Origin: Aporrectodea caliginosa
Lineage: Eukaryota > Annelida > Clitellata > Crassiclitellata > Lumbricidae
Assembly (NCBI GenBank): GCA_020284085.1
Contig: JACEVL010000155.1
Span: 1,454,788-1,518,787, forward strand
Direction: 5' to 3'
DNA length: 64,000 bases
In this document: positions 1 to 64,000 of the stretch, piece after piece
How positions within the stretch are numbered: the first letter of the stretch is position 1
Layout: every line of letters begins with the position of its first letter
Notes under the pieces: generated by a model
What the model was told of the DNA's origin: nothing
The model's input: the letters and a program-made list of their open reading frames with translations, nothing else
Databases searched by the model: none
Position numbers and translations under genes: made by a program

Positions 1-3000
1 ATAAACATATTCAATGCTGTTTTTGCAGCTAAAATTGCATACAACATAAAATAATTAAACAAACATACAAACAAACATATATATATATATCACAAAGCTC
101 TTGAGGAGCTAGGAACTGCCTTCATTTGTAGAATATCTGGACTATTTTGGGTAAGTAGTACTAAATAAGCAAAAAGTTGTTACATAAATATATAATGAAC
201 TCCAATCATGGTAGAAAATCCAAATTACATACAAACAACTTAATGAAGATTTGTCGGCAGGTGTGGCCGAGTAATAAGCTTAGCCAAGTCCGCCTAAGTG
301 TATTGTAGTACCTGGAGGATATGCCTTATAATGAGAAAGGTAGCAATACAAGGACGTTCAGTGCATTGCATAAAATCATATCATAACCATAGATATACCA
401 ATTTCAACTAACCTTTTCCTCGCTTTGTTGTACCAGGTACAAGTTTTGCTTTATATCTGAACAGAAAGAAGAGCAGTTTCAATATTTATAAACCACAAGA
501 GAGCCACGGATTTGATCAGTCAGGAGGGAGTCTGGGTATTTCTGAATGGTGTTGGCCATCTGCTATAAATAGTTCACCAATCAGTGACCACACATCATGG
601 GCTACTGAATAATGCTGATTTTTGGACATGGTCTATGCCATCACCAGTGAATACTATTAAATGAATGTAACTGAGTACTGCAAAAGCTTCGATCTACTGT
701 TGCCTTTCATTGTATTATCCGAGTACATTGGCAACTGAAAAGGTGCCGAAGAATTTATAGTCAGGTGCTGCATTACTGGCTTTTCAATCTTTTTGAGCAT
801 CATTAGCCTGTGGATGAACTTGCCATTCTGTACAACTCCAACATCATTTAAGCCTTCAACCAGTTAATACTACATAAATTTCTAATTAAGTTACATATAG
901 AATGCTTAGATGGTTAAATAGATTAGCAAATATTAATATTCATCGTTACAATTTGCCATTTTATACTCACCTCACTTGCTCATTGGACGGTGGAAGGATT
1001 GACAGAAAGAAGAACACTTTTCACTAGAACAGACCTACTTCTCACTTATAACAAATTCCCAACATAAGATAATAATCCCTACACGCTGATGACACCCAAT
1101 TATTCATTTCATTCTCTCCAAGCAGCTTCTCCGACTCCATAGATCATCTTCTCCATGTAGTTACCCAAATCTCTTCCTGGATGACATCAAATCTCCTATG
1201 CCTGAACCCCTCTAAAACTGAATTTATACTTATAGGCCTCCGTGAGCAACTTAAGAAAATCCCAGATCCATCTATTTCCATCAACCTTGACTCCGCACCT
1301 ACCCACACATTCACTGCCAATTCTCCTGTCCGCAACCTTGGTGTGATTTTTGACCAAAACCTCAGCTTCGCCGATCACATCACCCATCTTTCTCGCTCTT
1401 GCTTCATGCATATCCGTGACCTCCGTAGAATCCGCCCTATGCTTGACTTCAAAACTGCATCCACAATAGCTACATCTATAGTTCACGCTAAATTAGACTA
1501 CTGCAATTCTCTTTTCCTCAACATAGATATCACTCAAATAAACCGCCTCCAAGCAATTCAGAATGCCCTAGCCCGTGCTGCCACCAAAACCCCCAAATAC
1601 CATCACATCACTCCTGTCCTCGAATCACTCCACTGGCTCAAAATTCCTGAACGAATAGAATACAAAATCATCTCACTCACGTACAACACACTTCAAACCT
1701 CCCAGCCCTCCTATCTCCGTCAGTTGTTCACGATCCAGCCACTTCGTCCAACCCGCTCCTCCTCCCTAACACTGCTCCGCCCTTCCGTCACCTCACCATT
1801 AAAATTTTCCAATCGCTCCATAGCCATAGCTGTTCCACCTCTTTGGAACAAACTTCCGCCAGCACTACGACAAATATCTGACCCATCCTACGAAGTCACC
1901 AAAACTCCACCTCTCGCTATCTCTCCACAGGTCTTTCACTCGAAACTGAAAACACTGCTTTTTGACAAATCCTATCCTGAATCCAACACTTCTCCTGCCT
2001 ACCTCGCCGTCTGAACACCAAACACCATCCACCTTAGCCGCCTGCCTGTCTGCCTGCCTGACTCTCTGGATTTTGACCCCTGCCTATCGATTTTGATTTT
2101 ATTGAGCGCCTGTGAATAAGCTGGTTCCCGCGACTTCGCTTTTGTGGGCGCTGTAGAAGTTTCGAGATTACGATTACAATCAAAAACGTTTAATTTGTGC
2201 CTGTGGAAGTTATTAATTGTTGAAATATTGCACCTCTGGTGGGCAAATGGTTATGGAAAGCTTGCAAAACATATGGGTTAAGTATCAACAAAAGGGTGAA
2301 CTATGTGTTTTAGAAAGAAATAATAATTCCTAAGGAAACTACTCACTGGTAAACAGACCATTTAACACAGGTCAAATCAAGATAATACTGATCCAATACG
2401 AAAAACTTGAACTAACTTGTAGTTGACCATTGCACTGTAGGGTGCACAGACCGGTACAGAAAATAACAGCATGTCCTCAGCATCTGGGATGCCTGTCAAG
2501 GAATTCAGCAGATCTGCATCCTGCAATGTTTATTGCACTCTAGTGTCATCAAAAGACATTTCTACAGCATTAGATGGTTAATTAGCAAATATCTTCAACA
2601 AGACCATAAATCTTGCAAATAAACAACACTTAAAACAATGCTTACAATTTCTTATAATATTATATGCAATTTATATACCTCATGTTCTCTGCATACTGCT
2701 AAAAACTAAATGAATGAAATACTACCATAATACACAGACATTTAGGGGTCTTTCTTTTACATCAGGCCAAAGAGTTTTGAGCTATTTGTAGTTGAAAGAG
2801 TTGCCATTATTTTTCTTTCAATGTCTTAGTTCATTTATATGCATGCTTTACTGACTTTGTGAGGTTCTTAAAAGGCATTGTACAAGTAGCCAGATACATT
2901 TGATACACTGATACATTTATATATATCTTTTAGCTGATTGATGACTGACCTGCATTATTTGACCACCGTCTTCTTCCAAGCCTTCTTGTCCATCTTCGTC

Positions 3001-6000
3001 TGCTTCTGCATCGTCTGTCTTTGCATGCGCTGCTTCAGCTGCTGATCTTTCACCCAAAACCTCAGCTGCACCACTTTCTACAACCATCAATATCTGATGC
3101 ACCAACGATAATTCAGACACCAAAGTTTGTAAGTCAGAAGAGCATAACAATTCATTTAACACTTTACCAACGAGCTGCATTGGTCTCCCAGTCGCTTTTA
3201 GTACACTCTTGTTGTTAAAGTGTTAAAAAAAATCCAAGTAGTTTACAAAGTTACATGTCTGATGCATTTAATTACATTGGCAAACTAGTCTGGTGTGCTT
3301 GGGGTCTGAACTCCAGAGATAATGGCAAAAGACAGCACTAGGTAGATGAAAAAACATTCACTTTAATAATAGTGAAGCTGAACCTTGAAGATGTCCTTTA
3401 AGCCAGCTTTTGCTGCCCCATGATCAAAATACCCTCTGTTATTAAAATACCAGCACTTTACTATTGACAATGTTTTAATTGCATTAAGCATATTCTTTAA
3501 ACATCTCTCAAAGTGCTGGCAAGCTTCAATGTAACCTTTGACAGGTCCTAACTACATTACTCTACTAAAATCATTGTAGTAATAAACCAATTAAAGGCTC
3601 ACCATGATGACCAGTGATGATTGATTTGTCATCTGTGATGTCTAGTATGGTCAGTCTTCCCTGAAATTTTCCCTTCAGCTGACCTTGCTTCTTCCCATCA
3701 GCTGCTCCCTGTTGTTTATTTTTCAACTGCTGTTGCTGCTGTTTACCTTTCTTCCCCTTCTTTAACTTTTCTTCTTTTGGGCCTCGAGACGACTGCAACC
3801 GACAAAATGACCAACTATTACTAAACAGCTTCTGAAATTGGATGTTTAATAGGTCAGGAGAACCTCTAAGGAGTTCCTCTTGAAAAGTGCCACATCAATA
3901 ATGTGTAACTACAAATACGAGCATTTAGCAATGAATTTTAAAAAAAACAAGTAAATTGTAATGCACATTTATTCACTGACTGCCTCGTGTATTTAGTAGA
4001 GTAAATCTAAGAAAACCTGAACAAGAAGGAAACACATTCCGTAGATCTATTGTAAGTGTAATTAAACATTTATATAGCACCACTTTTACATCAACTAATC
4101 GCAGTTGCCCTCAATGCTGTTAAGACCAAAACTTCCATCTGTTAGCAAGCAATGTTCAGGTAACTAGAAATGTCACTAGTGGCAGACTTGCACACACGCT
4201 TATCCCAACTCATCACCAGATGACACGAAGTCCAAGTTCTTGAAACGAATAACAACGAGCAATAGCGTGCATGGGACACAATAACACCACTGTCTAATGC
4301 GGTCCCTCGTACGTAGTAAAATGCCGCATCCAAACATCACTCAAGCCACCACGTCGATCTGTGATGGACACCATTTCAATTAATGGTATAATCCTCTTTC
4401 CGGTAGACAGTTGATGCCGTTTCAAAGCCGCTCCTCAACTTTTGATGGAATAGCTAGATTTGCCGGTGTGAGACATGACCATCCATCCAGAACCTTCATC
4501 CTTTTTAGTAAAGATTGGCTAATCCTTGTCCAAGAGGCATTAATCATGAACAGAAAAAATGTCCACAAAGTCAAAATCTACTGGAAACTTGTGTAAATAA
4601 CTCCAAAATTCTAACCTATTCAAAGTAGTAGCCAGAACACAAACCAATTATCAAAGATATTCCACTTCAAGACAAGCCTTAAGACTAAATGATGATTTAT
4701 CCTGCACATCTGAATGTGCCTAAAAAGCCAAATTTCAAGGTATGCAGATTTGTCTGCATTCACAATAAGTAAATTCAGCACCTGTGAAGTTTTCATTTCC
4801 CTGCATGCTGCAAAACACGAGGACAGCCATGACAACAAAAGTAACTAATACAAATAATAATGTGGATTGTAAATCTGTAATGACATACAGCAAGTAATTC
4901 CATTCTCAGCTGCCTCTCCTCTTCATCTTGGTCTCCATACTTCTCTTTTATCTTCTTGAGTTTTGCCTGTGGTTAACAAAATTACAAAAGAAATAATAAC
5001 AGTCATTCACTCAATCAATCAATCAAAATTCAGATAACAACTGGACATCACCACATATTTATAAGTTCTTTCTAACCAAACAAATGCTTAAACTCAACGT
5101 CTTTTCCAAGCTTTATACACGAACCTAAATTCTGAATACTCGATGAACAATGGTGGCTTAACAATCCATCTTTACAAGGCAAAAATTGTTTTTGGAATAC
5201 AGAAAGCACTAACACTGGGCTAATAAGACAAGCAAATACAAATCAGTTGCAGAAATACAGATAATCTGCACCAAACCGAGGATCATGGAAGACCAACAAA
5301 AGAAAGGATCACAAGGCTGAACAGAAAATCCAGTGTCACTACTGGCAGTTCATGTTGATCCACAAAGAAGCAACGTTTCAAAATATTGAACAGATTAGTA
5401 TCAAACACGTGCACAACAGTAAACTCTAAGTTTACAAATGTGTAATACAATATTACCACCATCCTACTGCGACCTTTGAAATGTGAATAATGTTAATAAT
5501 GCATTAACATGATCATTCTGAATTGTTACTTGAAGCACTGTTAATACATTTAGTAATAATAATAACTACTGACCTTTTGACCTCTTTTAGCCTGTGACTG
5601 TGTTGGAGGAGGAGGTGCTAATCGCTCATTTGCTGCTGCTGCCTGTGTCTGTACTTCTTCCTTGGGAGAAAGTTCTTCCTTGGAAAATAAGAAAAAATCA
5701 AGTATCGCAAATGATAAGATTACCATTTAGAATAAGACAGTTTAGATTTTTCTCTCATAACTGTAGCTTTAACAAGTCCTCTTACTAATCAATGGAACCT
5801 GAGGAGGTTAATGTTCGGAAATAATTAAACAATAGGAACAGACTTAATGAAAATTATTAATTAATCTACATTCTATATTGAAACATCTACAAATATTACA
5901 AATCTGAACAAAATCTAAATACCAAGAGAGTTAAAAGTCAACTAAACAGTTACACATAATACTACACAGTAAATTTAACACAATATGTGGACCCCAATGG

Positions 6001-8242
6001 ATGGGCAGCGTCAGACATGGCTCAAGTGCCATGTAGCAACAACAGGACAAATGAGGGCCGCCGTTTCACGACGATAAGGAGTTCTTAAATGACAGTTCGT
6101 GGGTAAAGCATTGAGCCACGATAATGATGGCTCCTCGAATGATAACTTGCCCCGCGGCCACGAGCAGACATTTAGGTCACCTCCAAGAATTCGCAAGAAG
6201 ACAACCCTTGCTGACGACAATGAACAGAGTCCTTAATGGCATCCCAAGACTTGATCATTCACACTTTAACATTTAACAATGAGAGTGTGCTAAAAGTGAC
6301 AGGGAAACCAAAGCAGATCATCGCTAAAGTGTTAAGACCCATATGCTCAGATACCCTCGACGACACTAATGTGGCAATCACCTAGAGTCAAGGACTCTCA
6401 AGGAAGTTCATCGCTTGTATATAAATGTGCAAATCATACCAGTTCTTCTGGCTTCTCTTCATTTACACCTTCCGACTCTTCACCAACTTTTTTCTTTTTC
6501 TTAAGTTCTCTACAAATATGAAAGGCCATGCAAAAAAAATTTTTAAAACCTTTCACAATTCGTTCAAAGTGCTTCCTGCATGCAATACATACATTATCTA
6601 TATGAAAAAGGGAACATCAGGCCTATCAACTTCTGGATCCAGGGTAGGAATTACACTGAAAGAGCAAACACACAATTTGTGAATTTGACTTGATGAGTCA
6701 TTCGACTTATTCAACTTGTACCATGTACATAAAGAATTGCCCTGTTGCATTTTAATCTCTCCTGAAAGGTCTAACAACTCATTGGTTTCAATTAGCCAAT
6801 CAATCATAATAATTTATTTGCACTCGAAGAGTCACATTTGACAAAACAATGCTGAAGGCTACTTGTAGTGCATGACTTTCCAACTAAAGCAAACAGTTTC
6901 ACTAAGGCAATAATTTCCAGATGAAACAAAACAACATGTAAACACTAATTTCATGAACATCTCATAAAATTATGACTCATATAAATCACAGATTGAATAA
7001 TTGAAAATATTCATTTAAAGTACAAATATTCAATTTAGGCAACACATGAATTTTGAGAAGTTGTACCTTCGCTGTTTTGCTGATAATCTTGCAACTTTTG
7101 GTACTGCGTCCTGTTCAGAACCTGACTGGGTTTCAGCAACATCGGAACTTTTGTTCTCATGACTGTCATGTATACTAATCTCTTTCTTCAACGTAAATCT
7201 TTCAAACACAGAAATCCTAAATGTCTTTTACAAAATTCACCTCTGTTTGACATAGCAAGCACTCACATTTATGAAGGAAATGTGGCTTTATTATACATGA
7301 ATGCATAGGCCGCTGAACTGTTAAAGACTAGAAAACGTTTAGGTTACCTGCTGCCAATCTAAAATGATTACACTCTGGCTAAAAGGAACCTTGACTTGGC
7401 CTGTCCAACAGTTTATGAACACAGACGATGACTGCAGGTTGAAGTGACCATCATCAATTGAATTATTATCACAATGCAATTATCAGATTATATTAGACTA
7501 TATAAACATAGGATGCAGGATATGGTGGCGCTCCGGCGTGTAAACACCGACTCAACACGGCTTCTGGTTTTTCTCTATTTACATGCTAAAAACGTATTTT
7601 TGTTGCGCTCGCTTCATCCGGGGTTGGGTCGGGAGCGCTCCTGAGTAGTAACCTTGAAGGGGCGCTATATAAATCTTTGGAATGAACGAATGAATGACGA
7701 AAAACAGCACAGAAGCGGCAATCATACAATTTATAAAAAAATTATATTCTGCCATTGAAATTCAACTTTCAGCTTGTTTAGTTTCATGCTTTTCTGTTGA
7801 CTCGCGAAATTCCTCTAACTCAAAATGAAGCGAAAACAGAAAAATAGCATCGAACTTACTCTCCTCCTTTGACGTGATGAAGATGAATCGAAGTATCTGG
7901 AAATTCACAAATCTCATTTTCCACTTGACTGGTTACACCTGGCATCTCCTTCTCACCAGCAGCATCATCAACATCATCCGCAGCCTCTTCCTCTTCACTT
8001 TCATCCTCGGCCAAGTCCTCCCTTTTCACATCAGCCCTCTGCTCTTCAGTCTCACTGTCTGAAGATTTATCACTTCCTTCCGCTTTTTCCTCTTCTTCCT
8101 CGCTTACTGAACACAAGTCATCATTCACTGGATCTTTCAACTCTGAATCATTTGCAGAATCGATTACAGAAAAAACTTCCTCCTCCTCAATAGTTCTAAC
8201 TCGTCTTTCATTCTTATGTCGAAATATGCATGATTCATCAAC
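1..8242 (-). CDS. NEMF: NEMF exons 22-31: acidic/basic linker and NFACT-C domain
   Basis: Exon 22 (7860-8242) is a long acidic segment starting [20 protein letters not shown] and ending near [14 protein letters not shown]. Exons 23-27 are charged and low-complexity, with the family anchors RLSAKQRR and [19 protein letters not shown], and a Gln/Lys-rich stretch in exon 27. Exon 29 (2417-2520) gives [20 protein letters not shown] and [10 protein letters not shown], exon 30 gives [14 protein letters not shown], and positions 28-1 begin AAKTALNMF. These last three are the conserved NFACT-C domain (DUF3441). Exon 28 (2950-3077) is less certain because its acceptor is weak, although phases agree. 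A 71-bp TTAA-ended repeat lies in the intron just upstream of exon 28. Confidence 0.88.
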
Positions 8243-11200
8243 CTGCAACATAAACGCAATAGCAAACATACATTTATTTAACCACACTGCTTAAATCACT
8301 AGAATTTATTTTTTTAAAGGTGATACTACCCAATTTTCTGGCATATCTTATTTAAACAGTAAAAAAGCTGATAAAATAAAACACATTTTAGTGAAAGCCA
8401 AAATCTACACGCTTTATTGAATAGATAATAATATATACAGTTAGTCATTTTTAGAATTTCCAACAAGAGAATGCAATTACCTTGAACAAAAAGCCAAAAC
8501 CATAGATGAGATGAGATGGCGGAAGGTAGTTCTTTTTTCCTACAATATTAATAACTGAATGTTAATTCCGAATAAATTTAACCAACACCAGAAGCTGAAC
8601 TTTGTACCCACAAACTCAGGTGAAAACAAATCCTCCCAAAATAAATTCTTAAGACACATATGAACAACTATGTTAATTCTTAAAAAATAAACACTCAAGC
8701 AATAGAGGAACAACAAACAAAGTCCCATAATTAATACTAGCCATTGGCCAATAATAAACTTTGACTTTGAAACTGAAACAATTTCAAGCACATACCTCTA
8801 ATCATGAAACTTCCTGTTGTTAAGTATTCACCAGAGGGAGCAGTTTTTGAAACCTAAATGCAAGAATCATAGGATGAAGTTATGCAGTGGACAAATCTGG
8901 AGTTTTTTCATCAATAAATACAGCAAAATATTTTAGACTGCATAGATCTGACAAAATCTTGCACTGAAAGAACGTACCCATAAATGTAAAATTTAAAAGT
9001 CCATACTATTTTGAAAAGTAAAAGAAGCTTGTATCTAATCCACAACAGAATTATCAACCCCATTAGTACAAATACAGGTCAAGCAGTGAAACAATCCAGA
9101 TGGATAAATCCCAGTACAAAAGAAATCTATACATGTACAAAGGCTGAGCTAAAATCATGTGCACAATAAAAGTAGAATTTCTTTGTGTAGACAAGCTCTT
9201 GTGAACTGAGCAACTCTATAGAAAAGTAAATTGGGGTTTTGGATCAACTAGTAAATCCATTGTCCTTTCAGTGAAAACCCTATATGGGCAATTCCTACAA
9301 AATGTAGTCGGAACAGCAGCATGCTAGTAACTACGAGGCACACACATACAGACGATCAAAGGCTTACCTGGTCATGGTAGACCCACCAAGAACTCGTAAC
9401 AACTTTGGCATCCCATGCAGCACTGTAGCACAATGCCATCGTACCTGCTTCATTCAGAGTCTTTGGTGGCACCGGTTCCTCTATAAGTAAGAGAAAACTT
9501 TCATAACATAACAACAATAATTATTTGTAAAGTGCAACTTCAAGGGAAAAACTCATCCGCAGCAGTAGCAGACCCATTTGAAAATTTCCTAACCTGACAA
9601 AGAGAATCAATGCATATACCCGGCATCACTTCCACTGGCTAGACAAATTTTATATCTTCATATTAGACATTCTTAATCCATACTTAGTTTAAAAGCCGCA
9701 CAGTATCCTTTCTAATTTTCACACTATCTCATGTACTTAGGCAAATGAAAGAACCCAATCATAAAGCTGTTCAACAACATTCACATCTGTTATTACACAG
9801 GAACAACAGAGGTCACCAGTTATGAAAGATTTAATATATAAACTGCTTAACCCTATATGGGTACATTAAGTAAGTGTTTATTCAATTATCTGTATTCATG
9901 CCGAATACGTTCAAGCTAAGACACCATTTTAATAACATAATCAAAAACTATAAGTGGCTAATAAGATACAAATAATTAGGTAAAATTCAAATATTTATAA
10001 TTATATCCACAAGGCTTAGATAACAATAAACATTATGAAAATGCTGATTTCTTAAGTTTGGACAGTAAAGCCTTACTTGATGGATTTTTTATGACAACAC
10101 TACTGGCTCCGTGAAGGTCAGCATGCACATAGAGATCACCTAGAATTTAAACACACAACTGTTATATCTGATTAAACAAATTACCATACAGTACAAGATA
10201 AAGTAAGAGGTAATTATTATTAATAAAAGCAGATTATACGTTAACTGTCACATACCATTAACAGCAAAACTACATGCACCACGCTTACTGGCATTTGCAA
10301 AAAAATGTAAACATATTCTTCGCCGAAATCTATTTTGGCACTGGTACTGACAATACAATCTACTAGCAGCTTGATACCTGCAGTGATTTATAAATCATTA
10401 CTTCTGTAATTACAATTTAACAATTTGTAGACTGCTGGTTTTGCTCGACTTTTCATCTGACTGACTCTCTGAGACTCATCAACTGGCCTAAGTCTGATAA
10501 GATTGGATTTTATTACATATCTGTATCAAACTCACATGTTGCTGCTTTATTTTCTGCAAAGAAATGGTATCCAACAACAACTGAGTGGCTTAAATTACTA
10601 TACCACAATAAAGTTAACTAACATATAGTACCGTACCCAAGATTAATCTATTAAACAATAAAATCATTGTGAGATTATTTAAGAAACCATAAGAACCAGG
10701 CTCAAATCAATGTTGGTCTATCTTAACAATATGATTTCCAAGAATCAATCTGCTGTTTAAATCACAAAATAACATACCAGGTTTAAGATATCGCTTAACA
10801 ATGATCTCATTCTGTTGTTGGTCTCGCCCTCCAATCACAATATAGTTTTCGGAACTGATAAACCAGAGAAACTTCTCAAACCTTCAAAGACATACAAAAC
10901 ACAGATATATAGCACAGACCTCCACACAGACTTAAATATCAGAAAAACATTGGCTTCCAAATGTACCCTAGACCACCTGGAATTCCTTTAAAAATCTGGT
11001 ACTTCTAGTTTTCAAAGACAATTCTACAGAATTTCATGTGCTGTCATTCAAAAGTATAAATCAAATTCTTTCTAGCACATTTAAAGCCAGGATACAAGCT
11101 GGCAGCCCAGTATCAACATGAACATTGTTTTCATTTTATATAAACAACATTTTGAATCATCATAAATCCCATAAGAAAACTTTGAAAATTGGTGACAAAT

Positions 11201-14200
11201 TATACCACTGCAATTTTTGCAGCTACCAATGAATGACAAAGTGATGATAAAGTAACCAGATATTTGTGTGATCAAGGATATTTTGGCCAACTTGTCCGAA
11301 TCACACCCAGATTCATATACCTGAACCAGAGTTCATATTTCATGAAAATTCATTTGATCTTCCTAAAAACATACTCTTAAATTTATACTATTCACTAATC
11401 CATCCTTATCTCTCATATTGCAACCTTATTTGGGCATCTACATATTGTACCAGATTGGCCTGTTTGACAACCCTTCAGAAACGCATTATACGCATCATAT
11501 GTAACGTACCCTATAGAGCCCACACACAAAATTTATTTATAAGTCTGGGAGTATTGCATTTTGAAAATATCAATAAGCTTCAAGTGGGCGAATTTATGTG
11601 TAGGTTCCACATGCGCTTATTACCAAGCGGTTTCAATCGATGGTTTAGTAAAAACTCAGAAATTCATAGTCATCATACACGGTCCTCTAATAAGTATCAC
11701 CAAATTAGCACAAACACCACGATTAGGCAACACAGTATAAGAATTTATGGTCCTATCTTTTGGAATATGTTACCGACAGATCTAAAAAAGGTGTCAACGC
11801 TGCATCAGTTTAAAAATAAACTAAAATCATACCTACTGAACTCTCAGTGTCTTTAGAGCACCATGCCCTGTGTTGCAGTTATTTTGTTATTAGCCATTGT
11901 TTATTTAAGTATATTTGCTTTGTTCACTGATGTTTTGGTATACCAAGTTAGGATACTGCTATTTGATGTTTACTCACGAAATTGTTATTTATGATTTACT
12001 CCATTGGTTGCATTACGATTGAAATTGGGCGACCCCTGTTAGCGGAACGGTTCGTTCTTTCGGGGTTTCCCATTGTTCACTGCATGTTTATTTCTGTTTA
12101 CATTGTCTGTGATTACGTGATTGTGTTTTCTTCGGTGAGCAATAAAGCATTGATTGATTGATCTCTTCTACCCCTTTTAATGGAATACACTCTTTCACTT
12201 TTAGGCTTTCTGGTTTCAGAAGAGGCCATAAAATACAACCCAAGTAAGCAGTATATATCCAGAGCTAATGAAACTGTGAGGCAGCAGCAAATTTGAAAAG
12301 CTACCGCAATCCAAAAATATACTCTCGTCACTTTTTAAGTTCAGGGCTTGTAACTTGAAAAGAATTATGCCACTATTGCAGCTTCTACTAACTTCATTTG
12401 CTGATCAATTGAAGGCAGTTTTTAAGAGATAAAAATGCAGAATAAACATTCTTACCAAAATGTTTTTCTGGCTTTATTTATTGTCGCCACCATTCGAACT
12501 TCTTTCAGCGTCAGTTTTGTTTTTCTCTCAGCAGACTTCATAGCCTACAAAGAAGTTGCATTGATTAGCAACATTTTCTTTAGACCAGCCATGAGCAAAC
12601 TGCAGCCTAAGAGGCCGCAAGCAGCCTGCTAACAAGTCTTAGGCAGGCCACAGGCCCGCCCAGAATTTACAAGAAACTGACACAGCACAGGATTTGGAAT
12701 ATGTATTCTGCATAGTACAACAATTTACAAACTGGAATATGCCACTAAAGATTACCTCTTAATATTATTTAACCTCTTCATAAGTGGTCAACTTTAGTAC
12801 AATCTGTCACTATGAAAAGTTGCATCATTATCCTTCTTCTTTTCAACTTAAAACACAAATATCAAATTCTGAAAACTGTGAAAAATTATTATCTTTATCA
12901 TTGTTAAGCACATTTTTATATGCACAAAGTCACACAGAAATGTGAATCTGAGCTGAGGTTATCACTCACCAGGCAAAAAGCAGTTAGATGGTCCGATATT
13001 TGAAAGCCAGGAAGAAACAGTGAGTTTTGAGGCAGAGCACAGAGAAGGTTCAGACTGAGCAAATGCCCACTTGCCAAGATTGATTGCAAAAATAGGTATT
13101 AAGCCAGTTTATGGCATTCCCAAAGACACCAAGGCTACAACTGAGTCTAGAAAAACATAGTTGGTGGTCACCAGTGTCAAGAACAGCTTATACTGTTGCC
13201 TTGTCAGCTGTGACACATATCCAAGATATTATGACATGTAAGCACAAAAGTCTCTCATGCTACAGAACTGCATCATCATTTGTAAATACGTTTTACTTTG
13301 CAACTAAGTACCGGTAATGTTTGAGAGTGCGATCATTCTTACTTTCTCAGTCGCATCTACTGTCTTCTGTTCTTTCACGGCTGCATGTCGCTTCATGTCA
13401 TAATACCTAAAGAACAACCACAAACATTCACGGATATGTATGTGCCCCCAACAAATTCATTAATAGTCACAACAATTACTGCTTACTTTCAGAATTATTT
13501 CTATAAAGTAGTCAACTAAGTTTGTGTAGCTAAAGCAAATCTTTAACCTACTCCACTGATTATTATAGAAAAATTAAATCTTTTGAATAGATAAATATTT
13601 AATCTCCTCCATTTATTATTGTAATTTGTAAAACAAAGAACAACAAAGTGCTTAAAAGATGATGTCTTCGAGCCCATTTCATTTTTTAAAATAATTTCTA
13701 TCCTAATTACAAACAAAAATACCGTAAGAAAAATATAATGTGCTGCAAAATATAGCCAAAATACATAATGGGCATCGATGACTGAAAGCATCATAGAAAT
13801 AAAACCTCTGATATTTCTTAAACCTATAAACTGCATCATAAGGAGCCTTACTTTCTTGCATTGGCATAAGCTGACAGACCCAGATCTATATCGACTTTCA
13901 GAGGTTTCAAAGCTTCGTGTGAATCCTCGTCATCAGATTCCTCATCAGAATCTGTTGGAACTCTGTTGAATAACAGAAATTTCTCAGAAGATGACGAAAC
14001 AAGAAGTATATCTAAATTTTGCAGCCCCAAGTCACAGCATTGCTACTCAAGAATAACTTCATAGCAAATCTTGTCATTAACATTTCAATTCATTACAAAA
14101 AGTCCAACCTAGAAGACATGAGTTCAGTTTTAAGATAACTACACTGAAAACATAAATTTTAACATATCAAACACAACAGCATCTAGTTGTAGCCAAATTA

Positions 14201-17200
14201 AAATCATGTAAAATCTGATTGGTGTGCACTGCAAGAGGCGCTATATAAATTGAGATATACAATACAATACAATGAATTAATGGTGCACCAATATCAATGT
14301 GCAAATCCACTAAAGGCTAACTGACCTTAACGCCTAGATGGTCAGTCTGTAATACAATGTAATATCTTAGTGTGCTAAAGCAGATGGCCATTAAGTCAAA
14401 ATTGGACACACTTCAGATTCACAAAGCAGCCAGATTGACAAATATGAAGTTAGATAGTTTCTGTTCAGCTCACATGTTATAGCAAAGATAAGTATCACCG
14501 TCCTTCTTACCCACATTTGGGAATGCAACCTATCAGTATGGCAGTGTTAAAGTTTCACTGACAAATCACATTCCTAACACTAAGCCTACTGAAAGACTTG
14601 CACAATAGCCAAAACAAGTCAGAAAAATTAAACTAAAAAATTCATAACTAAACTTTAAACAGGATTTTGGGACTGGATTAAGTAAACATCATGATCTAGT
14701 ACTGCTGATTTGACCCATTTAGCATGCTGAAATGTTTGTACTGGCACTTAGCCAAATTCTGGGCACACTTATAATAAAGAATTTCCCTGTTGACTGTGCC
14801 CATCATCAGCTCACAGACACAACTCTGTCCTTGCTTTGCTTGTAATAAACTTTCAAAACACAATGTAATGTTTACAGTTAGACACTTTAAAATAGTTGCC
14901 TTTTTACTATACTAACTTCAGCAGCATTGTGAAGTGATTGGTATCCAGTTTGAGAGACTTGATGCTACTTGCTACAATGTCACCCTGCTGAGTGGCCTCT
15001 TCAATCATCTGTTCAATCTCTGGCCAATCAATCTGATTTGCCAGTGCACTGCGAATCACGGTTATTGCTCGATCAACCTAACAGTCAACAACCACCAGCA
15101 AAAAAGTCATTACATCAGGTTATGTAATACGCATATATGCATGTACCATGTATGTATGCAAGTGACCAGTACATATGTATTTACGTATATGTGTATGTTA
15201 TTTTGTATCAATGTTCCACTCACTTTTCAGCATAAGCTCTTTCTTCAAACATTCATTCCCAGTATTTATGGTACAACAACTGCCTCTGACATACACTTGT
15301 ACACTTTATATTAATACTAACCATTGGGAGATTCATTTCAATAAATTTTGCTTTTCTGGTGTCCAATTCTTGCTCTGTTTTCAAAGCATCCAATCGTTTA
15401 ACATGTTCGTTTTTTATACCATCCAACTTCTTCAGAGCAGTTTTTTCCTAAGGAAAAGGGATGAAAAACGAACAAAGATTTAAGAACAAAAGAAGATATT
15501 AAGTTAAGAATACCCATTTTTGCTACTCTTCTGCAGCTCGTAAACACAATTAAAGACTTGGAAATACTCTTCTGCACTGAAAAGCAGGTAAACCTACTGA
15601 TATGTTATCTGCTCTCATATAATTGAGCAATGTCTGGTAAGCTTGGTAATTAAAATATAAAATTCTCACTTATAACGTTTTGATGCGTGCACAATAGATT
15701 AAAGTGTTAACTACCTGCTATAAATGAACTAAATGTTATTAAAACTGTTATTCAAAACAAAAACAAAACTACAAATCCTATACTACAGAGATTTAAAAAG
15801 CATCTTACATCTGATACATTTTATTATAAAGTGTACAAATTCTTCTAAGCCTCTTAGGATAACTTGAACTTCATGAATATAGTCACAAAAAGACAAAAAA
15901 GAGTGCCCCTCATACACTTACTGAATTAAATCATGAGAGAAAAGACAGCTTAAACTACAAATAGATTTCTAAACTAAACTTCTAGCTATTGCAACCTGTT
16001 GAATAAGCTTTCTGTCCTGCTTCTGACTTTCAATCTTCGAGAAAAATTCATCAACCGCCTTCGACAAAAACAAACACAAAGACTGTTACAATGCAATAAA
16101 GAACAACCACGTGCGAATAAGAGATCATGCGTAAATTTTAAATATGAGCAGCACTGATAATTATAATCTGCTCATTCAAATACTAGTAACAAGACTAGTC
16201 AACTTTAAATTAATGACTTCCATGGCAACAGTGTCAAATTCACAGGATTGCCAAGAATGCTTGAACCGGTCAGTTTGAAGAAATATTATGTTGAAGATTA
16301 ATAAATTTATCACAAAAAAACTCATGTTAGAAACACATACTCTTCAATATTAAAATATGCAGACACAAAAAGAATGTAGATGCATCACAGTTAAGAAAGC
16401 AATATTAAAAACAGCTCTATACTCCAATATGCTGCAAGGTTTAAACGTGAAGTTTTTGTTTACCCGGTCAAAGAAAGAAAACGGAACATTTGGCTGATGC
16501 TCATGCTGTTTAAAGAGGAATGGATGGAATTCCGAATACCTAACATACACAAAAATATTGCTCTTTACACAAAATGTGTCAATATATCTTCATCAATAAA
16601 AATGAAAGACATCTAAATTTACTGATACTGTAAATATTAACAAATATCTTAACTGAGATAAACTTCTAACAAGTGAACTACTCTGATTAACAGTCAACAT
16701 TCAAATAAATATGCAAAAGCAAAAGCAGCCGATGAATGCAAATAAATCTGACCTTCACAAATTAATTACAATATAAGTAATTCTTGGCAAAGCAATATCT
16801 TGGCAAAGCTGTGATATACCAAACTAGAAATTAACAACACAAAGAGAAGATTAAAATTTACGTCATTAGGACTTCATTTTCTCCGACAGCAGCAACTGCC
16901 TTCTTTTCTTTCTGTTGAATAATGTATCCCTGTCAAAGACACAAACAATCATATAAATGGCTTATTTTAAGACCACAAAGGTTCACTTATTGCTACTGAT
17001 TTATACAGAAAATTCAACTTCAATAATTTATTAATTCAAAAATGGTATAAGCTCTACTGATGATGAAAGTACTACTTGAATACCACACATATGTGACCCG
17101 TCATCACAAAACCAGTCGCAACTTCAAAATTAATTTTTTTTAGTTTTTAACACCATCATGAAGGTGGTTTATTTACCTTTTCAAAACTGTTTTCAGTTTT

Positions 17201-20200
17201 GTTATACCTCACATACAACCGAAGTTACAGAATTTTCAATCTGACGGTTTACATAGATTGTTACTGGAGAAAAATGCGTTTAAAGTTAAGTCATATTATT
17301 ATTGATATTCTTCCTAGTAACGGCTATTTCTGTTGGACCGATTTAGCTCAAATTTGGCATCCTTTCAGCGGATCCCATTGTAAATGCACTGGCCAAATTT
17401 GGTGGAGATATCTCAATAAGTAAAAAAGTTATAAAAGTTATTACCGGCTTTAAATTTCAGCCGCACGCGTGACTCGCTCGCGATTTTCCATACCACGTCC
17501 ACATATTCGTGCCAAAACTCGTACTCTTTCGATCGATCCCATCCTTTAGCATTAAATTTGATTAAACTCGCAATATTGTCCTCCATTTAGAAAATTAAGC
17601 TTATTAAGCGAAAAATGGAAGATATAAAAAAATCAGCTTGTTCACCCGCTCTATTAACCTGACATTTAACCAACTAGGTCATGCGAATGCCCTGTTTAAA
17701 GGCGACCTTTCAGACCTTCAGCCAACCACGGTTCAAGATTTTGTCACGTGACCTGCGTTGCTAGTGAAGTATAGAAATGTTTACATAAGCCAACCTGTTT
17801 TGGGCCAATCCCTGTGCACAGCAAATAAAAGAAGGTCATGTTTTATTAATAGAACAGGAAAAGGGGATTTCCTTCTTCAAAACGAGCCTAGTCACGCTAC
17901 AAAACTCGAACTGTAAGCTACTCAAATGCCTCAACAAATATAACGAAATTTTGACTTACATTCTGAATTTCCATCTCGAAACAGATATAGGGCTCCTAGT
18001 AAAAAGTGTTTTATACGCATTTAGATACGTGTAAGCAAAGATGCTCTTTATTATTTCAATTAAATATATATTTTTGTAATTGTTTATGCGTTAATGTCAA
18101 TTTCGACCAGTTTGACTTTTCCAACTTAATTGGCCGTTTTCTGCGTAATAACATTTTGCGACAAGCGACTGATTTCGTGATGACGGGTCACATATAAGCT
18201 CCATCACTGAATACTGCAGATACAGTAAGAGTCAATATATTAGGAGTAAATAAATTTGAATCAAACTTAAATAAATAAAGATACAATAGAAATGACTAAA
18301 TTGAAGATATTTCAGATAAGAATCTCTTTATTACCTGAGAAGTTTCTACATTTACGTTGGTCATAATTGCCTCAGCCTGGTGTAAAGCTTCCAAAAGACG
18401 ACTTGCATCTGTTTGCAGAAATATAATAACTAATCACTGGACAAATTTCTTGATCAACATTGTTCATAACCATCTTAGGCTGATTAAAGGCATCCAAAAG
18501 ATGACTTCATCTCTTCATAAAAGCATAACCACTATCATCAACAATTTCTACCCCAATACCATGCAGTCTCCTCGACCTGACGCCCCTAATTCTGACCTGG
18601 CACCGAAACAGACCAAACAACCTGTCTATCGTGGACTTGATTTGATATAACACCAGTGAATAAGCTGGTTTCCCTGACGTGGCTTCTATGTGGTGATGAG
18701 AAATTTTGGAGATACAGATTACACAACTATAGTATAGTCTTTTAATGACTCCTCTGATTGGTGCGACATCATACTGCCAATTTAAATTCTAGGTAAACAG
18801 TTCAAAATTTTACAATGGTATATTTATACCAAGCTGTTCAAATAGTACTATTTTGACAAACTTTAAAATTTTCCCAAAGGTTATTTAAAATTACATAAAA
18901 CGTGAAATTCATATACACAACTACATTATGTCAGAAACCCTGTTCTAACACTGGAAATGCATGAAACGGATCTTCTACGAATTATGTATGACATCTGCAG
19001 ATACAAAACCCTTAAATATTACACACTCAGACATGCCTAATTATGTATCAAATTATGCACTAGTAACTAGATATTGATATAGCAATTTTTAAGAAGCGTT
19101 GCAAAGATGCTGAAGAATAGTTAACTAACAGATCTAAACAAGTGCAACTTAGGAAAACAACGTGCATCATACCTTCTGCAATCTTGAAGTCATGGCCAAG
19201 TCGAGCATTAATGTTTAAGCCAACCAAGAGAAGACTGTGTTCAATAAGAGAACCGCCATACACTGTATTAAAAGAAACAATTATTTAACAGTAGAAAGCT
19301 ACAAAGAACAACAATGTCAATGATGGCAGAGGATGCACATTCAAGCAAAGTGCCTGAGAAGTGAAATTTTTAGAGTGTCATATGCATCAGTACATTTATA
19401 TTAGCAATGAGAGTCTTAGCAAAAGGGTAAAAGATACTAACAAAACACAGCAGTGTACATGAAAAATATGCTTCTACTTACAATGTTTTCATCAGACACT
19501 GTGTAAAGGTGTCGAACAGATGATGAAACAACAATTTCAAGAAGAAAATTCTTTACCTAAGTGTGGATTGAGTATTTTCTTTAAATTGTCTCCTTCTTGT
19601 GCAGCTGTCAAAACTGACATCAAACTATACACACAAAAATCAAAATCTCCTTACAATAAAATACTGTGTTCTGCACAACAAATATGGAAATGTGATTGTT
19701 TCAGCATTAAATAAGTAAGTTACTCTTGCCACAAATTAGTCATAATCAACCATACTGAAGCATTTTGTGTAGTTCATGTTTCCTTCTCGCTCTGGTTTAA
19801 AAATAGACTAAGAATACTAAAGCATCATCTGTCAATGGTGTTCGGTTTTTGCTGACCTGTGTCTCTGCATGTACAAACATCAATCAACAATCCCACACAG
19901 TGTTAAAGGAACCACATGAATTCCTGCATACCAGATTACATATTTTTCTATACGTATGAACAAAAGAAGACTTGCATTCCTTAGCGCCAACAGCACACTA
20001 TTCCGTTAACAAAAAGATTGTAAGTATAACAAATTACAGGACATTGCAAAGTCATGCAAAAAAGCAAATTCAAGGAATACTCATTACTGACCAATTATAA
20101 AACACATATGAACACATAATAGGAAGAACATTTCCATTATATTTAACACACAGACATGTTAGTATATATCACAAATTAAATTTGGAATTCTCTTCCTATA

Positions 20201-23200
20201 TCTGCCCGTATTGCTCAGTCACTTCTGTCATTTCATTCTGAACTTAAAACTGATCTGTTTTCGATTGCTTATCCATCACGGAATGTCCTCTGTCTCAATG
20301 GACTGATCTGAACGTTGACCTGATTGCGACTTGAGTTTTGTGTGCCATCAGTTGATGCTAAGTGCATTAGATACTGGTGCTATAGAAGTTAATAATTAAT
20401 ACCAATATTAATAACTGATCAATTACTACAACATACAGCCATCTCCATTCTAATAAATACTTATCCACTCCAATAGTTTTATCAGCTAACAAGGGATACA
20501 TCATTGTGGCCTGAATGTTGTTCAAAGATAAGCTACAACAATAACTGTTAGGCTACAGGTGACTGGCTTTCTTTTACTACCAAGAAAGATATTAATAGAC
20601 GTTTTTTGAGTTGAGAATCAACCTTTCCAAATCACTATCTCTTACCCTTTCATGGTCATGGGTCCTTCATGCTGTTTGGCTAGTTCTATAGGATAACGTT
20701 CTCTTACAGCAAACCGTACATCCTGACTGTCATCCGTTCGTGGTCTCTGAATGTTCAGTATCGTATACTCATGGTCTGTAAGAATTATATTACCCTAAAT
20801 AGAAATAACAGCATTGTCAAGTAAGATATCGGAGAGAAGTTAAGCACTATGCCTAAGGATCATCTGATTAAAACTAAACTCAAATTCAGTAAATCCTGAC
20901 TGCCAGACTGTTGCCCTTGAAATAAACAGCAACTAATAAAATAAATTCCAATCTGCAGAAAGGGATCCTCCACGAGCAACCGAAAATACAAACAGCATAA
21001 CTCGTACATAGATGCATCATCTTTTTCACACACAGTTCAGTGGCATCACACCACATTCAGTCTAAGGGGTCATTGCGTAATTACGTAACGCTTCAAGTGT
21101 GGAGCTGAACGTTTCATAATACTGTTACCAAAAGTTAGTTATAAATGAATTTTAAAGTAACATTGAATGACACTTTAGACACGAAGTGATCAAAGTTCAA
21201 ACTTCGTGCCATTGATTTAAAACTTAACTAAAACCACGCAATAGTATAAATCAACACTACGTTAGTGTTGATTTATACTATTAATACACTGCCGCCGAAG
21301 GATCCAATACCAGCAGATCGTCATTTTTGCAAACTGTCTGCGCTTCTTCTTCAAGATACTCACCTGGATATACACGTTCACATAGTAAATCTAAAATGAT
21401 TTTTCGTAACAATAAATAACCTACATAACGCTGGGGTCGGTGGGTGGGTCTAGGAAAACGTTATGAAGTGTTATAGGGTGGGTCATTTTTGGAGTTACGT
21501 AATTATGCAGTGACCCCTAAGCATTTCCTTCCAGATGGGCATGAGATCATGTTCACCTGCTTCATGCCTTTCCGAATGTTTAATCGTTTTCAATGTTAAA
21601 TTAGTTGTCCACTGGAGCCTAGCCCCCCTACCTGTTGCAAAGTTTAGTTTTCAAGTTCTAAGTATTAAAGAGACAATTTACAATAAAAAGTTAGAAAGAC
21701 AGCAAACCCTGTCATAAAGTTCTAGAATAACGTGATAAGCAGCTTCAGATGATCCAAACTGCAAGTCCACAATACGATCAACCCCAAGCTGTTCAACCTT
21801 CTCCAATCGTCGACCTTTCAAGTGTTTCCTCATCTGAAAATCGAAAGATTCAACATGGAGCGATTACATACAATGAAAACAGCAAGGCAAACTGTTAAAG
21901 ACTTTAGCTAGTATTTGCAAGGTAAAGTATTAAAACATGATTTATGCCATTCAAACATGTTCCAGCTGTGTAATGTGTCTGCATGATGATCATTCAAAAA
22001 ACATGTGACAGGAGAACAGCTAGTCAGCCAACTGGTAAAAATGGACCCACTTGCACAGCTTTTTCCAAAACATCAAAATTTAAACTTTATAACACATGAA
22101 ACACAGTGTAGTACCATTTTTCCAACACTTAGCAAATAGCCAGTAATTGTAACAGATACCAGCAAGCCTTCTTAAGCGCTTTCCAGAAATGCAAATTTGA
22201 ACTGGCTAACTATCATATTTTCATTTAAATTCTTCTAAAACCTGACTTGCATCGCACACAGCATTTTATCTTAGTACTCAAAGCACACCTTCATGGCAAA
22301 TCCTGAAGGCATGACATTCTTTGGCCATTCGAACTCTGTAGTATGAAGACGTATTCCAGATTCCAATAGCAGAACTGCCTTCTCATCTGTCCTAAAAAGT
22401 AACAATAAGCAGTCATAACAAATACATAAAATCATAGAACTGCACAAATCACTAGTCTGGGCTCCAAGTGTTCATGAGCCTATCACCAGTGACTCTTCTA
22501 CTTTGCTTTGCTTACTGATGAAATTTCTATTCTTAATGACACTTAGCATCATATATAGGCTAGCATAGATAACACCTCTGATAGAAGAGAAATGAGTAAT
22601 ATCAAAATACCCTTAATGAGATGCAAACACCCCATTGTTTACCAATTCTGTCTAATGACCTGAAACCTAATGCAATGCTTAATATTAAAAAAACTCATGT
22701 GCCTTGCATCACTCTATGAAAATTCTCTAGATGCTAAACTGCTCACAAGAACCTGATAATTATTACAACTAGGTACTTTACCAGATGGCAGTTTATGATA
22801 AAGCCTACTTACTAGCTCTCCCAACAACAATTATCCACAATTACAGTTTCATTTCAAATTTTAAATAATAAGAATGAAACAGCAGAATTTGATCTAGTGC
22901 TTCAATGCTACTGCTCTTCACAGTTCCTGAGGTATAATTCATAGTTTTGGTTTTAAACAAACCGATACATTTTATTTATATAGAACAAATACAAAAACAT
23001 TATGAAATAGCAAGAGCCAACTTACTTTGCCAATTTAATGAGATAGGTTTTTGTATCGATGTCATAAACATTTACAACTCTGAGACCTGCCAGCCTGAAA
23101 AATCATTGCAAAAAGCAAATCAGTTTTCTTTAAACTTTGTCAACCAATAGCATCCACAGCTGTTACAAACTGCTAACAGAAAATGTATGTCCAATAAACC

Positions 23201-26200
23201 AAATAACAAAGAATTATCAATTAAAGGCACTGAGGCATAAATACAGTAGAGGTCTGAGGAGGGTAGTCCTTCATTTGGTCACCTGTCTGCTGACCAAATA
23301 GCTGGAACCAGAAATAAACTAATTTGCATATACAGTGCAATGACTTTATTACAGAGCAATTTCCAGTTGCCTACATAGTTGTACAGGCAAAATTCTTGCA
23401 CTGCTCCATTTCTCTACAAGTCTATAACAGATAATCCTTTATTTGTTTCCATGCCCATCACTACAAAAGTGCTGACTCACATGAGAGATTACTCCAAAAC
23501 CTGGGAACCTGGGTTTTTACTGCCACCAGACCTGTAAACCCGGGTTTAAAATAAAATACAGCCCGTAAAAACAAAGTTTTTACTATATCCATCTAGTATC
23601 CTATAATGCGTCTTATGAAGCAGTTACCTCTACAAATATATAGTCCGCGTTCATTTTACGTCATAGCGTGCGTTTAATCAGGCAGCGCGCCCGTTTTTGT
23701 TGCGGCCAATGGCAACGCTGCGTATCGGAAAATTTGAGTCCCCGATTCGAAAAGTTTAGTCCCCGATTCTATAAGCTAGCCTTTTTAGGGGGAGCTGAAA
23801 TTTTTATAGAATGAAGTGTCTGCGAGGGAGAGTCTATCTGCCAAGTTTCAGGACGATTGAATGATTGTAAGTGATCGAATGAGTCGTCGCAAGATTTGAC
23901 TTTTAGCCTGTGGCTCAAACATAGTTCACCTTGTCACCTTGTGCCGTCGATTCGCTGAATCCTAGCGACCGTCATAGTCAGCCTTCTCCATGTGTTCCGA
24001 TCTCTCGTCGCCTCTCTCAGCTCCGAAATGTTCATCATCATCGTCTCGTGTATCTCCTCCATCCATCTCTTTCTTGGTCGTCCTCTTCCTCGTCTTCCCT
24101 CCCCACACGCCAGCATCATCTCCTTTTCCATGCCGTCCGCCCGCATCACATGGCCAAAATACATCACTTTTTGTCTCGCCGCTCTTTGTCTCAATGTCAT
24201 CTCTCCTCTTAAGTGTCCTATCTCTTCCAGTATATGTTCATTTGTTTTCTTCTCAGTCCAGAGGACCCTCAGCATTTTCCTCCAAATCCACATTTCGCAT
24301 GCTTCGATTTTCTTCTCTAGTGCTTTGGTTTTTGTCCATGCCTCGCACCCGTACAGCACCACTGGTATTATCATTGCTTTAACAATTCTTGTTTTCGTTT
24401 CCAGGCTCACCGCTTTATCCTTCCATATCTTTTCCAATCCCTGCATTGCTCCTTTTCCCAGAGTAATTCTTCGGCGTATCTCTCTCTCGCATCCCCCTCC
24501 CTATCTATTGTAGCTCCCAGGAAACAGAAGCTCGATACCACCTCAATCTCTTCTCCGTCTACTTCGAAGCTTCTCCAGCTCTCTGTGGTCATAATTTTAG
24601 TCTTTTTATGTTGAAGTACAATCCTGCTTTCTCACTTTCAAGCCTTAGTTTCCTGATGTTGTTTTTCAGTACTTCCTTTTTCCCCGCCAACAGTGTTGTA
24701 TCATCCGCATACCTTAAGTTGTTGACAACCTTTCCAGCTATCCTCACTCCTTCCGCCTCGTCATCAAATCCTGCCTCTCTCATAATCCTTTCTGCATATA
24801 GAATGAACAGGTACGGTGATAGTATACATCCCTGTCTTACTCCCTTCTTTATTTGAAAACTTGCTGTTTCTCCGTGTTCCGTCCTCACCACTGCTATCTG
24901 GTCGGAATATAAGTTCCTGAGGAGAGTTATCAGGTGCACAGGTATTCCCATTTCTCTCAAAGTCTTCCACATGAGATCGTGGTTTACACAATCAAATGCC
25001 TTGCTGTAGTCTATAAAACATAGGTGGACCTCTTGTCCAAATTCCCTCTGTCTTTCCATTATCCATCTCAGGTTTGCAATATGATCTCTTGTGCCTCTCA
25101 AACATAGTTACATAGTTACATATATTCAAGATTTCCGTAAGTTAAACTAGATGGATAAAAAGCATTCGGGTCCGCATTTCCTACTATGCCATGAACACCA
25201 TTAATTTGTTACTCATTACTATACTTACTTGAGCAGAAGTAGTGGACTGTGTAAACTGGCAGCGCTTTATTCCATCCATGTCTGGGATGGCCATATTGCT
25301 TATTATGGTGATCAGTCGCCATCTGACTGATGGAAACCTATACCACTAAAGTATATATATGATTGCCCTAACTCATTCACTTCTAGTAGCAGCGATCACT
25401 GAATTTTGCATATTTCCGGTAAAAATTCACACCTTTTTCAAAATGTTGTTTACGTAAATGTAAAAGCCATCTCCTGATATTGCTCTTGTGATAAGTCTGA
25501 ATTCCAACTTTTAGAAATGCAAATCAGTGTAGTCTAGATTTTCTGTGAATCGGGCAACATAGATTTATTAATATCAACAACGCCAGAAATGCGCTTCTGC
25601 CTAATGGTGCATAGTGGCGCTGAACGACCTGAAGTAATACCAAACCTTTTGCGTGCCTTCTCCATGGGGTCCTGGGGCGACTAGATGGAGTTCTGGGTGA
25701 ACAATTACTATCAGTGACGCACACTTCTATCATTACGCCGTGAAGCTATAAACAGGGGCTAGGTAATCCCGTACTTTAGGTTGGTAAATTATTTGAATAT
25801 CTTCAATACCGAACTTCATGTTGGTAAGTAAGCAATCTACCTATGTCCATGATAACTATCGTCAATCCCGCTTCCATTTCATCGAAAATTTGTTTTAATC
25901 AATCCAGCTTCCATTTCATGAAAAAAATTAGCCAACTTCTATTTAACCCAACAAATATTTTTCATCAATGAAACTTTTATTTAAGCAAAGAACTATTCTC
26001 ATGGGTCCAGCTTCTACTTACGGAAACAATTATTTTAATCATTCCAGCTTCTATTGCATCAAAAACATAGTTTCATCAATCCAGCTTCTATTTACGGTAA
26101 AAATTATTTCGATCAATCCAACTTCTATTTAAAGACAGAAATGGTTTCATCAATCCCACTTCGAGTTAGTGAAACAATTTTTTTCCTTAATCCAGCTTCC

Positions 26201-26761
26201 ATTTTAATTTGACGATATAAAATAATTTACCAACCTAAACTACGAGTTTACCCAGGGGCTATCCTCCCGCTTAAGGTCCTTACTTGTGAGCCATCCGGCA
26301 GGGTTCTACAAGTCCCTCAAGTCATTTTTCTTTAGTTGTGGTTGGGCCGGGAGTGCTCCTGCGTAAGTTCTTGAAGAAGCGCTATATAAATGCTCTGAAT
26401 GAATGAATGAAACATCATTTGTGAATATTTAAATTCCATTACGCGATGCGCTAATCGGACGGGCAAGCATAGAGAATCGGGGGCTGAAGGATATAGTGCG
26501 TAAGTTTACTGGCGTCGTGAGTGTCGGTTAGGGTCCCTTACGCGTCGTGAGGGTCGGTTAGTTAGGGTTAGGGTTAGTGTCGTCATTAGAAAACCTGATA
26601 CCGTACGGCGTATACGAGCAGCTTGCCCAAAGATACTATATAATCCTTCAGCCAGCAATACTATAAGTTTGCCACCGGACGTTCTAAATTCACGCTTTAT
26701 ACCTTTGTTGTAATTCATGGACAATCGCTTTAATGTCAAATGTTGTAAACCGAGACTTCAT
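1..26761 (-). CDS. NEMF: NEMF (Rqc2/NFACT ribosome quality control factor), 31 exons, 3' end off the left edge
   Basis: NEMF binds 60S subunits carrying stalled peptidyl-tRNA, recruits the ligase listerin and adds C-terminal tails to the nascent chain. I assembled 31 exons: 26761-26703, 23094-23026, 22391-22289, 21833-21708, 20794-20646, 19624-19557, 19262-19173, 18408-18335, 16929-16862, 16539-16464, 16058-15996, 15447-15322, 15077-14917, 13962-13852, 13406-13343, 12544-12456, 10881-10778, 10139-10077, 9480-9368, 8853-8796, 8539-8481, 8242-7860, 7216-7067, 6509-6440, 5678-5574, 4966-4889, 3792-3603, 3077-2950, 2520-2417, 456-413, 28-1. All introns are GT-AG and every phase matches, giving about 1,057 residues before the window ends (human NEMF is about 1,076). 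The start is the ATG of MKSRFTTFD, the usual family N-terminus. The last roughly 40 residues lie beyond position 1. Short exons such as 19624-19557 rest on phase and on length relative to human NEMF. Confidence 0.95.
1070..2185 (+). mobile_element. CR1-like LINE 3' half
   Basis: Starting at LHADDTQLF (a mutated YADD box) the plus strand is open to 2014: [91 protein letters not shown] and [15 protein letters not shown]. This is the C-terminal RT/thumb and tail of a CR1-group element. After the stop, GTGAATAAGCTGGTTCCCGC and a GATTAC-type tail mark its 3' end near 2185. It sits in the NEMF intron between the exons at 456 and 2417, in the opposite orientation to the gene. Confidence 0.88.
3156..3226 (+). 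repeat. 71-bp TTAA-ended palindromic element, copy A
   Basis: Begins TTAACACTTTACCAACGAGC and ends GTTGTTAAAGTGTTAA. The inner segment CTGCATTGG and TAGTACACTC is shared with the other copies. It lies upstream of NEMF exon 28. Confidence 0.85.
6266..6335 (-). repeat. 70-bp TTAA-ended palindromic element, copy D (inverted)
   Basis: Read on the minus strand it starts TTAACACTTTAGCGATGATC and contains TTTGGTTTCCC and AGCACACTCTCATTGTTAA, matching the 71-bp family. It is the most diverged copy. It lies in the NEMF intron between exons 24 and 25. Confidence 0.75.
7500..7695 (+). mobile_element. SINE/LINE 3' end with GGCGCTATATAAAT motif and (AATG)n tail
   Basis: The plus strand has CCGGGGTTGGGTCGGGAGCG, then CCTTGAAGGGGCGCTATATA and a GAATGAACGAATGAATGA tail. 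The 5' boundary is uncertain. It lies in the NEMF intron between exons 22 and 23. Confidence 0.7.
8481..13962 (-). CDS. NEMF: NEMF exons 14-21: NFACT-R RNA-binding domain
   Basis: Residues about 411-631. An acidic linker ([19 protein letters not shown]) leads into [20 protein letters not shown], then [40 protein letters not shown] and [20 protein letters not shown]. Exon 19 carries [20 protein letters not shown] followed by [17 protein letters not shown]. Exons 20-21 give [18 protein letters not shown] and [17 protein letters not shown]. This is the most conserved part of the family (NFACT-R, formerly DUF814) and contacts tRNA and rRNA. No stop, frameshift or missing block is visible, so selection appears to be acting on it. 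Confidence 0.95.
11290..12162 (+). mobile_element. Jockey-group LINE 3' fragment with (ATTG)n tail
   Basis: The plus strand encodes [59 protein letters not shown] and [20 protein letters not shown], ending [12 protein letters not shown]. This is the C-terminal part typical of Jockey/CR1-group retrotransposons. The 3' end is GAGCAATAAAGCATTGATTG with a short tetranucleotide tail. It belongs to a different family from the other fragments here. It lies in the NEMF intron between exons 16 and 17. Confidence 0.85.
14205..14276 (+). mobile_element. SINE-like 3' end with GGCGCTATATAAATTG and (ATACA)n tail
   Basis: TGATTGGTGTGCACTGCAAG continues AGGCGCTATATAAATTGAGA and an AATACAATACAATACAAT tail. 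A related piece is at 36,690-36,745. Confidence 0.7.
14917..26761 (-). CDS. NEMF: NEMF exons 1-13: NFACT-N domain and coiled coil
   Basis: Residues 1 to about 410 form the NFACT-N region and the following coiled coil. Recognisable pieces are [17 protein letters not shown] (exon 2), [19 protein letters not shown] (exon 3), [20 protein letters not shown] (exon 4) and [12 protein letters not shown] (exon 10). The Asp-Arg pair at residues 96-97 falls at the same position as the pair needed for C-terminal tail synthesis in the human protein, so that activity is probably kept. Exons 11-12 (15996-16058, 15322-15447) are Lys/Glu-rich and coiled-coil-like. Exon 6 is best read with the acceptor at 19625: it gives the right phase and restores the family length, whereas the next AG downstream does not. 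Confidence 0.93.
17092..18192. mobile_element. Non-autonomous TIR element, 1.1 kb, TA-flanked
   Basis: Left TGTGACCCGTCATCACAAAA and right (reverse complement) TGTGACCCGTCATCACGAAA match over 28 bp with two differences. TA flanks both ends. No transposase is encoded. The interior includes a GC-richer block near 17,460-17,530. It lies in the NEMF intron between exons 8 and 9. Confidence 0.82.
18453..18511 (-). pseudogene. Decayed duplicate of NEMF exon 8
   Basis: On the minus strand GATGAAGTCATCTTTTGGAT continues GCCTTTAATCAGCCTAAG and GGTTATGAACAATGTT. It aligns with exon 8 (GATGCAAGTCGTCTTTTGGA...) at roughly 75% over 60 bases with two single-base gaps. The gaps break the frame, so it is not a usable exon. 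It lies directly upstream of exon 8. Confidence 0.65.
18545..18722 (+). mobile_element. CR1-like 3' untranslated end
   Basis: The segment ends with GTGAATAAGCTGGTTTCCCT and a GAGATACAGATTACAC-type tail, closely matching the 3' ends at about 2,110-2,185 and 63,890-63,962. No protein-coding part is recognisable. It lies just beside a decayed duplicate of NEMF exon 8. Confidence 0.7.
20170..20405 (+). mobile_element. CR1-like 3' fragment
   Basis: The plus strand reads [20 protein letters not shown] then [13 protein letters not shown], the usual CR1 C-terminus, followed by an untranslated end with GGTGCTATAGAAGTTAATAA. The piece is only the last 50 or so codons plus tail. It lies in the NEMF intron between exons 5 and 6. 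Confidence 0.8.
21066..21517. mobile_element. PIF/Harbinger-like MITE, TAA target duplication
   Basis: Left end GGGGTCATTGCGTAATTACG and right end (reverse complement) GGGGTCACTGCATAATTACG match over 24 bp with two differences. TAA flanks both sides (21063-21065, 21518-21520), the 3-bp duplication typical of PIF/Harbinger. The 452-bp interior has no coding potential but contains a perfect hairpin. It lies in the NEMF intron between exons 4 and 5. Confidence 0.85.
21240..21282. repeat. Perfect 20-bp hairpin inside the MITE
   Basis: The arm AATAGTATAAATCAACACTA at 21240-21259 is followed by loop CGT and its exact reverse complement at 21263-21282. Transcribed as part of the NEMF intron, it would fold into a 20-bp stem with a 3-nt loop. 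Confidence 0.9.
23927..25096 (-). mobile_element. RTE/BovB-like LINE fragment, 5'-truncated, 13-bp target duplication
   Basis: Minus-strand frames encode reverse-transcriptase blocks in order: [60 protein letters not shown] and the catalytic [16 protein letters not shown], then [36 protein letters not shown] and [13 protein letters not shown]. The frame is broken at least twice, so it is dead. CTCAAACATAGTT occurs exactly at 23914-23926 and 25097-25109, a clear target duplication from target-primed insertion. The 3' end has a short AAGGTGAC-type tail. It lies in NEMF intron 1 in the gene's own orientation. The clade call is by motif resemblance only. Confidence 0.88.
25762..26252. mobile_element. 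MITE with 9-bp target duplication and internal satellite
   Basis: The ends are inverted copies, GGTAATCCCGTACTTTAGG and GGTAAACTCGTAGTTTAGG, continuing TTGGTAAATTATTT; 33 bp with few differences. CAGGGGCTA is repeated exactly at 25753-25761 and 26253-26261. A 9-bp duplication is typical of Mutator-like elements, though the superfamily is not proven. The interior is a degenerate tandem repeat. It lies in NEMF intron 1. Confidence 0.85.
25855..26205. repeat. Degenerate satellite of about 38-40 bp units
   Basis: About eight or nine imperfect copies of a unit like ATCAATCCAGCTTCYATTT followed by an A/T-rich spacer fill the MITE interior. Units have diverged by substitutions and small indels. Confidence 0.8.
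26335..26412 (+). mobile_element. SINE/LINE 3' end with GCGCTATATAAAT motif and (AATG)n tail
   Basis: GGTTGGGCCGGGAGTGCTCC then TTGAAGAAGCGCTATATAAA and a GAATGAATGAATGA tail, the same family as at 7.6 kb. It lies in NEMF intron 1. Confidence 0.7.
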
Positions 26762-26979
26762 TTTGGATATTCTACAAAAAGCTCCCTTTAAAATCGTTGC
26801 AAAACACTATCGCAACTAACGAGCAACGACCTCTTAATATCGCGACGTGCAGACTTACGTCAATGACTTCCGGTACGTTGTTGCGCAAGTTTAACTTATT
26901 AGTAAGTAAGCAGTTTTCATCAACGCAAATTTAAGTAAGCAATCTCTATCAACGCCAGTGGAAATAATCGTAAGCTCGG
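26762..26979 (-). other. NEMF 5' flank
   Basis: Short region upstream of the NEMF ATG, CpG-containing and likely carrying the leader and promoter. AAGTAAGCA followed by TCAACGC occurs twice in tandem near 26,905-26,965. A retrotransposon lies just beyond. Confidence 0.5.
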
Positions 26980-28297
26980 AAATTTATAAAGTTCTACTGA
27001 CCCATTTCCATCACGCCGGTATTATGCAGATTGTTAGAAAAACTTGTAGTGCGCCTATATATCTATCCCATCCTCACTAATCACGAACTGAATCGTCCAT
27101 TTGCTGACCAATTCGCCTTCAGGCCATCTGGTTCTACCTCTGCCGCTCTTATAGCCATTTCTGACTTCATTCTCAGCTCACTTAATTCTGAACCCTATGT
27201 CCGTGTTATTTCTCTAGATTTCTCTAAGGCCTTTGATACGATCAGACACTCATACTTGGCTGAACAATTATTGACCTCTCTGCCTATCCTAACTAATATA
27301 TTCAACTGGATTATCTCCCTCCTGAGAAATCGTAGTCATTGCACCAAGTTCCGTGGACTTTTATCTGCCTTGGCTGAAATCAATGCCAGCATAATTCAGG
27401 GTTCTGGCATGGGTCCTGCAAACTTAATTCCTGGTTGCCATCTCCGGCCTAAAACCTCTATATAGCTTTAAATCGTATTTTCAAGTATGCTGATGACTGC
27501 ATTCTTGTGATCTTGGCTTCTAACATCTCCACTACAGATGCAGAATTAGATCATATTAGTACCTGGGCTCGTAAATGTAATCTCCACCTGAACCACTCAA
27601 AATCCTGTGGGATTGTATTTACCAAACCAAAAGTGAATCTTATACAGGCCCCTCCAGTCCTGCCTGGCATTAAAAGGGTTGTGCCATTGAATATACTGGG
27701 CATTGAGATTACCGAAAAGTTCGGTTTTTCCCCATATGTTCAAAGACTTTGCATTCGGGCCAAGCAATCTCTTTATGCCCATCGTATTTTGATCTCACAT
27801 GGGCTTTCGGGGTCAGGCTTCATGATGTGGTCAGGGCTACCACTATCAACCGCATGCTATACTGTTCCCAAGTATGGTGGGGCTTTGCCAGTAAGCAGGA
27901 ACTTGACTCTCTGAGCGCTCTGGTCCACAAGTTGGTACGCCTTGGTTTCCTACCTAAATCTGTCCCCACCTTTGAGGAGCTTTGCAAAAAAGCTGATAAT
28001 ATAAACCTCTTTAGAAACATCTTAACAAATACTAGCCACACCCTTCACGACCTTCTCCCCTCGGTCAATTGCACTGGTCATGACCTGCGCCCACGCTCAC
28101 ATAACCGTGTTCTCCCTAGATTTGATTCCCTTACCAGGCGTGGCTTCTTAGCTAGGATGTTGTACAGTTAGACATGTTTTCTAGTTGACTTAATTTTCCT
28201 CTAATTTCTTTGTACATAAATTATTTCTGACTTTGTATGTAAAGCGCTGAGCGTTTGCTTGCGTTCAATAAAGAACATTCTTACTTACTTACTTACG
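26980..28297 (+). mobile_element. Jockey/CR1-group non-LTR retrotransposon, copy 1, degenerate, (TTAC)n tail
   Basis: The plus strand reads PISITPVLCRLLEKLVVRLY, FADQFAFRPSGSTSAALIAI, VISLDFSKAFDTIRHSYLAE, IIQGSGMGPAN, KYADDC (about 27,484) and a C-terminal region ending SLTRRGFLARMLYS. The frame is interrupted by a stop just before PISIT and by single-base shifts near 27,430 and 27,810. The 3' end is an AATAAAG followed by CTTACTTACTTAC. It lacks the endonuclease half, so it is 5'-truncated. It occupies the gap between the NEMF start and the macoilin stop. It is about 80% similar by eye to the copy at 62.2-63.3 kb. Confidence 0.9.
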
Positions 28298-28963
28298 CCA
28301 CTGCGTTTAACAATTCAGTGTAAACAATACTCAGCTCAGCAAGGACGGATCAAGGGCCATACTGAAAAATGGTAAGCTTCACAATTAAGCAAGTCTTATT
28401 GCTGCTAGAAAGCTTTAAGCCATCTGATGTGAATGCACTTGCATGCACTGTAGCCTGTAATCAGACAATTTGTCCAATTCCTTTGAAAGGCCACATTACC
28501 ATCTGGTTATAGACAAATTAACACCTACTGTTTCAACTTTCCAGACATTATTTGAAAGAGTCAAGTTTGCCTGCACTGGACTGCCAAAGGTATGGGTATG
28601 CAATTGTCGTCATCTTGTCTTTGATTGCAGTTAGCTCCTACCCATATTAGGTACGCTGGCAGAAGCATCAAGGGCACCATTACCGTAATTTATCTCAGTT
28701 ACCTCTGCTACTAGGTGTGGGGAGTGAGACTTGTGCACTGTGCAGCTATGTTAAGTGTAATGGTCAATTTCTAAAAACTTGTTAAAACTAGTAGTTAGAA
28801 CACAGATTCTGCTTCAGCTGCTTATTATTTTAAACCAACAAAGTTAAATGCTAGACCACACAGAGCATCATCCGATACTTCTGTTCTTGTGGACGTGTAT
28901 GTGTATGTGTGTGTCACATAAAGAGTTAGTCATGGGGAAGATCCTTCCAGTCCAGCCCAATCT
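28298..28963. other. Macoilin 3' UTR/intergenic spacer
   Basis: The sequence after the macoilin stop presumably contains its 3' UTR. I see no unmistakable polyadenylation signal on the minus strand and no other gene. Confidence 0.5.
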
Positions 28964-31900
28964 TCACATGGAAACTTTGGGTTGGTAGTCGGATGCGTTC
29001 GGATTCAGATTCGACTTGGTCAGCACAACGCTTGATGCTGTCGGATTTTGAGATGTGAAAGCTGCCGAGAAATGCGGCAGGGAATCGGTGCAGATGCTGC
29101 CGAAGCCAGAAGTCGAAGGAACCAGCGCCATCACTTCAGCAACCTTGGTTTTCAGATCGGCAATTTCTGCGTCTTTCTGAATCAGTAGACCTATGAAGAG
29201 TAGAACAAGAAAACAGACAATTGTACTTGTTATAAAACTACACTGCCACTGCAATCAAATAAAATTCTACTACAAAAGAGCTTTAAACTGACTTGCGTCC
29301 AGGTAGCATAAATCAGAAACAACTAATTCCAGTCTTGTAGTGACATCAATTACAGAGAATGATGGAAGCCTCTCTTTACATTCATTCTTGCAGCTAGCCT
29401 TAGAATGACTGATCAGCCTCACCATACCTTTGGAATAACAGCTTGCAGCCTTGAAGTGACTGATAACAGTTGTATTGCGATGCTTTATAGTAGCACCGAA
29501 GTCACCTTGAGTGACTGATCTTGCAAAACTCATTCAGTGTAACGTTGGCGCAACTGAAGGTTGTCTTGAATCGACGATCATGCACAGTCTTAAAAAGACA
29601 GATCCTAGCCCTGGAGACACTGATTGTGGAGTTGAACTGATGGCAGCCTTACCGTACTTAGAATGATCCAGCTAGTATATTACAGTAATGATAGCCAGCC
29701 TTTACTTTACTGTAGAGAATCAGCATACTGAGATAATATCATCATACAATGAGATGGCTGATAAGCATGTACTTCTAAGCAAAAGATGGTACGCTACTCC
29801 AATCAATGCATCTAAAACTTTACTACATGATGGATAAATGTTATGACCAGTTCATCATCATCATCATATTCGTTTATCTATCCATGAGTTATAACATCTA
29901 TCCTGTCCTTTGAGGTGCAAATGGCATATGAATGGGCAATTTTATTAACATACTGCGTTTTATTGCCTTTATTGAATTCATGATAATGCATATATCATTA
30001 TGCTTGCCAACAGTAGCAAACTGAGCAATTAAAAATTACATAGAATTAAACAATTTCAATAGGAATGCACAGAGACCAGAACCAGAGAAAGGTATGAAAA
30101 TATAACTTATGACGATGCTTACTGCGTTGTATTTCTATCTGTCGTTTGGCATCACCAAGAGCCGAGAATAGGTCCATCTTGAGGCGAGTTTCAGCACTGA
30201 GGTTGTTCTCCAGGTGAGCATTCTTTTCTCTCATGGCCATCAGTGCTGACATCAAGACTTCCGACTCATTCTGCGACTCTTTGTACTGACGAAGCATCTA
30301 TCAAACATGTATCATCCATCGTCACTCGCTACAAGTCACTAAGTAACGCTACAGAATCACTTATTCTTACTGCCATTAATGTGAGCCAATTCTCAGATGG
30401 TACAAGCCTTTCAATAATTTTGAGCAATAAAGTTGGTTCTCCTATTACAAATGGATTTCAATTCCTGGCCATCAGTTTACATAAAATCGTCTCATATGGT
30501 CTCCCATGCATTGTGTGACTTGAGGAGGGACTCACTTCCTCTTCGTAGGCCCTTGAGCCATCACCCTATAACCTGCATGGCTTGAGAATTGATAACCAAT
30601 CTCACTAGGCTTCACACTGGTCAAACTTCAGGAAGTGAAAGGTCTACATGTTAGAAATCAGCAACTTTGTCATTCTAGCACTTCGCATAAATTTTCATCG
30701 GATTTGATTAGTTTCTGGAATATTTTTTCTGATGTCAAGTAAAATTCCCTCGTCAAATTGGCATCTTTCTAAAACTGCTTTTCAAGACTGCATAGAGAAC
30801 AAACATAATAAAATTCACAGAATCGAAACCATTTCAGGTTCTTAAAAATGGGAACAATTGATACTAGAGCCTCTCAAATGAAAAAAATTTAGGTATGAAG
30901 ATCAGCACAAACACACCAAATAAAGTGCTCACTTTGTGAGATTTTCCTCAGTTACCAAACATACACCTAAGGTAAGTGAAACTCTGGCCTTAAACCGGCT
31001 AGACACTGTATGCTCAATAACAACACAGTGTTGCTGGAGCTCTATCCATGAGTTACAACAGCTCAAAGAACAAATGACAATGCCTATAATAATAGGAACA
31101 AATCTGCTGGTTTGGCACTCAGACCTGTGTTTCACGTTCTAGCTGGTGCAGCTGCTCATCTCGTCGTTGCATTTCCCAGCAGATCTGTTTGAGTTCACCT
31201 TCGAGCTCCATCTGTCGACTCTTACATGCGTCTGTACATTCATTCCTGCAAGACAACATTTACATGCGTCTGTACATTCATTCCTGCAAGACAACATTAC
31301 GTCAAATGACTTGATCCCTTTATTTATTTATTTATTTATTTCAGAAAATTTATATAGCGCCCCTTCAAGGATGCCTACTCAGAAGCGCTCCCAGCCCAAC
31401 CCCGGTCGAACAGGACAGTCTTAAGAGAACTGAGAAATGAGGCAGAGTGACCAGCGGGAGCCCATTCCAGGTTGAAGGGCCCGCCACATAGAAGCGGGCC
31501 CTTCAACCTGGAATGTGATTATATGAAGCATTAGTATAAATGTTCCGTCAGACAGAAGTTTGAGATAATTAGGACCAGTCTCAAAGGTTAATTCAAATGA
31601 AAGCATTTACTTCTAAAGAAAATAGTCAGAAACATAACTCATACCAACAGTTCAACATGTGGGTCTTTAAATTCAGCAAACAACTCCTAATTTAGCAAGC
31701 TCTAGTATTGTATTATACGAAATTCTTCATTTAAAATATTGTGTTTTATACTTCCTTAACAACCATCATAAATAAATACACAGAAAAGTTCTACAAATAT
31801 TATTTTAGTGAATTTATCCTTACAAGAGTACTAGTCACAATTTCAATCATATATTACATCAAGACCAATACATAATCCCATAAAGGTCACTTGTACCTAA

Positions 31901-34900
31901 AGCACACACCATCAACTCACAGTTAAAATTAACAAAAGTGGAACTCTCTAAACTCTTTATTATGTAAAATTAATATTACTTCTACCTAAATGCTCTGACT
32001 ATAACTGCTAAACCAATAAAGGCATGTTTGAATAGTGCCTTGTCAGTTTTCACATAATTTGAAGTGAACAAGTAATTCGTTACTCGTGCAAACTTACATT
32101 TTGACAATTCTGTCTATCTTGCTCACCTCCTGACAAGTTTTTCTTTGCACAATTTCTTGGCAACATTTAAATTACATTTACTGCATACCTTGCTATAATC
32201 ACATTCACTTTATAGCTTGCTATAATTGCATTTACTTTATAGCTTATATTAAAAACAGTTTTCTGATTTATTGGCACTCATCAAATACCACAATCATCTT
32301 TTAATTCCTTTTACTTTCCAGAAGTCATACTCATGCATGGATTTTACTGTGACTCTTTAATTAAGCATTTTCAAATGTTAAATTATGAATCAAAACAGAA
32401 TTTTAAGAACTAGTACCGGTAATTGTAATTTGTAAACACATACATTTAACTGATATATTACTTCAGTGACTTTCCATAGGGATACATATAAATGGGTTAT
32501 GGACTGCTCATAGCTCAACACTGGTTTAAACGATCAACACTTCCAAGTCACACAAGCTCAAACATTTCTACAGCTCTTAACAGTGCACTACAAAGCCGCA
32601 AACCATAGAGCACATATAAACAGACATAGAAAAATAAATAAATACATATATATATATACATGGTGAACGGGAAAAAACCGAACCTCTACAAAAAAGAGAA
32701 ATTAACACCAAAAATGTAAACTATTTTATTCCCCACAATAGACTTAACTATATTTTATAATTATGCGCTATACCAGTTAAAAACTGACGTCACCGTGACG
32801 TCATTTGTAATAAGAATCCGTGACAAAATGGCGTTCAGTGAAGAGGACAGAATAGTAATACAATATTTACGCCAGAATCAGAATTACAGTGCAAAACGTT
32901 TTCTTAGGGAATTTCCTGATAAAACATGGACACTTGGTGGACTAAGCGAACTTCTGCGTAAGATTGATAGAACTGGTTCCTGCAAGCGTCAAGCGGGCAG
33001 CGGTAGACCTCGTACTGCGAGAAGTAACGAAAACATTCAACGTCTTTGTGCGTGTGTGGAAGCCAAAGGAGGGAATTTTGAACACACATTATACTAACAA
33101 ATGATAGTTATCTGATTCATTTCCTCTAAACTGAAGTTTCTCCATGTTTCATTAAAATGTACAAATTATTACATAAATTATTGCATCAATAGGAGAGGTT
33201 CGGTTTTTTTCCGTTCACCGTGTATATATATACACATATACTGAAAGGAAATACAACGATCCTACCCATACTATAATTAAATTCTGCTACTTAAGGAGGT
33301 CTTGCTATTTATTCTATTCAGTGAAACAAAATTAGTTGGTAATTTGAAGCCTTTTGAATGAGACTTTCTTCTGCACACAATGGTCATCGATCACAGATGT
33401 GAAAAATAAAATTCAAATGATGCCCTACTTGACTGGAGGAGGAGTTAATTGTTTCGCAGCCTCATCAGCCTTCTTCTTCTTCTCGCTGGCAAGCTGTTGC
33501 TCGAAGCTAGCTCTCTGCTTCTTTTCTTCCTGTAGCTTGCGTTCTAGACCCTGCGCAGTCTGCTTGTCTTGTTGTCGACTTGTGACCAAATTGTGTAATC
33601 TATATAACACATTTACTTTATGTATGCACATATTTGGAAATTCTATAGCTTTTTAACACTTTAACAACGAGCTGCATTGGTTTCCCACTTGCTTTAAGTA
33701 CACTCTCGTCATTAAAGTGTTAAAAGCCCCATAAAACACTTCTCAATATCCTAACAGATACTAAAGTTCTAACAGAGCAGTCTGTATGTGAATGATGTTT
33801 GTGTAGCTCTGGAGAATGTCTCAACTGGATGCTTTACACTACTAATTCCACCTTTACTGCACACAGTAGCAAAGAAAAAGACCACATTAATGAGGACATA
33901 ATGCCAAGTGTATACATAATTCTTACATGCTTCAATAATGTTCCACAGAGGCCAGTCCTCAGGAAAATTTATCGTCCAGTTCAAGATCACTGATAAGGGC
34001 CTAGCAACTGGAAAATATTTTTTGCAGATCAGTTACAACAACATGATGTGCCAAGATTTGAATTCCACAGAACCTGATGAAAGGCCAATACTGTACACTT
34101 CTACATGCCTAACTTATCATACACTCAACCACCTACCTTGCAAAAAAATTCCTAGCACCTCATCGGTCAAATCCAAGCCATTTTTCATCTGCAGCTTTTC
34201 ATTCTGCAACCAATTCCTCCTATCATATATTTTTGTGAAACACTAGGCCAACCAACCAGACCTGTTCAAACAACTCCCTGTATGCTTAGAAGTATAGTAT
34301 AGCTTTGTTGGCTTATACATTACACAATGGGAAACTCAGTTCACTGGTTACTTTAACTTTGTTTTCCTTGTACTCCCATGCCGTATTTCAAGGAAAGAAG
34401 TCCACAATAGCAAATTCGTAAGACAGAAGGAATTAAAACGGTTAAGTCAGCTTACTTGGTCTGTAGACTTTCGTTGTCCTGGCGTAGCTGGTAGACTTCG
34501 TTCTTATTCACTCGGTCAGTAGTTGTCAAACTGTTGATCTGACAGCGCAGTTCCTGTTCAGTGTTGCGACTGCTTTGCAGTTCAGCTTTAATTCGCTTGA
34601 TTTCAGACTCCATTCTATTGACATACAGCACAGACACTCACAAATGACTAAAATTAGTCACACTAAATTTCTATAAGTTAACAATAAAATTAATGTTTAA
34701 TATTTAGCCATAATATTTATTACGTTAACGGGTAGTCTAATCTGTAGTGAAACTCTCCTGTCCTCATCCTCTCATTTAGTTGTCCTCTTTCACATTTCAG
34801 CAGCTGCACTCCCTTTGTCAGGTCAAATAATTGATATCATACACATGCCACTCAGATATCCGATATTGTTATGCGTTGTGTGTCATGTGGTGTAACCTCA

Positions 34901-35488
34901 ACCAGCATCTTAGTCCCTACAATTAGTTAAAACAAATCAAAATATCTGACAGCATGACCTACTGACACATATGGAACTGAAATCTCCTATCAATGATTCT
35001 GTTGTAAAGTACCTTTTACCTATGACATCAAGCTTAGGTCTAGAGATTTTAAGTCCATAATGCCAGTGTAATATAACAAACTGACTTGCCACATACCACA
35101 GCAGATGTAAGTGTAAAATGTATGCATCTGTCTATTTACCTTAGTGCCATTTAAAAATCTGAAAATGGTGCCAAGCATCTCACATCATGATAAGTTGGCC
35201 CAGGAAAGAATGAAGCCATTCCAATAACTAGCCTACAACTCTATATGACATGCTTAGTCTGGTCAGCATTATTGTCGTGGTCCACTACATCAAATGATGT
35301 GTTCATGTCCAGGAGAGCAACTACCGTGACATGTCTGATGTTGACAGCGTCACTGACACTAGAGATAAGCCTCATAAGAACTGCCCTAGTTGAATTGCAT
35401 AAATATACAGGGAAGTATAAAGTCAACACGGTAAAATGCACCTGCAAAATACGCAGCTATGATCAAACTACACAGAATCCAGCAACAA

Positions 35489-35559
<71 letters not shown>

Positions 35560-36304
35560 CATTAAATTTCTACAGTGCCACTGTGGCATCAGTCATAGTC
35601 AGTGTGCATCCCAAATTCCAGAGTAGTTACAAATATCCTAGAACCAAAAATCCAAGAAGACAGAAACAGCATACAAAACAAATGACTCCAGCAAAAGATG
35701 AAGTTCGTAATTGAGTCTAACACAAACTATAGAGGTACACACTACACACTTACACTTACTGTTTTTTCAGAAAATCCACTAGAACATTAAAACATCTACA
35801 TTAGACATAAACACCAATATGATGAGAAGGGGATGTCTGACCTTGAAACTGTCTCATCTTTGTTGTTTTGACAAAAGCTGTTGGTGTTTGACTTGACTTT
35901 CTTGGCTGTGGTTAGATTTGACGTCAAATTAACATTTTCTCTGACACCTTGACCAAGCTGCAGACTGTTTCTGGAGGTTGATTTGTTGAGTTTCACATTC
36001 TGTTCATTCGTAGAGTTGTCGTCCTTGAAGTCATTGATGCTTGACATGCTTCGTCGCCCTAAACTGTTCTCGATAAATTCGTAGCCATCATGACAAGTGT
36101 CGGTGGCGCCACCTATATCTGACTGTTTTTCGACTTCTTTGTTTCCGCTTATGAGACTCGTTATAACAGAAGTGATAACAGAATTTGAAGGAAAGTCTGA
36201 CTCTGATTTATTGTTAGTAGGCTTTTTGATAAGTTCCGGGGAGGTGTTGGAAGTCTGCTGAGGAGTGGATGGCACGACTTCATCCTGAGATGACTTAGAT
36301 GTAA
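28964..36304 (-). CDS. MACO1: Macoilin cytosolic linker and C-terminal coiled coil (6 exons)
   Basis: The large exon 35842-36304 encodes a Ser/Asn/Thr-rich, probably disordered linker. Exons 34456-34614 and 33429-33599 give coiled-coil heptads (ESEIKRIKAELQSSRNTEQE, KQTAQGLERKLQEEKKQRAS). Exon 31125-31245 gives NECTDACKSRQMELEGELKQ. Exon 30123-30297 carries the most conserved stretch, MSALMAMREKNAHLENNLSA followed by ETRLKMDLFSALGDAKRQIE. The last exon gives LLIQKDAEIADLKTKVAEVM and ends LNPNASDYQPKVSM. The donor of 33429-33599 is taken as AA|GTAGGG because only that phase joins the next exon. Confidence 0.94.
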
Positions 36305-39300
36305 CTACAGCAAACAAACAAAGACTACTCTTTCAAATCCACAAACAGAAAACTGAACCACCCAGCTAAGAGAACTGGTCTCTGAAAACTTAACCGTTGA
36401 AAATAACAATATCAAGGAAGATTATAAACAACACACATACAGTCATACACTATCATAATGCTAACTAGTTTCAATGTAACCTGGATTACATCCGCAAGCT
36501 GTGTGTTTCCACTTATGGTTGTTTGTTGGTTGTTTGTGAGGTGCCCTTGCGGTGGTATGACCGCATTGCGGCGCCATATAAATTGTCATTATTATTATCG
36601 TGTTGCTGTCGCCAATTGATCAAAATGTTCAATTCTGCATAGCTTGCAGAGTTTGGTGATGGTACTCTTGCTGTTCCCTGCCGACGCCTCTGATTGATGT
36701 GCATTGCGAGAGGTGCTACATAAATTGATAGATACAATACAGACACCTAGACATGTACATTCATGCGGTGCCCAATCCGGCAGAAAGCATTTTCTAAAGC
36801 ACTGCAGGCAAGCAGAGACTGCCATGTATAAAGCGCTTCTAATAGATTCTGACCATGTGCTATACAGGCGTTCTGTTATAATCACAGTTACAATAAAAGC
36901 TTAGAAGAAACACAGATCCAACAATCATCAACACAATTTGGGCAGCATATCATCTGATATTTATATACTGGTAGTTTTATGCACATATCAACCAGCATGT
37001 TAGTAAACTGATTTATGCTATTCATAATATACAGTTACACTATAACAGTGAAGCCTGTAGAACAGACATACAGGTCATCATAGTATGGACGACTCCTGCC
37101 ATCCAGGACATTCTTTCAAGCCAGGATGACCTAGATTGGAAGGAGTCCGCTCTAAATTGGGCCTCTCTTATGAGTCTTATCCACGTCATCTTGTGAGTAC
37201 TGAAGACACTCATTATCTACAGTGATGGCAGGCAATCAAGGTTTTGCTCCATGCAATTAGCAAATTTAGGTCAACTTCACATGGTGCATTAAAGCTGTAT
37301 CACAGAGATATTATGCTAGGTCTTTTTGTCATTAGTTATGAAAGTGTGTAATCTCCAGATTGCAGTACTGAAACAATGAAGTTCTCCTCAAGTGACAACA
37401 AACCTTAAGTTTGGCAAATCTGTTTCTAATGGTCATTGTCTATCAATATATGTATTAGTAAGTCATTTATACAACAAGGAAGAAAGCATAAGATTTAAGA
37501 CAGACAGCAAACATAGGAGACAGGAACAGAGAGGAAGAGGTTCCTAAAAGGCTCTATAGAAATATCCAGCTGCATAAACACATACACCCGCGCACACACA
37601 TATAAATGAGAGAGAGAGAGGAAAAGGAAAAGTGAAGATGAAGGATTTATATGGAGCTAGCCAATCTACACCATACATCTTCTGATGGGCCAGTAGATTT
37701 AAAAAAAAGGAAATGACTGAAAATGTGTAATAACTTGGGACAACTGCCAAGTAGTCTTGCATTTTTCAATAACTTAGCTCAGCTCATGCACATTCCTCAG
37801 CTTTCATCTCAGGCAACAACTGCTGTGATAAACATGTTCATAATTACCCTCGTTGGTTTGCTCAAGTTGTGGTTGCTCCCATAGTTCTCTCACATATCTC
37901 ATAATCTTCACTAGCTGCATAACTCTCCAAGAAATGAATTTGCAGCTAGGATACACTCCATGACTCCAATTACCTCAGCATGGTCTTGTTTCATCATTCC
38001 TTTGATTATCTCCTTGCATTTCTGACTTGGATTTCATGTAGAGCTCTGTGCATTTCAGTGCAAAGTGACTGGCTTTTACACCACTATTCCCACTCAAGTA
38101 AGTGCCAAGCGCAGGCATGTTACAGTTTCCAACCTGAAGACTTACCAATTTCAGTGGAGCTCTTGTGTCAGGACTGCTTCTGAGTTTTTCTGTTAACAGC
38201 ACTATATAAATTTTACCAATACAGTGCAATAAAACCTTCAACTAAATTTATAATAAGCTCTTTTAACTAATTAAACGCGAGGTTAATTCAGTCATCAAGC
38301 TCTTTTAACTAATAGAACACGAGGTTAATTCAGTCATGTGATAAAAACTCTAGCTGCATTCTGTGTTATAAATTTCAACAACAAAAAATAATTTAGAAAA
38401 TAAATCTTTGAAAATTTATTGACCATCCATATAATACACTGAAGAAGTCTCGATATAAAATCTAAGCAAACATGCATAACTCAGTATAACTTGATGAACA
38501 CTCACCTTTACTATCCAGATTCTGGATTTGGTCAGCTGGTAGGGCCTGCTGCAGAAGTTGAAAGTAAAATTCGTTCTCTTTTTGAACTTCCTTTTGTTTC
38601 CGCTGAAAAGGCAAATAAAACAATCCACTGTGCAGTTCGGTTTCACAAACTATCAAGCACATACAAATAACTAAATGACATAGACTTGTTCAAAATTCAT
38701 TTGTAAACAAGTTTACCCATCTATCTTCAATGGTTGATTACATATAATGGGTTTTATCCATAAATGAGCAAAATGGACCAAAACCCTAGAATATATCTAG
38801 CTGGGACTAGAACAAGGGCTAACAATATCTGACAAGTAAAGGGTTAATCAGCATGAGTGGATTCAGTTTAAATTGGGCACTTATCATTTTATAGCATGAA
38901 ACTGCACCTAGAGATACGAGCAAACAAGCACCAGTGTGTTGTGAAGTAAATAAGCACTGAGTTATACCGATACATATACTGCAATAAAAAACAAAAATTA
39001 ACATCTTATCACTCAGATGTAACAAAGCCTTCATAGTAATCAGTAGTCAGTTCATAAATACTAATGTAGGCAGTTCACTCTGAAGCGTATGTGTGCAACA
39101 AACAATAAAAACATCTGCTCTTATTTTTATCACAATAAAAATCCACATCTTAATTTAATGAAATACAACTTACTAGTCGTAACTTGTATGAGACGTAACT
39201 TTTAAATCCAAACCCAAGTGTTACCATAGGATACCCTATGCTGTAGAACAAAAAAGAAATAAGCTACATATCCATCAAAAATATACCAGATTTCATTCAC

Positions 39301-42300
39301 ATCAACCAGTCCAGTCCAACCACCCTTCAAATTCAAAATAAGATAATATTCATAATGCATAACACAGAGTACATATAACACAATGAATGCAAAACAAATC
39401 AACAGATGCAGGTTGCTTGAACCCACTGTATAGTGCGCATTTCTAGGTATACATGTATTGCTTGGTTATGCATAAATAGAAGTAGCATCAACACTAGACT
39501 AATTCAGAAAATCAGAAGCTACAAAGATCAAACATTTATGCAGCAGCTTTCATGAGCTCTGTTAAGCACATGCATCTTAAGATACATTAAAACAGATATT
39601 AAAGATTGACTGAAAATTAAGTTTGCATTATATATGCTTAACTAGATTTTTCATTTTGGATTTCATTGGTGAATATCATTAACACTTAAACGACAAGTAG
39701 CATTGGTTTATCAGTCACTTTAAGTACACTATAATTGTTAAAGTGTTAAACTGACCAACCATTCTCCACACCTGCCACTCATGCAATTGTGGCCTTTTCC
39801 AGTTATCGCAAATCTCTTTAGCTTCAATATACCAGATATCCATAGAATCTCAAGTGCATCAGCTTGTCTTGATTTCACCTGCTAATTCCCTACTTTCCAG
39901 TTTTCTTCATTACTGTAACTCACTAGTCACTGGCACATACTACAGATGGTTCAGAACTCCCTGGCCAGGACCATACAAAAAACATTTCAACACATCAAAC
40001 CCATTACCACAATCACTTCACTGGCTTCCTATTGAACAGAGTTAAGTTTAAAACACGTCTCAGTTTACCAAGTATTGCATGTAGGGATTGTAGGCCATTG
40101 ACTATATTTTTGGAGTGGCATTATATAAATTTCTAGTCACAATTACAATCCAACCATTTATAGCTGTTTACCCTCAAACTGAAATGCCATTTTATCATCA
40201 GACTGATTGACTCTTGCAATATTACAAACCATGATAGTAGAATTGGGCTTTTTCAGTTTCTAATCCGAGGTTCTGTTGCTAACCACTTTACTAGTTACCT
40301 GTCAGGTAATTTACCAGTTACCTGTCAGGTAATTTACCAGTTACCTGTCAGGTAATTTACCAGTTACCTGTCAGGTAATTTACCAGTTACCTGACATCAT
40401 ACAGGTTTGGGACACTTTCATCATGTTAGGATTGCTTATGCTTGTAACTCCATTCTATTGTTAATGGTTTTATTACCATTTATTACCAGCAACTGGCAGG
40501 GTCCAACAGGTGCATAGAACTGGTTGTCTCTGTGGCTCTGTGTGCATGCCTGTTTTATTAATTGTCATATATTACAGAGAGCTGTTCATTAAAATATGTA
40601 GACAGAAGTTGGTTTCACTAAGAATGACAAACAATTGATCAAGAATCGAAAGAAGAGCTGATGACTGACCAGTGAACAGCAAATGGTCGACAGAGATCCA
40701 CATGAAACGGAAAACACTTCAGATCTCTGAGTCTAAGCGATGTTTCCACGTAGACAAAGAGCAACCAAAGAGAGATCGTAGGCAGACATATTCCCCGATC
40801 TACAATGCATCAATGACACACAACACAATCAGAAAGCAGATATCAAATAACCTGCATGCACTGTACAAGTATGACTGATGCCCTACCTGTTATCACAACA
40901 TTAGGTACAGGAGTCATAAGATAAGATAAGATGTCATCAATCAGTTGCATTTCTTTTCACCTTTTTGAAATAAACTATTGTTTTTAAAACAGATGTCACC
41001 AACAAGTCTTGCATGATCTGCTTTATGAACCTGTGCAGGCATATGGTTGTGATTCATTTTGGAGCATTGAGGAGCAGTCAAATTCAATTTTTCATACGAG
41101 TAAATACTTCATGTTTAGTTTAGGTGAAATTGTAATACTAGACCAGGTCAAGGCAAGTATGCAGACCTGTCACACCCATTGGTACTTAACCATTTGTGTA
41201 TCCTGTATCGTTATGAATTTGAAACATTCTCTAGCTGGTGCCTTTATTGTTTAGCCATCCTTCCAATGCTAGAAGTCACATCTCAAAGAGGCTAAGAACT
41301 AATTCTGTAGGAGTTGATAGACAAATAAAGACAACAGTATCACATTCAGAATGGCATAGCTTTTCTTATTGATCAGCCTCCCTGCATTCAAAGCAAGTTT
41401 CAAGCAAGAAACAAGGACACTAAAACAACAGCAGCATCAAGATTTAAGGTTTGGTAGACATGCCCCAAAAGACTGAAGATCTCACTAAGGACTACACAAG
41501 ATCAGCAACTGAGAACTCAAACCGCATACAATGTAATGTATGCTTTCATCATCATGCTCACTTTCTGATGCCAGTCATTTTGCAGCAATGAGTGCAAATA
41601 AATGATCTCCATTTTCCCCCAACATTTGCCAAATCCAGACAAACAGATTTCCCTGGTTAGGATGCTGGAGGCCAGTCCAGCAGGCAATGGTCTATTCCTC
41701 TTTCATACGCCACAAACCCCACGGTCCTGGATGCCAACACCCTCTTATCAGGTGGTAATATTGTAATTGCATGTACTTTTTCAAAGGGTGCCCTTTTCTA
41801 ACCTCCATTAGACAAGGAAAATGTCTGTTTAACCCTTTACTCAGTTTTCCTCAATTTCTAGTATCTGCCTACCTCTGTCTCAACTGTGTGCATGCATAGT
41901 ACTTGGTCACTTGGTTATATCTACTTGATGAAACGAATGAACAGACTACATCCTTACCAAAGGTTTTCAGGAATCGGTAAATAGAAGTTTGATTGAAGCT
42001 ACAGCTCCTGCTTAATAAGCAGCAATACCTGTGATGACAGACGAAGTGAGGACAGACCATCACCATATAGGCTAGCATTATTTACAAAGTTCAACATCTG
42101 CTCTTATCTCCCACCCCAGATATGGTGGCTCACTTCAAGTTCTTCATGGATGCCAACAGAAGACTCAAATCTTTCTCAACGTGGAAAACATTCTCCATGC
42201 ATGACTAACAATCTGAATGATGGTCACCTGCAGTTTTCCAAGTACCAACTACTGAAATGCCTACTCCTTGTAGGAGTAGAGATGATGACAGAGCAGGTCT

Positions 42301-45300
42301 TAACTTGCAGAAATGAAATACCACAAGAGGTTTTTGAACTTGACGTACAACATTCTTGGTCTGTTTCAAATTAAAAACCGAATCAGACCAGAAAAAATGC
42401 ATTTTGTAGGGATCAGCTTCATAGAGGGAATGAATGCTGAAAATCATTTGAGGCCTGCTGGGAGACTAAGGTACCAAACCTGGAGTGTGTATTTATTGAA
42501 AAACTAAGCTTGAATGTATACTGGGGTCATTTTCACAAATGGGGTCCTTGCTTGTTTGAGTCGGTACCAGTCCTGAAGAATGCTGGAACACCTAAATCTA
42601 TTATTATTACGTTAAGCTAATTTATATGACAAAACAAGTAAGTACCAAAAGTGGTGCTCCGCTCAATCTCTTAATTTAATTTTATTTTAATACTGTCTTT
42701 CTGAATATAATGTCAAGTTTACAAGCAGAGCCATCTCTGTTCAATGTTCCTGTGATATTTTAAACATTTTAGGCTGATTCCCCTCATTTTCAGTAAAACT
42801 AAGTTGAAGACTTATGTAAAGCACAGAGTAAGTGGCTATTATAATAAAATGAAAGATATCCATTATAAGGGCTCTCTAGCACATTTTAAGAACCTTTAAA
42901 AAGTGAGTTATAGGTAAATTACTGCTATTAACCATTGTCTAGAATTATGTTTACTGGGATGGCAATGTCTCTGATTAGGTTGTACTGTGAGAGGCGCTTT
43001 AAGTCCGTAAATAGAATAGAACAGAATAGAATGTTTAACAACTTATGGTGGTTGGTGCCTCATTTAGACAGACTTAAACAAAAATAAGATTTTTGATGTC
43101 TAGCTGAACCCAACCCACTTATCATACTTATGTCACCTTTCCAGTGAAGCAGAGAATCTCGTAGAGCATGTCCCTTAGATGTGTAAACAAACAATTTAAT
43201 CAAGCTCCTTAAATCACAACCATCAAACTCACAATGAAAAGAATGGTCTTTTAAGTCGTACAACCGTCTAAATACATCATTGTCGCAGTCAGATTTCTGG
43301 ATCAGCTGGTGTTTCATAAATTACATAGATCACCTATTACATTGTCCATCATGAGAAATGAAAAGAACCAGTCCTCACAAAGATCCACTAAGAATATAGG
43401 AACATGTGTCAAGCTGAATTTTAGAAAAATGTAAAGTCTAGGTAATGTGATGTGTATTTACAATGACACTTCATGGCAATGTCCATTCTTGTATTAAGGT
43501 TTACCAATGGAAGACAGTTTTATTTTGACCTCATCTGCCAGACCTCTAAAATGCCATTTTGTGTATGTGCATGAAAATGAATACTGGTCAAAAAGAACAG
43601 TAAATAAAACTGTAAAAAGAACAGTAAATAAAACTGTAAAAAGAACAGTAAATAAAACTGTAAAAAGAACAGTAAATAAAACTGTAAAAAGAACAGTAAA
43701 TAAAACTGTACAGTTGAAAAATAATGCAGGCCTGCGTAAATTGCACTAAATCTATGGGTTATTTTGTTCATCTTTATTGACAAATATTCACAACTAGTCT
43801 ATTTATTTCATATGTTTTTTTAAAGCTTCTTTCTCATTTCCATCATATGTCTAATTGCAATGCATCATGAACACCTGCTGGATGCACTTTTCGACTTGCC
43901 CTGACCCTCACATAAGTCAACCCTCAGACTTTTAGATCTTTAGAACTGTCCAAAATTTAACTATTTATATGCGAGTTTTATAGTAAACCAGTGTTCGAAA
44001 ACGAAAAAGTTTCACTTCTGTTTTTAGTTTTGAGCATTTGAAATCATGTCTAGACTGCATGACAATCACAAAAAACTCTTTTGGACTGGACACATTAATG
44101 ATCTACATGATATCTTGATGTGATCCTTCTGTGAAAACAGCAGTGATTATGGCGACAGTTCCGAAGATGTTGCAGACAAGAATGCAACACAAGCTATTTT
44201 ATCATGAATTCACATTATCGGCCATCTAGGTAAAATACATGGATGCCCAAACATAACAGGCTAGCTTCATAATCATTTCTGCACACTACAGTTAAGCAAG
44301 TCTCCCACTCACTTTTTATTTTTTGAATAATTTACAGTGTACATGGCATTAATTGATTGGTAGATTAAATTGAATATTAATTAACAAATTTTGGAACTCT
44401 GGTAAAACAACCATTGAATGTAAGAATAAGTCGCTTTTGTCCTTGTTTTTCAGTGATCATGTGACCTTCCAGTAGTTTGCTGCATCAAAATTGTAATTTG
44501 TTACGGATGAAAGTTACAATCCTTAGGCCAAAAAAAAATAATGGTGTGTTTCCGGTAACAGAGTTAAAAAAAACTGGGTAGGTAGGTAGGAAAATAATTT
44601 TATTTTGGTAAAATAATTTTATGCAGTGATTTCCCAAAATTACGCCACTGCCCATTTATGCACAGCGGTACATGCTGTACCAAAGTATGTATTTTCTATG
44701 CGAGTATTAATAATGCCTATTTGCAGAATGTACCTACAAACTGCTGTAGAAAACAATCTTATTTATTTCATTTTTGGTGACATTGTTTTTCTTGCAAGGT
44801 GAAATGGAAGGGGCAGGGGTGGGGAAGGAATTATGGATTATGTACATTAAACAATAAACGTGTAGCAGACAACGGCTCTTTAGGAAATATGCATGGGTGG
44901 TAACGTGAGAAAATCGCTGACTTTTCGGTGTCTGTTATCTCCTCAACATCATACATGTGTGTAAATTGTCCATGGGAAACATTGAGCCCATTTATTGTTA
45001 TAATATTATTAATGCTGCATAGAAAGAAATATGGTTCCTAATGTCGTCTGCTAAGGAGACTGCTTGCTACGAAGATTGTATGCTATGAAGACTGGTTGTT
45101 AAGGAGACTAGTTGCTAATGAAGGCAGTTGCTAAGCAGGACAGTTTCTAAGGATAACTGTTGCTAAGGAAGGCGGTTGCTAAAGGGGCCAAGTCTGACTT
45201 TGAAACTGGTTGCTAATGAGGCTGACATAGAGGCTGCTTGCTACAAAGCTTGGTTGCTAAGAAGGCTGTTTGCTACGAAAGTAGAATGCTACGGAGGTTG

Positions 45301-48300
45301 TTAAGTAGGTTGATTGCTATTAGGAGGCTTTACTTTTATAATGGCACGTACGATAACAGGTATTTCTGATACAATGAATATGGGGGTCAGATTTGTGAAA
45401 TAACCCTGTCAAATTACCGTGAGAAAATCCACCACTTTCGAGTCTATTACCTCCCTCTCCCAAACTCCACACTTTAGCCCTTTTATTGCTGTAATTTACG
45501 GCACCATTATTTCCATTGAAAGACCGCTAGTTTCCAAACGTCTCTGCTTCAGTGAATGCACCTATAATGTCGCGATTCTGCATCACCGGCATGCAAAGGC
45601 TTAATGTATGTGAAGTAGGAAAAAAAAATTTTTTAGAAATTTTCCGGAAAAAATTTTTTTTTTAACAAAATTTTCCGTTAAAAAAAAATTTTTTACAAAA
45701 TTTTCCGAGTCGCGGCAAAAAAGTGAGTCGGTCGGGTTACCGGAAACACACCATTATTTTGTTTTGGCCCTACAAGAACTTGTTTTTTAAGACATGTACA
45801 ATATTGTACATATTTTCAGCTGTAACTATATGTAACTTTTGGACTTATGATTGTTTAAATATTATTTGCAATTTTTAAATTAATTGATTGGAAATGCAAT
45901 TTTTTGATGATCCTTTCTCTGGCTTTTACATTGACATGTTAATGGGGAACACTGAGATAAAATCTGACCTATTTCTTCCAATAACATTCTAAAACCTCAA
46001 GGCATATTTCATCACGAAACCTAGGATTTTCTACCCTTTTCTGCCAGCGGGTCACATTTGCTAGACATAAATCTTTCACCTATCAATCAGAAGAATCTAA
46101 CTCATAATAGTTCTAAGAGCTTTCTTTATGCCCAAAGCATAACCTTAAAAACACAAGCTCACGGTTAAAAACGCTGCAGTCTTAATCACTAGTGCTCCTG
46201 CAGCCGGCCACATTTCAGCAGCTTTTTCAATAATTACAGCGAAGCAAAACACACCTGTGAAACATAAGCTCAGCTCACCTGTGTGCCAGACGTACTGCAC
46301 CCACACGTATGTACTTGCAGCAAAATAAAGCCATTGAACGGGAACATAAAGGTAGCAGACGATGTCCGATGCAATCGAGATGCAAACGAACAAGACAGAA
46401 AATGCCTAAAAGAAAAACACAAATGCATTTTCTACAGATGCCACTGAGCATTCAATACAAAGGAGATGCCAAGATGTTTACAGAAAACAGAAAATAATAT
46501 GCTTTTAAAACTAAAACCAAATACTACGCTGCTCAATTCAAATCCTAGACATATTTACATCTACCATAGATTTAACACACAGTTAACATCCCGTTGTTAT
46601 ATAACACATACAGTTACACGGATATCACTCCCTAAATGAGAATTTACTTTTAAAAAATTAGAAGGGTAGAAGAAAAAAATGAGAAATCTAATATATAGTC
46701 TCATAAGATAACATCCAACATAGTGATGGATCATTATTGCAGGTCTACAGAAAAACACCATATGCATTATATAATTTATATATTGTATAATGTATATATA
46801 TGTACATATGTATATAATATAATACATAAAATATACATTATGTTGGGAAAGTGGGTAGTGATAATCATCCAATTCTTCCTAGGTGTGGATAAGGCTTCAG
46901 GGAACTGCTTGAAGACTGAACAGAAAGGCACACAGTTTAATTTCTTTAATGTGAAGATAATCAGTTCCAGAGACAGCAACATCAGTTTCAGAACACCTCT
47001 AATCTGCCACTCCTTGAATCTGCCACTCCTTCGGCAGTCAGTTTCATCAGGGCAAAGAAGCATAATGATAATTTTAGGCAGATTGCTGTATTAGTGGATT
47101 GCTGTATTAGTCTGGGTTTGTAGCTTATTAAAGCAGTTCTCTGTGGCAAATGAAGCCATGGGTGGGCGGTAAGGGGTTGTAGGCCAGTTAATAATCAGTA
47201 AAACAGTATAAAAAGTTTCTTTGGTATCTAGGAGTCCAGAGAAATTTAGTGGCCTGGAAAAGTGACTTCCTAAATAACCTTTAATTAGGCCTAAGAGCAT
47301 TAATGATCCACATTCAGCCCATTGGCACTGAGCCCATTTTATTATTCAATGGCAGAGTAACCAGTAGTGGGACAGCCACTCAGACTGGACTTCGGTACCC
47401 AGGCTGCATTTTCTTAACTTTTTACAACTCTATTTCCATATAAAATCAGGACAAAGCTCAAATCACTCAATACATAAATATCAATTAGCATATGCATTCA
47501 ACAACAATGGCATAATCCCATGTCCTGGGTTGAAAGGGTTTCAGCTTCTCTGAAGACAATTGCAAAAGTCGAATAAACAACAATCACGGCCAGGAAGGCG
47601 TCTCCAACGGCCATATATAGCTGTTAAGAATTTGCTCTGCTAATGATCTATTCACCACATGGGTGCACACTGTATGCTAATTACCCAATTTACATATTGC
47701 CAACTGAGGCATTTCACCAGTGTAGAAATAGTTTCATCGACCCACCAGAAACACTGACCACACTAGTTGTGCTCTTAAACTTCATTCCGTAAGAAGATGG
47801 CATCAAAACCAGCAAAAACATATCTGCTCAGCAAGATCCCAAGAATCATGGAAAGTAGCTAAACTTTTAAATCAGCACATCGACTGTCAGAAACCTGGGA
47901 AACTGACATTTAGGCTGGCTGTGTTTCAAATGCATGCATTCTAAATGGGATTTTGAACAATAAATGTTCAATTGCCCATCACACAAATTATGCTTTTACA
48001 GAAAAAGTAACAAACTGTCAGTCTCATGGTTGTTTGGTCTCAAAGTTTAGTCTTGGTCTGAAGACTTCTCGAGGCAGGTCTTCTGATATCTTAGTCTTGG
48101 GAACCTATATACAATCTTGGTTTGTCTCAGTCTTGTAGATCACGTCTAGGTTCTTAGAAAACTGTCTTGAAGCAAAAGTTTCATTCTGTCTTAAATAAGT
48201 TATAAGTCGTCTAGGTAAGTATACCAAAATCGAACTGTCTTAGGTAGCTAAATTCCAATTCGAATTCGAATTACCAGTAGGTGGATTGTGCATGCGTGCG

Positions 48301-51300
48301 TGCACGTGTGTTTGTGAGTGCATGTGATACTACTGTCCACAATCAGAAAGACACCTAAACAAAGGAAAGCACATTATTTTTAAGAATAAAAATGCAGCCT
48401 TAACTCTTTCTTGTTTACTGTCCCAAATGGTGGGCCCTTTTAATATCCAAATCTGATCATTTGTCCCACAGTATTGGACATTTGTAGTTGTACAGGATAT
48501 CCTAAATTCCTTAATACAGTAAACACCCAACCTCACAGCATGGCCATTTTTAAGTACAGCATGTCTTCATCACAGCATTTTTCTTACAGAAAGCCTTCAG
48601 CTGGTTACAACAACTGTTTCAACACATCCGATGTAACCAAAGCTATTAATATTTTGTAGTTTGTATCATCTAGCACTGCCTTGTACGATGCTGCCTGAGA
48701 CAGCATGCTCTGCGCAATGTGTCCTGTTACGTGGTACTGCTCAATGTAAGTTCATGTTCATATCCTGGTCAGACTATGCTAATTTTTCTGCAGTAAAAAT
48801 TCTGCTAAACGATCAATCCACACTTCATGTACATTAAACAAATGGTGACCATGAGATAATTGCACGAGGAGCAAAAACTATTCAAGAAGACCCTAAGGCA
48901 ACAGAACGAAAAGTCGGTCAAATAAGAAGCATATCATGTTAGATGAAAAACACACTTGAACATTTACGCATACCTTGGCATTTGGGAGCCATATCAAGAA
49001 CAGCATTGTGGTTAAGGCCCCATTAACTTAAATGGTAATTTACGACCATGTACATATCATTGTTGCTGTGCATTTGCAGGCTGTAGTGGGCTAACGATAG
49101 CATTAGAACTTGGCTTGGCACGGTCATGAAAAACGAGTCTACAAGATGCTGATGAGGGCATCATTTAACACATAAAGGCTGCCTTTTAAATTCAAAACTG
49201 GTTTCGGAATACAAAGCACTTGATTGCCTTGTATTCTGTGTTTGACTTTTTGCTTTCGAGCGCCATGAACTTCTGGTTGCGCATATGGAATGCTATAGCT
49301 AAATTTATCTCACATTAACAATTTTAGATCAATTAAATACATAAACAACACCTTAAAATCAATTTTTTATTTAAAGCAATAATATACAAAGCAATATTCA
49401 AGCTGACAGACTAGTCTAGGTTTTCATTTCTTTCTTACTGCCATGATGCATACTCTTAGCAAAATGCAACAGACGACATCAATTCATATGCTAAATATCT
49501 AGCATTTCAAACCATTTCAGAGCACTCTCTAAGCCAGTTAGGGGTGCAGTTGACATTCTTCTCTTAAATTTCAGCGTATTACGCCTAGCAATCACCCTGG
49601 AGACAATTATTTCAGTGACTCTATGAATAATTGTGATGATAGTAGAATAAAAACCTCATGCATATATTTTGGAAAGTAGTCTACCAGTAAAAATTGTTTA
49701 GAAACACAAAGTTGATGTGAAAAGTAAGTAAGTAAGTAAGTTTATCCTTTTTTATACAAATTGCTAACCGCATTTTGGTTTACAAAACAGTCACTTTTGT
49801 GGTTTAGGAAGTCTAACATACCATAAAAGTCTAAATATGCCAACTATCACTGGCGTTAAACTACATCGTAAATCAAGCAGCAGCTAACCAGTATACTACA
49901 CAACCATTCGACCATATACCAGCTGAGCGAACAATAAGAAGAAATCAGATCAGCGCAGCTGGATGTGTTTATGAGCTTTTCTTCCAGTGATTATATGTGT
50001 GCATAGTTAAAATTTTGGATCCATTGCCGCTACCATGTTATACTCAAATTCACTTTATACTGAAGTGTGTTATAGCGAAGGTCTGGTGTTTTCATTTTTA
50101 CAATCAGATACCAGCTTCATCAATATTATTACACTGCATATGTTTGCGAGAACAGAAACCGGTTCCTTTCTACATTATAAGTTTTGTTTACATTTCTCTT
50201 TTCATTATCTGCCTTATAAATGCAACATAAAATGAAGTATATATTTATGTTCAAATGCTGGCATTCTGTTCTGACTTCCAAGCAGTAAGAAACATTTTTG
50301 GCTGATAACCAATGCAAAGTTAGAGATACCCCAACATAATTATAATGATCACTATCTGTTAAGCCTTGATCAAACAATAATAAATTAATATGGGTCCAAT
50401 TGGTAGACTGGTAGACAGTGTCTGCCAACATGGATGTAGTATATGTTTCCAGTTTCTATTTTGATAAACATATCCAGTGCAGGTGCATGTTTGTGTACAT
50501 GCGGGACCCTGTTCATAAGCATGTATGTATATGTTCACGATAAAAATTGCATACAAACAAAGACAAAACTGTACACATACAGTTATAGATTTATACTAAG
50601 TGCAATACATATTAGAGCGAATATACATATTCAAGGCTGAATGTTCATAAGTATATACTTAAAAGAAACACCACATTCTAGTTTAGTACTAAACTGGATA
50701 TCCTATGGTTGCCACCCTATCTCCCTCTCTCCTCCTCCAGGTCAACTAAGTGTACCTAGCATATCCTAAAAAAATGTATAAAAGCAGTGATGCATTGCTA
50801 AGAAAGTCTAATATCTGTGAACTCAATTTGGAACAAGACCAACACCAAAAACTGTGCTTGATAATATTGTTATCCTTTCCGATGATAAGCCAAACAGCCA
50901 ACACAGATGTCCATTCTTACATGTCAAAATATCTCAATTCACATAAACGTGACTAACCAACCTCTGAAAGCAAATTGAAAGTTTGGGGAAAATGAAAATA
51001 GCAGGTTTCCTAATATAGATATTAAAAGACCGGATAATAAGTGAAACATAGAATACGAAATTAGTTATACATGTCATTCACATAAAGCAATTATAAGACA
51101 GATGACATTTGTGTCAGTACACCATTCCTTCTATGTGTCAGGGTTTATGGTTTAGAATAATACAAGACTGCATAAGATGCAATCTGATATTTCAAATCAT
51201 CAAACATGGAACAGGATGAGCTGATCTATGCAGGACACCATTCTAAATGAAAACTTTACCAGGAAAGTTTTCACACCAGTTATGACTTCAACATTTCACC

Positions 51301-54300
51301 ATATAGCAAACATAATTTACATAAATTATAGTCATTTTAACAAATTTCATCTACATTAGCATACTAACCTATCACAGAGCATCTGTGCGCTATTTAGCAA
51401 ACTTTCAAACTGTCCCTTCTGAAGAAAATCCTGTTTTGCTTTCTGTTTCTTCCTTTCCCTCTTCCCTACCGTCACTTCTCTCCTTCCCCCTCTTCCTCTT
51501 ATATACATAAGTCTATTTAATTCGCTAGGCAGGTGCCACCATTGTGCCACAGCTGCAGGTGTTTAAGCAAATAATGTTATTGTATACATTCCTTAATACA
51601 GAAATATGTGAATACTCACAAGCCCTTGGTATCTGAATGAGTCGACGGTACTGCGTATCAAAAGCCAAAGTGGCCACAGATACTCAAAACGAAACTCCAG
51701 GATGAAGTCAGCCACCAAAACTAGCACCCAGATCAGCAGAAATTTTATGTACAGCAGAGCACTGAAAACAAACAATACAACCTTGCTCTTTAAAAAATCA
51801 AAAGCGATACAATTTCAGGTCATCAGAATTGAAAGCACGTTAGAACTGGCAGTAAATACTTTGTTCAAATCAAATTAACAGTTTTGACCAAAAAAGAACT
51901 GTTCTAAAAAATGTGTTTAATATTTTAAAACTGCTTTGTTGTCAATTTTATCTGCCTCACTGTGTCCATGATCTAGATAAAAGAATTGGAGAAGCTGCTA
52001 GATTGTAGTATTTCATTAGACTAAAAATAACAACTGATGACCAGTCTCAAATAGTATTCCTGAAAACTGAAGAATGTTCAATGCTGGTAAACCAGTACAG
52101 CATGCATGGAATCACCTTGAGCATTGTGTTTTCAGACCTCTTACAGCTTACATTATACTCTGCTCTCCAAAAGTGTCCACCCCAAATTTGTATATGGCAC
52201 ATAACACAATATAAAAAAATTAAATTCTGACTAGATGAAAACAAGTGAAACAAAAGTTAAAACTTCTTGAAAAATTCTAAGGTGCTCTGGAGTTGCCTGG
52301 GAATTATACAAGACAAAGAACTGTTAAATCACAACAGATCATATATATTTAACAAATATTTTACATAGCCTACAAAATATACAATTACTCTAATGTTGCA
52401 ATATCAACATCATCCTGCATGTAGTTAAATGAAAGACCTTGGCCAGTGAGCCCTACTATCGACAATATGCCATGTAGGGCTTGAAAGACCCAATCTCAGT
52501 CAGGAGACTGTAACATCTGTATTTGACACAGATCTAACATAATATAAATTATATAATGTGCAATATGTATTGTATAGTTTAATAATTAACATAATATGAT
52601 TTTGATAATTAAAAACCAGACATGCTACAACACAGCTGTCAATAATTTCATAAGGGGTTTCCAAATAAACGAACTCTCCACCATAAATGTGATTTATTGC
52701 CTCAAGAAGGGTCATGTTATTATGATTGGTGCCCTGTATGGCTTAGTAACAACAAAAGCAGCTGCATGTCTGATTTTAAAGTCCTGCACACCACGATGGT
52801 TAACAGACAACAGCTGGAAGTAGTCAGCGCCTCACCATTTATAAATAAATGCTACATAGCAACAACACTTTAATCTCTTCTTCATCCTTAACAAATTCAT
52901 ACTACACATCAACAACACTTTCTCTCAGGAGTATTCTTAAGTTGCCACTTGCCAACACACCTAAACAATCTACTAATGCTTTTTCTGGTGCTGTGAGAAC
53001 CAAGCAGAAATCCAATTAGTTCTAGATTCAAATCCCAGTGAACCACATGAAATACGCAATTTATTCAGTGAGTCATGCAAAACCGTGACTGTGTGGTTTT
53101 GAATGCTGCTGTCATGTTTGCACATCTCACAAAAGATCATCCAAGTCGAGGGCTTTCTTCTAAGGACATTTGTTGACATAGGCATCAAATAAATGAGTCA
53201 TTGCCTCCTTTAACCTAAGTGCATCAAGAACGTATTGAAATTAATTATATTCATATTTTGCAGATATTAATTTATACAAACTTTAAGTTTGTCATGGAAT
53301 ACAAAAATTGTGTAACGTCTCTCATGTATAAACTACAAATATTTTACACACAGCACAACATAAAGTTTCTTATTTTTATAACTAATTTTTCCAATTAGTG
53401 TCAGTTTTTCTCATTGCTTTCTTTATGTTTGAATATCTGTTATTTTCACTTTGCTGAGTACGTACTGTCACATAACTCGTAACAGTACGAGCAGTAAGTA
53501 CCCTACACTCTTAGCAGCAGATCTATGCTATTGTGACATCAGCACTTGTAGGCAACTCTATGGTATAAAAACCCAATTACTGCTACTGTCTGGTTACAGG
53601 CAAAGGTTGCTGTCCTTTATTACCATGCAGTGGAAGACTAAAAGAAGTTTGGCTACATTATTAATATTTACAGTAAAGCTTTAATTTGATAATGCCCTCC
53701 TTACAAAGTTTAGAAGTGCAAACTGAAGTCGGGCAACCATTAAGAGCCATAAGGAGACTGGAAGAGGTAAGTTTTCGGTTTAGAGCGAAAGATGGTCTCG
53801 GTAAGAGAGTTCCGAACATGAGGAAGTAGAGAGTTCCAGATGGAGGGACTGGCAACTGTGAATGAACGCCAGCCAAAGACATGTATCAGGAATGTTCAAC
53901 ATAACTTTCCAGCAGATGCTGATTGAGATAGGAGCAGCCCTTAACACAGTTGCAAGATGTAACCATAGAAGATAAGTAGGATGGCAGATAGATGATCTGT
54001 ACGTTCACATTAGTGACTGTTATTTCTACACATACTTTAAGAGCACACTGCACAACATGTAACGTTTAAATTCTGCTGATTCTGCATTCAGCATGTACCA
54101 TTAAGTACAGTGAGCATGATTTTCCAAGCTAATGGTTACCCCGATTCTGCATAATGTGAAGTGGCGTCATGTTCCCCATAGCTAATAACTTACAACACTG
54201 TGTTGTTACACATGCAGTATCAAGGACTGAAGTGTCACTAAATATCTAAATATATGAAATAAATTTATTAAATCACACGACCATACCCTGTAACGCTTAA

Positions 54301-54951
54301 TTCCTTCCTTGTCATTGTCATTTTCACAAACATATCGTACTGAGGCATACCACACATATTTAGGTGTTTTAGGCTTAACTTCATAATGGTTGAGTCAAGC
54401 ATTTGCCATCAAACACTGTTGATAAACAACTAATTGCAAAATAGTGATTACAGAGCTGAAATGCAAGCCAACATTTCTATTGTAGAAATCTAAAGATCTT
54501 AGTACTGCAGAATCAGAACTACAGGGTTGGATAGATTTGTTGAGAATTAAACAGGTGTGTCACACAAAGTATCACCACATCATAGTTTCATTACATTACA
54601 TAAATGCCTACATATAGTGTGCCACAAAGCTTCATGCAGTTCGTTACAATGCATCTATACTTAAACTTATGCGGACGAACACGTAAATAGAAAGTGATAA
54701 AACAAATCTGTCTTCGCTGCGGAATTTGTGCAATACAACTTATTTAAATTACACGTAAGCTTTCTGCCAGTCGTTTAACAATCAATATATTAGTCTGTTG
54801 TTACGCAACAAATCCAATTGTAATCGACTGATTGCAATTAACTGCATTTATCATCTGACCTGCTGTAGGTACCGTCGGAGATTTTATTCTTCTTCATCAG
54901 GCCGACGGGGGGGCGTCTCATCTTCCCGCAGTCGACATTTCTACGCTTCAT
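28964..54951 (-). CDS. MACO1: Macoilin (MACO1/TMEM57), one exon not located
   Basis: Macoilin is a polytopic ER membrane protein with a C-terminal coiled coil, known from neuronal excitability studies in worms. Exons found: 54951-54860, 51761-51620, 46405-46279, 39240-39174, 38602-38506, 36304-35842, 34614-34456, 33599-33429, 31245-31125, 30297-30123, 29190-28964. They total 1,841 coding bases. With the missing exon (about 40-45 residues) the protein would be near 655 residues, close to the human 664. The start is the ATG of MKRRNVDCGKMRRP, the family N-terminus. The stop follows LNPNASDYQPK, the conserved C-terminus. All junctions are GT-AG and in phase except that the exon between 46279 and 39240 is missing: joining those two directly would give an immediate stop. 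Confidence 0.93.
31223..31298. repeat. Perfect 38-bp tandem duplication across a macoilin splice acceptor
   Basis: The 38-bp block at 31223-31260 is repeated exactly at 31261-31298. Each copy contains the acceptor TCTTGCAG|GAATG and the first bases of the exon that ends at 31125. The exon-proximal copy keeps the reading frame. Confidence 0.95.
31320..31463 (-). mobile_element. SINE/LINE 3' end with GGCGCTATATAAAT motif and (AAAT)n tail
   Basis: On the minus strand CGGGGTTGGGCTGGGAGCGC leads to CCTTGAAGGGGCGCTATATA and AATTTTCTG, then an AAAT repeat. The same 3' end occurs at 7.6 and 26.3 kb with different tails. Confidence 0.75.
31464..31514. repeat. Perfect 21-bp inverted repeat with 9-nt loop
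   Basis: The arm starting ATTCCAGGTTGAAGGG at 31464-31484 and its exact reverse complement at 31494-31514 flank the loop CACATAGAA. The arms include GGGCCCGC, so the stem would be strong. It adjoins the 5' side of the SINE-like piece at 31,320-31,463. Confidence 0.9.
32659..33222 (+). mobile_element. Internally deleted mariner-like element with TIRs and TA duplication
   Basis: Both ends read CAYGGTGAACGG followed by RAAAAAACCGAACCTCT in inverted orientation, about 29 bp with two differences. TA flanks both sides within TATATA runs. At 564 bp it is less than half of a full mariner (about 1.3 kb). It keeps the N-terminal coding part only. It lies in the macoilin intron between the exons at 31,245 and 33,429, opposite to the gene. 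Confidence 0.88.
32828..33097 (+). pseudogene. Truncated mariner/Tc-like transposase, N-terminal DNA-binding domain only
   Basis: The 89-residue frame starts MAFSEEDRIVIQYLRQNQNY, continues AKRFLREFPDKTWTLGGLSE and KIDRTGSCKRQAGSGRPRTA, and ends after GGNFEHTLY. This is the first helix-turn-helix and the GRPR linker typical of mariner-group transposases. The DDE catalytic domain is absent. It is probably a dead remnant, although a DNA-binding domain alone could in principle bind related TIRs. Confidence 0.8.
33653..33723 (+). repeat. 71-bp TTAA-ended palindromic element, copy B
   Basis: Starts TTAACACTTTAACAACGAGC, contains TGCATTGGTTTCCC and TTTAAGTACACTCTCGTC, and ends ATTAAAGTGTTAA. It lies in the macoilin intron just upstream of the exon at 33,429-33,599. 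Confidence 0.85.
35491..35578. repeat. (TAA)n microsatellite, probable SINE tail in reverse
   Basis: About 23 TAA units run from 35491 to 35560, then TTAAATTTCTACAGTGCCAC, which in reverse resembles the GGCACTGTAGAAATTTAA type of SINE 3' end. Confidence 0.85.
36536..36600 (+). mobile_element. SINE-like 3' end with (ATT)n tail
   Basis: GCATTGCGGCGCCATATAAA followed by TTGTCATTATTATTATC. It belongs to the same tail group. Confidence 0.6.
36690..36745 (+). mobile_element. SINE-like 3' end with GATACAATACA tail
   Basis: GATTGATGTGCATTGCGAGA continues GGTGCTACATAAATTGATAG and ATACAATACAG, matching the copy at 14.2 kb. Confidence 0.6.
38252..38338. repeat. Imperfect tandem duplication of about 44 bp
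   Basis: AAGCTCTTTTAACTAATTAA ... GAGGTTAATTCAGTCAT appears twice in a row with a few differences. Confidence 0.85.
38506..54951 (-). CDS. MACO1: Macoilin N-terminal transmembrane part (5 exons found)
   Basis: Exon 1 gives MKRRNVDCGKMRRPPVGL. Exon 2 (51620-51761) gives hydrophobic ALLYIKFLLIWVLVLVADFI followed by LEFRFEYLWPLWLLIRS. Exon 3 (46279-46405) gives AFSVLFVCISIASDIVCYLY and VPVQWLYFAASTYVWVQYVW. The 67-bp exon at 39174-39240 gives IGYPMVTLGFGFKSYVSYKL, and 38506-38602 gives RKQKEVQKENEFYFQLLQQA. Together these are the membrane-spanning segments and the start of the cytosolic region. The segment normally between the third and fourth of these, containing one further membrane span and the DLCRPFAAH motif, was searched for in 39,241-46,278 on the minus strand and not recognised. 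Confidence 0.9.
39679..39749 (+). repeat. 71-bp TTAA-ended palindromic element, copy C
   Basis: Starts TTAACACTTAAACGACAAGT, contains GCATTGGTTTATCAGTCACT and TTTAAGTACACT, and ends TTGTTAAAGTGTTAA. It lies in a macoilin intron. Confidence 0.82.
39830..40150 (+). mobile_element. Decayed CR1-like fragment
   Basis: Broken plus-strand frames keep HYCNSLVTG and SLHWLPIEQS, both CR1 C-terminal hallmarks. They are followed by TTTTTGGAGTGGCATTATAT and a CACAATTACAATC tail. Frameshifts separate the pieces. It is an old copy in the large macoilin intron. Confidence 0.7.
40288..40392. repeat. 23-bp tandem repeat with palindromic E-box pairs
   Basis: About 4.5 copies of AATTTACCAGTTACCTGTCA plus GGT. 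Each unit has ACCTGTCAGGT, a palindromic pair of CAGGT E-box cores. It lies in a macoilin intron. Confidence 0.9.
42975..43032 (+). mobile_element. SINE-like 3' end with (AGAAT)n tail
   Basis: GTACTGTGAGAGGCGCTTTA is followed by AGTCCGTAAATAGAATAGAA and further AGAAT units. Confidence 0.55.
43590..43709. repeat. 24-bp tandem repeat, five copies
   Basis: Five exact units of AAAAAGAACAGTAAATAAAA plus CTGT. The unit length is a multiple of three, which creates a false KRTVNKTV reading frame. Confidence 0.95.
44526..45770. mobile_element. Non-autonomous TIR element with internal satellite
   Basis: The left end GGCCAAAAAAAAATAATGG and right end (reverse complement) GGGCCAAAACAAAATAATGG continue TGTGTTTCCGGTAAC in both, about 34 bp. 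TA flanks both ends. No coding sequence is seen. The interior holds a degenerate GTTGCTAAGGAGACT array (about 45,035-45,330) and three A/T palindromic units with AAAATTTTCCG (45,620-45,710). It lies in the macoilin intron between exons 3 and 5. Confidence 0.82.
45035..45330. repeat. Degenerate array of a GTTGCTAAGGAGACT-type unit
   Basis: About fifteen variants of TTGCTAAGGAGRCTGG recur every 15-20 bases, with substitutions and spacing changes. It lies within the TIR element at 44,526-45,770. Confidence 0.8.
46406..51619 (-). other. Macoilin intron 2, no clear gene
   Basis: A 5.2-kb intron. I see AT-rich sequence, a simple ATGTATATA run near 46,780-46,830 and a (TAAG)4 run at 49,722-49,742 that may be an inverted LINE tail. 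No coding sequence was recognised. Confidence 0.6.
51762..54859 (-). other. Macoilin intron 1
   Basis: Apart from the CR1/L2-like fragment at 53.7-53.9 kb, nothing is recognised. Confidence 0.6.
53690..53885 (-). mobile_element. CR1/L2-like 3' fragment
   Basis: The minus strand encodes WRSFTVASPSIWNSLLPHVR, then IFRSKPKTYLFQSPYGS and a stop near 53,741. This is the standard C-terminal block of CR1/L2-group elements. Only the last 60 or so codons remain. It lies in macoilin intron 1. Confidence 0.75.
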
Positions 54952-55213
54952 ATTCCACATATATCCGGTCATTCGGTAAACAAAAACTGCCGTCGGGTCA
55001 ATGAGGGAGATTGCTAACAAAATAACTGAAAACAAATTCTGCTAAGAATCGATTTCCCTCCAATAAACTCCTTAAAATCCACGCAAAATCAACGCATCGC
55101 CATTTATAGAAATCATGGCGCAGACTACAGCCGCAGACTAAATATCTAAATACAGGGTCCGTGTTTAAATGACGTAAATAAAACGCTACGTCTGAATGTT
55201 ATTTTCCACAAGT
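54952..55213 (-). other. Macoilin 5' flank (5' UTR/promoter expected), cut by a transposon
   Basis: The 260 bases upstream of the macoilin ATG should contain its leader and core promoter. TGACGTAAA and CTACGTC (about 55,170-55,192) resemble CRE half-sites, but this is weak. The transposon begins at 55214, so more distal promoter elements are displaced by 5.4 kb. Confidence 0.5.
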
Positions 55214-56064
55214 GAGTGGTCCGGGGGAAAACAGTGCTAACAAGCTGTTGGATAGTTTTTTGTAACGGGCGCTTCTTTGATCACAGTGTTTTAAAAAAAA
55301 TTGAGTGGCGCTGAATCGGTATATATAGCCCTGTTAGCAAACTTAAAGTTGTTTAAACAAAACACAGTGGAATGTTCGATGAAGTAAATTTGTATTGTAG
55401 GTGAAAAATAACTTTAAAGCTGATAGCACTATTTTCCGGCGGGCATCTGTTAGGCTAAGCAGCAAGTTGTGTTGTTAGCACTATTTTCCGTCTGGCATCT
55501 ATTAAGTTAAGCAGCAATTAATGCTGTTAGCACTATAATGATACCGGCAAAATACTCATAAACCATTATTATTATCCCATAACATTGTTTTCCCATCAAT
55601 AGAAACACGTATGACATTATTTTGAGTGAAACAGTAGCCATACAACAGTTACTCATAAACAATACACAAGTCATTATAATATTAGGTGACATAACAGTAA
55701 CTGTTACTGTGTTAATAATAACACTGCTGATAATCAAAAGCAGACTTTGCTATTGCTTATTCACATTAAAGTTCACGGTGACTATAAAACCTGCATAGAA
55801 AAGTCATTGCACAAAAATTATGATTAGAGAAACAATAACAATGCTACCAGAAGGTAGAACATAAAAATAATACTGCTAGCATTGCACATAGCATATAGCA
55901 TAATGACTGAAACATAAGTCATAAAAGCTAATGAATCAAACAATAGTTACTTCATCTTGTAAGCAATTAACACAATGTCACTGTGTGATGATCTGTCACT
56001 GTTTACTGTGTTTAGTCATCATCATCATCATCACATAGTTCATCATCTAGCATTTCAACATCTG

Positions 56065-59000
56065 CTACTCGGCTTTTTTCAGCCCGAATGCTGTTGTAGA
56101 AGCCGTGATGAACTTGAGGTATGAAAGGCAACAGAGACTTGATATCATCCACTTTTTTTTGGGCAATTTTCTTTCAGATGTACACTTTGTTGGCACAATC
56201 ACCTGGTCCAGTCTAGCTGGACGGCCACGTTTCACCATGCTGACTTCTTGCCATGGTTCAACATCATCATGCGAGTATTTAATTTGCATGGAATAGAGCT
56301 GATGTTTGGTGAATCTAAACTGACAGACTGATTGAAATTTGACTTTCTGTCCATCAACGGTCACTTTTCTGTTCATCAAACATTTTGCAACAACATCCAA
56401 TGACTTGAAGTCATTCAATTTCATTGCATGCACAATGAAGGGATTTGCACGTCTTGCATTTGAAATAATTTTCACATATTCATCTGGAGAATATATCTGC
56501 TGATGTTTCCTCACACTGCGCTCAATGTCACCAAAATCTCTGTCGCATGGTAGCATTGTATGGCCAGATACTGGAAAGTAATGTACAATTTCATCAAACT
56601 TGTCTGTCACAATTAAGTATTGCCAAAGGGCCATAATTTTCAGATTTTTATTTTGACCCCCGCAGTTATCGGAAAAGACAGCTAGGTTGCGACTTGGTAT
56701 TGGCTGCTGAAAGTATTTAAGAAGACAGGAGCCAATCTCATCTGCTCCACGACCTCCAACTGTTTCAGGCCATATCATCATGTTTGCCTTATTGCCTCCA
56801 CAATTGTGAACAGCTAAATTATATGTGTACAGCTTCCGCTTATAAAAGGCAGGGCCGCATGACAATTTTGGTGTAGGTAGAGCCTGTTCAAGGTCGAACG
56901 CTATTGTGTGAAGCTCTTGTGGCTTGTCGTGTGCAGTGCTCGTTAAGTTCCGAAGTAAATCGAAGGCCTTGTTTGCTTTGGTTTTGTGAGACTGCCACTG
57001 CTGCTCACAGGTGGCTCTATCAGCGTCACTTATATTTGACTTCATTTTCACATCATACTGGTCACAGACTTTGCATGTATCTGTTCTTGGTGTTGCAAAG
57101 CCGATGTTATATTGTTCACAGAAGGTTCTTCGGTAAAAGTCCTCTGATACTGGGTCCCAATGTTTTTCCGTACAGTGTTCCTTGTACAGTCTGTACATCT
57201 CACTTATTGTCAAGTCAGATCCAAGATATGTCCTGTCGATGTTATCGCGTCGGCTGTAGTGACTCTGATGTCGTGGGAACATTTCAATATGACTCTTGAC
57301 CTGCTGCAATCGATCTTCAGAATATCGATGCGGTCTGTTACAGTGCTTTCCTCTCTGATCTGGTCGAGGCACGCCCGCACCACTTGCAATTTGCTTCTGA
57401 ATATTTCCAAGCCGACCTCGATTTTGATGCAAACCGTGAAAGGATAGGAATGATTGCTTACATACACGCGCAGTGGTGCCATCTGCATTTGTAACATGAT
57501 ATGAAAATGAAGTCTGTCTTCTCGATTCAGCGCTTGCAGTGTACCGTCTCAATGGGTTATAGCTGTTAATATTTCCATATAAATAGGCGTTCTGGCTGTT
57601 GAAATTTCCGAGGTTCCAAAACGATTTGCATATGTTATCGCGATGCTCTTCCTTGACTAACTCGAAACATTTACGCTTACAGTTGCAGTCGGGTCCAACT
57701 GTTTTAGCAATGTGCAGTACTCCAGAAGAGTTGATATACTGTTGTCCAGCATTTTTCAGTCGACTTCGTTTTTCTTTTATTCTTGAAGCAATATCACTTT
57801 GACGTTTTCGAGTTTGAGGTTTATGGACAGCTTCGTGCTCAATAGTATCTTCCATCACGTGCATTAACTGGCTTATATTAGCTGAAGCAACGTTGTTGTT
57901 CGCCTGGTTGTCGGTTGCAATGTTATTCTGTGGCTGTTCTATACCAAGTGCAGACACGGAGTTGTCGGTTGTGGTGTTGTTTGATCCAGACATGCTTTCG
58001 GTTGCTGTATCGGCTGATGATTGGCTAGATTCTGTACTTCCCGTCTCAACAGCTGAATCTGATATTGACTGGCCAGTCTGTGTATTTAAATACTCTTCCA
58101 GTGGTATCAACAGTAAAGTATCACGCCCATCATTCAGTACAGCTGACAAAACAACAAATGTGTTGCCACCAATTACTACATTTTGTCCGACACATAGACC
58201 ATTTATTAAGTTGAGTAGTTCAGCCTGTTCTTCGGCACCGAATGTAGCGGTGTTGTCGCTAGCGACGTTGTTTGCTGGCTGCTCGACACCGACTGTACAC
58301 ATGATGTTGTCCTCGACACCGACTGTAGCCATGATGTTGTCGGTCTGGTTGTCGCTAGCGACGTTGTTAGCTGGCTGCTCGACACTGACTGTACACATGA
58401 TGTTGTCCTCGACACCGACTGTAGCCATGATGTTGTCGGTCTGGTTGTCGCTAGCGACGTTGTTTGCTGGCTGCTCGACACTGACTGTACACATGATGTT
58501 GTCCTCGACACCGACTGTACACATGATGTTGTCCTCGACACCGACTGTAGCCATGATGTTGTCGGTCTGGTTGTCGCTAGCGACGTTGTTTGCTGGCTGC
58601 TCGACACTGACTGTACACATGATGTTGTCCTCGACACCGACTGTAGCCATGATGTTGTCGGTCTGGTTGTCGCTAGCGACGTTGTTAGCTGGCTGCTCGA
58701 CACTGACTGTACACATGATGTTGTCCTCGACACCGACTGTAGCCATGATGTTGTCAGTCTGGTTGTCGCTAGCGACGTTGTTAGCTGGCTGCTCGACACT
58801 GACTGTACACATGATGTTGTCCTCGACACCGACTGTAGCCATGATGTTGTCGGTCTGGTTGTCGCTAGCGACGTTGTTAGCTGGCTGCTCGACACTGACT
58901 GTACACATGATGTTGTCCTCGACACCGACTGTACACATGATGTTGTCCTCGACACCGACTGTAGCCATGATGTTGTCGGTCTGGTTGTCGCTAGCGACGT

Positions 59001-60285
59001 TGTTAGCTGGCTGCTCGACACTGACTGTACACATGATGTTGTCCTCGACACCGACTGTACACATGATGTTGTCCTCGACACCGACTGTAGCCATGATGTT
59101 GTCGGTCTGGTTGTCGCTAGCGACGTTGTTAGCTGGCTGCTCGACACTGACTGTACACATGATGTTGTCCTCGACACCGACTGTACACATGATGTTGTCC
59201 TCGACACCGACTGTAGCCATGATGTTGTCGGTCTGGTTGTCGCTAGCGACGTTGTTAGCTGGCTGCTCGACACTGACTGTACACATGATGTTGTCCTCGA
59301 CACCGACTGTACACATGATGTTGTCCTCGTTGTTAGGTGGCTGCTCAGTCCCAACTGCACACATGGTGTCAGCTGCTGTATCATTGTCATCTGATTCATT
59401 AGATAATATCAACTTAATTGCTTGCTGCAACGAGTAGCGTTCTCTTTTGGTTGATTGATCCACGTTCTGAATAATACACAAGTAATACACAAGTAATAAT
59501 ATTTGTATATTATTATAATATTTTATTCAGTTCTGCTATGTATTCTTGTGGAAAAACCAAGGTCAATGATATTAAAACAATGAGAGTCATTGAGAGTCAA
59601 ATGGAGACAGATATTATAATAATAATAATGAATATCCGTGCCTGCGACACTCATGATTGTATTGTGAATGATAAGTCACGTTACTACCTGTGTAATAGTA
59701 CGAACTTCATTACACTAAACTAGTCTTCATTATAATACAAAATGATATGAGTATATTGTTAATATTTTACTATTGATTATTGTTAACAGAAGACATAATA
59801 GCAAAAATGTTCATTTTTGAATCAATTCAGCATGAAGGATAATAATTATTAAATTTTATTTTGCAATAAAATTTCAGTGGAGGGAGTATCTTGTTGCGAA
59901 TACAGGTTTAAATAAAAGTTTGGGAATATAGTGACATGCCACACAAACGCCGCTAATGTTTGTAGGTAAATAGTGCTATGCCACATACACTGTGTTAATG
60001 TATGTAAGAAGACAGTGCTATGTGTGTACATTAAACACAATCTTGTATTATTTTGGGTCATAAATCACTTTTGTAACTCGTGTTAGGGGCAGTTACACAC
60101 CATGTGCTACCTGACTCGTAGTACCTTGGAAATTATTTTAAAAAAGCTAACACTGAGATCAGTGAGATCAAACTTACCTGCTTTTTGGACGTGTCAACCA
60201 GTATGTTAGGCTGGTTGCTACTCTTGTAACGAGCTTCCGCGAATCTTGCAGGCACCTTTCGTTCCCGTTTTGGCCTGTCAGCCAT
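56065..60285 (-). CDS. Putative DDE-type transposase with N-terminal tandem-repeat region (DNCGGQNKN family)
   Basis: Two exons: 60285-60178 (MADRPKRERKVPARFAEARY...) and 59466-56065, joined in phase through a GTAAGT donor and TTCAG acceptor, giving 1,169 residues. Joined residues about 80-440 are tandem repeats. The rest has a Cys cluster (CNCKRKC), FPRHQSHYSRRDNIDRTYLG, a CKVC pair, FDLEQALPTP, YKRKLYTYNLAVHNCGG, SDNCGGQNKN and GHTMLPCDRDFGDIER. Related uncharacterised animal proteins share the SDxCGGQN and PGHT blocks (I believe the DUF7869 group; this needs a search). D894, D969 and E1018 are plausible catalytic acids with RNase-H-like spacing; this is inferred. Its position between matched TIRs supports a transposase role. 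The reading frame ends early because of an A8 run at 56153-56160 (see findings). Confidence 0.8.
58245..59340 (-). repeat. Coding minisatellite in the transposase gene, 96/126-bp units
   Basis: Ten copies of a block ending QPANNVASDN are arranged head to tail. Each unit combines NIMATVGVED, an optional NIMCTVGVED, and NIMCTVSVEQPANNVASDNQ, so units are 32 or 42 residues. Order from the N-terminus: four long, three short, one long, one short, then a final variant running into unique sequence. Units are nearly identical at the DNA level. All lengths are multiples of three, and at least two other frames also stay open, which produces long false reading frames on both strands. Confidence 0.95.
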
Positions 60286-60603
60286 TGTGTGTATTTTTGA
60301 ACAATACTAAAAACAATACTAACAGAAAACTCAATAAAAAAAGACTTGTTCAATCCAGTGATGATCATAGCACTGTCTTCCAACAAATCACTAGAATGCT
60401 ATGACACATAGCATTATCTTCTCGGAAACTTGACTCATCTCACGCAGGGGGAAAACCAAGATTGTTTATTTTTAGCAATACAGCGTGCCTTCTCAAGGCT
60501 GCTGATTTTATGCTAGGTAAATCCCGTGTATGGGAAGAGAATGGTAAAAAGAAGTCATTAATATTAAAATTGTGGGTTAGCACTGTTTTCCCCCGGACCA
60601 CTC

Positions 60604-62184
60604 AAGTACAGGCCTATTTTCTTAACAACAGCAATGCACCGAGCCTTAAATTCAACTTTTATTATTTTATATGGGTTGGTATGATATAATATAACATTCT
60701 GCGTATGTTTATTATTGCCGAATTTGTGATAATTGAACTGACGACATACGATATCATCGTGAAGAGTGCCTATTTTGATGGCTAGCGACCTCGTTGACAG
60801 CAACGACATAATCGAGATCTGCATCAGTTGCCTAATAGGCTAATAAACAGCTGCATGGTTCCGGTTTTTGTTTAATTCGAGCACGCTGCTTAGTTGTTTT
60901 ATAAAAAATAAAAAATAATTTACTGTATAACTTCATGCTGCTTAACGTTACGGTAGCCTATAGCTATTTGCAGTTCGTCATGTTTTGTTCTGCAATAGTG
61001 TCCGTCCCAACCGTTTTTTTAAGTGGTGGTGACAGTCAATAAACCACTTGTGGCCATGTGGTGGAAATTTTTTGCGACTTGACATTGTCATTTTTTAACA
61101 AATTCAAGCGACGACAATTATTATTAACGGGGTAATATAGGGCCTACTTAACTGTCGCATTGCTAATATATATAACATGTCAGATTCACGTTAACATCAT
61201 TTATTGTTTTATATGGCATGATATTTGTTGACGTCATTCATCGATCGTGTGACGGATAAAGCATATGCATAGTTGCATACTGAATTCGTATATGTGGGAA
61301 GGGGAGAGGAAAAGGATGGGAAGAAAGAGGAAGGCTCGAGGGATTGCATGGTCACCACCATTCGGGGGAGTTAAGCCCTTGAATCGTGTGGTGAAACGGT
61401 GTCGAGACAGATATAGATAGCCTATAGGTTAATTAACAGCAATTGTGGGTTCAATTAATTAAGTGTCTAGCTGTCATGATCGATTAGCCATCCTGATCCC
61501 TCGGATTCTGACCTGGAAGTTGGAACCGTTCGAAGATGAACCAGAACCGATCGAGCTCTCGAGGAATTATAAGGCCTATAGGCTATTATATAGCGGCGCA
61601 ATATTGTGAACGCTAAGAAATTTCGGAAATTTACAGTAACAAACCTGCATCTACGTAGGCCTATACGGCAATTGCGTGCTGCAGGCCTAATCGTAAATAA
61701 CAAAATTAACCCGTTCATGCTGTTGCACGTAGGGTCCATAGGCTATGGATTCTGAAAGAATTCGCTCAAACAGACGCATTGTTTATTTTGCGCAAATCTT
61801 GTTTATATATATAGCCTCATTGTAATTTATCGGTCCGTATACGCCTACGTACGTATACAAGCATGCGTACAGCTGCACATTAGCCTACATTACAGCGAAC
61901 ATAGGGGCCATTAATACTTCCGTGATATAGGGCCTACTTCCGCGATAATAATGCAGTAGGCCTATTTTGTGACTCGAGCACGTACGTACGTTCTCAAGTT
62001 CAATGAGTAGGCCTAGTTTCAGTTTAACGACCCTGTGTGATAACCAATATCATTTTAATTAGCGTCGCCCTCCTCCTTCATCCAGGCTTGAGACTGACAC
62101 TGCCAGAGTAGGCCTATATGTAGGCCCTATAGGCCTACCAGCAGTAGCGGACGGAGTTCAATACAGTCAAAATACGAATTCTTT
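60604..62184. other. Intergenic stretch rich in TAGGCCTA, no gene recognised
   Basis: No convincing coding exon or RNA gene was found. The stretch is denser in CpG and in TAGGCCTA-like palindromes than the rest of the window. It could hold the 5' flank of a gene further right. Confidence 0.6.
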
Positions 62185-63328
62185 ATAGTCCCCAGTATTC
62201 TTAACTCGCTTAAATCTGAACCTTATGTTCGCCTTATTTCTCTAGATTTCTCCAAGGCCTTTGATACAGTCAGGCACTCTTACTTGGCCGATCAACTGGC
62301 CTCTCTACCTATACCTGTTAATATCTTCAACTGGATTCTCTCCCTCTTGAGCAATCGTAGTCATTGTACCAAGTTCCGCGGCGTGATCTCTTCCTTGGCT
62401 CACATCAATGCTAGTATAATACAGGGTTCTCGCATGGGCCCAGCAAACTTCTTAGTGGCCATCTCTGGTCTTAAACCTCTCCACAGCTTCAATTATATCT
62501 TCAAGTATGCTGATGATTGCTATCTTTTGATCTTGGCTTCAAATATTTCCACCACGGATGCAGAATTAGATCACATTAGTGCCTGGGCTCGCAAATGTAA
62601 TCTCCACCTAAACCATTCTAAATCTAACGAAATTATCTTGACCAGACCAAATGTGAATCTTGAACAAGGTCCTCCAATTATACGTGGCATAAAAAGGGTC
62701 ACATCCCTGAATATATTGGGTATCGAGATTTCCGCAAAGCTCGGTTTTTCCTCCCATATCCAAAAGATTTGTGTACGGGCCAAGCAATCTCTCCACGCCC
62801 ATCGTATTTTAATCTCGCATGGGCTCTTGGGAGTCAGGTTATATGATGTGGTCCGGTCCACCACTGTCAACCGAATGCTTTATTGTTCCCAAGTGTGGTG
62901 GGGCTTTGCTAGCAAACAGGAACGTGACTCTCTAAGTGCTGTGGTCCGCAAGCTGGTACGCTTTGGCTTCCTACCAAAATCTTTCCCCACTTTCGAGGAA
63001 CTCTGTAAAAAAGCCGACCATGACCTTTTTAGAAATATCTTAAATAATCCCGGACATATTCTTCATTACCTACTACCCCCTGTCCTATATACTGGTCACG
63101 ATTTGCGCCCACGCTCACATAACCGTGTTCTTTCTAGATTTGATTCCCTCACCAGGCGTGGTTTCCTGGCTAGGATGTTGTACAGCTAAGCCATAATATA
63201 TAGTGTTTTTTTAGTTTACTATTTACTAACTTTTTCGCTACTATTTGATAACTTTGTATAACTTTGTATGTACAGCGCCGTGCGTTTGCCAGCGTTTAAT
63301 AAAGAACACACTTACTTACTTACTTACA
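62185..63328 (+). mobile_element. Jockey/CR1-group non-LTR retrotransposon, copy 2, (TTAC)n tail
   Basis: Same family as the copy at 27-28.3 kb but more severely 5'-truncated and with an open frame (62284-63189). It encodes LISLDFSKAFDTVRHSYLAD, INASIIQGSRMGPANFLVAI, the catalytic FKYADDCYLLILA, WARKCNLHLNHSKSNEIILT and ends LTRRGFLARMLYS. Usual QGS.LGP and YADD motifs are present, but the fingers domain and endonuclease are absent, so it cannot move by itself. AATAAAG and three CTTA units close the 3' end. Confidence 0.9.
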
Positions 63329-63339
63329 GGTAGCACAGC

Positions 63340-63600
63340 AACGTTAATAAAACGTTGATAGAAGGTTTGCGTACACGTTTGTTTAACGTTTGATTACTAC
63401 GTTCTTATAACGTATTTTTGGCCGTTCTTTTTACGTTGATAAAACGACTACATGCAAACGTTAAAGTAACGTTACGTCAACGATAATATAACGTTAATAA
63501 AACGTTGCTGCGACGATTCTTTTACGTTATATTAACGTTTGATCAAGACGTTTATTAAACGTTGTTTTGTCAGGTGTATTTATACGTTTATAAAACGATT
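63340..63600. repeat. ACGTT-dense block
   Basis: Fifteen ACGTT pentamers occur in about 250 bases, many paired 12 or 14 bases apart (AACGTTAATAAAACGTT twice). CAGCAACGTT near the left is matched by AACGTTGCTG further right. It directly follows the retrotransposon tail. A TIR element remnant is possible but no clear ends are seen. Confidence 0.75.
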
Positions 63601-63744
63601 GCGCCATGGGACGTGTGCTGTAACCAATGTAGCGAACTGGGCCATAGATAGTTTTGGAGGATTTAATACCACTATGTGTTAAGCATGAACCAGAAGCATG
63701 TGAATGACCTTGCACTTTAATATGCTTTTCTGATTAAATTGGAG

Positions 63745-63962
63745 GACGTGCATACTGTACCTTCAAACTCTCGACCTAAACGACACCCACCTTAGCAGCT
63801 ACTCTGACCCCTCTGATCCTCTGGAAACCAGACTCTGACCGCCCTCGGACTACTCTTTTGGACAACCCTTCTGACTAGACGCAGTGCTCGTGAATAAGCT
63901 GGTGCCCTGCGCTTGGCTTTCGAGTGGCGCTTTAGAAGTTTTGAGATTACGATTACGATTAC
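63745..63962 (+). mobile_element. CR1-like 3' end
   Basis: The 3' region carries GTGAATAAGCTGGTGCCCTG, GAGTGGCGCTTTAGAAG and a GATTAC repeat tail, matching the CR1-like end at 2,110-2,185. Only the untranslated end is present. Confidence 0.75.
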
Positions 63963-64000
63963 TGTTAGCCTGTTAACACTGATAGTGTTATTTGTTTTCT

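What the first reader, a model, noticed from the sequence alone, without database searches (positions are those of the whole stretch)
55214..60603. Complete-looking 5.4-kb DNA transposon of an uncertain superfamily, carrying a DNCGGQNKN-type protein
Perfect 28-bp TIRs, exact AAGT duplication and a single two-exon gene define a clean unit. The protein belongs to a group usually annotated only as uncharacterised animal proteins. Finding it bounded by TIRs links that group to transposition with a 4-bp target duplication.
Basis: partly seen in the sequence, partly recalled or inferred. Interest (0 to 1): 0.9.

Follow-up and report, generated by a model that had tools for sequence, protein, structure and literature searches.

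The report
Young jumping gene with DUF7869 transposase
This is a 5.4-kb "jumping gene", likely of an animal, found in eight copies that are almost identical where compared, whose protein, catalogued only as a domain of unknown function, is predicted to be its own cut-and-paste enzyme and has relatives inside likely mobile elements of bacteria.

Summary
55214-60603 is a DNA transposon with perfect 28-bp TIRs and an AAGT duplication. Eight copies were found in the same genome, on average 0.12% apart over their first 2.7 kb. All seven with both ends have exact 4-bp TSDs, six of them AWWT. All 15 TIR matches (up to 3 mismatches) belong to these copies.

The gene encodes a PF25273/DUF7869 protein whose predicted fold (mean pLDDT 90.9) matches integrases and Mos1, with three near-invariant Asps. 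Two more DUF7869 families here have exact AWWT TSDs in all 6 intact copies read at both ends. In bacteria, 7 of 11 DUF7869 loci lie between inverted repeats 2.0-2.6 kb apart.

DDD, 4-bp AWWT TSD and bacterial kin fit Sola, group Sola2; no reference Sola protein was on hand, so membership is inferred. The window's clade is a deep branch. New: a likely function for DUF7869, an unnamed bacterial IS-like group, and an in-gene repeat of 2 to 42 units. None of the eight copies has its whole gene in the relatives' frame.

The parts
55210..55213 (.). left target-site duplication AAGT
55214..55241 (+). left TIR, perfect 28 bp
55214..60603 (-). whole transposon, 5390 bp, one predicted gene on the minus strand
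55415..55536 (+). subterminal repeat (52 bp x 2.3) holding two near-copies of the TIR's inner 16 bp (55422-55437, 55474-55489); possible extra transposase binding sites (inferred)
   Evidence: (4 matches in the window including the two TIRs, 0.10 expected)
56065..59466 (-). exon 2 as read in this copy (ends in the shifted frame)
56179..57873 (-). conserved 565-aa region with the predicted RNase-H-like catalytic domain and D-D-D triad
   Evidence: PF25273; AF2; folds; conservation
58252..59325 (-). in-frame tandem array (96/126-bp units); 24 NIM[CA]TV units in this copy, 2 to 42 among the eight copies
59467..60177 (-). predicted intron (GTAAGT...CAG)
60178..60285 (-). predicted exon 1, 36 codons from ATG
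60576..60603 (-). right TIR, perfect 28 bp
60604..60607 (.). right target-site duplication AAGT

Best explanation
This is a TIR transposon that multiplied recently and whose single predicted two-exon gene encodes a predicted RNase-H-fold DDD transposase (DUF7869) that likely cuts the element out and pastes it into AWWT sites, as Sola2 elements do. Shown: TIRs, exact 4-bp duplications, eight near-identical copies, and homology of the protein to other DUF7869 proteins including bacterial ones. Inferred: the transposase binds the 28-bp ends and perhaps the two TIR-like subterminal repeats. Asp327, Asp402 and Asp444 (numbering of the 565-aa region) would hold the metals for cleavage and strand transfer. 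The two joining events would be staggered by 4 bp, and gap repair would make the duplication. Copies with a damaged gene were presumably moved in trans. Filing it under Sola2 is inferred from features, not from a reference sequence.
Against: No reference Sola2 protein could be compared. The window clade is joined to the bacterial and other DUF7869 proteins by a long branch and shares 15-22% identity with the other families of this genome. The window's own TSD, AAGT, departs from AWWT. None of the eight copies has the whole gene in the relatives' frame, so no intact source gene was found. pTM is 0.65. In three of the five bacterial units whose flanks were read the flanking 4-mers are not identical. 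No transposition was observed, and no empty site could be searched.
Confidence: 0.8

Rival explanations
1. The window's clade is a separate, unnamed transposase superfamily or subgroup, sister to Sola2, that shares its targets but would be split off by a formal classification.
For: The 24 window-group rows form one side of a branch with 100/100 support; that branch is about 3.2 changes per column long (1.43 + 1.75 on either side of the midpoint root). It has its own motif GHTxLPCDRDFG in place of GHTKFxPDxxFG.
Against: Profile-profile alignment is unambiguous (probability 100, E 5.6e-41, 473 columns). TSD preference is the same and TIR letters are loosely similar.
Confidence: 0.15
2. The DUF7869 gene is a passenger, and the element is moved by another transposase encoded elsewhere.
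For: None of the eight copies has the whole gene in the relatives' frame, so movement in trans is likely for some of them.
Against: It is the only long ORF in the unit apart from other-frame readings of the repeat array. Families A and F, with different ends, have the same arrangement. The predicted fold and triad are those of DDE/D transposases.
Confidence: 0.03
3. It belongs to another superfamily with duplications of about 4 bp (Ginger, Chapaev-type CMC, Kolobok or piggyBac).
For: These make TSDs of about 4 bp (recalled). One of the 120 listed relatives (P0102) carries a precomputed rve domain beside DUF7869, and one bacterial relative has a weak, sub-cut-off match to PF07592 (E 0.018).
Against: The window protein has no rve or other named transposase family in Pfam up to E 10. 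None of the 13 exact TSDs is TTAA.
Confidence: 0.02

Closest known systems
Sola2 elements, e.g. Dictyostelium fasciculatum DFa-1 to -3 and Polysphondylium pallidum PPa-1, -4, -5 (PMC3627910, passages)
   Same: TIRs, 4-bp AT-rich duplications (AWWT), one large transposase of several hundred residues.
   Different: Those families also carry Fanzor1; this element does not appear to. An in-gene repeat array is not mentioned in the passages read.
Bacterial DUF7869 units found here (L063, L065, L067, L068, L069)
   Same: Homologous protein (four of the five aligned) with FD/WD, DNCxGQNKN and GHTKFxPD; ~40-bp TIRs with AAAA at positions 16-19 (15-18 in the window; one arm per locus compared); AT-rich flanking 4-mers.
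   Different: Compact (~2.1-2.4 kb), single ORF, no array seen. Flanking 4-mers identical in only 2 of 5.
IstA, retroviral integrases, Mos1 mariner transposase (solved structures)
   Same: RNase-H-like catalytic fold by prediction.
   Different: 6-15% identity in the VIA-align rows shown, 11% in the IstA rows; different ends and targets (established knowledge).

Membership tests
Sola superfamily | DDD transposase with RNase-H-like core | tested here: met
   By prediction only: fold and three near-invariant Asps; catalysis not tested.
Sola superfamily | 4-bp TSD | tested here: met
   7 of 7 two-ended copies of 8 found; C381 has one end only.
Sola superfamily | TIRs of 11-1124 bp; most elements 2-9 kb | tested here: met
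   28-bp TIR; 5390 bp. C484 is 10,576 bp with a nested insert.
Sola2 group | AWWT target | tested here: met
   6 of 7 in this family (the window copy is AAGT); 6 of 6 intact copies of families A and F.
Sola2 group | sequence similarity to reference Sola2 transposases | not testable with these tools
   No Repbase or Dfam; no supplement look-ups allowed; Bao 2009 and Yuan and Wessler 2011 not held.
Ginger | Gypsy-type integrase (rve) domain | tested here: not met
   No rve match in the window protein up to E 10. One relative of the 120 listed, P0102, has a precomputed rve domain beside DUF7869.
Kolobok / piggyBac | TTAA target (piggyBac: PMC7351741, start of abstract; Kolobok: recalled) | tested here: not met
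   0 of 13 exact TSDs are TTAA.
Chapaev (CMC) | CMC-type transposase | tested here: inconclusive
   No Pfam match, but no dedicated reference comparison.

The most novel reading that the evidence does not exclude
DUF7869 defines an ancient transposase family spanning bacteria and animals. It includes an unnamed, widespread bacterial insertion-sequence family (~2.1 kb, ~40-bp TIRs, AT-rich 4-bp targets). The window's clade is a distinct animal-side subgroup outside the named Sola1-3 groups, recently or still jumping, with a fast-changing repeat domain inside its transposase.
Probability: 0.25. Interest if true: 0.65.

Novelty: new member of a known kind. Interest (0 to 1): 0.45.

Why it matters
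Two searches here found hundreds of DUF7869 proteins (262 and 551), and none of the listed names calls one a transposase. Showing that the domain is the predicted catalytic core of a TIR transposase would let them be re-annotated. It also supplies young, low-copy elements with defined ends on which this transposase type can be tested. AWWT-like targets and loosely similar TIR letters in bacteria and animals offer a way to study how one transposase type persisted across domains of life.

Tried and rejected
Third catalytic residue. Glu451 looked likely from 80 of 83 close relatives. In the ten other proteins it is Lys while Asp444 stays invariant, so Asp444 was chosen.

Short derivatives. No TIR match with up to 3 mismatches lies outside the eight copies, so none were found; more diverged ones were not sought.

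Viruses. 37 stretches of viral contigs matched the peptide patterns, but none encoded a relative.

Literature. Searches for DUF7869, PF25273 and several peptide motifs found 0 papers, as did one on Sola with AlphaFold. The library holds only open-licence PMC papers. Bao 2009 and Yuan and Wessler 2011 are not held; what I know of the Bao 2009 abstract is recalled. Papers cited were seen as passages only (PMC7351741: start of abstract in a search listing).

Known families. Solved-structure sequences: no match to A3 up to E 10. NCBIfam: only two sub-cut-off matches (E 0.19, 0.038) for four bacterial proteins.

Not achieved, because the whole-genome search stayed unreachable: a protein search for other window-clade families, genome-wide TIR searches for families A, E and F, and an empty-site search. 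The host species was not identified.

Full report
OBSERVATION. The unit at 55214-60603 is real. Its ends are perfect 28-bp inverted repeats flanked by AAGT on both sides. A DNA search of the window's own 1.1-Gb assembly found eight copies on eight contigs; a ninth candidate was a 36-base match to the repeat array (the tool calls such counts lower bounds). A TIR search with up to 3 mismatches gave 15 matches and none to the reversed control: both ends of seven copies and one end of the eighth (C381, whose right end is lost).

TARGET DUPLICATIONS. They are AAGT (window), AAAT (C959), AATT (C613), ATTT (C66), AATT (C654), AAAT (C642, whose right end in window orientation lacks its two outermost bases) and AATT (C484): exact in 7 of 7 two-ended copies. 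C381 has AGTT at its only end. Six of seven fit AWWT; from the base composition of the flanks of four of these sites, p is about 5e-8.

AGE AND DAMAGE. Over the first 2.7 kb the copies differ by 0.04-0.22% (28 pairs, mean 0.12%), so the family spread recently. Some carry younger insertions: about 4.4 kb inside C484's right TIR and one in C959's exon 1, each with an 8-bp repeat, and about 0.67 kb in C642's exon 1. The in-gene array ranges from 2 to 42 units; the reading through it is open in 6 of 8 copies and broken in C613 and C642.

GENE. Predicted exon 1 (60285-60178) and exon 2 (from 59466) give a 1169-residue reading. Beyond a run of one base near 56153, the last ~28 residues differ from the C-terminal pattern of relatives, which is found in another frame. 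Four copies share this state (C154, C66, C654, C484), two read on in the relatives' frame (C613, C642) and two stop there (C959, C381). Taken with the array breaks, inserts and truncation, none of the eight copies has the whole gene in the relatives' frame. Whether some of this is assembly error at the base run cannot be told. The core matches PF25273/DUF7869.

OTHER FAMILIES IN THIS GENOME. At least 134 DUF7869 matches occur (150 of 164 candidates scored; 0 of 14 control genomes), many in near-identical sets. Family A (ends GTGACGTGGTC...) was read at both ends in six copies. Four are intact, with ATAT, AATT, ATAT and AAAT duplicated exactly. Two (C185, C525) have damaged right ends, left 4-mers ATAA and AAAA, and no match. 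Family F (GTGATGCGAC...) has ATTT and ATAT in 2 of 2 copies read at both ends; a third was read at one end. Family E was read at single ends only: three right ends and one left end, all AWWT, and no end was found in one further stretch, L082. Together 13 of 13 intact two-ended copies of three families have exact 4-bp duplications, 12 of 13 AWWT. These families were chosen because their stretches were already fetched; several other DUF7869 families were not examined.

BACTERIA. A scan of one genome per prokaryote species found 42 pattern matches, 11 of which encode relatives. In 7 of 11 (L063, L065-L069, L071) inverted repeats of 39 nt or more flank the match about 2.0-2.6 kb apart. In four (L064, L070, L072, L073) none was recognised among the five longest listed. 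Of five whose flanks I read, two have identical 4-mers (L063 AAAT, L069 AATT). Three do not (L065 ATAT/ATGT, L068 ATAT/ATTT, L067 AAAT/ATTT), though all are AT-rich. Pfam finds DUF7869 in four of four proteins tested. A search with one of them found 551 relatives (only the 7996 candidates sharing most words were scored). None of the 120 listed is named a transposase; one is labelled chaperonin. 67 of these 120 have a longest contig of 1.9-2.5 kb and 91 of 1.9-3.0 kb, which would fit assemblies breaking at repeated elements.

TIR LETTERS. AAAA occupies positions 16-19 in the five bacterial TIRs compared (one arm each) and in families E and F, and 15-18 in the window. Mean matches to the bacterial TIRs beat shuffles for family E (0.04% as high), F (0.6%) and A (0.7%) unshifted. 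For the window this holds only when shifted by one base (0.2%; unshifted 6.1%). Three shifts were tried for each of four TIRs, so this is supportive only.

RELATIONSHIP. Profile comparison of A1 with an alignment of four bacterial and six other own-genome proteins (A3) gives probability 100, E 5.6e-41 over 473 columns. In a 42-row tree of chosen rows, the 24 window-group rows are one side of a branch (100/100) and the four bacterial rows another (100/98); the program warns of one long row, P0124. The named relatives are insects and one crab.

CLASSIFICATION. Sola: DDD transposase, 4-bp TSD, variable TIRs, bacteria to metazoa (PMC10741241, passages). Sola2: AWWT (PMC3627910, passages). A bivalve survey curated 14 Sola2 elements (PMC10294476, passages). 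The features fit Sola2; the sequence test against a Sola2 reference could not be made.

MECHANISM. Shown: structure of the unit, duplication, recent multiplication, homology. Inferred: binding to the TIRs and possibly to the TIR-like subterminal repeats at 55422-55437 and 55474-55489 (4 matches in the window including the two TIRs, 0.10 expected); two-metal cleavage; 4-bp staggered strand transfer; movement of damaged copies in trans.

Noticed in passing
L063, L065-L069, L071 (bacterial records): Unnamed bacterial IS-like units of about 2.1-2.7 kb with DUF7869 relatives and inverted repeats of 39 nt or more (7 of 11 loci); 551 relatives in the protein collection, none of the 120 listed named a transposase.
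   Followed up: partly
58252-59325: Tandem array inside the transposase gene that varies from 2 to 42 units among copies at most 0.22% apart over their first 2.7 kb.
   Followed up: partly
G000 copies C484, C959, C642 (L009/L031, L010, L015): Younger nested insertions: ~4.4 kb in C484's right TIR and one in C959, each with an 8-bp repeat (hAT-like, recalled), and ~0.67 kb in C642 flanked by ACGT.
   Followed up: no
56153-56160: Base run beyond which the C-terminal frame differs among copies: four share the window's state, two read on in the relatives' frame, two stop.
   Followed up: partly
1076-2014, 24589-25107, 27001-28171, 62098-63189: ORFs that look like LINE reverse-transcriptase fragments (by eye).
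   Followed up: no
P0126, P0158: DUF7869 proteins carrying misleading names in databases (RNA polymerase subunit; chaperonin).
   Followed up: no
P0102: A relative with a precomputed rve integrase domain beside DUF7869; could be a real fusion or a gene-model error.
   Followed up: no
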